Source: Sipunculus nudus
Lineage: Eukaryota > Annelida > Sipuncula > Golfingiida > Sipunculidae
Direction of reading: 5' to 3'
Assembly: GCA_026874595.1 (NCBI GenBank)
Contig: CM049317.1
Span: 76,823,891 to 76,887,890 of the forward strand
DNA: 64,000 bases
Below the pieces are notes generated by a model that was not told the DNA's origin, made no database searches, and saw only the letters and a program-made list of their open reading frames with translations. Of the stretch, positions 1 through 64,000 are shown piece by piece. The translations under genes were made by a program, and so were the position numbers. Numbering within the stretch: the first letter of the stretch is position 1; each line of letters opens with the position of its first letter.

Positions 1-640
1 TTTTAATTATAACCTTGCTTTTAATGGGGTCAGCAGGGTAGGTAAACGGCAAAACCTGAAAGAAAGGAAATACAGAAAGCATTACTAATAGTCTTGTAAA
101 ACAAATAAAGCCATCCTAAATCCAGGTACAGACCCAATCATTATCAGAACAAACACTTGCTGGTATATCTGATGATTTGTATAAAAAATATTTATATATC
201 TAGGAAACTACTTATAGTCTTAAGCATTAAGTAATACCTCGGGCAACAGAGTGTTTTTGTTATTCCCTAATGCTGCTCTTATCATTCAATGGGCTGATAC
301 AAAGGGAGTCATATATCACAAGTGTCGCTCACAATTACGGCCACACAGTGAGATGTACCAGTTGGAGTGCAATGGTATATACAAGAAAAATAAAGATGGA
401 CTACAAATCAATTGCCCACATATCAATTGGATTGTTTCTAGAGTGATGGGTAACTCCTAACCACTTAAACTACAAACCACATAAACTGGAGTAATCACTT
501 GGCAACAAATGAGTGAATAACTTTGACCTGCAACCTTTAACCTCCTGATCAGCTGACCCTAAAATCAATAAGTTATTTCTTCAGGCAAAAAGATCCATAA
601 ATGTGAAGTTTGAATCGAATTGAGTGATGCACAGATGCAT
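1..640 (+). repeat. truncated copy of the 2.4-kb dispersed element (family A)
   Basis: Resembles 38821-39560 and, on the other strand, about 46980-47700. Shared landmarks are GGTCAGCAGGGTAGGTAAAC, the ATATACAAGAAAAATA run, and the TGACCTGCAACCTTTAACC stretch. Similarity fades near 640. Neither terminus of the element is present here. Confidence 0.8.
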
Positions 641-2353
641 AGTGATGCAATTATGTAGGGAAGATGGAACCTGGAAGCGACTGCAACAACGATGTAGATC
701 AGTTGCAATTTACCTTTATGAGGCAAAGATAGTTTTCTGGCCCAGTGCGGAAGACATTGGATTTGTAGGAAGAGTACAGATTGTAAAATACCTAACTGTG
801 CCAACTAAAGAAAGGAGGGATTGGGTATCATTCGGGCACAAGGAGCTGGGTCCTTTTATTAAAATCATTCAGTAAATTTTCTTGATTCTCAAAGTGACGT
901 GTTTGTGTAGTAGCTAAGTTATTGGATAAGATAAAATTTGCCCAGGACAGTTCTCTCAAAGTTTGATATTTGTTTACTGATAGGTACATAGTTGTTCAAT
1001 ATGCGTAACTATCGGTTCTGCAAAACTGATTATTGGTTTGTGAAATTTAAACAAATATCAGGCCCACGTCCAAGAGATTTATAGGAAAGCTAAACCAACT
1101 AAAATGCAGGCCACATCTCAAGTGGGGGAGTTTCGTTAATATTTTCGCGTAAAAAATATGAAGACAGCAAGTGAGGGTATTTTCGAAGGTTATTAGTTCA
1201 ACAAAACCAAGAATAATAACGGAGAATTTTTATATCTTCTGGGACCGGCAACGATTACTTTAGTAAACAAAACCCGAGAGTGATTACACTCCTTAAAGGG
1301 ACCTATTCACATGCCAGGTATTTGAATATACATAAAGTTTAGCGCATTGTACTTAAAATGTTATGGTGACCGCCAATGTTTTGTTATAAAATTTTTTGCT
1401 TAGTCCTGTACACAAGTGGAAAACTTCACGCGCGATCAGTGGCGCCACCTGGTGACCGTACCGCGCAACTTCCCAAATCAAGATTTTGCAAGCTTTCAAC
1501 CGGTGTTCCTTCTGTATATCTTTTTTCTTCATATTTTTTTCACCTTGTCCGGTAGTGGTCGCACATGCGTAAGATCGGACAATGAAGTAGGATTAAGATG
1601 GAGAAAGTACTGGGATAGACGTCCACCATCAAAGGGATCCGCGTCCTAGTCCTCCGAGGCTTTATTGCTGCTGCCTATTGTATGCGTTGGGGATGTCCAT
1701 TTTACACGGGGTGCGTCGTTATCGTGACACCTCGTAAAAGTCAGACAGTGAAATGCTGCGTCCGATACTGCTTTCGGGCGCGTCGGGCTAGACCTGCTGT
1801 GGTGGATGGTTAACATGAAATTTTAGGAAATTTAACGCAAGCTGAAGTTGAAATTTAATGTCTGAGCACTGTTTATTTAAAAAAATATATCAATGCCCAC
1901 TCCACGGCTGTAGAACACTTATACCCCGGTATCCATATTTTTTATTTGTATAATAAGTCTTCAGTTTCTTCAGTGGGAAATCGTGCAGGAGTTTGTCTTA
2001 AGTTTGCGTTAGTACTCTATAAATTTTGATTATATCTGACTATACAGTGATTTTATTATTATTAAGCTGATTTGAATGCCATTGATGTAATATCTTCGCG
2101 TGTAACTTTTCGGTGATCCAAGCAAGAAGTTCCTGAAGATGGGTCTGTCCAAGTTGAGAAATGATTTGGCGTTCCCTTGTAATAACTTATTTTCGTCCGT
2201 TTTTTTTTCATGGGAACAATTCCTCTGTTCGCGACACTGAAAAGCAAGTATAAAATCAAGTCATGAAGTGACTCGCACTATAACAGTACTCAATCTTGAA
2301 TCTTATAAATTGTCTACATTAAAAATGGAATATAATTCAGTAGGGGACTGATA
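641..2353. other. unique sequence, no gene assigned; CpG-richer stretch about 1416-1800
   Basis: No conserved coding segment recognised. Between about 1416 and 1800 the sequence has more CG dinucleotides than its surroundings (CACGCGCGATC, GTACCGCGCAAC, GGGCGCGTCGGG), which could mark a promoter or exon of a neighbouring gene. A 77-codon open frame at 1416-1649 has no recognisable similarity. Confidence 0.3.
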
Positions 2354-4012
2354 GATACTGCGGTATCCTCGGCGAGAACAACGTGATGCATCAGGGATAA
2401 CCCTAGAGCGATACTGCGGTATCCTCGGCGAGAACAACGTGATGCATCAGGGATAACCCTAGTGCGATACTGCGGTATCCTCGGCGAGAACAACGTGATG
2501 CATCAGGGATAACCCTAGAGCGATACTGCGGTATCCTCGGCGAGAACAACGTGATGCATCAGGGATAACCCTAGAGCGATACTGCGGTATCCTCGGCGAG
2601 AACAACGTGATGCATCAGGGATAACCCTAGAGCGATACTGCAGTATCCTCGGCGAGAACAACATGATGCATCAGGGATAACCCTAGAGCGATACTGCGGT
2701 ATCCTCGGCGAGAACAACGTGATGCATCAGGGATAACCCTAGAGCGATACTGCAGTATCCTCGGCGAGAACAACGTGATGCATCAGGGATAACCCTAGAG
2801 CGATACTGCGGTATCCTCGGCGAGAACAACGTGATGCATCAGGGATAACCCTAGAGCGATACTGCGGTATCCTCGGCGAGAACAACATGATGTATCAGGG
2901 ATAACCCTAGAGCGATACTGCGGTATCCTCGGCGAGAACAACGTGATGCATCAGGGATAACCCTAGAGCGATACTGCGGTATCCTCGGCGAGAACAACGT
3001 GATGCATCAGGGAAAACCCTAGAGCGATACTGCGGTATCCTCGGCGAGAACAACGTGATGCATCAGGGATAACCCTAGAGCGATACTGCGGTATCCTCGG
3101 CGAGAACAACGTGATGCATCAGGGATAACCCTAGAGCGATACTGCGGTATCCTCGGCGAGAACAACGTGATGCATCAGGGATAACCCTAGAGCGATACTG
3201 CAGTATCCTCGGCGAGAACAACGTGATGCATCAGGGATAACCCTAGAGCGATAGAACAACGTGATGCATCAGGGATAACCCTAGAGCGATAGAACAACGT
3301 GATGCATCAGGGATAACCCTAGAGCGATAGAACAACGTGATGCATCAGGGATAACCCTAGAGCGATAGAACAACGTGATGCATCAGGGATAACCCTAGAG
3401 CGATAGAACAACGTGATGCATCAGGGATAACCCTAGAGCGATAGAACAACGTGATGCATCAGGGATAACCCTAGGGCGATAGAACAACGTGATGCATCAG
3501 GGATAGCCCTAGAGCGATAGAACAACGTGATGCATCAGGGATAGCCCTAGAGCGATAGAACAACGTGATGCATCAGGGATAACCCTGGAGCGATAGAACA
3601 AGGTGATGCATCAGGGATAACCCTAGAGCGATAGAACAACGTGATGCATCAGGGATAACCCTAGAGCGATAGAACAACGTGATGCATCAGGGATAACCCT
3701 AGAGCGATAGAACAACGTGATGCATCAGGGATAACCCTAGAGCGATAGAACAACGTGATGCATCAGGGATAACCCTAGAGCGATAGAACAACGTGATGCA
3801 TCAGGGATAACCCTGGAGCGATAGAACAACGTGATGCATCAGGGATAACCCTAGAGCGATAGAACAACGTGATGCATCAGGGATAACCCTAGGGCGATAG
3901 AACAACGTGATGCATCAGGGATAACCCTAGAGCGATAGAACGTGATGCATCAGGGATAACCCTAGAGCGATAGAACAACGTGATGCATCAGGGATAACCC
4001 TAGAGCGATAGG
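2354..4012. repeat. minisatellite with two unit lengths: 56 bp (about 16 copies) then 38 bp (about 20 copies)
   Basis: The first block, 2354 to about 3252, repeats a 56-bp unit that starts GATACTGCGGTATCCTCGGC and ends AGGGATAACCCTAGAGC. The second block, to 4012, repeats a 38-bp unit equal to the same sequence without 18 internal bases (ACTGCGGTATCCTCGGCG). Copies are nearly identical. One unit near 3938 is shortened. The unit contains the palindrome TGATGCATCA and a near-palindrome GATACTGCGGTATC. Confidence 0.98.
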
Positions 4013-7000
4013 CTTTCACAACGAGCAAAGAGCTTACACACCTGATTGCGGGTTTCTTTTCAAGGTCGCGTGTAACATCGGACGCGCTCCGCGATCCCAG
4101 TGCTCTCTCAATCTACCTCCATGATCGGGCCTCTAGTCACGCATTCTTGTTAACGTAAACAGACACACGTGTACTATATTTACTTTAACTCTTGCACAGA
4201 ACCATACGAACTTACAAAACAGGTGAAAAAGAGATCACGAGTGGTCCATGCATAACCATATCACAGGAGAACCAGCAACGGTTCCCGCTCCTTCAACTAC
4301 ACAGAATCAAGATTCTCTTGACTTTTCTTAATCCAAGGCATTGTTAACATATTAAATGACTTTTTTTAAATTTTTAACTAATTTTCCATGTTCCCCTGCT
4401 TTCCTGAATGGATGGGAACTCTTTTAAAACTGTTTCTTGGCGATAAAGAGGTTGGACCTCATACCTTTGTACGTGGCGATTTACTTTTTGCATGGGATAG
4501 GAATACTTGCCATGCAGAGATCTGTTTACACCATGGTGGCAGGACATACTGGTTTATAACACAGGCGCTTGGACTGTTATTAGTGTAGTTTCCGGTTAAA
4601 CGTGTTACTCTATTGGTTATTTTCTTATAACTATCACTTATCTGACATTTTCTTAGCGTGTTTCACGGTGTTTGGTCCATCTCATTATTATTTTACTTAA
4701 TATCCCAAATATTAGGTAAATAATACAGATTCAAGCTTCTGTGTTTATATGTTTGTCTCTGAACGGAAGACAAGATAGAGGTTTTAGAATTGTACACTTA
4801 TCACCTGTTCTACCTCCCCACGTTGAAGAACAAATTTACTGTTCAGGTCAGGTCCATTGTTTTAAAGCTCCTTTCAATCAACGTTACCTCGGATCTTTTT
4901 TTTCCCCATCCGGATCGTATTTTTTACGATTCAACAGCAACGGATCATTTTGTTTTGTAGACCAACCAGACAAGGGTCGTTCTATTTGGCGGTCCTACAT
5001 GTACCGGTATATGATCCTGAATACCCGAAATCCAAATAAATAACTGTATATTGTCTTTATCGAGTGGTCATTTTAATTCTCAACCGATGATGCCACAAAT
5101 CCTGGACACATTCTCTAAAACTTCTCTGTTGAATAGCAGGATATTTTATACAGCTTGTACGATAAATTGATGTCAGCGCTGATGGCAATGGCAAAATTTT
5201 AACTGGCATCCTGATTTCCAAAATTAGGGCGACACTGGACTTTTAAAAATAAAATGACACATAAAAAATAAATCTTCAGACTATAAGGTTGACACTGATT
5301 TATTGAGAGAATGCTGTAGGTCGAGAATGACATGCCACCGGTCTCACATGAAATGAATATATAACATGAGCCACACTGCTACTAACACACCGCACTTGTC
5401 GTCATCATTTATTAACACCGCTTCACCATCTCAGTGCCATCTTGAGTTAATTCGATGTACCACACAGGGGCTGTTACAAATCAGACTCCAGTCTCAGAGC
5501 AAGTCTACATACAAGTGTTACAATTGTCATGTTACAGATAATTCAACTGATTCTCGTGCCAATGGCCTGAAATCCAAGCTAAGACTGCAGTTACTCCGCT
5601 GCAAAAATATGCCGACACAGCACAATGCTTTAGTGTATCCTATCCTCATGATATGTTTATCCCTAGGTTTGTTTACAAACGTGGTTAGTAGTTAATACGC
5701 TTCAATGAACTGAAATACAATTAAACCTATTGTTTTATGTGAATGTAAATGAGCAATATTCAAAACAACATCAGTAGCATGGTTTCAACTCTGAACACTA
5801 GATGCCGCTGGGAAACAAAAGTGATATTTCTTGATATAACAATACTCATCAGATTATGGTTGGATGGGGTACAAAATATGATCAATGGTGACTGATTTTA
5901 TGTGACATGCTTCCTTTCTTCACACTGGTTACAAATAAATTTTTTTGCAGACATCAAACAAAACAAATTTAATTCACAATGGCTCCCGTTATATTATCAA
6001 ACATAGTTCAGTTTCAAAGATCCTTAACATCAATTACACTGAGCAATATCTATAACTGACCGACTGCATAACGAACTGGTAACAACTAAGGTTTAATATG
6101 TATATTAATAAAAACAAGTCTGTGTTAAAAATGAATAAGGATAATGATAATTTAAGTTTCTTGATGAATGTATTTTTTTCCCAAATGTGTGCACTAGAAA
6201 AATGTGAATCTCCATAATGTAATATAGTTTCATAAATATGCGATTCTGTTAACAACCAGAAGTGATTTTCAAGTAATAAAGCTGATAGACAGCAGTTACT
6301 CTAAAATCCAGTTGCCTATATCAAGGTCTCTACACAAACACTTCAAACACATGGTAAAAAAATAAATAGAGAGCACTCACAGAGTGCAGACCTCCACCAA
6401 GACCTTGGTCCACATCAAAGTTGGACACCAAAATTTAACAAATCCACAACACATTATATTTTTTTTCTTCCTCTGGCTCATAGCCAAGCTAGACACAAAT
6501 TCCATTGTAGGGACAAACTTTAAATTTAACTGTTTAAAAAAACAGGGCTGAGAACGTAACATAGACAGACAAGTGGGCTAAGGTAATCAGGATCAGTTCC
6601 TAAATAATGCAATGTTAATTATGTGATTCATAATCCCAAACAGTCAGTTGAATAGATATTCCCTGCCACAGAAGTTCAGGAGGTTGTTTATTTATTTAAA
6701 CTTTTTTTTGTAAGGTGGGAATTGTTTTTCCTGGAATCACCAGGAATCACTCTGCTCAATAACCCATGTTAACTAGGCACCCAAGTTAGCTAAATACGAA
6801 AATCAGTGTTCCCTTTGGTCATTTTAGTGGTGGGGCTTTTTCACAATTTTATACGTTAAAATGCTTACCACGTTCCAATGCTAAGACATTTTTACATGTG
6901 ACAACAACTGTAGATTTGCTTATAAGTACTTTGGTAAAAGATAAAATCATCAACAAGACTAGATCTCAATTTTTGGTCACATTTTTTATACTCCATTCCA

Positions 7001-7519
7001 AAACCTATACTCCATTCCAAAACCTTCCAACATGTCTTTTCCTCCAAGATATTTCTTTTAAAATTTATTATGACAGCAATATACAGTGACGAGATGTTTC
7101 ATGTATAAACCCAATGGCATTACACAATCAACACTATAACATCCATATTAATCTAAATCAGATTCATCATCATTTTGCTCTATCTTAATCATTATAAATT
7201 TCTGTTCTGCCACTGAGACCACAACGGAAATTTTGTGCATTTATCATAAAAACAGCGAAAAAAAGAAATATGGACAAGCAGTGGAATAGAGAGCACAATC
7301 ATCAAATTAAAATAACAGCTGTTTAATAAAGTATTCATACGGTCAACCTCCTCAAATCTAAGATCAACCAAGAGAATCAAAGCAAGAGAAAACACTGATT
7401 TAACTGATTTCAAACACAAGTCTGTATACAGCTATATTTCTATTTGATGGTGATCTTAGACAACCAAGTCTATATTAGCATTCAAATATGATTATATCTA
7501 TTTGTAACTGTGGTAACAT
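4013..7519. other. mostly unique intergenic sequence, no gene assigned
   Basis: No exon of a recognisable family was seen on either strand. A 100-codon frame at 4741-5043 (+) and a 109-codon frame at 5366-5695 (+) are open but show no recognised domain and no supporting splice or homology signal. The rest is AT-rich. Confidence 0.4.
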
Positions 7520-7525
7520 TTTATT
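7520..7525 (-). promoter_or_regulatory. candidate polyadenylation signal AATAAA
   Basis: Canonical hexamer on the gene strand, 524 bp beyond the stop codon. Supported only by its position. Confidence 0.4.
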
Positions 7526-8048
7526 ATGAACCAGATCTAGATTGTACCAGGCTGTTATACTTCTACATTCCATTACATGCAGGACTGCTACAATTTTACA
7601 TGACTACTAGTATATGAAAATGAATATTTATGATATTTGGTAACTATGCTGGGAAATGCCTTTTCTTGATTAAAATTAGCTTATGTGTGTTATATAATGG
7701 AATGTAGAGTGGTTATATATTTCAGGATGGAATATTACAATCATGATCGGCTACTTTCTTAACATTTTATGGGAACCCTCAGCTGTTTCGAGTTTTACAA
7801 CACACGCACGACAGCCCCATCTTGTGTCAGAGTAAATAACTAGAGGAGGCAGTGGTACTGGCTCAGTGACATGAAGACAACAGGCATACCATCATATTAA
7901 TGTGGTGCTACATGGACAGAGGGCAGCGGCGTTGCTGCCTGTAGGGGGAGCCACTGAGGCGTGACTCCCCGTATGTGCTGTGCCGCCTTCCTCTCAGTGA
8001 CATATGTTGTACTATGTACAATGAGTTGATGTTACGATGAAGGTGGTC
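7520..8048 (-). other. TFCP2: CP2 gene 3' untranslated region (probable)
   Basis: Unique sequence directly after the stop codon. The first AATAAA hexamer on the minus strand downstream of the stop that I noted is at 7520-7525, giving a 3' UTR of roughly 0.55 kb if it is used. Longer forms cannot be excluded, because further A-rich sequence lies at lower coordinates. Confidence 0.5.
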
Positions 8049-8150
8049 TCAGGTGAACGATTTTAAGATGATGCGGTAACATTCCTGGGAGTTGGGGTCT
8101 GAATGGGCTTCTATGATGAATCGAGACTCGTCTTCAATGTTCTGAATAAC
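8049..8150 (-). CDS. TFCP2: CP2 gene last coding exon l: C-terminus
   Basis: Contains 33 codons plus TGA. The acceptor is GTTTTCTGTAG. It codes [20 protein letters not shown] then [13 protein letters not shown]. Joined to exon k this gives [15 protein letters not shown], matching VVVSNEMVQNFQDES of TFCP2L1; YRIILK corresponds to YHIILK near the vertebrate C-terminus. It is separated from exon k by almost 8 kb, nearly all of it tandem array. Confidence 0.96.
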   Translation of the reverse strand, partial: VIQNIEDESRFIIEAHSDPNSQECYRIILKSFT

Positions 8151-11100
8151 CTACAGAAAACAAAAGAAGGCCTTGTAAGGTATAAGCATAAAAGAAGCCA
8201 TCATGATGACCAGTGTTTAATAAATCTACTCCATATAAATTGGTATTCAGACCAAACATGGTGCCACTGACAGCTAATTTGTTTCTATTGCATTTTTTTT
8301 GGCAATCGAGCATTGATCAGGTAATTTTTAAATTGATATATTGAGGCATGAAGATATAATATACAACTGAAGGTTTGAAATATGGCAGACAGGGTATTAT
8401 GACTTTTTCATAACTTTGTGACCAATTCTTCTTTCACACAACCAATTCTTCTTTTACAGAATCAACTTTTCCTGAATTTGCCTTGATGCGAGACTTTTTT
8501 TCCCTAAAAATTCCTGAATTTTACTTGGTCTGGCAAACAGGAAACTCATTTTTCAGGCTTGTTACACCTATTAATACAGTGAACATCCTCACCTTGTTTA
8601 ATACCATGACATAAATATCTGACGGTCATTCAAGGTATATGTGTAATATGAGGGAACATCCTCACCTTGTTTAATACCATGACATAAATATCTGACGGTC
8701 ATTCAAGGTATATGTGTAATATTAGTGAACATTCTCACCTGGTTTAATACCATGACATAAATATCTGACGGTCATTCAAGGTATATGTGTAATATCAGTG
8801 AACCTTCTCACCTCGTTTAATACCACGACATAAATATCTGACGGTCCTTTAAGGTATATGTGTAATATCAGTTAACATCCTAACCTCGTTTAATACCATA
8901 ACATAAATATCTGACAGTCCTTCAAGGTATATGGAAAATATTAGTGAAGATTCTCAAATCGTTTAAGACCACAACATAAATATCTGACAGTCATAAATGT
9001 CTGACCATCCTTTCAGGTATATGTGTAATATCAGTGAACATTCTCACCTGGTGTGAGACCATGACATAAATGTCTGACCATCCTTTCAGGTATATGTGTA
9101 ATATCAGTGAACATTCTCACCTGGTTTAATACCACAACATAAATATCTGACGGTCATTCAAGGTATATGTGTAATATCAGTGAACATTCTCACCTGGTTT
9201 AATACCACGACATAAATATCTGACGGTCATTCAAGGTATATGTGTAATATGAGGGAACATCCTCACCTTGTTTAATACCATGACATAAATATCTGACGGT
9301 CATTCAAGGTATATGTGTAATATTAGTGAACATTCTCACCTGGTTTAATACCATGACATAAATATCTGACGGTCATTCAAGGTATATGTGAAATATCAGT
9401 GAACCTTCTCACCTCGTTTAATACCACGACATAAATATCTGACGGTCCTTTAAGGTATATGTGTAATCTCAGTTAACATCCTAACCTCGTTTAGTACCAT
9501 AACATAAATATCTGACAGTTCTTCAAGGTATATGGGAAATATTAGTGAAGATTCTCAAATCGTTTAAGACCACAACATAAATATCTGACAGTCATAAATG
9601 TCTGACCATCCTTTCAGGTATATGTGTAATATCAGTGAACATTCTCACCTGGTGTGAGACCATGACATAAATGTCTGACCATCCTTTAAGGTATATGTGT
9701 AATATCAGTGAACCTTCTCACCTTGTTTGAGACCACCACATAAATGTCTGGTGGTCTTTTCAGGTATATGTGTAATATCAGTTAACATTCTCACCTTGTT
9801 TGAGAACAGGACATAAATGTCTGACCATCCTTTCAGGTATATGTGTAATATCAGTGAACATTCTCACCTGGTTTGAGACCACGACATAAATGTCTGACGG
9901 TCCTTTCAGGTATGTGTGTAATATCAGTGAACATTCTCACCTTGTTTGAGACCAGGACATAAATGTCTGACCATCCTTTCAGGTATATGTGTAATATCAG
10001 TGAACATTCTCACCTTGTTTGAGACCATGACATAAATATCTGACGGTCATTCAAGGTATATGTGTAATATCAGTGAAAATTCTCACCTGGTTTAATACCA
10101 TGACATAAATATCTGACGGTCATTCAAGGTATATGTGTAATATCAGTGAACATTCTCACCTGGTTTAATACCATGACATAAATATCTGACGGTCATTCAA
10201 GGTATATGTGTAGTATCAGTGAACATTCTCACCTGGTTTAATACCATGACATAAATATCTGACGGTCATTCAAGGTATATGTGTAATATCAGTGAACCTT
10301 CTCACCTCGTTTAATACCACGACATAAATATCTGACGGTCCTTTAAGGTATATGTGTAATATCAGTTAACATCCTAACCTCGTTTAATACCATAACATAA
10401 ATATCTGACGGTTCTTCAAGGTATATGGGAAATATTAGTGAAGATTCTCAAATCGTTTAAGACCACGACATAAATATCTGACAGTCATAAATGTCTGACC
10501 ATCCTTTCAGGTATATGTGTAATATCAGTGAACATTCTCATCTTGTTTGAGACCAGGACATAAATGTCTGGTGGTCTTTTCAGGTATATGTGTAATATCA
10601 GTAAACATTCTCACCTTGTTTGAGACCAGGACATAAATGTCTGACCATCCTTTCAGGTATATGTGTAATATCAGTGAACCTTCTCACCTGGTTTGAGACC
10701 AGGACATAAATGTCTGACCATCCTTTCAGGTATATGTGTAATATCAGTGAACATTCTCACCTGGTTTGAGACCAGGACATAAATGTCTGACGGTCCTTTC
10801 AGGTATATGTGTAATATCAGTTAACATTCTCACCTGGTTTGAGACCAGGACATAAATGTCTGACCATCCTTTCAGGTATATGTGTAATATTAGTGAACAT
10901 TCTCACCTGGTTTGAGACAAGGACATAAATGTCTGACGGTCCTTTCAGGTATATGTGTAATATCAGTGAACAGTCTCACCTGATTTGAGACCAGGACATA
11001 AATGTCTGATGGTCCTTTAAGGTATATGTGTAATATCAGTGAACATTCTCACCTGGTTTGAGACCAGGACATAAATGTCTGACGGTCCTTTCAGGTATAT

Positions 11101-14100
11101 GTGTAATATCAGTGAACCTTCTCACCTTGTTTGAGACCAGGACATAAATGTCTGACGGTCCTTTCAGGTATATGTGTAATATCAGTGAACATTCTCACCT
11201 TGTTTGAGACCAGGACTTAAATGTCTGACCATCCTTTAAGGTATATGTGTAATATCAGTGAACCTTCTCACCTTGTTTGAGACCAGGACATAAATGTCTG
11301 ACGGTCCTTTCAGGTATATATGTAATATCAGTGAACATTCTCACCTGGTGTGAGACCAGGACATAAATGTCTGACCATCCTTTAAGGTATATGTGTAATA
11401 TCAGTGAACCTTCTCACCTTGTTTGAGACCAGGACATAAATGTCTGATGGTCCTTTCAGGTATATGTGTAATATCAGTGAACATTCTCACCTGGTGTGAG
11501 ACCAGGACATAAATGTCTGACCATCCTTTCAGGTATATGAGTAATATCAGTGAACCTTCTCACCTTGTTTGAGACCAGGACATAAATGTCTGACGGTTCT
11601 TTCAGGTATATGTGTAATATCAGTGAACCTTCTCACCTTGTTTAAGACCAGGACATAAATGTCTGACCATCCTTTAAGGTATATGTGTAATATCAGTGAA
11701 CCTTCTCACCTTGTTTGAGACCAGGACATAAATGTCTGATGGTCCTTTCAGGTATATGTGTAATATCAGTGAACATTCTCACCTTGTTTGAGACCACGAC
11801 ATAAATGTCTGATCATCCTTTCAGGTATATGTGTAATATCAGTGAACATTCTCACCTTGTTTGAGACCATGACATAAATGTCTGACCATACTTTCAGGTA
11901 TATGAGTAATATCAGTGAACATTCTAACCTTGTTTGAGACCAGGACATAAATGTCTGACCATCCTTTCAGGTATATGTGTAATATCAGTGAACCTTCTCA
12001 CCTTGTTTGAGACCACGACATAAATGTCTGCTGGTCTTTTCAGGTATATGTGTAATATCATTGAACATTCTCACCTGGTTTAATACCATGACATAAATAT
12101 CTGACGGTAATTCAAGGTATATGTGTAATACCAGTGAACAATCTCACCTGGTTTAATACCATGACATAAATATCTGACGGTCATTCAAGGTATATGTGTA
12201 ATACCAGTGAACATTCTCACCTGGTTTAATACCATGACATAAATATCTGACGGTAATTCAAGGTATATGTGTAATACCAGTGAACATTCTCACCTGGTTT
12301 AATACCATGACATAAATATCTGACGGTCATTCAAGGTATATGTGTAATATCAGTGAACCTTCTCACCTCGTTTAATACCACGACATAAATATCTGACGGT
12401 CCTTTAAGGTATATGTGTAATCTCAGTTAACATCCTAACCTCGTTTAGTACCATAACATAAATATCTGACAGTTCTTCAAGGTATATGGGAAATATTAGT
12501 GAAGATTCTCAAATCGTTTAAGACCACGACATAAATATCTGACTATCATAAATGTCTGACCATCCTTTCAGGTATATGTGTAATATCAGTGAACATTCAC
12601 ACCTGGTGTGAGACCATGACATAAATGTCTGACCATCCTTTAAGGTATATGTGTAATATCAGTGAACATTCTCACCTGGTGTGAGACCATGACATTAATG
12701 TCTGACCATCCTTTAAGGTATATGTGTAATATCAGTGAAGCTTCTCACCTTGTTTGAGACCACGACATAAATGTCTGCTGGTCTTTTCAGGTATATGTGT
12801 AATATCAGTTAACATTCTCACCTGGTGTGAGACCATGACATAAATGTCTGACCATCCTTTAAGGTATATGTGTAATATCAGTGAAGCTTCTCACCTTGTT
12901 TGAGACCACGACATAAATGTCTGCTGGTCTTTTCAGGTATATGTGTAACATCAGTTAACATTCTCACCTTGTTTGAGACCAGGACATAAATGTCTGACCA
13001 TCCTTTAAGGTATATGTGTAATATCAGTGAACCTTCTCACCTTGTTTGAGACCAGGACATAAATGTCTGATGGTCCTTTCAGGTATATGTGTAATATCAG
13101 TGAACATTCTCACCTGGTGTGAGACCAGGACATAAATGTCTGACCATCCTTTAAGGTATATGAGTAATATCAGTGAACCTTCTCACCTTGTTTGAGACCA
13201 GGACATAAATGTCTGACGGTTCTTTCAGGTATATGTGTAATATCAGTGAACCTTCTCACCTTGTTTAAGACCAGGACATAAATGTCTGACCATCCTTTAA
13301 GGTATATGTGTAATATCAGTGAACCTTCTCACCTTGTTTGAGACCAGGACATAAATGTCTGATGGTCCTTTCAGGTATATGTGTAATATCAGTGAACATT
13401 CTCACCTTGTTTGAGACCACGACATAAATGTCTGATCATCCTTTCAGGTATATGTGTAATATCAGTGAACATTCTCACCTTGTTTGAGACCATGACATAA
13501 ATGTCTGACCATACTTTCAGGTATATGAGTAATATCAGTGAACATTCTAACCTTGTTTGAGACCACGACATAAATGTCTGACCATCCTTTCAGGTATATG
13601 TGTAATATCAGTGAAGCTTCTCACCTTGTTTGAGACCACGACATAAATGTCTGCTGGTCTTTTCAGGTATATGTGTAATATCATTGAACATTCTCACCTG
13701 GTTTAATACCATGACATAAATATCTGACGGTAATTCAAGGTATATGTGTAATACCAGTGAACAATCTCACCTGGTTTAATACCATGACATAAATATCTGA
13801 CGGTCATTCAAGGTATATGTGTAATACCAGTGAACATTCTCACCTGGTTTAATACCATGACATAAATATCTGACGGTAATTCAAGGTATATGTGTAATAC
13901 CAGTGAACATTCTCACCTGGTTTAATACCATGACATAAATATCTGACGGTCATTCAAGGTATATGTGTAATATCAGTGAACCTTCTCACCTCGTTTAATA
14001 CCACGACATAAATATCTGACGGTCCTTTAAGGTATATGTGTAATCTCAGTTAACATCCTAACCTCGTTTAGTACCATAACATAAATATCTGACAGTTCTT

Positions 14101-17100
14101 CAAGGTATATGGGAAATATTAGTGAAGATTCTCAAATCGTTTAAGACCACGACATAAATATCTGACAGTCATAAATGTCTGACCATCCTTTCAGGTATAT
14201 GTGTAATATCAGTGAACATTCTCACCTGGTGTGAGACCATGACATAAATGTCTGACCATCCTTTAAGGTATATGTGTAATATCAGTGAACATTCTCACCT
14301 GGTGTGAGACCATGACATAAATGTCTGACCATCCTTTAAGGTATATGTGTAATATCAGTGAACATTCTCACCTGGTGTGAGACCATGACATAAATGTCTG
14401 ACCATCCTTTAAGGTATATGTGTAATATCAGTGAAGCTTCTCACCTTGTTTGAGACCACGACATAAATGTCTGCTGGTCTTTTCAGGTATATGTGTAATA
14501 TCAGTTAACATTCTCACCTGGTGTGAGACCATGACATAAATGTCTGACCATCCTTTAAGGTATATGTGTAATATCAGTGAAGCTTCTCACCTTGTTTGAG
14601 ACCACGACATAAATGTCTGCTGGTCTTTTCAGGTATATGTGTAACATCAGTTAACATTCTCACCTTGTTTGAGACCAGGACATAAATGTCTGACCATCCT
14701 TTCAGGTATATGTAATATCAGTGAACATTCCCTCCTGGTTTGAGACCATGACATAAATGTCTGACCATCCTTTCAGGTATATGTGTAATATCAGTGAACA
14801 TTCTCACCTTGTTTGAGACCATGACATAAATGTCTGACCATCCTTTCAGGTATATGTGTAATATCAGTGAACATTCTCACCTTGTTTGAGACCAGGACAT
14901 AAATGTCTGACGGTCCTTTCAGGTATATGTGCAATATCAGTGAACCTTCTCACCTTGTTTAAGACCAGGACATAAATGTCTGACCATCCTTTAAGGTATA
15001 TGTATAATATCAGTGAACCTTCTCACCTTGTTTGAGACCAGGACATAAATGTCTGACGGTCCTTTCAGGTATATGTGTAATATCAGTGAACCTTCTCACC
15101 TTGTTTGAGACCAGGACATAAATGTCTGACCATCCTTTCAGGTATATGTGTAATATTAGTGAACATTCTCACCTTTTTTGAGACCACGACATAAATGTCT
15201 GACCATCCTTTCAGGTATATGTGTAATATCAGTGAACCTTCTCACCTTGTTTGAGACCATGACATAAATGTCTGACCATCCTTTCAGGTATATGTGTAAT
15301 ATCAGTGAACCTTCTCACCTTGTTTGAGACCAGGACATAAATGTCTGACCATCCTTTCAGGTATATGTGTAATATCAGTGAACATTCTCACCTTGTTTGA
15401 GACCATGACATAAATGTCTGACCATCCTTCAGTTATATGTGTAATATCAGTGAACATTCTCACCTGGTGTGAGACCAGGACATAAATGTCTGACCATCCT
15501 TTAAGGTATATGTGTAATATCAGTGAACCTTCTCACCTTGTTTGAGACCAGGACATAAATGTCTGATGGTCCTTTCAGGTATATGTGTAATATCAGTGAA
15601 CATTCTCACCTGGTGTGAGACAAGGACATAAATGTCTGACCATCCTTTAAGGTATATGTGTAATATCAGTGAACCTTCTCACCTTGTTTGAGACCAGGAC
15701 ATAAATGTCTGATGGTCCTTTCAGGTATATGTGTAATATCAGTGAACCTTCTCACCTCGTTTGAGACCACAACATAAATGTCTGATGGTCCTTTCAGGTA
15801 TATGTGTATTATCAGTGAACATTCTCACCTGGTTTGAGACCAGGACATAAATGTCTGACCATCCTTTCAGGTATATGTGTAATATCAGTGAACATTCTCA
15901 CCTGGTGTGAGACCATGACATAAATGTCTGGTGGTCTTTTCAGGTATATGTGTAATACCAGTGAACCTTCTCACCTCGTTTGAGATCATGACATAAATGT
16001 CTGACGGTCCTTTAAGGTATATGTGTAATATCAGTGAACCTTCTCACCTCGTTTGAGACCACGACATAAATGTCTGATGGTCCTTTCAGGTATATGTGTA
16101 ATATCAGTGAACCTTCTCACCTCGTTTGAGACCACGACATAAATGTCTGACGGTCCTTTAAGGTATATATCGCTGAGCTGCGTTGGACTGATGTTGAAGA
16201 GGCTGGCGATCTTCTGCAGCAGGTCTTGTATTGACAGACTCTCCAGGTAGATGGCATGGAACACCTCCTGCGAGTCCTGACAAACGTAAATGGTCAGCCG
16301 TGGTCGCACAGCCCTGAAATAGAAAGTGATAGGTACATACAAAGAGACTCTAGAAGTATAAAATCAACAGACCAATTTTAATATCTTATCAAAGTCTTTA
16401 AGAATAGTCGTCCCTGTATACAGAATACAGTCTATAGTGAATACAACTCTTTATTTTTACCTGGAATAGTCAAAAAAAGTGTATCCCAAATTATAAACAG
16501 CAATAGGAATGGTAAGCAAATTTTTATTTCCTAACTATACATGTATATGCAACAATATGTCTGTCTAAACTGTCAATGCTGAGGCAATTATCTTTAACCT
16601 CAATTAACCAGCAACTGGGTCAGGTGGGTCTGCCTTTATTCATTGGCAGAAAATGCTCAAGTTCTTATATGTGAATTCAGACAATGATATCTTGGAACAA
16701 AATTTATGACTTGTACACCTGATTTTACAGTACAATGAAATCTGGCTAACATGACAACCTGCCGGCCAACCAAACATGACTCTGTCAGCAGGAAGGTAGT
16801 GTTGGCAGAGTAGTATGGGTTGTGTGAGATTATGTTGATTAACATTAGCAAGGCCCCTAAAAAAGTGGTTGTCTTAGTCGGGTGGTCATGATAGCACAGA
16901 TTTATCTGGGGTACACACTAAAACGATTTCTCTGGGATATACACTACACAGATTTATCTGGGGTACATACTACACAATTTATCTGGGCACACACTTCACA
17001 GATTTATCTGGGGCACACACTACACAGATTTATCTAGGGCACACACTACACGGATTTATCTGGGGTACACACTACAGGATTTATCTAAGGTACACACTAC

Positions 17101-20100
17101 ACAGATTTATCTGGGGCACACACTACACAGATTTCTCTGGGGTACACACTACCCAGATTTATCTGGGGTACACACTACACAGATTTATCTGGGGTACACA
17201 CTACAGGATTTATCTAAGGTATACACTACACAGATTTATCTGGGGTACACACTACACAGATTTCTCTCGGATACACACTACACAGATTTATCTTGGGTAC
17301 ACACTACACAGATTTCCCTGGGGTACACAATACACAGATTTATCTGGGGTACACACTACACAATTTATCTGGGCACACACTTCACAGATTTATCTGGGGC
17401 ACACACTACACAGATTTATCTGGGGCACACACTACCAGGATTTATCTGGGGTACACACTACAGGATTTATCTAAGGTACACACTACACAGATTTATCTGG
17501 GGCACACACTACACAGATTTCTCTGGGGTACACACTACCCAGATTTATCTGGGGTACACACTTCACAGATTTATCTGGGGTACACACTACACAGATTTAT
17601 CTGGGGTACACACTACACAGATTTATTTGGGGCACACACTACACAGATTTATCTGGGGTACACACTACACAGATTTCTCTGGGATACACACTACACAGAT
17701 TTATCTCGGGTACATACTACACTGATTTATTTGGGGCACACACTACACAGATTTATCTGGGGTACACAATACACAGATTTATCTGGGGTACACACTACAC
17801 AGATTTCTCTGGGGTACACACTACACAGATTTATTTGGGGCACACACTACACAGATTTATCTGGGATACACACTACACAGATTTATCTGGGATACGCACT
17901 ACACAGATTTATCTTGGGTACATACTACACAGATTTATTTGGGGCACACACTACACAGATTTATTTGGGGCACACACTACACAGATTTATCTGGGGTACA
18001 CACTACACAGATTTCTCTTGGATACTCACTACACAGATTTCTCTGGGATACACACTACACAGTTTTATTTTGGGCACACACTACACAGATTTATTTGGGG
18101 CACACACTACACAGATTTATCTGGGGTACACACTACACAGATTTATTTGGGGCACACACTACACAGATTTATTTGGGGCACACACTACACAGATTTCTCT
18201 GGGATACACACTACACAGATTTCTCTCGGGTACACACTACACAGATCTCTCTGGGGTACACAATACACAGATTTATCTGGGGCATACACCACACAGATTT
18301 ATCTGGGGTACACACTACAAAGATTTATTTGGGGCATACACACTACACAGATTTCTCTGGGGTACACACTACACAGATTTATCGGGGGTAGACACTACAC
18401 AGATTTCTCTGGGGTACACACTACACAGATTTCTCTAGGGTACACACTACACACCTAGACTGCAGTGCATTGTTGAGCCTGATCCCGTCTGGAAGGCCAC
18501 AAATCTGTATCAGGTCATCTCTGGTTAGCCTCAATAAATCAGCCCCTGCAGGACAAAACAGGCATCAATGTACATAAATGGTGACAGGTACAAGTCTACT
18601 GGCAGTCCATGGTATCAGTCAACAGGATCAGTAACTGCAAAGAGTGATACCTGCCTAAAAAATCAGAAACAGTAGGTGGGCACCAGTCTACAGAATTAGA
18701 ATCAGTTGGCAGGGGGCCAGTTGGCTGTTTCATTGACCGGGGCAGTGGTACCAGTCTACAGAATCATAACAAGGCCTACAGGCCTAATGCGAACCTGTGC
18801 AATGAGATTACACCAGGTATAATGCTTCAATGCTGGACCATTACTTTTCAAGAACATGTGTAACATGTATATGAACAATGAAATCAAGAAAGCTATCCAA
18901 GATGTATAAACCTGCAAAATTCTAGGCAGATATGTCAAACCACTGCTGAGACATGACTAATTTTATCCCAAGGCAGATGAACAAATGGACACTGTGCAAA
19001 AATGGTTGCAGGTGGCACCACCTTTATTTGCGTATGATAAAGAGCTATGGGAGATCTATACACATGCAAAATTTTGGCTCAACTGGTCAAACAGTTCCCA
19101 AGATATGAGCTTGGATGTCTGCAGCTTAAACGTGAATGTAGGAGGCCCACCTGTCATAAAATCAAGAAAGCTGTCAAGGATGTATACACATGCAAAATTT
19201 CAGGTGGATAAGTCCAACCAATGCAGAGATATAAGTGATTTTATCCCAAGGCAGATGAACAGATGGATGCTGTGCAAAATTGGTTGCAGGTGGCGCCACC
19301 ATTTTTAGTGTATGATATATAAAGCTATCCAAGGGGTACATTTGTACCAAATTTTTAGCCTGAATGGTCAATGAGGGTGCAGCAGTTCACATGTGACCTG
19401 ATCATAATTCCGAATTTAAAAAATTCTGCCCAGTGGTTACTGAGGAGTTCTCCGAAAACATATGCAGCGATGGCGGCAGCGTCAGCGTCCGACTGGAAAC
19501 ATAGTATCCGCAAAACTCTGTTTTGGTGGATACAATGATTGTAGCTGGCCCCACCAGTCTTATATACAACAAAGAGATATATACATATACCCAATGTCAG
19601 ACTGATATGTCAAACCCCTCCTGTGAAATAAGCAGGGACATACACTGTGCAAAAATTATTGTAGGTGGCGCCACCAGTCTTGTACACTATAAAGCTACCC
19701 GATATGTATAAACATGCCCAATTTTACGCTGATGTATCAAATTCCTCTGTAGAAATAACCAGGCGCATACACTGGAAAAGTCATAGTAGGTGGCACCACC
19801 TGTATTTTAAATGAGAATACAATCAAAGACGCATAGACAGGTCAAAATATCAGTCCAATACATCAAACTTCCCTAGAGAATGATGCACTGGGCTGACAAG
19901 GCTTTGGTGAGTAAGGCAGTTGCCCCTAAGTGACCTGTGACAAATTGCTGCCTCAAGCTACTGCACTGAGTGAACTCTTGACCTGCACCTGGCTAGACTG
20001 AGTGAACTTTTGACCTGTACCTGTTGCATAATCTGACACAGTTGGCAGTCAGCCAAAATTATAAATAGATTCAGGATGAATTTTGGTGTCAAATATGATG

Positions 20101-23100
20101 CAGTGAGCAGTCTGCCAAAGATATAAATAAAATGCAGCTACTGCACTGAGTGAACTCTTGACCTATACCTGGCTGCACTTCTTCCAATCCTGGCACTGTG
20201 CCAAAACAATTTATAGAGCTGACATCATCTTGGCTAATGGCCAACATCAAGGCACTGGCATTCTGCCAATGGTAAACCAAGTGCTGCCATCTTTACACAA
20301 AAGTAGTCCCTACTTGAAATAACTTTGAAATTAATTTTCCCAATACAAAATGCTTTTCAGCTGAGTTTTTATAAAAAAGAAATCAGGAATATATGTAAAA
20401 TTATTACGTATGCATACTGAATGCAAAATTAAAATACAGATATATCTCATTGATGGCAAATTCTTCAATTAAGTTGAGTAGGGATACCAATAATTTATAA
20501 TCCACGTACAGTTGTCTTTACATAGCCACAGAAAGCTGAATATCCATGATTGTAACATTGCCTGGTATGATGAATAACTTAAATCATAAATCTAAATTTT
20601 TTTGAAAGCTTTTAAAAAAACTTTCTTGTCAATATTAACCAAAGATAACCTGAAATCTAAATGTGTAGTGGCATGATGTATTAGATGCTGATAAACTGGT
20701 GCCTGGCTAGATGTAACAGCATCACAATAGCTAACATATATGGTAAAATGACTCAATTCAATCTCCATATTTCAGCCAAAAATCATTCATGTGGAACCAT
20801 TAATGACAATTATTATAAGAATTATTGTAGGGATTATTTTTGTAAAATATTTAACAAACTGGCTTCAGTGGCATCAGTCGAAAAACGTTTCGCAGGTTTA
20901 TAACTCATATAGGAATACAAAGCAAACTTGCTAAGTTCAGCTTCCTGTAACTCAGCCAAAAAGCACTAAACCAAAACCATTTGAACAAACTTGAATTATC
21001 AACATCTGAGGACAATTAATGTGTGAGATTTAAGAATTTGGCCCAGTGATTTTTGAGAAGAAAATCTTTGTAGCCACTGAGCTAAAATGGGCTGTTATGG
21101 CATATGACTAAATTCAGCTTCCCATAACTTTGCCAAAAGTCACTGAAAAGAGACCATTTGAACAAACTTTGGAAAGCACTACCCTAGGATCATTTCTGTG
21201 TGATATTCTGGCCATATAATTACAGAGAAGAAGTTTTTTGTAGCCCTCAGTGTGATACAGGCACTGATGACCCCGTAAAAAAAAGGCCAATACAGGTGGC
21301 ACCACCAATACCTCAATTTCAGATATGACCTATGTGACCAACATTGGCATAAAATTTGGTGATGATAGCTCCAGCCGTTTCTGAGATTTAAATTTTAATA
21401 TGCTTTTTTGCACAGTTAACAAAGTTCAACCTCCTGTTACTCAGCCAAAAATCTCCGAACTGGAACCATTCGTACAAACTTGAGAAAGATTGTTCCAGGG
21501 ATCATTTCTTTGAAATATTGGACAATTTGGCTGGACAGATTTGGAGAAAAAGATTTTTAAAGCATTTTTAGCTTTTCCCCTATTAAATCTAAGAAAATGC
21601 AGTGAGAAAAAAATAAACAAAATCAGATATAGTTTTTTGGATGACTGATTATTTGCGAAAATTTGGTGATGCTAGCTCCTGCCATTTTTGAGATAGCTAT
21701 GGTTAAGGTACAGAACACGCACAAAGTACCATGCACGACACACGACGGACGCCGCCGCACCATCGCATAAGCCCACAGGTTCGCTAAAAAGACAACAAAA
21801 ATACTAGTATACAGAATCAGTTGTACACATCATTCCAGTACACTGGGGAGGTAACTGGTCACACCTTTTAAGTTTACAGGATTAGTCACATACCCAAATT
21901 ATTTTATTAGATGTGCACCACTGTCTATCAACAGTGTTAATGATACAGTATGTGCATAACTTTAAATGAACTAACATTAGTCACTGGTACTCCTTTTTAC
22001 TGTATTCATATTAGTAAAACTGTGGCATCTTCAGAAGATATGAAAAATGGATGATTAGAGAAATCTAATCATTCTAATTAAAACTAAATGCAAACCAAAT
22101 ACACTCAAGACAGTCAAACTTTATCTCGACTCCAATTAAGCTTTACCAATTATTCTTTTTTGGTTATATTACTGTACACATATTAATGAATCAATCAAAG
22201 AAAATGAATGAAGAGACCACAGGTGGTGTTCTTACCTGAGAAATGTTGAAATATTTTTACAAACTGATTGAAACGATTTTGTCGCAACCACGAGGCAACC
22301 TGTTTAGAGTCGGCATTGGGTGATAGTGGGTCCACCACCTACAAAAGACAGGATGAATAGCTGATAATGAACACACCAAGTCCTTGTAAATGTTAGTTTC
22401 AGTAGCAGATGTCCTAAGTCTCTACTGACCAAGCAATAACTTGCAGCTCCAACTTTTGTTCATTTGAGCCACCAGCTGGCCCCTTCCATGCCCTTTCTGG
22501 TTTCTCTAAGTTACACATCAGTTAAAGAAGAGTCATCAAAGAGAAGCACAAGAAAAGGGAGCAAGAAGTACTATTGTAGGTAAGATGTCCTAATGCCCAC
22601 TACAAAAACAAGAGATAGGGGAGTTTCATTATGAGGACTTAGTGTAGGTCTCTACTGACCGTGCAGTAACTACTTCAGACTTAACAAGGGCCTAGAGGCA
22701 CAGATGGTCCCCCGCCATGTTTAACTGGGGAAGTGTGGCTTCAGTGATGGGGCGGATGGACAGACAGAAGGATGGACAGACAGATGCAGACATTTTAGTA
22801 GTTCTCCCTCTTTACAGCAGGAGACAAAAAGAGGGAGGGAATCAACGAGAACAGGAGAATGAGGACCCCTGCACATCATGTCCTCAGCCATTACCCTGGT
22901 AAAACAACATGGGGAAAGAATCTAAGGACAGGGGTACTTCAGGTAAAGTCCGGCAAAAGTGTATGAAGACTCCCAAATAGTGAGCTACAGTCAAAACCAC
23001 CCACCACAACTGTGAGACAGGTGGCAACTGTGCACTTTACCGCAGAGGTAATGAATACTGCATGGGAATGCTTGTTGGTGTGCCAAAATAATTATCTTCT

Positions 23101-26100
23101 TCATCCAGCAAATGATTGTGATAGAGCTGATCTCATGATCTCAAGAATGAGTGCAAAAACTGGATGTGCAAGTTAAGGCACAGTCATTAGAGATCTATGT
23201 CCTTGTGATAAAACAACATTTCCACATACACAGGGATCCCCTGATATAAACACACCTTGTATCAGGTTTACTGCATCTGGTGAGATTTTTTAACCACATT
23301 AAGACTTGGTGACACTTCTCTTCATTGAATTCATAAATAGCAAGTGCTGGTAACCTGAATTTTTATACAATTTCTGTACCTTGATTATTTCTATCATTAG
23401 ATATGACAGTATATGACATGTACAAATATACAGTTCTTGTACTGAAATCTTGATGTTTAAATGTATGTCACTGAATTGAAATGTCACCATTTCTTTTAAA
23501 ACTTATAAATATGTTAATCTATAACTCTTTTACACCTTCAAAATGTTTATTTTTTTTTTGCATGGTTCATTGCTACTCTGAGATTTGTTCCACTTTAATG
23601 TCTGATCTGGTTCCTAAATTTGTGAATTACCATTCATATATCATTCAAATTAAAAGTAATTGGATGCTTTTCTGATTATTCCTTTGTTCGATATTATCTT
23701 ACAAAGGTGTCCAGTTGAACTAGATGTGAATGTATTATAAAAACTGATCTCACCTCAGTGACAGTTGATATCGAGTCTTGGGAATCTTCTGGACTTGAGG
23801 GTGAGCAGACCTGGCTGAAATTACAATCAATACTTGATATTACCTTCTGAAAGTACTTGACCTGTGAGACAAGAAAGATTAACTTTTACTTGTCCTACAA
23901 AAATTTTAACTTGCCCCACAAAGATTGGTGATCATAGTCATAAACATGAAGTGTGTTCCCTCAAGATTGAAGCCAATTCATTCATCCTCCATTCAAAAGT
24001 CCAAACACCTGTTGGGGAGAGTTTCCCTTCTAATTTGACACAATCCCAAATGGGAATCTGATGCAAATTAAAAGGGGGATCAATGCAAATTACCTAACAA
24101 TACCCGATAGATGGGGTTCCCTCATAGATCCTCATGACCTCACCAAAGAATAGACCCTCCTAAACCTTCCCAGCATGCCTTGCCAGGCGCTAAACAATAG
24201 CCGATGGAGGTAACAATTATCTGGTTATCTTGAGAGTAAGTGCCAATATTTTCATACACAATGAACATTAAGTTACAATTTATATCTCAATTGAGACAAC
24301 AGAATTATGGGTAATATGTAGGGTTTGTTACATGTCAAATATCGTGGTCTGAACCACTTTAGTCAGATCTGACCAAGCTTTAGAGGTTGAACTCTCCACC
24401 TTAGGAGCTGTAACGCGAACAAGAAAAAACAATTTGATCAGAATTATTTGCATTACAAGCCTATAGCTAATGATTGTGCTGCTTGTTTTACTGCATATAT
24501 GAAAATAAACATGTTGAAATGTTTGTTTGTTAATTATTTTTCTCTTTGTTTAATCAGTGGTTTAAGACAAAGAGGCATTATTAAAAACTATTTAAATTCT
24601 CATGAAAGAAAATGACTAACTGAAGATTAGTTAAGATTCAGGCTTTTTGGTGGAGGTTTCTGTTTGACCCCCTTGCCAAATTTAGAACCCAACTTTTGAT
24701 TGCCCTCCCACAATTTTCTGGAACTTATCCTTTAACCTGAGCAAGCGTTTAACCATTAAAGTCAGCCCTGACAGTCATGGTCAATGTAGTGAAGTCAACA
24801 TTTACAGGAAACTTTTTTGTTGTAATATATAATATATATCAGAGTTATAAAGTTTCACTTGTTAAATATGACATGATTTGTTTCATAATTTCAATATGTC
24901 ACATGGAAACATCAAGTGTTCTAAACATCATAAATTAAGAAAAAATATGCTGCAATAAAATATTAAAATTTTTTTTTAATAAATTTAATTCACCATTTTT
25001 CATTTTCTGAAAAAGAACTGTATACAGTTGTGGGTTTAGGCAATTTTTACACCCCCCACCCCTCCCAGATATCACTGTCATTCACTGGTACCAGGAGGCC
25101 ATCTTTATTCTGGTGGCCTGTGATGCACCCAGTGAACCATAACAGACATTTCTTTGAATTCACACGTTTCCTGCCCTCACATGGCACACATCAAGGTCTG
25201 AAGAGGAACCTTGGAGGAGGTATAATTGTAGTCTCTGAGTGCTATCTAGTTTACTTGAATTGATTACCACTGTGAGCACTGACCTTGTACATGAAGGGGC
25301 TGGGGATGGGGGTTCATAATTCAACGGTGTTGCTGGTGTGCTTGTGTTCAGTGTGTTCCTCTGTGACTCTATGACCTGATCCACTGGAACCTGACAATAT
25401 GGACATACATCACCTTACTCACAGTATGCAAAAGCAGGCAGGGAGAACAGATTAAAAACTTAAATGTCAAAACATATAACAATATCCTTGATTCTGTAGC
25501 TGACCACTTAGTTGTATCATGACAGAAGATATTGTTTTAAAGTTTCCTCATCAAATATATAAGGGATATACAAAATATTACATCACTAAGGGGTACATTC
25601 ATATTTTTTGTTAAAGGATAGTTCTGGGGCTGTTGGTGGCACTGTTTATTATTTGTGGATAAGGGTAAGAATATGATCAGAATTATTGTCCAGACTTCAA
25701 GATATCAGGTTATATATCAACTGGAATAGTGATAATATGAAAGTTGCTACAAACAGATCTTACTGTTTCTGTAGATATATCAATGTATTGCCTTTAAATG
25801 GAGGATCATAACAAGGGGCCTTCAGCTTATTACATGACCATGTCTAATCACAAATTTTAAAAGAAAATCTCCAAACATACCTCTGTTAAAACTGTGCAGT
25901 CATATGATGGTTGGTATTTTTCCTGAAACAAAGAGAAATTAAAACTAACTTATTACACATTGAGCCTGGCTTCAATGGGTGAATAATATCTAATCACTCA
26001 ATGCAAACATATAATATTACATTATTATGATATCAGTTGATCTGTATTGCTCGCCTATAAACTCAAATACCATATTTGTAAAATGGGCTCCATGAGCTAC

Positions 26101-29100
26101 CACACGTTATAAGTTACTTGGGGTATAAAACAAAAAATGGTCATATTTTATGAAACTATTTTAGTGTATTTAGTACTTTCGATCTCTTTCAATCATTGAC
26201 TAAAATAAGTAAATTGAACTGCTCTTGACTTAGTACACAGATTATTATTTCTGCGAATTCTATGCAGCTAACACAGCAAAACATCCTATAAAGCAGTTAT
26301 ATATCCAGTGCAAAGTCAATTTAATATATGTCTCCCCTCCCCATGGGCCTCCCATACTCAAATTTGAGGGGAAAAAATTAGACTACTTCCAAAGTCACAG
26401 CATTTATGAATAATTTCTATTTAGGCTGATTTGACCTTGAAGATGAAGGTCAAGATCATCTGTTTTTGAACACTAGAGATTTTGGTAGAAACATTTCACG
26501 AGTCAAATTTTATGAAAATATATTTAGTTTTTAAAAATTTATAGTGTTCACAAATTATATAATTTCTATTTTGGCCTATTTTACCTTGATGATGAATGTC
26601 AAGATTACTGCTTTCAAAACTTGTCCAAGATATTGGTAGAAACAATTTAATTTTCAAATTTCATAAAAAAATATTGAGTTGTTTAAAAGTTATCTCATTC
26701 ACAAGAAATGACACAGGTGATGACGATGACTACAGTCACCTATGACGACAGACCAAATCATCTTGTAGTCTTGGTTACCTTTTCTGCCCCTGATCTCTTT
26801 TCCATCCTGTCTCGGTCTGTCTTTTGTTTTCTGTCTGCTCCCTTAGGCTGGTTAAATTGTACAATACAAAAAGAACATTCAAATATTTCAGTACATGCTC
26901 CATCGTTTAATATGAAAGGATATCTTAGACATTTTATCCATCACAGAAAGAATCTTTAGATCAGAACAAGACATGAAAATTTCCATGTGATTTCATATAC
27001 AAATATTATATAATTTCAAATAATTAACATTCAGATAACTGAATTTCAATTTCAAAACAAGGGACCTATGGGTCACGACGCTCAGCTGTTATATATGATA
27101 AAAAATATTATTTAGAAATGAGGCACATGCTGGTTTTGTGTGGTAATAAATATAAGCTGTATTATGAGCTGTTGTTGTTTAGCTTATGTATGATTTTGAT
27201 AGTACCTTTGGAGACAGGGAAGAGGATTGATTTCATTTATTTTATTAACAAATGGAGTACTATTGTCACACAGATTTTGACTTGGCCATATAACTTATAA
27301 GCAGAACATATAATATAAGAGTTTAACTATTTATTAAAAAAAATTACAAATATTGTCCCAAATATAATTTTTATAAAAAATAATAAGAGAATCATATGAT
27401 TTTTTTAAATGAAATATAACTGATATGTTTATTAAAATAATATTAAAGAATATATTCATGAATGCATTCATGAATACATTTTGAAAGTATTTGCACGAGT
27501 ATTCATATACTTTCATTTTTACCTGAATTCCTATTCTTTATGCAAGAAATTTTATAATGGAGTACATAATCATATTTGTATTTAAAAACAATTACAAAGT
27601 ATTCGCACCATGTCTGGTATTTATTCAGTTTCCCCAACCAATGATGTTGAGAATCCAGAATATACAAAATTCACACATTTAAATAATGATCATAAGTACC
27701 TGGTTTTATGGCTTTTATTTATATTAAAAAATAACAAAAAAATTCATTTTGGACTAATTTCACATCAATGTACACACTAGACACAGTAGGAATCTAGATT
27801 AATATTATCAACTGCATCTTTGTCTATCATTAATTTCCTTCATATGATCCCTAATGATTAGTAATGAATAATATGATTTACTTCTTTATCATTAAAATTG
27901 AACTGAAAAATGCCATAGGTGACTGCATGGTGTTATTTGGAATATGTGACATTCTACCCATCGATACAAGATTTTTATATCATCAGTAACTGCAAGTTAA
28001 TTTCCTGTTATTATAAACTAACAAATTCCTTTTCTATTTTTCTTTAATCTGTTATTAAAAACCAATAAAAATTTATTAATTTATTGTTTATTGTTATGTT
28101 GTTGGTTAAAACTACTAGATGAGTTGGGTTGGACACCTGGATCAACTGTGGCTGGCCATAAGCTGCCTGGAATCCTGTATGCCTCGCCTCAAGCATGCAT
28201 AATTTGATGAAAGGTCAACAAGGTCAACATACAGGTGACTCAAGAGGGGCTGGAGAGAGCCCAAGTCTGACAGGGTCTCATAAAAAACATTAATAAAAGC
28301 TACAATTTTTGGCCAATTTCTTTCAGCTTTCTAAACTAAAAAGCTGAAATCCTAATGTGTGCATGATATGAAAATTATATCAACAGTGCTCACAGGACAC
28401 AAACGTGCCATGGTCACAGTTATGCAAAATTTAAGGTACTAATTTTATATTTATACTAATAACTTATAAAATTTGAAAAATTCAAAACTAATTTTGGGTA
28501 TTCAATTGAATCTTGATTAAATAATGTTACATCCCTGACAAAAAAATCTCTAGCTTCAGCAATGCCCTTGTTAAGGGAGTAAATATATTTCTTGATTTTT
28601 TTACAAAGTGCATTATGTTTGGGCCCATAACTTAAAACAATTACGCAATACTGACATCATTCTGGCATGTGCATAGAGAATGAAAAATATGTATATTATT
28701 TATGATTAAAGTCAGATCAGTGGTTTTGATATTAGGCAGTATTGAAGTGTAACAATGGGTTTTTAATGGAAAAATGAAGTTTTTTATTAATATCTCGAAG
28801 GTATTAAGCCCTAGTGACCAAATTCTTGGCATGGTAGGGGATTTTGGAGACATCTAACTGTATGCCGAATTTAAGGAACTAAGAGCTGAAGCTGGGGAGC
28901 TGAGCTCTTGCAAACTGCATAACACTAGCTTGATGTAAACAATATGTTACATGGTGCTTGAAAACTTATTAAAATCTACAGTTTTTGATCAACTGGTTTC
29001 AAATTTTTGGTGTTAACAGTTGAAATGCTAACAAAAACATGCTGTGAAAATTAAATCCACAGTACTTACAGGAAAAAAACGTGCCATGGTCAAAGTTGGG

Positions 29101-32100
29101 CAAAATTTAAGGTACCAATTTTTTATTTTTATTAATATTTTAGAAAATTTAAAAGATTTCATCTAGTTTTGGGTATACAATTTAATTTTGATTAATTAAA
29201 GTTATATTACTGGAAAAAAGGTCGATAGCTTTAACATTTTTTGTGTTAAGTGATCAAATATCTTTCCTGATTTTTTACAAAATGCATTATGTTTGGGCCC
29301 ATAACTTTTTTAAATTAAATAATACAGACACAATTTCTGGCATGTACATAGGAACTATATAGAGGAATATTTATGGTAAATATGAGGAAAAACAGATGAG
29401 TGGTTTTGATATTAGGCAGTCCTGAAGTGTGAAAATAGGTTTTTAATAAAAAATTGAGGTTTTTCCTTAATTTCTCAAAGGAACGAAGTTGCAAAGACCT
29501 AGTTTTTGGCTTGGTAGGAGATCTTGGGGACATCTAACATTATGCCGAATTTTGGATTCCTAGGTCTTACGGTTTCAAAACGTGCCACATCTACGGACGG
29601 ACGGACGGACGGACGGACAGACGGACGGACGACGGACAATGGACCACGACTATAGCTCAGATGACTTATAGTCAGCTGAGCTAAAAATTTAAACTAATCT
29701 TGAATATATTAATCTAATACATAACACAGTGGGCCAGTTATTCTAATGATAAAGGTTTTAGTTCTGACCTTGAAGACTTTGACCTGACATGATGCACAGT
29801 GCAGCAGCTTTCCCTCGCCCTCGGTGCTGTACGTCTCCACCTGTATCCTGAACGGCACGCCCTTCTCACCCCCGTGTTTCTTTGGGGTGAACTCTGTGCT
29901 GATACAGTGAACCTTTATGTATACCCCCGTATCCTTGCTCGGGTCCCATAAAACCTCGATCTCATTCAGTGCCCGGGGACAGACTTTAGCATCCAGCAGG
30001 CCGTAACTAAGAGGAACGTCTGGAGAAAAACAGGGTTAGAAATGTCAGGTAGTGGTTATATCCTGGAGAAAACAGGGTTAGAAATGTCAGGTAGTGGTTA
30101 TATCCTGGAGAAAACAGGGTTAGAAATGTCAGGTGGTGGTTATATCCTGGAGAAAACAGGGTTAGAAATGTCAGGTGGTGGTTATATCCTGGAGAAAACA
30201 GGGTTAGAAATGTCAGGTGGTGGTTATATCCTGGAGAAAACAGGGTTAGAAATGTCAGGTAGTGGTAATATCCTGGAGAAAACAGGGTTAGAAATGTCAG
30301 GTAGTGGTTATATCCTGGAGAAAACAGGGTTAGAAATGTCAGGTAGTGGTTATATCCTGGAGAAAACAGGGTTAGAAATGTCAGGTGGTGGTTATATCCT
30401 GGAGAAAACAGGGTTAGAAATGTCAGGTGGTGGTTATATCCTGGAGAAAACAGGGTTAGAAATGTCAGGTAGTGGTTATATCCTGTATAAATATGTGTTT
30501 ACAAGTAAAGGTCAAGGAACTGGGTTTATAGGCTGATATCACCGACCATGTAAGTCACTTCAGACTTTTAGTCTGTGCCTTCCTTGTCTTTCAATTGTTC
30601 ATCTTTTCTCAGCAGCCTGGGGAGTATACAACCCCAGCAGCCATAATAAGCGCAAGGTTTTTCATTCTATATTTTGCCTGCCACCAATGACCAGTACCCG
30701 TTCACTCTTGGGTTGAGAGAGCACGCTCTTGTGGGGAAGACGTTGACTAGGAGTCTTAGTGTAGAAAGCAGTCAACATGGGACGCAAACCCACAGCTTTG
30801 CTGTCACAAGTTCAGCTCCCTAACCATTATGCCACCATATTCAACTATTTGTATATCTGTTGCTCTCAAATACTGTAAATATTTGCTATTTAGATATTTT
30901 GTAAACTACAACATAACAGTATGCCTAAAAAGCTGACACCAAGAATGGATCTTGGAGGACCACTTAGTCCACTAAGAAGATTTAAAGAAAGAATTTTTTA
31001 AAGCTGCAACTGAGAGTTTTACGTGGCTTGATACAGATATTTCTTCACCAGGAAACCTGTGAATAGGCAGCACTGGGAACTGTGCACTTAGTTGTATGTA
31101 CTTAGTTGTGTGTACTTAGTTGTGTGGCAATTCAGTTAATTTAGTACAATAAATATAATGGCTAAACCTCAATAAAGACACTACTGAATTTAATTTGGGT
31201 CACATTATGTTTCTTTACTGATCTTTCAATTTAATTTTAAACCAGTAGCATGGCACTTATGTAAGCTTCTGGAACTATCAAGAATAAGCAGTAAACAGTC
31301 AGAGTGGATTACATTTCACAAGGATCAACAGTAAACAGTCAGAGTGGATTACATTTTACAAGGATCAGCATGATTATCCTACAACAAGGATCAGCATGAT
31401 TATCCTACAACAAGGATCAGCATGATAATCCTACAACAAGGATCAGCATGATTATCCTACAAGGATCAGCATGATTATCCTACAACAAGGATCAGCATGA
31501 TTATCCTACAACAAGGATCAGCATGATTATTCTACAACAAGGATCAGCATGATTATCCTACAACAAGGATCAGCATGATTATCCTACAACAAGGATCAGC
31601 ATGATTATCCTACAACAAGGATCAGCATGATTATCCTACAACAAGGATCAGCATGATTATCCTACAACAAGGATCAGCATGATTATCCTACAACAAGGAT
31701 CAGCATGATTATCCTACAACAAGGATCAGCATGATTATCCTACAACAAGGATCAGCATGATTATCCTACAACAAGGATCAGCATGATTATCCAACAACAA
31801 GGATCAGCATGATTATCCTACAACAAGGATCAGCATGATTATCCTACAACAAGGATCAGCATGATTATCCTACAAGGATCAGCATGATTATCCTACAACA
31901 AGGATCAGCATGATTATCCTACAACAAGGATCAGCATGATTATCCTACAACAAGGATCAGCATGATTATCCTACAACAAGGATCAGCATGATTATCCTAC
32001 TACAAGGATCAGCATAGACAAAGTTTTCCCATGATTATGCCAGGAAAAGGAAAGACCTACCTATGTCAATCAAGCGCTCTCCTGGTCGTGTTATCTTCCA

Positions 32101-35100
32101 AGTTTCAATTTGTTCCCGCTCCAAAAACTGTAGTCGTCGCTCATGGAACACCACTTTGAGAATGCTCTGGATACAATATATATTGAATAGAAAAATATCA
32201 TCCTTGCTGCCCTGAACCTTTTGAGTCATTATGGTTCATTTTCTACAATGATTCAATGAAAACTATATTCTGCAGGCATTATTAAAGGAAGGTAAATGAC
32301 TTGATAACTGAGTTACTGTCTATTTAACTGAGGATGACAGAATATCCATAAGATGATAAGTTGTTATTATTAGCCTCCTTAAATTCACTTTTCACACTTC
32401 TAGGTGAACCAGGAGGCAACAATTATATTAAAGACATCAAAGTCAACCTCTGCCGTTTTGCAGGTTTTTCATATTGTCATGATGTGTAAATTAATAACTT
32501 AAATCATTTTAAACTTACATTAATAATCCAAATACAGTGCAAACTGTCTAATCTGGACAGCCCAATTTAGCAGCTATACATGCAGCCTTGCATTTTAGAA
32601 CAGTTGCAGCTTGCATCTTTCTGCACTGAAACTGTGCTGAACTTTCATGAGCTCCCGCCTGAGAGTACTGGTTCATTGACACCTGGTGGCAATTTCCATA
32701 CTGTTCATGTCATTCATTTGTGATAATCTCAGTGGGGATGGCACTGAACAAAAGGCAAAGGTAATAGCAGCAAAACTTAGTGTAAGCAATTACATAGGTT
32801 AAACCTATATATGTGAAGTTAAATAAATTTTCTGTTCATGTTTAATGGGTTTGTTTGAGCTTGTCTTCTTTCACGGAGAATGGTTTTGAGATTAAACAGG
32901 TTTCGCTGGCCCTTATCAAGCTGCGACCCATAACTGGCGAAAAACAACAAAAAACCAGTGCAGCATGACAGATCTATTTGACAGGGAGTATCAGTTTGAC
33001 TTATCATGACTTATCATTATCATAATCCTTTGGCTTGGCAGAAATGAAGGCCTAGTAGTTTGCATAAATTAATTGCATGATGAGCACTGATGGGGAAGCC
33101 TTTGCCTCGACATTGTCAATTGTGAAAAAAAAACATAACTGCACTATTGGTCACTGGCCTCAGTTTTTTCACTTGTTAAGCCATGTTATGTGAAGTTTTC
33201 ATACATTCAAGTGAGTTAATTTTGTGATGGTCCCCATTCCTTGAGAGAACAGCAGTGACTGGGGCCAGCACCATCACGGTGACAAGATCATTCATCGCAG
33301 GGAGATGACACAGAAATATATAAATAACAAATGGAAATTACACATTTTTTCATCTGGAAAGTTAAGATTATGTTCTGCTTTAAACAAATGTTAAACATAA
33401 ATACAATTTTTGGAAGAAGACATACTTTAAAGTAAAGGTGAATGAATGGACAAAGTATATACAAAGTGGATACATTTGACCAGTTGTTATGTGTGTCAGC
33501 CTAAAGAGGTCATTAAGCTCCCCCCTGCAGTTAACAAATCTGATACCAAGACCACATCACATGGGTGAAATCAAATCTCCATGCCAAGTTAGAGTGAATG
33601 GACTATAGAGACGTTGGACTTATACATAACATATAGGGAAAATTTAAGAGACTTATGTATGTAGTCAATAAGAGCCAGTCCCCTGCCTTAGAGAGGTGTC
33701 TGCAGGTCCAGGTTGCACTGTATTTGTCAGAAAGGTTATACCTTTGATAACTGTTACACCACCATTTATATAGCATCTCACCTTAAATGGTTTACCCTGA
33801 TATGAGGTCGCATCACCTATTTTCTTCAGTTTTACTTCATATGACTGACCTGATAAAAAACAATTATGCAATTAGAGAGTATTTAAAGACCACATAGTCC
33901 AGTAGGACTTAATTCTCATTGAACTCTGGGAAGCTTTGTGCATCTCACATGATGTTGCATGATGTGTGCTACACAAAATATATGTTACTCTTCACCAACT
34001 TCATGAATGGCTGAATCTCAGGTCAGCCTTAGCATGAAGGCTGCCCTTAATCATAGTGAGTGGCTCTGAACCTTGGCCAGGGTACCCAAATTGCTTAACT
34101 GGTAACTATCAATGGTAAAGAATACATGAAATTAAAAACATATTATGGTGAGCCACATTTAACAAAATCTTACTGGATTGATGCTTGGGTACTACCTTAC
34201 CCTCAACACTTTCATTAAAATCTATCGTAATTTTATAATTAAAACTGATAACATACAAACCAACCAAACAACCAAGGGAAAAACTCAATACCTCCCAACC
34301 TAAAAGCTCAAATGAAACGAATTGACTAAACACATATTTGGATTAGCAGTCTAATATTACCCCTAAACCTTTGATTACTTGTTCAAAAAATTTGTTTAAT
34401 TATGTACATTTTGAGTTTTTGTACTGTCCAGAAGTGACCCTTGCATTCAATGGCCATTGGGCTGGCCTCGTCCCCTTAATGACCTGTGACATCAAAGCAG
34501 ACAAACAGCTCAGTGCCTGGCTGCAGCAGCCCTGGTCACTCACTGCTGTGTAAACATCAATGTCACATTTGACTGTCTTTGTTCTTGTCCCAGAAAATAA
34601 GCGGTTCTTGATACCTTAAGACATATGATACCTTAAGACATATTAAGACGTACTTTGCATGGAATACACTGAATACATATTTTCATTAAATTTCTTTTAT
34701 AAATGTTTGCATTTTCCACCATAGAGAAAAAGTCTATATAAATGTGCTGTGAGACAGTTAGGAAGATCATTTAACAACACGGTGTGCGGCTGACAATGTT
34801 ACTATGTACACCCTATAACATTGCGTCACTCAGTCTGCTTTATAAGAACATGACAAGTTCATTTGAGAGGTTTATTCATATGGGCTGTTTTTATATTTTT
34901 ATAATACAACAGATAACTTCCCAAATAAAATTTTAAAAACATAAACACATTCTTTTTTCTGATATGTGCCCAGGACTTTTTCATGGCAATTCCCTGTCTT
35001 GGTACCGCAGGCGGGTATGCCAATGTGAGTATGTCATCTGTAACAGGACAAAATACCTGTAAAAGCTGACCAGATAAAAGGTGAAGAAGACAAAAGAACA

Positions 35101-38100
35101 CATTATTTATTTTTATTTTATTACTACATTTTTCTGATGAAAACCATTATCAGGAATTTGACAGAATTGAAATGTTGTATTGTCACTGATGAAGTAAGTG
35201 ACACAGATGGCACACTGTTAACTGGTTATGATTTGGATTAAACGGTAAAAATGGGCACAATGAAAGTGTATACAGCCCATTTATTTAATGAGTGTGGATG
35301 ATTTGCTTTGCTATAATGATTACAAATATTGTGCTATCTGATTCACATTTGTAAAAGCTTTCATGTCCATTCCACCCAAGCCGGAACTTTTATGTCAGTG
35401 CAAAAACACAACGACCAGCGGGATCGCAGGTCATATGAAGTCTATTCAAACAAGGTCGAGGTCAACCAATGGACGCATGGGTCAAATGACTTTGATGCAA
35501 TGTCAGCCAATGGGCTTGTGGATCAGGTGTCACAGTGGCAATGATTAGCTTTTCCTGGAAACTTGTGCAGCAAGCATTTGTCAGTGTATACATCGTACAA
35601 TGAGGCTCTCTCACATGAGAATCAGCCGAATGCTGCGGTCTTATGCCTGCTTTTATAATGTGTACTATAGTTTACGGCTGCATTTCATCATGCATCAGCT
35701 GGTGTTCCAAGAAATTGCACTCCTCAAAAGGTAAGACATGCATTTCAAGTGACTGGCAGACACAACAACAGTAATAGAAAATGGTTCACACCGGGTCCAT
35801 TTTGTGTCTTAAATTGTGATGGGATACTGCTTATTTCGAACCTTGCTTAATTCATTCTAATCCCCAAGAACGCTAGCCATTTCAGGGATACCGGACCAGA
35901 GCTTCTGGCGCTGACACTTGAACAGTGACCAGCGCCTGCACAACTGACTGAGTGAACGCGTTTGTCTGGTGTGACTTAACACGTCGTGCCAGCCCAGCTG
36001 CTGCGTGCTGCAGCACTGAGCTTGGCAGATTCCATAAACAGCATAATCTCTCTAATATATTTTGGTTTTATCATTAGTTTTCTAATTATTATGGTCGGAC
36101 ATCATGCATCAAATGTTAATTTAAGATATATACTACGGGAAAAGCGACTTTTCATGATTTTTTGCCAAATCTTTTCATTTGAGCTTTAAGCAGGTACATT
36201 AATTCATTACGGATTACTACCATATGACACATATATACTCACACACAACTGGGCTCAAAACATAGAAGACCAAGGAGACCTGGAATTTTACAGTGAGGAA
36301 TCTCTGTAAACAATGTCAGAATGGATAATGGTAGTCACAGGCTTTTTATCCCATTTTGGTCCATTTTAAGGAGAAAATTTTAAAATGATAAATGTGAGAC
36401 AGCCTAAGCTATAATTTTATAGATGCCACTCCAAGCAAAGCACAAAAGTATCAAAGATGCAAGATCCAGAGCAGCTCCAGACCACCGACAGAGGGCAAGA
36501 ACAGAAGTCAGAGGAGGCAGCAGACCAGCAGCACCCACGCCTACCCCGCAGCTAATGCCTGAACACTCAAACCACCAGCAAGCATTTTGGCCAAGTGCAG
36601 CACCCAAGCTTACCCCACAGCAATAGCCCGAACACTCAAACTACCAGTAAGCATTTTGGCCTAGTCTAGAACCATTACAACAAATGATAACAGAGCATAA
36701 TCAGAGTTTCTTCATCAGCAAACTTTACAATGATGTGGCAATGAAGCAATTCATTATTTAAAATTCATTTGAAATCTCAGTTGCATCTTTTTCCATAGAT
36801 TTATGAAACAAGGCCTACAGGCCTTATGCGAACCTGTGCAAAGTTTGGGAGTATGAATGGAGGTTTATTTTTAAAATTTAATATTGATCCTTTTAAGTCC
36901 TGCAAATCTACCTTAGTCATTATGATTTCAGCAAAATGGACATTTTGGACCTGCAAGTTTCAGACTAGGACATTTTAAAACTAGAATATGGGTAGTCGAC
37001 AAGCGACTATGTGTATCAGCAGAAATCATAGTGGGACGGGTGAAGTGAGGCATGGATAAAGTGGCAAGGGGAATAGAGTGAGGTATGTTGCATATTAGCA
37101 TGGATGTCTGCAGCTTAAACGTGAATGTAGGTGGTGCCATCTGTCATAAAATTGAGAAAGCTTTCCAGGATGTATAAACCTGCAAAATTTCAGGTGTATA
37201 AGTCAAACCACTGCTGAGATATGAGTGATTTTATCCCAAGGCAGATGAACAGATGGACAGTGTTCATAAGTGGTTGCAGGTGGCGCCACCAGTTTTGCTT
37301 ATGACGAAGAGCTATGTGAGATCTATACAGAAGCAAAATTTTGCCCAATCGGTCAAACTGTTCCCCGAGATATGAGCTTGGATGTCTGCAGAGTAAACGT
37401 GAATGTAGGTGGGGCCACCTGTCATAACATCAAGAAACCTGTCCAGGATGTATAAACCTGCAAAATTTCAGGTGGATAAGTCAAACCACTACTGAGATAT
37501 GATTGATTTTATCCCAAGGCAGATGAACAGATGGATGCATTAATGGTAACAGGTGGCCCCACCAGTTTTGCCTATGATAAAGAGCTATGTGAGATCTATA
37601 CATATGCAAAATTTTGGCCCAATCAGTCAAACGGTTCCCTAGATATGAGCTTGGATGTCTGCAGAGTAAACCTGAATGTAGGTGGCGCCACCTGTCATAA
37701 AATCAAGAAACCTGTCCAGGATGTATTAACCTGCAAAATTTCAGGTGGATAAGTCAAACCACTGCTGAGATAGGAGTGATTTTATCCCAAGACAGATGAA
37801 AGCTGTGCATAAATGGTTGCAGGTGGCACCACCATTTTTAGTGTATGTTATAAAGCTATTAAAGGGCTACATTTGTGCAAAATTTGTAGCCTGATCGGTC
37901 AAACATTTCCCGAGATATGCGGATTTATGTGTGGAAACAGACGCACAAATGGATGCTGGGCAGCAAGGAAAGGTCAGAGGTCAACAAACAAGTGACCCAT
38001 GGGTCATGACGCTCAGCTGCCAAGCATGACCTGTGACATCATGGACTGAGATTCACAACTTCCAGTCAAATTTTGAAGAACCAATTTGCCAATTTGTTGA

Positions 38101-41100
38101 AAATTTTCTATGACAACAGAAATATATATCACCTATGTCTGGTTAAAACACAGTGAATTGATGGTCTGAGGAACATGCATGATTGTTAAGCTATCAGGAA
38201 CTATTCCAACAGCTTGCTTGAAACCTGTCAGTCTCAAAAGAAACACCACAAAGGGCACATATAAGATCAAAATATATAGCAAAAATCAAGGAAATACATG
38301 CAAGAATTATTGAGAAACATGTGCTTCTGTATGAATTTTTATTCAATACAAGCCAACTGTACTGCACTTTTATAAATGATGGTAATATTTATTCAAAAAT
38401 ATTTGACCCAATCCTTTACAAGATTACATAAATATACATCCAACTGCATTCACTTTAACTGTTCTTGAGATAATATGATCAAAAGGAATTAAAAGATGGT
38501 TGCCTGGTGGCCATATTGGACTTCTGACAAGTCTGAAATCAGACAACAAACATTCTCTAAATCGGACCAAACATTAAAGAAAAATTACTGAAACTGCCCT
38601 GAAGAAAGAATTTCTAAGGTGGCTAACTGGCAGACATAATGGATTTCTGACAAGTATGACATTTGATATCCCACATTCTCCAATAAGAGACCAAACTTGG
38701 GGCAAATTATCCAGTAATGAATGCCCAAAATAATTCAAAAGGCATGTCCAGGCCCTCATATCAGATTTATAGATATGCAATTGTAAAAAGTGTAAGTCCA
38801 ATATTTTTATTATCACTCTGCTTTTCAATGAGGTCAGCAGGGTAGGTAAACTGCCAAAGCTGAAAGAAAAGAAATGCAGAAAGCATGACTAAGAGTCTTG
38901 AAATAAAACAAAAAGCCATTCTAAATCAAGGTACACATCCACATATTATGAGAACAAACACTTGCTTTTATATGTGGTGATATATATTAAAATATTCAGA
39001 TATCTAGGAAACTAAGTTTATTGCTAGGATTCCATAAAATAAACTGCAAAATGTTCCCATCATCTTATAAATCAGTAGCTAAACCTTAATACTATACTCT
39101 CATAGTCTTAATGCCTGGCTGAAGCATTCTGACAACAGTGTTTTTGTTATGAAGTAACGTAGTGCTTATCACTGAGCCTTATCACTTAATAGGCTGATAT
39201 AAAAGGGAGTCATATGTCACCAGTGTCACTCACAATTACAGCCACACAGGGAGATCTATCAGCTGGAGTGGGATGGTTATATATACAAGAAAAATAGAGA
39301 TGGTCTATAAAATAAGTAATTGTGAACATCCCTGACCTATGACCTTGGCCTTTTGCCCATATATCAACTGGATTCTTTCTAAATGATGGGTAACTACTAA
39401 CCACTTAAATCTGGTGAAATTACTTGGCAACCAATGGGTGAATAACTTTGACCTGCAACCTTTAACCTGCTGACCAGCTGACTCCAAAATCAATAAGTTA
39501 TTTATTCAAGCAAAAAGACCCATAAATATGAAGTTTGAGTCAAACTGAGTGATGCATAGATGTGGCATATGTGAAAAACTGAAGGTTTGGGTTGAACAGT
39601 TACACTTGAAATATGCTCACAAGCATTAAGAACAATTAAATATTGTGACCTTGACCTTTGACTTTTTGACCTCAACATCAATAGGCTTCTTCCCTTATTG
39701 GTAGGTAAGCCATATATGACAGATGGAAGGTACAGATTGAAAAGTTTGCCTGAAAATGACTCCACACAAGAAGTGGGTGCTGTGAACTTGACCTTTGACC
39801 TCAAAATCAACAGGTCTTTTCCCCTGTTGGCAGAGAAGCGATATCAGTGCTGGAAGGTTTGGTATGAAAAGTCTAGCTTGAAATGTGTCCAATACCTTTT
39901 CAAAGAAGTGGATCCTGTGACCCTGACCTTTGACCTTGTGACCTCAAAATCTATAGGATTCTTCTCCAACTTAGTAGGTGAGCTATATGTGAAAGATCAA
40001 AGAATTGGGATGAAAGGGTTGGCTTAAAATGCATCCACAGGCTTTTCAAAGAAGAGGCTCCTGTGACCTTGACCTTTGACCTTTTGACCTAAAAAAAATT
40101 ATGGTTCTTCCCCTGTTGGTAGGTGAGCTGTATGTGAAAGATGGAAGGTTTTGGATGAAAATTTTGTCTCAAAGAGTTATTTCTGGGGGGTGCAAACACA
40201 CCCCATAACTTCGAGAATATAGGTCGCAGTGACCTAATTTCAGGTTTGCAAGGAGATCTTTTTATAACCTCTAAGACTGCATAGGGTTCATAGCCCTAGC
40301 CCCTACGGTTACGATTTGTGCTCTGCTAACGGACGGACGGCCGGCCGGACGGCCGGCCGGACAGACGGAAGGACGCCGGACAAAGACCCATCGCTATAGG
40401 AGCATCCACTGTTATTGTTTACTTGCCCTCATCCCAACGCATGCGCACTGGCTGGAAGGCAAAAGCCTACCCTGTCCACTGCAGTGTCAAGTGCTGTTTA
40501 TATGGCTGGGCCAGCTTTGTTTTCTGTGTAGTTTCCCTATGCTCTGCACACGCAAATATGCTGCAGTTAAACAACTTATCACACTATGTGGACACTTTAG
40601 ATCAGACATCAAAGGAGAAGTATTTATGGGTATTTCTACAGAAAACGTCGCATTTCAAGAGTTTTCTTGGTGATTTTTTTTTTAATCTTGATTTTGATAT
40701 AACAAAACTTAATTTGTAGAAAAATATCGTTAGAATTGTAAAATAATGCAAGTAGTGCACTTTTTAGTTTCCTTTTTTTTTTATAAATAGTCCAGGTAAG
40801 GGGAAAATATGAACCTTTTTCTCGACACCGTTACACGCAGTAAAATCTCACTTGCACATTTCAGAAATTGTTTTGACTAGATTTTTTGTGATTTTCGATA
40901 AAATTAAAATTAATAGCCTTTGATAAAATCAAAACATAAATTTCAGTTATGAATTTAACAAAAAAAAGTGTGTAAAAAAGAACATTTTCTTCTTTTTTAT
41001 TAACTTTTGAAAACAAAAATTGTCTCTATTCCTATTTTTGCTTCCAGAGGGGTGCATTTGCAGGGATTTACCAGACAAAGTACTTTGGTACATCTACCTT

Positions 41101-44100
41101 CAGAATTTGAGTCGAAATACCTTGTTAATTTTTTTGAATGCACAGAAAAAATAAAATTTAAACGTGGTTTTAAATCCTCTAGGTAACGGTGTTGAGCATA
41201 GATAACGGTGTTGAGCATAGGTAACGGAGTCGAGCTTCTGAAGTAAAAATAACCGTAGTGACTACTTGAATACCAGTATTATGTATTAAAACAAGCAAAT
41301 GCCTGTTTGAATAGAAGAAACGCAAATGTTTAAAATATTTAGCCCAAAATATGTTTCAAATTCTATTTCAATAATTTGGATTTAATACCAAGTTCTCGAC
41401 ACCGTTACCTTGCTCTCGACACCGTTATTTTTCATGCAGGTAACGGTTTCGAGTGGTAACGGTGCTGAGTTTTTTTTCATCTATACGTCAAATGCAGGAC
41501 AAAAATTACTTCCATACCGATCCTAAGAGGGCAGCACGAGTTATCACTATATGAACAACAAGAGGAAGCCATTTTCGAAGTGTTATATGTGACGGTTAAT
41601 TTTTCGCAGGTGTAACGGTGTCGAGTCTAAATAAACATACGGTGATTTTTTTTAACCCTTTAATGATTAACAGAGAACACTGATATTACAGTTACTAAAT
41701 TTAATTGTGGATTATGTGTACAAAATTTCCTGAACTCTAATAAACGCTGCTCCCTGCATCAGCAAAGTGGTTTCTGTTCACGCACTGCAAGGTCAAAAGG
41801 TCAGGTAACGGTGAGTATATTTTGGGAGACATACTTTTTATATCCAAATTTTTGTATTAAAAACAAAACGGTCAGGAAAAATCAAGCAAAAATATCATCT
41901 TAATAAACTTTCACCACTGTGACAACGTGGAAAACAAAATCTATATAAATGGAACAGTGGTTACAGAAAAACGCTGTTTTGAATTTAAGATCCGAGAGAA
42001 AGGGACAACGGAAATTTAAGGGTATAGTAACATTTGCAGCTTTTTTTCTGTATGTATTTCTGTCCCGATTTAAATTATTTTTATCTCATAATAATGGTTA
42101 TATCTTTAGCAACAATCTGAATGTTTATTCATGTCATTTTTAGCATTTGCTAATTTCTCAGTAACAAATGAAATGTGACATTTTTTGTAGAAATACCCTT
42201 ATACAAATTTCATATGAATGAGGAATCAGTAGCTCTGCCTGACCCATACAAGCTTGAAGAGGGCTGGTGAGAGATAATATGGAAGCTTAGCCTGACAATG
42301 GCCACATTCACCAGTACCTTATTGACCGGCCAAATCCTTTTATAAATGGGCCCAACAAGGCATACAGGTCCCTAATTACTTCAGGTGTGGAAATGCTTCC
42401 TCAAGACAAAGGTCATACCATCACAAAATGTTAATAAGAAGCCTCATGATATACATTTTATTTTATTACACTTTGTAAATAGTGATAATTGCATTCAATA
42501 ACCAGGCTACAATAAAACATACTCAAAAGACTAAAACAACAACTATAAATATATATATATATATATTATTTTATATATGATAGAGGGCCCTACTCTTCTG
42601 GTGCAGGCTACCTAGCAGAATTGTGTTATAAATAGATAAATAAATAACTATATATGTATATATGTATTAATTATGTATATACCGTAAAAGTCGTTGCAGA
42701 AGTCGCATCCTTATTACAAGTCGCACCCTGACTTTTAGGAACCCCCTGGGGAATAGCTGTTCAAGTTTAGTTTCAGGAAAAGTCCATAATATAGGTCGCA
42801 CCCAGACTTCAGAGGCGTCCCAACCACCTGATACAAATGGAATTTGAGTATCATTCCTTGCGATGCAAGACTACAACCAACGTCCCCATAGTACTTATGT
42901 GGTTTATAAACTAGATAAACCATTTAAACATAAAAATAATTGGACAGCTTTAATACAATGCTTATATTTTAGGAATAACAACAGAATCTTAACATATAAA
43001 GTCGAGGTTCAATTGTCATGCAAGATTTGTACAGTGCCAAAGTCAGCTGCGTCGGATAACATTTTGTGCTGTGAAACGATGTCATTGTTGCCGTTTCTTA
43101 CTAGGTTAAGTAACATTAGAATGCAAATATCAAGTGAAATGACTGTATTAATAATCTAAAAGAGTCTGAGGCAAAATACTATCACAATCGAGCAACTTTT
43201 TAAATCGTTAAAGATCGTCAAACGTAGGATGGATTCATTACACTGATTAGTTTGCGTACGCGTGACGAGTCCCAATCCGTCGCATTGGGCATGATTTTAA
43301 CTGACTTAAGACAACTGAAAGATGGAAAGAATAATTGAGTTTGAATTTTTTCACCTAATTTCTGAAATGGGCTCTAAAACTGAATTTAGTAACCCTTGAA
43401 TTAATTGTTACAACTTACCATCTAGACGCGGCACATACTGGTATTACTGAAATCACTGATCATATGTCAGTCAACAAGGGGATGATGAACGCTTTATTGA
43501 CCGGTCAGTTATTTTAAATACACATAATTGAATTTACAGGTATTATGTTTACTGAGACTAATGATTTTTTTTATCTTGAAAACCCTATTTCCATCTTTAT
43601 CAGTGATTATATTCAAATTGCTTGGATGTATGGCAAACTCAGCCGTGTTGAACTAGATCCGTCATGACACCAAACGATGCCGGTTCCGGTGGAATTTAGT
43701 TACGTATGTGGCATTTTAAGTAAAAAACATATATACCTGTATGGTGTTTGTTATTTCATTGTATTGATTAATGTGTCTTCATTTTAAAAAAAAACACGAA
43801 TACGTCAACGCACGATTGACCGTAATGCATGCGTGCCGCCATATTATTGACCGGGCATACGATCGTCCTGATAGAGACACGGGTAACACACGAAGCAAAT
43901 CGTATATTTGCAGCTCACGTGAAACGTTATAACATTGATATCCAAAACGCTTCTAAACCACGAGATGGTGACAGTGAAGTAATGGTTCTTAATATGAGAG
44001 TTTTAACTGTGGATATCAGTCACGGAAGGCTTAGCTGACGTGGGGATGTAAAGGTCATTGCACGGGTGACCCGGGGCTTGAACTTCCGCTACACGGCTTC

Positions 44101-44881
44101 AAAGGTCAGCTGGTATTCAGCGATCAACCGGGCAGGCAAAAGAATTCACGACGTGTCTGTAGTGGATCAAGCTTGAATGACACGCAACTTTACAAGCATA
44201 AACGGATATGGAACCGCGAGTTTTTCATAACGACACGCATACCCATATAGTTAAAGGGATAGAAAATGTACATCAAAGAGCGGCAGACTGGCATATGCGT
44301 CAAATTGACTCATGATATAACAGTAACGCAGATTAGGAAGTGTCACTTGAATTGCGACTTGTCACAACGGGTAGGCCTTGAACTGGGCAAATTTAAAATT
44401 TGCATTTAATGTTAATAAAATGAAAATTCCGTCAGTTCAGAAATTTAGGCCATAAGAGATGGTTAAAAGTGTAAATTATTGGGGAGAGACGTTTCACAAA
44501 GCACTGGTTAAAGGTATCGCATATTATAGCTCAACTGACGTCGTTCCATGTACCGGGAAAGCTGACTGAAACGGGATAAATACGTATTACAAGTCGCACC
44601 CCGACTTTGCTAGAAAATTCTAGTTTGTAGAATTCGATTTCCTAGTACAAGTCGCGACTTCTGCAACGACTTTTACGGTATATATATATACATACATATA
44701 TATATATTATGAAATATATTGATTTTAAATTATATTTATGTATATTAAATATAGATATATTATATAAATAATGAATATTTATTAATTATATTTATATTGT
44801 ATATTTACACTTGAACATATTACATATATTATATATTTATATACAACATGTATATATATATATAATATATTTATATACAAC

Positions 44882-44954
<73 letters not shown>

Positions 44955-47900
44955 TTTATTATATATATATATATGAATATAAATAATATTGATAACCTAA
45001 TTGATATAAATGTTTCATATTATATATTATATATATAAATTAAACAACATACATATTATATATATTAAATTATTTAATTATATTTTTTACAAAATTGATA
45101 TTAATATGTTATATATTAAAAATATTATATTTATATAGATCAAACAAAATATTTATAAATAATAATTGTTAAGATTAAGTTTACATATAATATATATTAT
45201 GAAATATATTTATTATTAATTATAATACTCTTATATTATATATATTGTATATATTAATATATACATATTCATTATATTTTTACTGCATATTTACATGTTA
45301 TACATGTAATTCTATACATATATTAGTTACATATTGTATATTTCTATTTAAATATACATGTAAAAAAAATATATGTATATATATATAAAAGAAAGCTAAT
45401 TCCTGCCTCCTCCTTGTGTCTGTTTGCTAGTGCACCCAATAGTTGTTGCGGAATATTAACTGATGATTAACACATTGTTAAAGGAGAGGAGCAGAGCGAA
45501 TAAAGCATCTTTGGATGAGACAAACCCAATGGCAACAATGCTTTTGGGCTTATTAAATGGTTGGAGAAGTACTTTACAATTGGAAATTAACCATAAAACT
45601 TATGAAATAACCAAGATAAAGACAGAGCAGTAAGGGCCAGTCAGTAGTGTAACACCATACAGCAAACATGGTTGGCTGGGTCAGCAGCTCAGTGTCTTGC
45701 CTACCAGCCCTCCAGCTGTCAGCAGGCAGTGGGGGATGTGACGTCACTGTGGAAGCTCCTATAGCCCAGCATGACTGAAAGTCAGCTGAGCTAAAAATGA
45801 AGGTGCAGCAGTTCACATGTGACCTGATGATAAACCCGATTTGCTTAAAATGCAAACCAAGTTTTTTCAAACAGCTGAAAGATATAGTTCCAATAATCTG
45901 GGAATTCTGCATCTAAACATTGTGTCTAGACGTCTTGACACATTGTCTAGTCACCCCCTCCCCCCCAGAGCCAGGTCAGTTGCCATGGTGATGTCTAGAC
46001 CCCACCTGTTTGTACTAAGTGACCTCTTGACTTGGCTGTTGAAACTCAGCATGTTGTCAAATCTGTTTTTAAATACAGAGAGCCTTTTTCAATTGGCTAC
46101 AATGCTTTTTAGCTCAGCTGACTTTCAGTCATGTTGGGCTATAGCAATGGGTCTTTGTCCGTCGTCCTTCCGTCTGTCCATCCGGCCGGCCGTCCGGCCG
46201 GCCGTTAGCAGGGCACAAATCGTAACTGTAGGGGCTAGGGCCATGAACCCTATGCAGTCTTAGAGGTTCTAAAAAAATCTCCTTGCAAACCTGAAATTAG
46301 GTCACTGCAACCTATATTCTCGAAGTTATGGGGTGTGTTTGCACCCCCTAGAAATAATTCTTTTAGCCAAAATTTTCATCCCAAACCTTCCATCTTTCAC
46401 ATCCAGCTCACCTACCAACAGGGGAAGAACCATAATTATTTTGAGGTCACAAGGTCAAAGGTCAAGGTCACAGAACCCACTTCTTTGAAAAGCCTGTAGG
46501 CGCATTTTAAGCTAAACCTTTCATCCCAATTCTTTAATCTTTCACATATAGCTCACCTACTAAGTGGGAGAAGAATCCTATAGATGTTAAGGTCACAAGG
46601 TCAAAGGTCAGGGTCACAGGATCCACTTCTTTGAAAAGGTTGTGGACACATTTCAAGCTAGACCTTTCATTCCAAACCTTTCAGCACTGATATCACTTCT
46701 CTGCCAACAGGGGAAAAGACCTGTTGATTTTGAGGTCAAAGGTCAAGTTCACAGCACTCTCTTCTTGCGTGGAGTCATTTTCAGGCAAACTTCTTAATCT
46801 ATACTTTCCATCTGTCATATATGGCTTACCTACCAATAGGGGAAGAAGCCTATTGGTGTTGAGTTCAAAAGGTCAAAGGTCAAGGTCACAATATTGTTCT
46901 AAATGCTTGTGAACATATTTCAAATGAAACTGTTCAACCCAAACCTTCAGTCTTTCACATATGCCACATCTATTGCTCTCTGAATGTGATCCAAACTTCA
47001 TATTTATGGGTCTTTTTGCATGAAGAAATAACTAATTGATTTTGAGGTCAGCTAGTCAGGAGGTTAAAGGTTGCAGGTCTAAGTTATTCACTCATTGGTT
47101 GCCAAGTAATTACACCCGGCCAGATGTAAGTGGTTAGTAGTTACCCATCATTTAGAAAGAATCAAGTTGATATGTGGGCAAAAGGCCAAGGTCATAGGTC
47201 AGGGATGTTCAAAATAACTTATTTTGTAGACCCATCTCTATTTTTCTTGTTTTCTTGTATATATAACCATGGCACTCACAACTGGTACATCTCGCTGTGT
47301 GCCCATAATTGTCAGTGACACTTGTGATATATGACTCCCTTTTGTATCAGCTCATGGAGTGATAAGGATATATCATTAGTGCATAACAAAAACTGTTGCA
47401 GGAATGCTTTGGCCAGGCATTAAGACTATGAGAGTTAAGTGTTAAGGTTTAGCTACTGATTTATAAAATGAATGGAACATTTTGCAGTTTATATCATGGA
47501 ATCACAGCAATAAACTTAGTTTTCTAGATATCTGGATATTATTATACAAATCATCAGATAAACCAGCAAGTGTTTGTTCTGATAATGTGTGGGTCTTTAC
47601 CTGGATTTAGGATGGCTTTATTTGATTACAAGACTCTTAGTGATGCTTTCTGCATTTCTTTTCTTTTAGGTTTTGCAGTTTACCTACCCTGCTGACCCCA
47701 TTGAATAGCAAGCTGATAATTAAAACAAATTGGACTTGCACTTTTTACATTTGCATGTTCATAAATCTGATATGAGAGCTCTCTAACCTGATCATGCCTT
47801 TTGAATTGTTTTGGACATTCATAACTGTTATATTCTTTGGAGCAATTGCTACAAGTTTAGTGTCTTATTGGTGGATGTGTGATATCAAATGTCAGACTTG

Positions 47901-50900
47901 TCAGAAAACCATTATGTCTGCCAGGTAGCCATTTTAGAAATCCTTTTGCCGGGGCAGTTTCTGTGATTTTTTTATGATGTGGTCCCTTTTAGAGGATGTT
48001 TGTTGTTCAATTTCCGACCTGTCAGAAATCCAATATGGCCACCAGGAAGCCATCTTTAAATTCCTTTAGAACATATTATCTCAAGAACTATTAAAGTGAA
48101 TGCAGAGGGATGTATATAATGTAATCTTGCATTGGGTCAAAGATTTCTTAATAAATATGACCATCATTTATTAATGCTCAGTACAGTTGGCTTGTATTGA
48201 ATAAAAATTAATATGGAAGCACCCTTTTCACAATAATTCTTGCATGGATTTCCTTGATCTTTTGCTATATTTTGATCTTATATGTGGCCTGTGTGGTATT
48301 CTGTTTGAGACTGACAGGTATCGAGCAAGCTGTGGGATTAGTTCCTGATAGCTCAACAACCATACATTTTGCCTCAGACCATCATTCACTATGTTTTAAC
48401 CAGACATATATGATAAGAATTTATGGCAACGTAGAAAGTTTAAACAAAATTGGCATATAGGTTCTGCAACAATTATACTAAAAGTTGTGAATCGCAGCCC
48501 ATGATGTCGCAGGTCATGCTTGGCAGCTGAGCGTCATGACCCATGGGTCACTTGTTTAAAACTGTATTTACCCAATCTATTCTCATAAAACTGGCAGAAC
48601 CCTACCATAGAACAATTCTTGTAAAGTTTAAACCAATCAGCTTAACAGTTTCATCATAAATCAGTGTATAAGCTACAAGAGTTTAAAATTACATTTTCGC
48701 TTGTAAAAAACACATCAATGTAGGTGGCGCCACCAAAACCTCAAAATCAGATATGACATATGTGACAAACATTGGTGTAAAATTTGGTGATTATAGCTCT
48801 AGCCGTTTCTGAGATTTTACTTTCAGTGTGCTTTTTTGGACAGATGACTTAGTTCAATGTCCTGTATCTCGTTCAAAAATCTCCGAACTGGAACCATTCG
48901 AACAAATTTGAGAGAGATTGTTCCAGGGATCATTTCTGTGAAATATTGGACAATTTGGCTGGACAGTTTCAGAGAAGAACATTTTTAAAGGTTTTTAAGC
49001 TTTTTCTCTATAAAATCTAAATTAATGCAGATACCCAATAATAAGCTCCAGGGCACCAAGTTACACATGTGACTAATTCTTACATGTAATTTGGAGCGGC
49101 TAGCTCCGACGGTTTCTGACTAACAGCCATGGACGGCTGAAAGCCAGCCCTGCACGGCGGACGGTGGACGGCTGACACTGCGCCATCGCATAAGCTCACA
49201 GGTTCGCTAAAAACTGAAATTAATAAAAGCTAGAGACCTAAATATTCTTATATTCATTAAAGATGTTTTGTACTTTTTCCCCAAAATTTAAGCTCTCCAC
49301 TTTTAAATAACACTCTAAATTTTAAAACAATCAATGAAGCCATTTCTAAGAAATCTGATCAAAAGTAACTGTTCAAAACAATATTATTGTTGACTAAATA
49401 TGAACAATGTGCAACAGATAAAGATACCCAAGATTAACAGGCATAACTCTGATAACAATACAAGCAGCTGGAAACTAAACTTGTTAAGGTCACTGTCACT
49501 GTTGCCTACATTATGACTGACACTGTCATCTATATTATGACTGACACTGACAGTCGTCTATATAATGATTGACACTGTCATCTATATTATGACTGACGTT
49601 TATATTATGACAGACTCTGTAATCTATATTATGAGACACTGACAGTTGTCTATATAATGATTGACACTGATGTCTATATTATGACTGTCGTCTATATTAT
49701 GACTGATACTGTCATATATATTATGAGACCCTGACATTTGTCTATAAAATGATTGAAACTGATGTCTATAATATGACTGCCATCTATATTACAACTGACA
49801 ATGTTGTCTATTTTATGACTGACACTGAAACTGTCATCTATATTATGATTGACACTGACACTGTCATCTATATTATGACTGACACTGACTCTGTTGTCCA
49901 TATTATGACTGACACTGATGTCTATATTATGACTTACACTGTTGTCTATTTTATGACTGACCTGTTGTCTATTGAATGACTGATGCTGTTGTCTTTATAG
50001 TGAGAGACCTGTTGTGTATATTATGACTGACACTGACAGTAGTCTATTTTAAGTTTGACACTGACACTGCATCTTGTCTATATATGACCTGACACGGACA
50101 CTGTTGTCTATTTTTTTGTTGTCTATTTTTTGTTTGACACCGATGTCTATATTATAACTGACACTGACATTATTATAACTGACACACAAACTGTTGTCTT
50201 TATTAAGACTGACATTGACGTCTATAGTATGTCTGAAGCTGTTGTCTATTTTATGACTGACACTGTCATATATATTATGACTGGCACTGTTGTATATATT
50301 ATGACTGACACTGTCGTATATATTATGACTGACACTGTCGTATATATTATGACTGACACTGTCGTATATATTATGACTGACACTATCTTATATATTATAA
50401 ATGACAGTTATATATATTATGTTTGGTACTGTCGTATATATTTTATCTGACACTGACAGTCATCTATATAATGATTGACACTGTCATTTATATTATGACT
50501 GACTTTTATATTATGACGGACTCTGTAATCTATATTATGAGACACTGACAGTTGTCTATATTATCATTGACACTAATGTCTATATTATGACTGTTGTCTA
50601 TATTATGACTGATACTGTCATTTATATTATGAGACCCTGACATTTGTTTATAAAATGATTGAAACAGTTGTCTATATTATGACTGCCATCTATATCAGGA
50701 CTGACAATGTTGTCTATTTTATGACTGACACTGAAACTGTCATCTATATTATGACTGACACTGACACTGTCATCTATATTATGACTGACACTGACTCTGT
50801 CATCCATATTATGACCGACACTGACTCTGTTGTCTGTATTATGAGTGACACTGATGTCTTTATTATGACTTACACTGTTGTCTATTTTATGACTGACCTG

Positions 50901-52056
50901 TTGTCTATAGAATGACTGACACTGACACTGTCACTTTATGTTTGACTCTTACACTGTTGTCTATATTATGACTGACACTGACATCTACAGTGTGACTGAT
51001 GCTGCTGTCTTTATAATGAGAGACCTGTTGTATATATTATGACTGACACTGACAGTAGTCTATTTTAGGTTTGACACTGACACTGCATCTTGTCTATATA
51101 TGACCTGACACGGACACTGTTGTCTATTTTTTTGTTTGACACCGATGTCTATATTATAACTAACACTGACATTATTATAATTGACACACAAACAGTTGTC
51201 TATATTAAGACTGACATTGACATCTATAGTATGACTGAAGCTGTTGTCTATTTTATGACTGACACTGTCGTATATATTATGACTGACACTGTTGAATATA
51301 TTATGACTGACACTGTTGTATATATTATGACTGACACTGTGGTATATATTAAGACTGACACTATCGTATATATTATAAATGACAGTTATATATATTATGT
51401 TTGGTACTGTCATATATATTTTATCTGACACTGTTGTCTATATTATGACTGACACTGTTGTCTATTATAACTGACACTACTGTATATATTATTACTGACA
51501 CCGTGGTATATATTATACTTACACTGTTGTCTATATTATGACTGACACTGTAGTATATATTATGAATGACACTGTCGTACATATTATGACTGACAGTCGT
51601 ATATATGACTGACACTGTTGTCTATACTGTTGTATATTTTATGACTGACACTGTCTTATATATTATGACTGACACTGGTGGCTCTCCAGTGTTTCCAAAC
51701 AGCTCTTCTGTGACCAGCCTGAGAAATACCTATTTTTATCTCTAAAATATCATGAATGATGCCATTTGTGTTCTGATGGGGGTCAATTTCCATATATTCT
51801 TATGAAATTTAACATTATTTTGCCATAAGAAACAACAGCAGTGAACTTGGGCCATGTGATCTCACCCTATGGAATACCCTACCATCACAACCCTAGCCAA
51901 AACCCTAACAACAGAGTCTTATCCAAAATTGACCCAACTCTTTTACAGCAGGGTTTATGAGTGCCTTAACAGGACTTACCCTGGTTCAGGTAGGTCAAGG
52001 TCTCCTCATTAATTTTCTGGGCAGGTGAGGTGGCTGCTCCCAAAACGCACTGAAAG
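8049..52056 (-). CDS. TFCP2: CP2-family transcription factor gene (TFCP2/UBP1/LSF type), 12 spliced exons, N-terminus missing
   Basis: Twelve minus-strand exons with GT/AG borders join in frame at all eleven junctions and give 420 residues followed by TGA. Residue 1 here is the Cys coded from 52049. Residues about 1-200 are the CP2 DNA-binding domain, with the family hallmark [20 protein letters not shown] at 119-138. Residues about 265-322 are a SAM-like domain, and 324-418 the C-terminal dimerisation domain. Known vertebrate relatives (TFCP2, UBP1, TFCP2L1) are nuclear proteins that bind DNA as dimers or tetramers and control transcription; this role is inferred by homology. The glutamine-rich insert of human TFCP2 is absent: the chain runs [14 protein letters not shown]. 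An invertebrate is expected to have one gene for the three vertebrate paralogues, so the symbol denotes the family. The upstream N-terminal segment was not found securely. Confidence 0.95.
8577..16168 (-). repeat. 73-bp minisatellite of about 100 copies made of exon end + 5' splice site
   Basis: The period is 73 bp (copies start at 8581, 8654, 8727 and so on), with occasional longer units carrying an extra segment. Read on the gene strand each unit equals the last 48 coding bases of exon k (ATATACCTTAAAGGACCGTC onward), its donor GTGAGAAGGT, and about 25 intronic bases ending TTACACAT. The last copy at 16121-16168 is the functional exon end. Most copies keep GGTGAG at the junction; variants with GGTTAG or with the GT lost (CGATTTGAG) recur in a fixed context. 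Larger blocks are themselves duplicated. Confidence 0.98.
16121..16313 (-). CDS. TFCP2: CP2 gene exon k: dimerisation domain; 3' end shared with the 73-bp array
   Basis: The exon is 193 nt, with acceptor TTTCTATTTCAG and donor GTGAGA. It codes [40 protein letters not shown] and [20 protein letters not shown] then VSNE. Vertebrate TFCP2L1 reads GPTGIHVVVSNE at the same place. The last 48 nt (16121-16168, 16 codons) plus the donor and following intron bases are the unit of the array that fills the next intron. Reading on through the donor stays open for about 29 codons, so the exon edge is fixed by homology and by phase with the last exon, not by a stop. Confidence 0.96.
16314..16895. other. 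intron j-k, part outside the array
   Basis: Non-repetitive AT-rich intron sequence, with the acceptor of exon k at its low-coordinate end. Nothing else recognised. Confidence 0.5.
16896..18452. repeat. 26-bp minisatellite, about 60 copies, abutting the donor of exon j
   Basis: The unit is close to GTACACACTACACAGATTTA followed by TCTGGG on the plus strand, with 23-27 bp variants. The final copy runs straight into the splice donor of exon j at 18454. All three plus-strand frames stay open over long stretches because the unit has no stop codon, which produces artefactual frames of up to 381 codons. Confidence 0.98.
18455..18545 (-). CDS. TFCP2: CP2 gene exon j: second half of SAM-like domain
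   Basis: The exon is 91 nt, with acceptor GTCCTGCAG and donor GTGTGT. It codes [20 protein letters not shown] then IRLNNALQS plus two bases of Arg. It matches [24 protein letters not shown] of vertebrate TFCP2 closely. The donor GTGTGTAG is weak by the usual consensus and is also the first copy of a 26-bp tandem array, so the intron starts directly with repeats. Confidence 0.97.
18769..21790 (+). mobile_element. non-autonomous dispersed element, family B (about 3 kb)
   Basis: Begins ACAAGGCCTACAGGCCTAAT then GCGAACCTGTGC, and ends CACAGGTTCGCTAAAAA. GCGAACCTGTG near the start and CACAGGTTCGC near the end form an inverted pair. Internally it holds copies of a module of about 280 bp with GTGGCGCCACC and TGCAAAATTTTGGC. 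A second hairpin end (GTATCCGC...GGTGGATAC) lies at 19495-19528, suggesting a composite. No transposase frame. It sits in the intron between exons i and j. Confidence 0.75.
22236..22338 (-). CDS. TFCP2: CP2 gene exon i: first half of SAM-like domain
   Basis: The exon is 103 nt, with acceptor TTTTGTAG and donor GTAAGA. It codes [20 protein letters not shown] then [14 protein letters not shown] plus one base of Gly. The segment [11 protein letters not shown]...FSG matches AQQWLHRNRF...FSGADLL of TFCP2, the first helices of the SAM-like domain that mediates self-association in this family. Residues 259-293. Confidence 0.96.
22339..23753. other. intron h-i, nothing recognised
   Basis: Unique intronic sequence. 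No repeat array, element terminus or coding segment seen. Confidence 0.5.
23754..23814 (-). CDS. TFCP2: CP2 gene exon h: Ser-rich linker
   Basis: The exon is 61 nt, with acceptor GTAATTTCAG and donor GTGAGA. It completes a Ser codon and then codes [20 protein letters not shown], ending in phase 0. It is a Ser/Pro/Asp-rich linker segment with no conserved motif. The evidence is the splice sites and the fit of both phases between exon g and the SAM-like exon. Confidence 0.88.
23815..25283. other. intron g-h, nothing recognised
   Basis: AT-rich unique sequence. No recognisable coding or mobile features. Confidence 0.5.
25284..25390 (-). CDS. TFCP2: CP2 gene exon g: Pro/Ser/Thr-rich linker
   Basis: The exon is 107 nt, with acceptor ATATTGTCAG and donor GTCAGT. 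It codes [20 protein letters not shown] then [15 protein letters not shown] plus two bases of Ser. CP2 proteins have a poorly conserved Pro/Ser-rich linker between the DNA-binding and SAM-like domains, and this fits that place. The usual CSPWP motif of vertebrates is not present. The assignment rests on good splice sites, an open frame and exact phase continuity with both neighbours. Confidence 0.9.
25881..25922 (-). CDS. TFCP2: CP2 gene exon f: EKYQPSY
   Basis: A small 42-nt exon coding [14 protein letters not shown], with acceptor TTTGTTTCAG and donor GTATGT. Vertebrate CP2 proteins have EKYQPSYETTILTE in the same place. It is in phase 0 on both sides, residues 189-202, at the C-terminal edge of the DNA-binding region. 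It is too short to be found without the homology and the splice phases. Confidence 0.96.
25923..26778. other. intron e-f, nothing recognised apart from one diverged pair
   Basis: Contains two related segments near 26410-26530 and 26570-26690 (TTTGACCTTGAAGATGAAGG and TTTTACCTTGATGATGAATG), which look like an old internal duplication. Otherwise unremarkable. Confidence 0.5.
26779..26847 (-). CDS. TFCP2: CP2 gene exon e: basic linker [12 protein letters not shown]
   Basis: The exon is 69 nt (23 codons) with acceptor ATTTAACCAG and donor GTAACC. It codes [20 protein letters not shown] then AEK. The basic segment [18 protein letters not shown] directly follows the VFK motif in vertebrate TFCP2 and UBP1, so its position and content both match. 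It begins and ends in phase 0, giving residues 166-188. Confidence 0.97.
27057..29687 (+). mobile_element. non-autonomous dispersed element, family A, full length
   Basis: Starts ACAAGGGACCTATGGGTCAC then GACGCTCAGCTG, and ends TATAGCTCAGATGACTTATA then GTCAGCTGAGCTAAAAA. The last part forms a stem, and CTCAGCTG / CAGCTGAG is an inverted pair near both ends. A GGAC-repeat tract lies just inside the 3' end (29595-29640). Two copies of an internal module (28380-28870 and 29040-29560) contain ACGTGCCATGGTCA. No coding capacity. It ends about 80 bp from the donor of exon d. Confidence 0.8.
29769..30019 (-). CDS. TFCP2: CP2 gene exon d: core of the DNA-binding domain
   Basis: This is the largest exon, 251 nt and residues 83-165. 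It begins with [20 protein letters not shown] and contains [16 protein letters not shown], then [20 protein letters not shown], the most diagnostic CP2/Grainyhead-superfamily block, and ends [13 protein letters not shown]. The acceptor is CTAACCCTGTTTTTCTCCAG, which has a strong pyrimidine tract and a CTAAC branch-point candidate; the donor is GTCAGA. The acceptor itself is the start of a 42-bp tandem array that fills the adjoining intron side. Confidence 0.98.
30020..30485 (-). repeat. 42-bp minisatellite carrying a complete 3' splice site in each unit
   Basis: Ten full units plus a partial one. On the gene strand each unit reads TTTCTAACCCTGTTTTCTCC, then AGGATATAACCACTACCTGACA. It therefore contains a CTAAC branch-point candidate, a pyrimidine tract and CAG. 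The copy next to exon d (30020-30040) is the functional acceptor, with one extra T in the tract. The 14-codon plus-strand repeat seen here is antisense to this and is not a protein. Confidence 0.97.
30486..31285. other. intron c-d, part between the two arrays
   Basis: Unique sequence without recognised features, apart from short GTACTTAGTTGTGTG duplications near 31090-31125. Confidence 0.5.
31286..31376. repeat. two copies of a 40-bp direct repeat
   Basis: CAGTAAACAGTCAGAGTGGA followed by TTACATTT occurs twice, 40 bp apart, directly before the 26-bp array. Its end (ACAAGGATCA) is shared with the start of that array's unit. Confidence 0.85.
31358..32015. repeat. 26-bp minisatellite, about 25 copies, 45 bp from the donor of exon c
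   Basis: The unit is AAGGATCAGCATGATTATCC followed by TACAAC. Two units lack the CAACAA step and are shorter. Copies are almost identical. The array ends about 45 bp inside the intron that follows exon c; the spacer between still contains ATAATCATG, a piece of the unit. Confidence 0.98.
32061..32166 (-). CDS. TFCP2: CP2 gene exon c: VVFHERRLQ block
   Basis: The exon is 106 nt, with acceptor GTATCCAG and donor GTAGGT. It codes [20 protein letters not shown], then [15 protein letters not shown] plus one base of Asp. Vertebrate CP2 proteins have VVFHDRRLQYTEHQQLEGW followed by RPGDRILDID here. It covers residues 47-82 of the visible protein, inside the DNA-binding domain. A 26-bp minisatellite begins about 45 bp into the intron that follows this donor. 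Confidence 0.97.
32167..33781. other. intron b-c, nothing recognised
   Basis: Unique AT-rich intronic sequence. No arrays or element termini seen. Confidence 0.5.
33782..33849 (-). CDS. TFCP2: CP2 gene exon b: QSYEVKL block
   Basis: The exon is 68 nt, with acceptor TTTTTATCAG and donor GTGAGA. It completes the Gly codon left open by exon a and codes [20 protein letters not shown] then FK. CP2 proteins carry NQGQSYEI at this point, and the KLKK stretch is closer to insect-type CP2 than to the vertebrate form. It ends in phase 0. It lies in the DNA-binding domain, residues 25-46. Confidence 0.96.
33850..36807. other. low-coordinate part of the 18-kb intron a-b, unique
   Basis: No supported features. 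Open frames at 35329-35548 and 36404-36626 overlap in several frames and lack any recognised domain. Confidence 0.45.
36808..37987 (+). mobile_element. family B element, 5' part, with about 285-bp internal modules
   Basis: Starts ACAAGGCCTACAGGCCTTAT then GCGAACCTGTGC, as at 18769. It carries three successive modules (about 37090, 37380 and 37660) with AGCTTGGATGTCTGCAG and GTGGCGCCACC. It stops where a family A element begins (37988) without its own 3' terminus. Confidence 0.75.
37988..40399 (+). mobile_element. family A 2.4-kb element, left arm of an inverted pair, 3' end displaced
   Basis: Starts ACAAGTGACCCATGGGTCAT then GACGCTCAGCTG. It matches 46106-48555 on the opposite strand over its whole length, including the TTGACCTTTGACC-rich centre and the GGCCGGCC / GGAC tract at 40331-40378. 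It breaks off at CTATAG (40394-40399); the missing 3' hairpin is found at 45759-45797, beyond a 5.36-kb insertion. Confidence 0.85.
40821..41815. repeat. dispersed cluster of TAACGGTGTCGAG-type motifs in both orientations
   Basis: Related 12-14-bp motifs occur at 40821 (CTCGACACCGTTAC), 41181, 41201, 41221, 41395, 41415, 41441, 41457, 41613 and 41806. Spacing is irregular and orientation mixed, with non-repetitive sequence between, so it is not a tandem array. The core TAACGG fits the known Myb recognition element (YAACKG); no function is shown. Confidence 0.8.
42681..44679. mobile_element. 2-kb non-autonomous DNA transposon with perfect 26-bp terminal inverted repeats
   Basis: The left terminus starts ACCGTAAAAGTCGTTGCAGA and continues AGTCGC; the right terminus (44654-44679) is its exact reverse complement. 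Both ends are bordered by TA within TATA-rich sequence, so a TA target duplication is likely. Subterminal ACAAGTCGCACC motifs recur at 42714, 42793 (variant) and 44592. The TIR style (ACCGTA...AAGTCGCACC) recalls Tc1/mariner-pogo type elements. No transposase frame is present; the best open frames are 98 codons (42863) and 69 codons (43829), unrecognised. Confidence 0.85.
44680..45390. repeat. AT-only region with a (TA)n microsatellite at about 44884-44946
   Basis: Almost entirely A and T, with TATATA runs interrupted by ACATG and a core of about 30 TA dinucleotides. Low complexity; any open frame here is meaningless. Confidence 0.95.
45759..45797 (+). mobile_element. displaced 3' terminus of the family A element that starts at 37988
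   Basis: CTATAGCCCAGCATGACTGA then AAGTCAGCTGAGCTAAAAA. This is the 3' hairpin missing from the copy that breaks off at 40399. The stem pairs GACTTTCAGTC-type sequence around the axis. Confidence 0.8.
46106..48555 (-). mobile_element. family A 2.4-kb element, right arm of the inverted pair, intact
   Basis: On the minus strand it runs from ACAAGTGACCCATGGGTCAT at 48555 to GTCAGCTGAGCTAAAAA near 46106, with the GGCCGGCC / GGAC tract at 46160-46205. It is the reverse-oriented partner of 37988-40399 plus 45759-45797. The 3' ends of the two copies face each other about 310 bp apart. Confidence 0.85.
48556..49213 (+). mobile_element. family B element, 3' part
   Basis: Matches 21290-21790: TAGGTGGCGCCACCAAAACC, AACTGGAACCATTCG, and the terminus CGCATAAGCTCACAGGTTCG followed by CTAAAAA. 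The 5' part is missing. Confidence 0.7.
49490..51680. repeat. 24-bp degenerate minisatellite, itself duplicated
   Basis: The unit is close to GTATATATTATGACTGACAC then TGTC, with many length variants. A segment of about 0.9 kb is repeated: features at 49749 recur at 50655 (offset 906 bp), including the TGACCTGACACGGACACTGT landmark. It lies in the 18-kb intron between exons a and b. Confidence 0.95.
51980..52056 (-). CDS. TFCP2: CP2 gene exon a: start of DNA-binding domain
   Basis: Codes [20 protein letters not shown] then LNQ plus one base. This matches the well-conserved block of CP2 proteins around AATSP and ETLTYLNQG. The donor is GTAAGT, ending the exon at 51980. There are two possible acceptors, because TTTCAG occurs twice in a row: after the first the exon starts at 52056 and would add Phe-Gln in phase 2, as in the vertebrate sequence PFQYVL; after the second it starts at 52049 in phase 0. 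The upstream exon is unproven, so the used acceptor cannot be decided. The following intron is about 18 kb and carries most of the mobile-element load. Confidence 0.95.
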
Positions 52057-52514
52057 CTGAAAGTAAATAGGTAAAAATACATTAACACAAGGTAAATTAT
52101 ATTCCTTACACATGTATAATAATTTATGAAATGTCTCTCAAGAAAAATTGAACTCATTAAAATACAGTTAAACTGTATTAAGCTGAAAATTTCAGATATA
52201 TCATTGGTTCAATGACAATAACAGGTTGGAGTTTGGTATTAATTTAGGCTAAGGTAAATTCTGCATGAAATAATTTTATGAATTTAGCCAGAAAAATGGG
52301 ATATCTGACTCAAGCCTGTTCCACAATAAAAGTTTTGAGAAATACTACTGAATAAATGAAAAGAATTTTATATAAAAAACTCAATGGATTGAATGGAAAT
52401 TTTAAACTGTGGGATAATTTAGAAGATAGTTTAAAAGTGTACTAGTTTTTTATATCTAAGTCTACCTTTTACTAAAAAAATAATAAACAAAATTTGAACT
52501 TTAACAGACATTTA
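52057..52514. other. sequence upstream of exon a, no feature recognised
   Basis: Pyrimidine-rich on the gene strand next to the acceptor, otherwise AT-rich and unique. Confidence 0.4.
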
Positions 52515-55500
52515 ACAAGGGACCCATGGGTCACGGCGCTCAGCTGATCGTGATTGTACTATAAAAGTTTCTCCACTGTGATACTATATCGAGTCGATAA
52601 AGCTTATGAATATCATGGACATGTTGGGCTATTATAAAGGAATGTAATGTAATATGTGAGTAAATGATAAATGAAATTACCTGACTGATGGATTAATAGA
52701 GTAAAATATAGTGGTTTATTTTTTATTTATTTAGGAGGGGTTGAAAATTGTGATATATTTGAGCAAATATGAATGCAATGACAGCAGTAATAAGCAGTAG
52801 TAGAATGATGATAAGGCTATTTGTTGAAAGATCTAAAGTGTATGGTAGTCTGCAAGCTTTCAATTTGACAGATATGATGTTATGATTAACTATGCTGATG
52901 AAGTGATTTATGAATTTGTGACTGTATGACACAATATCTCTTTAGTCTTGACAAGGTACATTATTGTGATGCCCACTATGTCTACATATTACACAATATT
53001 GACATAATTTCTGGCATGTACATAGGTACCTATGGACGTATAGTTATACAAAATAATAAAGTATGAATATATCTGATTCATCTTGTTCTTGCTTACTGAG
53101 GCTGACTTTGGGATGGGCTTCGGAGAAGGGAAAAGTGAGGGCAGCACGAAGGTGGATGTAGAAATATTCTATTGTAATGTTTTTCATTTATATAAGAATA
53201 TGAAAAGCTAAGAGGAAAGGGGCCCTCCTACTTCGTTATAGTAAAGTTCTAAATATATGATTGCAAACTAATACTCTGACAAGACTGTCATGAAGAAAAA
53301 CAGTAAAATTTTGAGATACTGTGATGCATATGAAAATTTACAGATGGACAGGCAAGTGGACAGAATGGACTAATAATACCTTTATTTCACTTTCAAGGGA
53401 ATAATGCATTTAAGTTTATATATAATCCTATTTTTTTTAAGCATATCCACTTTTTCCATTAAGAAGTTTTTATCTGAATCATTTTTTTATTTACAGGTTT
53501 TATAAATTTTTAATAAAAAACCTGAAAATATAAGTTAAAATATTAGAATTGTTGCAAAAGTTGCAATCATTTTATATATAGAGTAAAAAACTGAAACTAT
53601 AAGTTAAAATATTCGAATTGTTGCAAAAGTTGCAATCATCATATATCCAGAGTGTAGCTCATGTTGGGTCATATTATGCATACACATATATTTTATTTTT
53701 AAATCATAAATGTTTAAACTGAATTTAAAAGAAAATAATGCCACAACATGGCATCTACAAGAATATTCCTTGAATCACTATTAAAAAGTTTTGCACATTG
53801 GAGTTTTCAGTACATGCTTAATTTTATTCACCAAAATAAAATAAAAGTAAATTTGATAAAATAAAACATCTTTTCAAATATAGTATACACACTGTTGGTT
53901 GAATGAGGGACAAATAATATCATTGTGCTAATTACTATCCCAGTTTTAATTTATTACTGGAATTAATGATCAATTTCACACCTGGTGAGGTTTTTACTCT
54001 TCTGAAGTAAGGAATTACTTATCTGATGAACATCCACACTTTCATAACAATACACCACTTTGTGGACACAATTAAATGTACACTTTAATCATTGTAACCC
54101 TGGTGGTACAATACAAAATCTAAAATGTAGCATAGCCTAGAATAGGAATGAATCAAATACAGATAATAATAACATTCATCTAGTTTATGCACCATCGGGG
54201 GTGGGGGGGGGGGGGGGGGGGGAGTGCAAGGCAGAGGGGAAACCTGCTGGTAGTGGCCAGGCTGACCCAAGGCAAGCTGCCTGGGGTTGGTTACATAATG
54301 CAAGTGGAGGCTGTACTACTAGGTGGGGTAGATGTAAACAACACTGGACATGGTGTATGAAAACATGAATAAAAGCTATTCTTTCCAATCAATTTCTTTG
54401 AAATTTCAGATTTTAAAAGATTAAATCCTTATGTATATATGCTGTGAAAATTAAATCAACAGTGCCAAAGTTGGACAAAATTTAAGGTATTGATTTTTTA
54501 TTTATGCTAATAACTTGAAAAATTTGCAAAATTCAGATCTAATTTTGGGTAAACAATTGAATCTTGATTAAATAAAGTTATATTCCTGTAAAAAAGTCTC
54601 TAGGTTCAGCAATTCTCATGTTAGGTGAGTAAATATATTTCCTGATTTTTTTAAAAATTGCATTAAGTTTTGGCCCATAACTTCAAAATAATACCCAATA
54701 CTGACCTAATTTTTGGTATGTTCATAGAAAATGTATGAAAGAATGTGAATACTAAATACGATCAAAAACAGATCAGTGGTTTTGATAATAGGCAGCCTTG
54801 AAGTGTAACAATGGCTTTTTTTATGGAAAACAGAGGTTTTTTTTCCTTAATTTCTCGAAGGAACAAAGTCCTAATGACCTAATTTTCGGTATGGTAGGAG
54901 ATTTTGGGGACATCTATAATTATGCCAACAGCCTGAGGAGCATAGAGATAAGCACTGAATGACCTACAGTCATCAAAGTGGACTGCTTGACAATGTAAGG
55001 GAATACAACAAGAGCCTCCAAAAAAATTCAATAACTATAGCCTAATTTTGCAGCTTTTATTTTCAAATTTCAGATTTTAACAGTTTAAATCCTTATGTAT
55101 ACATGCTGTGAAAATTAAATCCACAGTACTTACAGGAAAAAAACGTGCCGTGGCCAAAGTTGGGCAAAATTTAAGGTACAAATTTTATATTTTTGCAAAT
55201 ATTTAAAAATTTTTAACAGATTTGGATCTAATTTTTGGTATACAATTAAATTTTGATTAATTAAAGTTGTTTTACTGGAAAAAAGTCCCTACCTTTAACA
55301 CTTTTGGTCCTAAGTGACCAAATATCTTCCTGATTTTTTTACAAAGTCCATTATGTTAGGGCCCATAACTTTTTTAAATTATAAAATACTGACTTAATAT
55401 CTGGCATGTACATAGGAACTATATAGAAGAATATTTATGGTAAATATGAAGAAAACCAGATGAGTGGTTTTGATATTAGGCAGTCCTGAAGTGTGAAAAT

Positions 55501-55759
55501 AGATTTCTAATAAAAAATTGAGGTTTTTCCTTAATATCTCGAAGGAACAAAGTCCTATTGACCCAATTTTCGGCATGGTAGGAGATTTTGGGGATATCTA
55601 ACTGTATGCCGAATTTCAGATTCGAAGGTCCAACGGTGTCAAAACGTGCCAGTCTTACGGACGGACATCCGGACAGACGGACGGACGGACAGACGGACAG
55701 ACGACGGACAATGGACCACGACTATAGCTCAGATGACTTATAGTCAGCTGAGCTAAAAA
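52515..55759 (+). mobile_element. family A element, long form (about 3.2 kb)
   Basis: Starts ACAAGGGACCCATGGGTCAC then GGCGCTCAGCTG, and ends GTCAGCTGAGCTAAAAA. It shares 53160-54640 closely with 58450-59900, including a homopolymeric G run. Two internal modules with AAAGTTGG.CAAAATTTAAGG (54465, 55145) and a GGAC/GACGG tract at 55658-55715 precede the 3' hairpin. No coding capacity. Confidence 0.85.
54197..54222 (+). repeat. G homopolymer (one T interruption)
   Basis: About 26 bp, nearly all G, on the plus strand inside the family A element. The corresponding place in the related copy (59411-59423) is also a G run but shorter. Confidence 0.95.
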
Positions 55760-57419
55760 TTATGAAAGTTTTACAAGTCTGTCAATGTTACTTCAGTTCC
55801 TCATCTGTGGCTATATATATGCTAGTCTTTCCTGATATTCCATTTCAGTGAGTGCTCATAGTCACAATGTATAACTTTAATTGACAGATACACTGTTGTT
55901 TCTAATGACTGATAATTCTCTAGAACATGTTAAACATGCTGCACGATCGGTTAAGAATATTGGTCATTCACTGTTGTTTGGTTATTGAAGCTAAATGGCA
56001 GAATTGGAATTGTTTACTTTAAGTTTAAGAGCAGTCACTGTAACTGAAGACAATTTACTCAGAATAATGTAAATTTGAAAGTTTTAAACAAAGGTTTTAC
56101 CTTAAATGAAATGACAGTAAGAATTCCTAGAACAGGCAGGGAATAAACTGAATTGAGGGTATATACCAAAAACTAGTATATACCAGTAACTACATACAGC
56201 AGCCTGAATCTTGTTTAAAAGTGGTGTGGTAGCAATTATCAAAAGGTTTTATCATATCCTGCAAAAATCTGAAGCACATCAATTAATGATAAAAGTCATT
56301 TTTATAAAAATCTGCAAAAAAGCTTTTCTACTCATGTGACTGTGTTATTGTTGTGAGAAAGCAACGATGACAACTTGCCATTTTCAACACTACACTAATC
56401 AAGTCACTAAATGCAGCCAGTAACATGTCATATTTAACCTGTCCTTGGCACTATGTAATCTAGAAATCTGATTGTTCAAAATAAAGAACCCTTCATATTT
56501 AAGCCCTGCCCAAAAATATAACTCTTTCATAACTTGGGATTAAAATATTGTGATACATATATACAGCTGTACTGGTATATGCACAACAAAAATAAAATTC
56601 CACTTTGATGTTAAAATTTGGAGAAGATTAAATAACGATCACAACTTACAGTCACATGACAGATCCTGAAATATGTAATTTCACCAATAAATGAAAATAT
56701 GTAGCATATTATATTAAAATTATCCTGTGGAATAGAAGAAACTTTGTGTAATTCAAACAAAAAAGGTTCATGTATGCATTCAATAGTATAAGGTACAACA
56801 TTATCTTCAATGACTTGTACTAGTTAAAAAGAATAGACGCATAGCTTGCAAAATTTGTTTTGAATTACACAATAATTTTTATATTTGGAAGACTTATACA
56901 TTTTATTTGGAAGCTAAATATGTTGATGAGACATCCTCTTTTTCAGAAACTCCCTTGATATTTGGATACCCAGCTTTTTTTCTTGAATTATGCACAACAA
57001 TTGTTGATTTTTTTTTTCTCCTATTATTATTCTTTTCTTTTAACCAATCTTACTTAATGTAAGGAACACTTAATTACTTAATTTGGAACACTATGCATGT
57101 AATAATGTCCTTAAAATGACTGATTTTAAGAACAAAAATTGCCAGAATGATATGTGTGAGCCTCAACATGTTTTGCTCTTAGCAATATCCAGTTATAAAG
57201 AATACACTTATAAACTGAATCAATCTGTAAAATATTTGAAACTTGATTTTATTTTTCCAGCATTAACATTCAGAAATGTTACTTTTGTTCATAGGGACAA
57301 AAAATTTTATTCCTCTAGTACAGAATAAATCTCCAAGAAAAATTCTATTTTGAAAATCCTTACTCCCGTAGTAAATTTGACACCTCGCGAAGCAGACACC
57401 GGACTGTGTCCGCACTCAC
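55760..57419. other. unique sequence, no gene assigned
   Basis: AT-rich; no repeat array or conserved coding segment recognised. It would be intronic if the candidate exon at 57420 belongs to the CP2 gene. Confidence 0.45.
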
Positions 57420-57441
57420 TTCAGGCAAAATGGAATCCTCT
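57420..57441 (-). CDS. candidate 22-nt micro-exon upstream of exon a
   Basis: On the minus strand ATTTGCACAG is followed by 22 nt and then GTGAGTGCGG, a strong donor. In one frame the 22 nt give one base plus EDSILPE. Vertebrate CP2 proteins have IFKQED or IFKQEE followed by S and LP a short distance before the CAATSP block, so the peptide is plausible. In that frame it would join the second acceptor of exon a in phase 0 ([16 protein letters not shown]). No exon coding the preceding LALPIFKQ motif was found, so this may equally be an untranslated exon or chance. Confidence 0.35.
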
Positions 57442-58392
57442 CTGTGCAAATAAACGGATCACACTTTCTGATCAACACTGATAATGAAAGGTTAGTCTGA
57501 CATATATCATTTCACAGTCTATTTAGTCTTGACTTGTATACCAATTTATCATAAATGCCCATCCACTCTCCGGTTGATGTTTCACATTCTTTCCTCTTTC
57601 CAGTCATTATGATATCATTATGGGTCATCACTCTCCAGTCAAATAAGTCAGTGCATGGAGAATGGAAGTACATGCATATAACTTATTACATGGTTTGCTA
57701 AATTATCATCTTGATGTCACCATAATAATATCTATTATATGATAAAACATAACTGTCAAAAAGATAAATGTCACAATAGTACAGAACTTGCAGCCAGTTT
57801 CCTCTGTAATGTGTAAAATACCAATCTAAATTAAATAAATACCATAAATGAGCACAATCATGCTTCACTTGTATTTTTTCTTGAAAGTTCAAGCTAAGAT
57901 CTGTCTGAAAATCAAATGGAACAACCTCGGGAGTTTTCAACAAAGATTCTGAAGTTCCATTTTTTTATCTGGGTGCAACTTCTGTGGGAAACATTGTGAA
58001 ACAAAGTCAGGAATAAAATGTTACATACAAAAGAAACATTCAGGGCTACCCACTTTATTCACCAAAACACAACCAAGTTTTTATAGATAACTGATATCAA
58101 AGTAAATACATGGGCTCTGCCTTTTTTTTGGGGGGGGGGGGGGGGGTAGGGGGGGGAGGGCTTGCAAAATCCTGAAACTGTGTTCTGAACTTCCAAATGA
58201 TTTTGAACAGGGTTGGGACAGTAACACCATTTCAGACAAGCAGACAAAGGGCGGAAAACTGACAATGTTTTCCTGTGTTCCCCACTATCTGCGAAAAATT
58301 GGGGACGAAAAGAAACGGAGACATGGTTACTACTATACCAGTAGTATTTTAAAGGGGCCCAATCACCTATAAAGCATGCTGCATTAACACCA
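57442..58392. other. unique sequence; G-rich tract at 58130-58160
   Basis: No exon found. The G tract has several short interruptions and follows a T8 run. The 117-codon minus frame across it is proline-rich only because of the C run on that strand. Confidence 0.45.
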
Positions 58393-60269
58393 ACAAGGGA
58401 CCCATGGGTCATGGCGCTCAGCTGAAGTTTGAAATTTTTGCAAATGCAAAATATTCAAAATATTCTATTGTAATGTTTTTCATTCATATAAGCATATGAG
58501 AAGCTAAGAGGAAAGGGGCCCTCCTACTTGGTAATAGTAAAGTTCTAAATATATGATTGCAAACTAATACTCTGACAAGACTGTCATGAAGAAAAAACAG
58601 TAACAGTTTTGAGAAACTGTGATGCATATAAAAATTTACAGATGGACAGGCAAGTGGACAGAATGGACTAATACCTTTATTTCACTTTCAAGAGTATAAT
58701 GCATTTAAGTTTATATATAAGCTTATTTTTACAGCATATCCACTTTTTCCATTAATAGTTTTTATCTGATTCATTTTTTTTTATTAACAAGTTTTATAAA
58801 TTTGTAATAAAAAAACTGAAAATATAAGTTAAAATATTAGAATTCTAAGTTGCAATCATTATATATCCAGAGTGTAGCTCATATTGGGTCATATTATGCA
58901 TACACATTTATTTAATTATTTTTAAATCACAAATGTTTAAACTGAATTTAAAAGAAAATAATGCCACAACATGGCAGCTACAAGATTATTCCTTGAATCA
59001 CTATTAAAAAGTTTTGCACATTGGAGTTTTCAGTACATGCTTAATTTTATTCACTGAAATGAAATAAAAGATTCAGTAAATTTGATAAAATATAAAAACA
59101 TCTTTTCAAATAAAGTATACACACTGTTAGTTGAATGAGGGATAAACAATATCATTGTGCTAATTACTATTATTTATAATTTATTACTGTAATTAATAGT
59201 CAATTTCAGTTTTTACTCTTCTAAAGTAAGGAATTACTTATCTGATGAACATCCACACTTTCATACCAATACACCACTTTGTGGACACAATTCAATGTGC
59301 TCTTTAATCATTGTAACCCTGGTGGTACAATACAAAATCTAAAATGTAGCATAGCCAAGAATAAAGTAAAATACAGAAAATTATAACATTCATCTAGTTG
59401 ATGCACCATTGGGGGGGGGGGGGAGTGCAGGGCAGAGGGGAAGCCTGCTATTAGTGGCCAAGCTGAGCCAAGGCAAGCTGCGTAGGGTCAGTTACATAAT
59501 GCAAGTGAAGGCTGTATTACAAGGTGGGCTAGATGTAAACAACACTTGACATGGTGTATGGAAACTTGAATAAAAGCTACTCTTTTCAATCAATTCCTTT
59601 GAAATTTCAGATTTTAAAAGATTAAATCCTTATGTATATATGTTGTGAAAATTAAATCAACAGTGCTTACAGGGAAAAAACGTGCCATTGCCAAAGTTGG
59701 ACAAAATTAAAGGTATTGATTTTTTATTTATGCTAATATCTTGACAAATTTGCGAAATTCAGATCTAATTTTGGGTAAAAAATTGAATCTTGATTAAATA
59801 AAGTTATATTCCTGAAAAAAAAGTATCCAGTTTCAGCAAGTCTCATGTTAGGCGAGTAAATATATTTCCTGATTTTTTAAAAACTGCATTATATTTGGGC
59901 CCATAACTTCAAAATAATACCCAATACTGACCTAATTTTTGGTATGTTCATAGAAAATGTATGGAAGAAAATGAATACTAAATATGATCAAAAACAGATC
60001 AGTGGTTTTGATATTAGTCAGCCTTGAAGTGTAACAATGGCTTTTTAATGGAAAACGGAGGTTTTTCCTTAATATCTCGAAGGAACAAAGTCCTAATGAC
60101 CCTTTTTTCGGGATGGTAGTTGATTTGGGGGACATCTAATGGTATGCAAAGTTTTGGATTCATAGGTCCAATGGTTTTAAAACGTGCCCTGTTAACAGAC
60201 GGCCGGCCGGACGACGGACAAAGGACCACGACTATAGCTCAGATGACTTATAGTCATCTGAGCTAAAAA
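58393..60269 (+). mobile_element. family A element, short form (about 1.9 kb)
   Basis: Starts ACAAGGGACCCATGGGTCAT then GGCGCTCAGCTGA, and ends AGTCATCTGAGCTAAAAA. It is a close relative of 52515-55759 with one internal module instead of two. A GGCCGGCCGGACG tract lies at 60197-60215. Confidence 0.85.
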
Positions 60270-60351
60270 TAGCTTCTTCCCTTGAAAATAAACCTGTACA
60301 TGCCAAAATATTAAATTGAAACTGTTTGCCCACTCCTGCACATAAGTGTTA

Positions 60352-60383
60352 ACAAGTGACCCATGGGTCATGACGCTCAGCTG
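60352..60383 (+). mobile_element. isolated family A 5' terminus
   Basis: ACAAGTGACCCATGGGTCAT then GACGCTCAGCTG, 80 bp after the previous element. No matching 3' end of this family follows; different element sequence begins by about 60530. Confidence 0.7.
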
Positions 60384-60559
60384 ACTGGGAAGAGATTCGC
60401 AAAAGGAAATTTTATCATCAGAATGGTAGTATATACCCATTCAACTAAAGCATCAAATAGATTAACCAACAGGCCAAGATTTGGTCTGTATTTATATATC
60501 TCAAAAATAGAGAAAAAATGTGTAAACTTTAAAAACTAGTATACGGGTAGCCGACAAGT

Positions 60560-61985
60560 GACTACGTGTATCCGCCAAAATCAGAGTGGAACAGGTGAAG
60601 TGAGGCATGGATTGAGTGGCAGGGGAAATAGAGTGAGGTATGTTGCATATTAGCATGAATGTCTGCAGCCTAAATGTGTATGTAGGTTGTGCCACCTACC
60701 ACAGATCCAGAAAGCTTTCCAAGTTGTATACATATGCAAAATTTTAGGCAGAAAAGTCAAACCACTACATGTATATGAGTGATTTTAGCCCACGGCAGAC
60801 AAACAGACAGACACTGTGCAAAAATGGTTGCAGGTGGCCCCTCCAGTTTTGTGTATGATAAAGACCTATGTGAGATCTATACGCATGCAAAATTTTGGCC
60901 CAATCATTCAAATAGTTCCCGAGATATGAGCTTGGATGTCTGCAGCATAAACTAGAATGTAGGTGGCGCCACCTGTCATAAAATCAAGAAAGCTATCCAG
61001 GATGTATAAAACTGCAAAATTTTAGGCAGACATGTCAAACCACTGCCCAGATATGAGTGACATTATCCCATGGCAGACAAACAGACAGACGCTGTGCAAA
61101 AATGGTTGCAGGTGGTGCCACCAGTTTTGTGTATGATAAAGAGCTATGTGAGATCTATACACATGCAAAATTTTGGCTCAATCGGTCAAACGGTTCCCAA
61201 GATATGAGCTTGGATGTGATCAGCATGAACGTGAATGTAGGTGGCGCCACCTGTCATAAAATCAAGAAAGCTATCCAGGATGTATACGCATGGCGAATTT
61301 CAGGTGAATTAGTCAATTCACTGCAGAGATATGAGTGATTTTAACCCAAGGCAGATGACAGATGGACACTGTGCAAACATGGTTACAGGTGGCGCCACAA
61401 TTTTTTGTGTAAGTTATAAAGCAATCCAAGGGCTACATTTGTATAAATTTTATTTCCTGATCGGTCAAACTGCTCCCGAGATATGAGCTTGGATGTGATC
61501 AGCATGAACGTAGATGTAGGTGGCGCCACCTGTCCTAAAATCAAGAAAGCTATCCAGGATGTATACGCATGACGAATTTCAGGTGAATTAGTCAATTCAC
61601 TGCAGAGAGATATGAGTGATTTTAACCCAAGGCAGATGTGCAAACATGGTTACAGGTGGCGCCACAATTTTTTGTGTAAGTTATAAAGCAATCCAAGGGC
61701 TACATTTGTATAAATTTTATTTCCTGATCGGTCAAACGGCTCCCGAGAGGGAGGGTTTATGTGTGGAAACAGACGCACAAATGGACACTGGATAGAGAGG
61801 AAAGGTCAGATGTCAACACAAATTGGTTAGGCACTAGTTCACAGGTGACCCAATAATTGGTGTAAGTTTCGGAAAAATTGGACCATTATTCTCAGAGGAG
61901 CACACTGGAAATGAACGTGGCGGCGGCGGAGGAATCCGAACAAAAACATAGTATCCGCAAAACTTTGTTTTGGCGGATACAAAAA
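60560..61985 (+). mobile_element. third related element type with GTATCCGC termini and GTGGCGCCACC modules
   Basis: The start carries GACAAGTGACTACGTGTATC then CGCCAAAA. The end has GTATCCGCAAAACTTTGTTT then TGGCGGATACAAAAA, a stem-loop followed by A's. Modules of about 280-290 bp with AGCTTGGATGT and GTGGCGCCACCTGTC repeat at about 60690, 60960, 61240 and 61520. They resemble those in family B, so the two types share internal sequence but not termini. Confidence 0.65.
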
Positions 61986-61987
61986 TA

Positions 61988-63356
61988 CAGGTGGCTCCAC
62001 CAGTCTGCAGAAACTAATAAAAACACTTGATGGTCAATATCCATGCAAAGAATCATGATGATCTCCGCATTAGTTGTTCAGATACTTCAGCTTTTGTATC
62101 AAATTGTCCATTATTCTGAGGGATACTTCAGAGTCCTATAGCTTGAAGGATATGGGTAACAGAGACCTAATTTCAAGTTTCCACAGGCACTTTTCATGAG
62201 CCTCCTTGCATGACAAGAATGAAGATTCTAGGTCCAGTTGTTGCAATTTGTACCCTGTTGACAGATAACCACATCTTTAAAGGTCTCAAAAAAAGAGAGA
62301 AAAAAATTCGTAAAAATTTGGCACCACCAGTCTGCAGGAACTGATGAAACAGCCCATGATCAATATGTATGCCGAAAATTATGACCATCAGTGTTGAAGT
62401 TATTGAGATACTGCAGTTTTTGTTTCAAATTTTCAATTATTCCGGGGGGTATTTTGGAGCCATATAGCTTAAAGAATATGGATAACAGAGACCTTATTTC
62501 AGGTTTCCATGGAGACTTTTCATGGGTCTCCCTGTGCGTCAAGAATGAAGATTCTAGGTCAAGTTTTTATGATTTGTGTCCTGTTAACAGATGTTCATAT
62601 CTTTAAAGGTCTCAAAAATAGAGAAAAAATTCGTAAAAAAAAAAACCTGAACTAATACAAGTTGTGCCACCAGTCTGCAGGAACTGATGGAACATCTCAT
62701 GATCAATATGTATGCCAAAAATCATGACCATCAGTGATGTAGTTATTGAGATATTGAAGTTTTTGTATGAAATTTTTTACTATTCTGGGGGGTACTTTGA
62801 GGCCCAATAGCTCGGAGGATATGGGTAACAGAGACCTAATTTCTGGTTTCCAAGGAGATTTTTTATGGACCTCTCAGTGTGTCAAAAAAAAAAGATTCTA
62901 GGTCCAGTCTTTACGATTTGTGCCTTGTTAACAGATGTTCACATTTTTAAAAGGTCTCAAAAATAGAGAAAAAAAATTCGTCAAAAATCGAAAAAAACAG
63001 GTGGCACCACCAGTCTGCATGAAGTGATGGAACATCTCATGATCAATAAGTATGCCAAAAATCATGACCATCAATGATGTAGGTAATGAGATATTAAAGT
63101 TTTTGTATGAAATTTTTGACTTTCTGGGGGGTACTTTGGGGCCCCATAGCTCGAAGGAAATGGGTAACAGAGACCTTATATCTGGTTTCCAAGGAGATTT
63201 TTCATGGACCTCTCAGAATCCCAAGTTACAAGGTTCTAGGTCCAGTGGTTACGATTTGTGCCTGGTTAACGTACGGACAGATGGACAGACAGATGGACGA
63301 CGGACAAAGAGTGATCGCTATGGCTCATATGACTTTCAGTCACCTGAGCAAAAAAC
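61988..63356 (+). mobile_element. element with four tandem modules of 327-343 bp and a hairpin terminus
   Basis: CCACCAGTCTGCA recurs at 61997, 62324, 62667 and 63007, each followed by ATGATCAATATGTATGCC-like and GGGTAACAGAGACC-like sequence. After the last module come a GGACAGATGGACAG tract and GGCTCATATGACTTTCAGTC then ACCTGAGCAAAAAA, a hairpin terminus of the same style as the other families. Confidence 0.75.
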
Positions 63357-64000
63357 AATGGACCGGGCGCGATGTATAGATAAAATAGCATGTGAGGCTG
63401 TGTGCATTGCGGAGCCACAACACGTGTCAATCAGGAGATGCCCTAACTGACTTGGTTAAAAAAAATGAATACATGTTCCTGCTGGCTGAAACACTGCATG
63501 TCGCACCTCACAATCAGACTTCCAGTCACACAGACTTGTTATTGTGAACAAACACACGTGGACTGTGTTTACCTACCGCATAGCCATAACAATGTGTTAA
63601 AAAGCTGTCTGCAAGTACTGAGACTGTGTGTTTGAGTGGTTTTGCTGGGAAACTTTTGTTTTCAGCAAAACTTAACTAATAGTGTGAAAGAATAGGCATA
63701 ATACTGCCCCTGATTATGTCCCTTTAAAAATGAGGAAACTAAGGGTTTTATTGCCTCAGACTTTCGGTGTGACTACAGGTTTGGCATTAGATAAGGATTC
63801 CCATTAAGTAGGAACAATAAATACAGAAAAGCAGTATATTATGAAAAACAGGCAGCCCAAAGTTGTTGTTGCAGAACCACATTAAATTTTTTTTGGGTGG
63901 ATGTAACTACCTTCATTTTCTAATGCCATCTTAACCTAAGCTATGTAAATCTGCAGAATTCCATTTTGACCAGGGACTTCATGACAGATCAGTAGCATTT
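63357..64000. other. unique sequence to window end, no gene assigned
   Basis: No conserved coding segment was recognised. The missing first exons of the CP2 gene, transcribed from the minus strand, could lie beyond this edge. Confidence 0.4.

Follow-up and report, generated by a model that had tools for sequence, protein, structure and literature searches.

The closest described systems are minisatellites whose unit takes in an exon-intron boundary, a class that was named 'mirages' in amphioxus (PMC3087553, PMC3902484). As far as the available text of these reports goes, mirages occur in Adh3, in the globin genes BflGb6 and BflGb9, in PGBD5 and in troponin C; the AG/GT is present in many units, clusters are homogenised inside and spared at their edges, and mRNA splicing is reported not to be disturbed (PMC3087553, PMC3902484). 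According to the accessible part of the second report, PGBD5 carries 2 or 7 units of 60 bp and 3 or 6 units of 108 bp, depending on the assembly (PMC3902484). Also, the portion available of another study describes variable internal tandem repeats located at exon-intron boundaries in human segmental-duplication genes (PMC2812944). A literature search with most subscription papers beyond its reach listed no report of mirages from hosts other than amphioxus.

We analyzed a window of 64,000 nt, the whole stretch of DNA under study, which lies on contig C12 of a 1.43-Gb assembly and holds on its minus strand a gene with CP2-domain exons. The last two coding exons of this CP2/TFCP2-type gene, the penultimate one at 16313-16121 (AVRPRL...VVVSNE) and the coding part of the last one at 8150-8049 (VIQNIEDE...ILKSFT stop, with the acceptor TTTTCTGTAG directly upstream), join in frame. 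Their joint translation hits the Pfam profile GRHL1_C, with the alignment running over the junction (E 2.2e-26, profile positions 2-89 out of 90), in agreement with an earlier note on this DNA, which had proposed that the exon ending VVVSNE joins the exon at 8150. The intron between them, the last of the gene, measures 7,970 nt, and a minisatellite of 103 head-to-tail 73-bp units, as delimited by wraparound alignment, stands at its start and spans 8572-16168. The count agrees with the hundred or so copies that had been announced, as does the end of the array, and the proposed start at 8577 moves to 8572. By recount, 95 of the 103 units have the full 73 bp with neither gap nor insertion; five others contain a 17-bp insertion, two are short by 1-2 bp and the last one is partial.

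The true end of the exon is unit 0 (16168-16096), which is composed of the last 48 coding nucleotides of the penultimate exon, ending VVVSNE, and 25 intron nucleotides (16120-16096) that open with the authentic donor GTGAGAAGG, so that the exon-donor boundary reads GAG/GTGAGAAGG. The other 102 units (8572-16095, minus strand) are all intronic, and the alignment shows in them, copy by copy, the make-up of 48 coding bases, donor and 25 intronic bases that the earlier note had described. That note had also placed the true exon end in the final unit, which holds on the plus strand; in the transcript this unit comes first, with the 102 others downstream. The resemblance goes well beyond a few bases: unit 1 is identical to unit 0 at 71 of 73 positions, unit 2 at 70 of 73, and the 102 intronic units together at 59 to 71 of 73. 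A genome search with the 73-bp unit gave at least 87 matches and, among the matches listed, all fall within this array. The CP2 array has the anatomy of the amphioxus mirages. Its unit spans an exon-intron boundary and includes exon sequence (48 exon nt, and the donor within 25 intron nt), the authentic boundary is the outermost, exon-adjoining copy (16096-16168, in an exon whose junction is backed by the GRHL1_C match), AG/GT persists in many copies but not in all, and blocks of units have been copied within the cluster.

This block evolution is seen in units 25-42 (14346-13016), which recur as units 47-64 (12723-11393) with 6 differences in 18 units, a higher-order repeat within an array whose units differ pairwise by 8.8 on average. 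Copied blocks are also marked by five variant units that carry the 17-bp insertion and a dead donor, GATTTGAG: unit 27 at 14200-14111 and four further ones at 12488-12577, 10427-10516, 9534-9623 and 8933-9022, all on the minus strand. Identity to the exon drops slightly with distance from it (Spearman -0.26, p 0.008). Outward growth from the exon was considered and rejected, as identity to the consensus drops equally and the difference between both has no trend (-0.09, p 0.39).

The donors of the copies are strong. GT is kept at the donor position in 95 of the 102 intronic units and lost in seven, five of which are the GATTTGAG copies; GGTGAG occurs 88 times in the array, the real donor being one, as expected from the claim that most copies keep it. 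Scoring of all units, which the earlier note had suggested, was run with a human donor matrix, and on this scale 87 of the 102 intronic units score at least as high as the authentic GAG/GTGAGA donor, 79 of them exceeding it, as GTGAGA is preceded by AAG or CAG in the most frequent units. The array of 7,597 nt thus contains 88 sites equal to or better than the real donor (itself included), compared with 6 on the minus and 10 on the plus strand in the other 56,403 nt of the window. By predicted U1 duplex energy, 48 of the 102 decoys equal or surpass the real donor in stability, and 40 surpass it. The 5' end of U1 snRNA is AUACUUACCUG in six of six U1 loci fetched among 42 matches listed. The proposal of about a hundred near-consensus U1 sites is therefore sound as to complementarity and somewhat too high as to number, given the seven units in which GT is lost.

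In the CP2 array, the decoy donors do not look selected. Fitch parsimony on a tree of the CP2 units gave 121 changes over 73 columns, a data set of limited power, with means per column of 1.89 at the donor (-3 to +6), 1.44 in the exon-derived part and 2.05 in the other intron columns. No extra conservation of the donor columns was found in this array, randomly drawn columns reaching an equal or lower mean in 69% of cases (P 0.69). In this sense, the CP2 array does not show decoy donors more conserved than their surroundings, as would be expected of a regulated cluster of alternative 5' splice sites. Within the reach of this test, decoys are neither preserved nor eliminated. Nor do the copies show coding selection, changes by codon position averaging 2.25, 0.69 and 1.69; a stop falls within the 16 codons in 19 of the 102 intronic copies, so their reading frame is not kept.

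Full intron retention and decoy use are both predicted to read into the intron and to stop at one shared codon number. Stops that lie farther than 50-55 nt upstream of the last junction usually trigger nonsense-mediated decay (NMD). Decoy 1 is predicted to place the stop 17 nt downstream of the last junction; decoys 2-102 (101 of 102) would place it 56 nt or farther upstream and by this rule are expected NMD targets. Since decoy use would lead to early stops, the correct protein would need the 5'-most of the 103 donors. From the intact last exon, we infer that CP2 is spliced correctly.

The same gene contains a second array at the other type of splice site. The CP2 DNA-binding domain exon (29769-30019, minus strand) is open and matches its domain with E 8.9e-20, and next to it, at 30020-30485 on the same strand, there are 11 copies of a 42-bp unit, each of which is a complete 3' splice site (TTCTAAC, a pyrimidine tract and CTCCAG); the last of them serves the exon itself as acceptor.

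Similar arrays recur in other genes. Of 201 exon matches listed for kinesins and myosins (126 and 75 rows), 199 entered the sample; the two others are kinesin rows on contig C11, one at 8368706-8369437 that contains 15 stops and one at 8368043-8368111. The reading frame and GT/AG served to locate the junctions, and the rows are not independent, as a gene may contribute several exons. An array lies within 60 bp of 25 of the 199 exons, and visual inspection placed the junction inside 13 of these arrays; among the remaining 12, L015, L023, L031, L103, L110, L174 and L176 were inspected as well, and for L024, L025, L060, L119 and L171 the judgement relied solely on coordinates and unit. A junction-copy test, which asks for at least one further copy that keeps GT/AG with at least 15 of 22 matches, was passed by 11 of the 199 exons, L154 and L113 being the by-eye cases that failed, and by 6 of 1,523 foreign flanks used as chance control. 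The copies are on the donor side in L062, L107, L156, L167 and L168 and on the acceptor side in L045, L075, L080, L084, L099 and L146. Seven of the 11 reach at least 20 of 22 matches; L080, L146, L156 and L168 reach only 16-17. The myosin exon L062 is followed by 28 units of 36 bp, with the real one included and the last one partial, each built from 12 exon nt and a donor within 24 intron nt, and GT is present in 28 of 28. At L062 the non-consensus letters per column are 0.33 in the donor and 1.41 in the rest, by letter counts that are not tree-based; this lower variability of the donor could hint at constraint.

The possibility that arrays are born preferentially at exon ends was not supported, as their frequencies are no higher near exons than in control windows. 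These controls came from the 60 larger loci only; they lie some 300 to 1,060 bp away from the exon match, and as a locus could supply as many as four, the same array may be counted twice among their 209. With this proviso, an array lies within 60 bp of 25/199 exons and 24/209 controls, or of 20/199 and 19/209 when a period of at least 20 and a score of at least 80 are asked for; within 20 bp the figures are 14/199 and 19/209, and overlaps, if they differ at all, are less frequent at exons (11/199 compared with 18/209). Repeated 30-mers centred on GT or AG, at a threshold of 23/30 matches, were found at 6 donors and 6 acceptors of the 199 exons and at 7 and 12, respectively, in the 209 controls; among the 12 exon-end cases, L012 left aside, L015, L174 and L079 are not at the junction. 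As there is no enrichment near exons, arrays seem to incorporate splice sites at background frequency, and array birth looks indifferent to these sites.

Taken together, we consider it likely that the CP2 array is a mirage-type minisatellite, mostly neutral and tolerated since the donor that abuts the exon is the one chosen. A short tandem duplication may have happened to span the 3' end of the exon, its donor and 25 intron nt, in a host genome whose introns hold many such arrays, and growth to 103 units may have followed by unequal exchange or slippage together with block duplications. The exon-abutting donor, the 5'-most one, would be defined together with the upstream acceptor and transcribed first, and would be picked through exon definition and this head start; donor choice would then depend on position and not on strength, because the score of most decoys equals or exceeds that of the real donor. 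Occasional use of a decoy would yield transcripts with premature stops, which quality control should clear. On this basis we infer that the array is harmless. In the text available of one study, SRSF1 favours the intron-proximal and hnRNP A1 the intron-distal of competing 5' splice sites (PMC5585400); the donors that SRSF1 would favour here are the decoys, so the harmlessness of 102 of them is not self-evident.

A regulatory role is one alternative, and the earlier note had raised it as U1 competition or regulated splicing of the last intron. About 95 donors would hold U1 snRNP on this intron and delay or divert its splicing, the array length setting the output of full-length CP2 through NMD-type isoforms or a truncated C terminus. 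We regard this as unlikely. It would fit with 87 of 102 decoys scoring at or above the real donor, with 48 that pair with U1 at least as stably, with the canonical U1 5' end in all six loci, with the stops predicted 56 nt or farther upstream of the last junction for decoys 2-102 and with the seemingly lower variability of the donor columns in L062; apart from the strength of the decoys and these L062 counts, little speaks for it. The CP2 donor columns, however, have no extra conservation, arrays are equally frequent in control windows and recur in other genes, and the amphioxus mirages are, in the available text, reported without aberrant mRNA, so that the suggestion of the earlier note is not borne out. 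A more ambitious version, in which some 95 U1-binding donors titrate donor choice as a length-variable timer, individuals that differ in repeat number produce full-length protein in different amounts and, should the rate seen in the sample apply genome-wide, very many genes of the lineage carry such arrays whose repeat length is a genome-wide source of splicing variation, appears quite unlikely. Recursive splicing, with the AG/GT at unit junctions as ratchet points from which multiples of 73 nt are removed, is highly improbable: most units do read AG/GTGAG, so that splicing at the AG would create a new donor, but the CP2 units do not have a strong pyrimidine tract directly before AG/GT, with about 52% pyrimidine on average at -20 to -5 (maximum 69%) against 81-94% for three acceptors of the gene.

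Two further explanations concern the assembly and the state of the gene. Assembly may have collapsed or inflated the repeat, as block duplications with 6 differences in 18 units could be mis-assembled and, in the accessible part of the report, the amphioxus draft mis-assembled one mirage array (PMC3087553). That the array as such is an artefact is very unlikely, given that its units are divergent enough (mean pairwise difference 8.8) to be placed by long reads, that it lies inside a contig of 78.6 Mb and that similar arrays occur at other exons; the exact copy number may be wrong. The gene, or its last exon, might instead be dying, which would remove selection against decoys. Nothing speaks for a pseudogene except the decoy burden itself, and the joined last exons are open, with the GRHL1_C match (E 2.2e-26) extending over nearly the whole profile, as is the CP2-domain exon at 29769-30019 (E 8.9e-20), so we hold this to be extremely improbable. 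The mirage-type array most likely represents a tolerated by-product of a repeat-rich genome and not a switch, and by itself it probably does nothing.

If CP2 splices normally, the spliceosome picks one donor among 103, most of the others scoring as well or better. In this sense, the locus is a natural experiment that sets position (exon definition and first transcription) against strength in donor choice. The 11 of 199 sampled exons suggest that mirage minisatellites are frequent in a lineage of animals that is probably not that of amphioxus, and these minisatellites could steadily supply raw material for new introns and exons.

Regarding related systems, several involve tandem duplication within genes, and each source is compared here as far as its available text allows. 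The human boundary repeats are likewise minisatellites that can sit at an exon-intron boundary and create novel introns; they have a mean of 4 units of 30 bp and belong to recent paralogs, whereas the CP2 array has 103 units of 73 bp (PMC2812944). Intron gain by tandem genomic duplication also affects intron structure through duplication inside a gene; in contrast, the CP2 intron pre-existed and grew, and no new intron is shown (PMC4974935). The abalone TSSK1-like gene has a length-polymorphic minisatellite in a mollusc intron, with a unit of 27 bp and, in the text available, no mention of an included splice site, unlike the 73-bp CP2 unit with its donor (PMC6905558). The nearest relatives are the amphioxus mirages, which have 2-7 units where numbers are given in the accessible text (Adh3 and troponin C excepted), compared with 103 donor and 11 acceptor units in the CP2 gene; they belong to a cephalochordate, and the host of the CP2 array is probably not one. 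Its genome has 141 C1q matches and a clustered phosphagen kinase, an exon of which (L187, of five loci fetched) resembles taurocyamine/arginine kinases more than creatine kinases; taken with the genome size, this points to a lophotrochozoan, perhaps a bivalve, as a probable host. Mollusc haemocyanin (PF14830) gave no match and a muscle myosin exon had nearly equal scores against many PDB myosins, neither of which helps to place the host. The earlier statement that no case of this size had been described can stand at most for size, as the class itself is known from the amphioxus reports in their available text. What seems new in the CP2 array is its scale, its probably non-cephalochordate host and the prevalence of such arrays.

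The minus-strand CP2/TFCP2-type gene, whose last intron carries the array of 73-bp units made of an exon end and its donor, also contains a 42-bp array comprising 11 complete 3' splice sites (window 30020-30485). Each unit holds a branch-site-like TTCTAAC, a pyrimidine tract and CTCCAG, and the end of the array is the acceptor of a CP2-domain exon. Another array, of 25 units of 26 bp (window 31358-32015), begins about 45 nt past the donor at 32060 (GTAGGTCTTT); its units contain GTAGGATAATC, which may be derived from the intron start.

The window also includes a 56-bp array that runs straight into a 38-bp array (2354-4011), the two units having most of their sequence in common, and a degenerate 24/48-bp array of 2.1 kb (ACTGACACTGTTGTCTATATTATG; 49492-51626), within which longer periods are nested.

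Elsewhere in the genome, at least 42 U1 snRNA genes lie in clusters on contig C6 (50256640-50368881 and 88238231-88297588), mostly spaced by 2.8-2.9 kb, and the six loci compared are apparently identical over the stretch examined. Phosphagen kinase genes form a large tandem expansion on contig C16 (44157300-44530205), many of them spaced by about 6.35 kb, with further clusters on C5 and C9; the copies number in tens, and one exon of this expansion is taurocyamine/arginine-kinase-like.

At a myosin exon (locus L062, 523-1522), 28 tandem units each join the last 12 exon nt to 24 intron nt opening with GTCAGT; the donor columns of this array appear less variable than the remaining ones. At a kinesin exon (locus L107, 317-562, a lower bound on its extent, as the sequence piece stops within the array), 52-bp units repeat the last ~46 exon nt together with a GTAAG donor.
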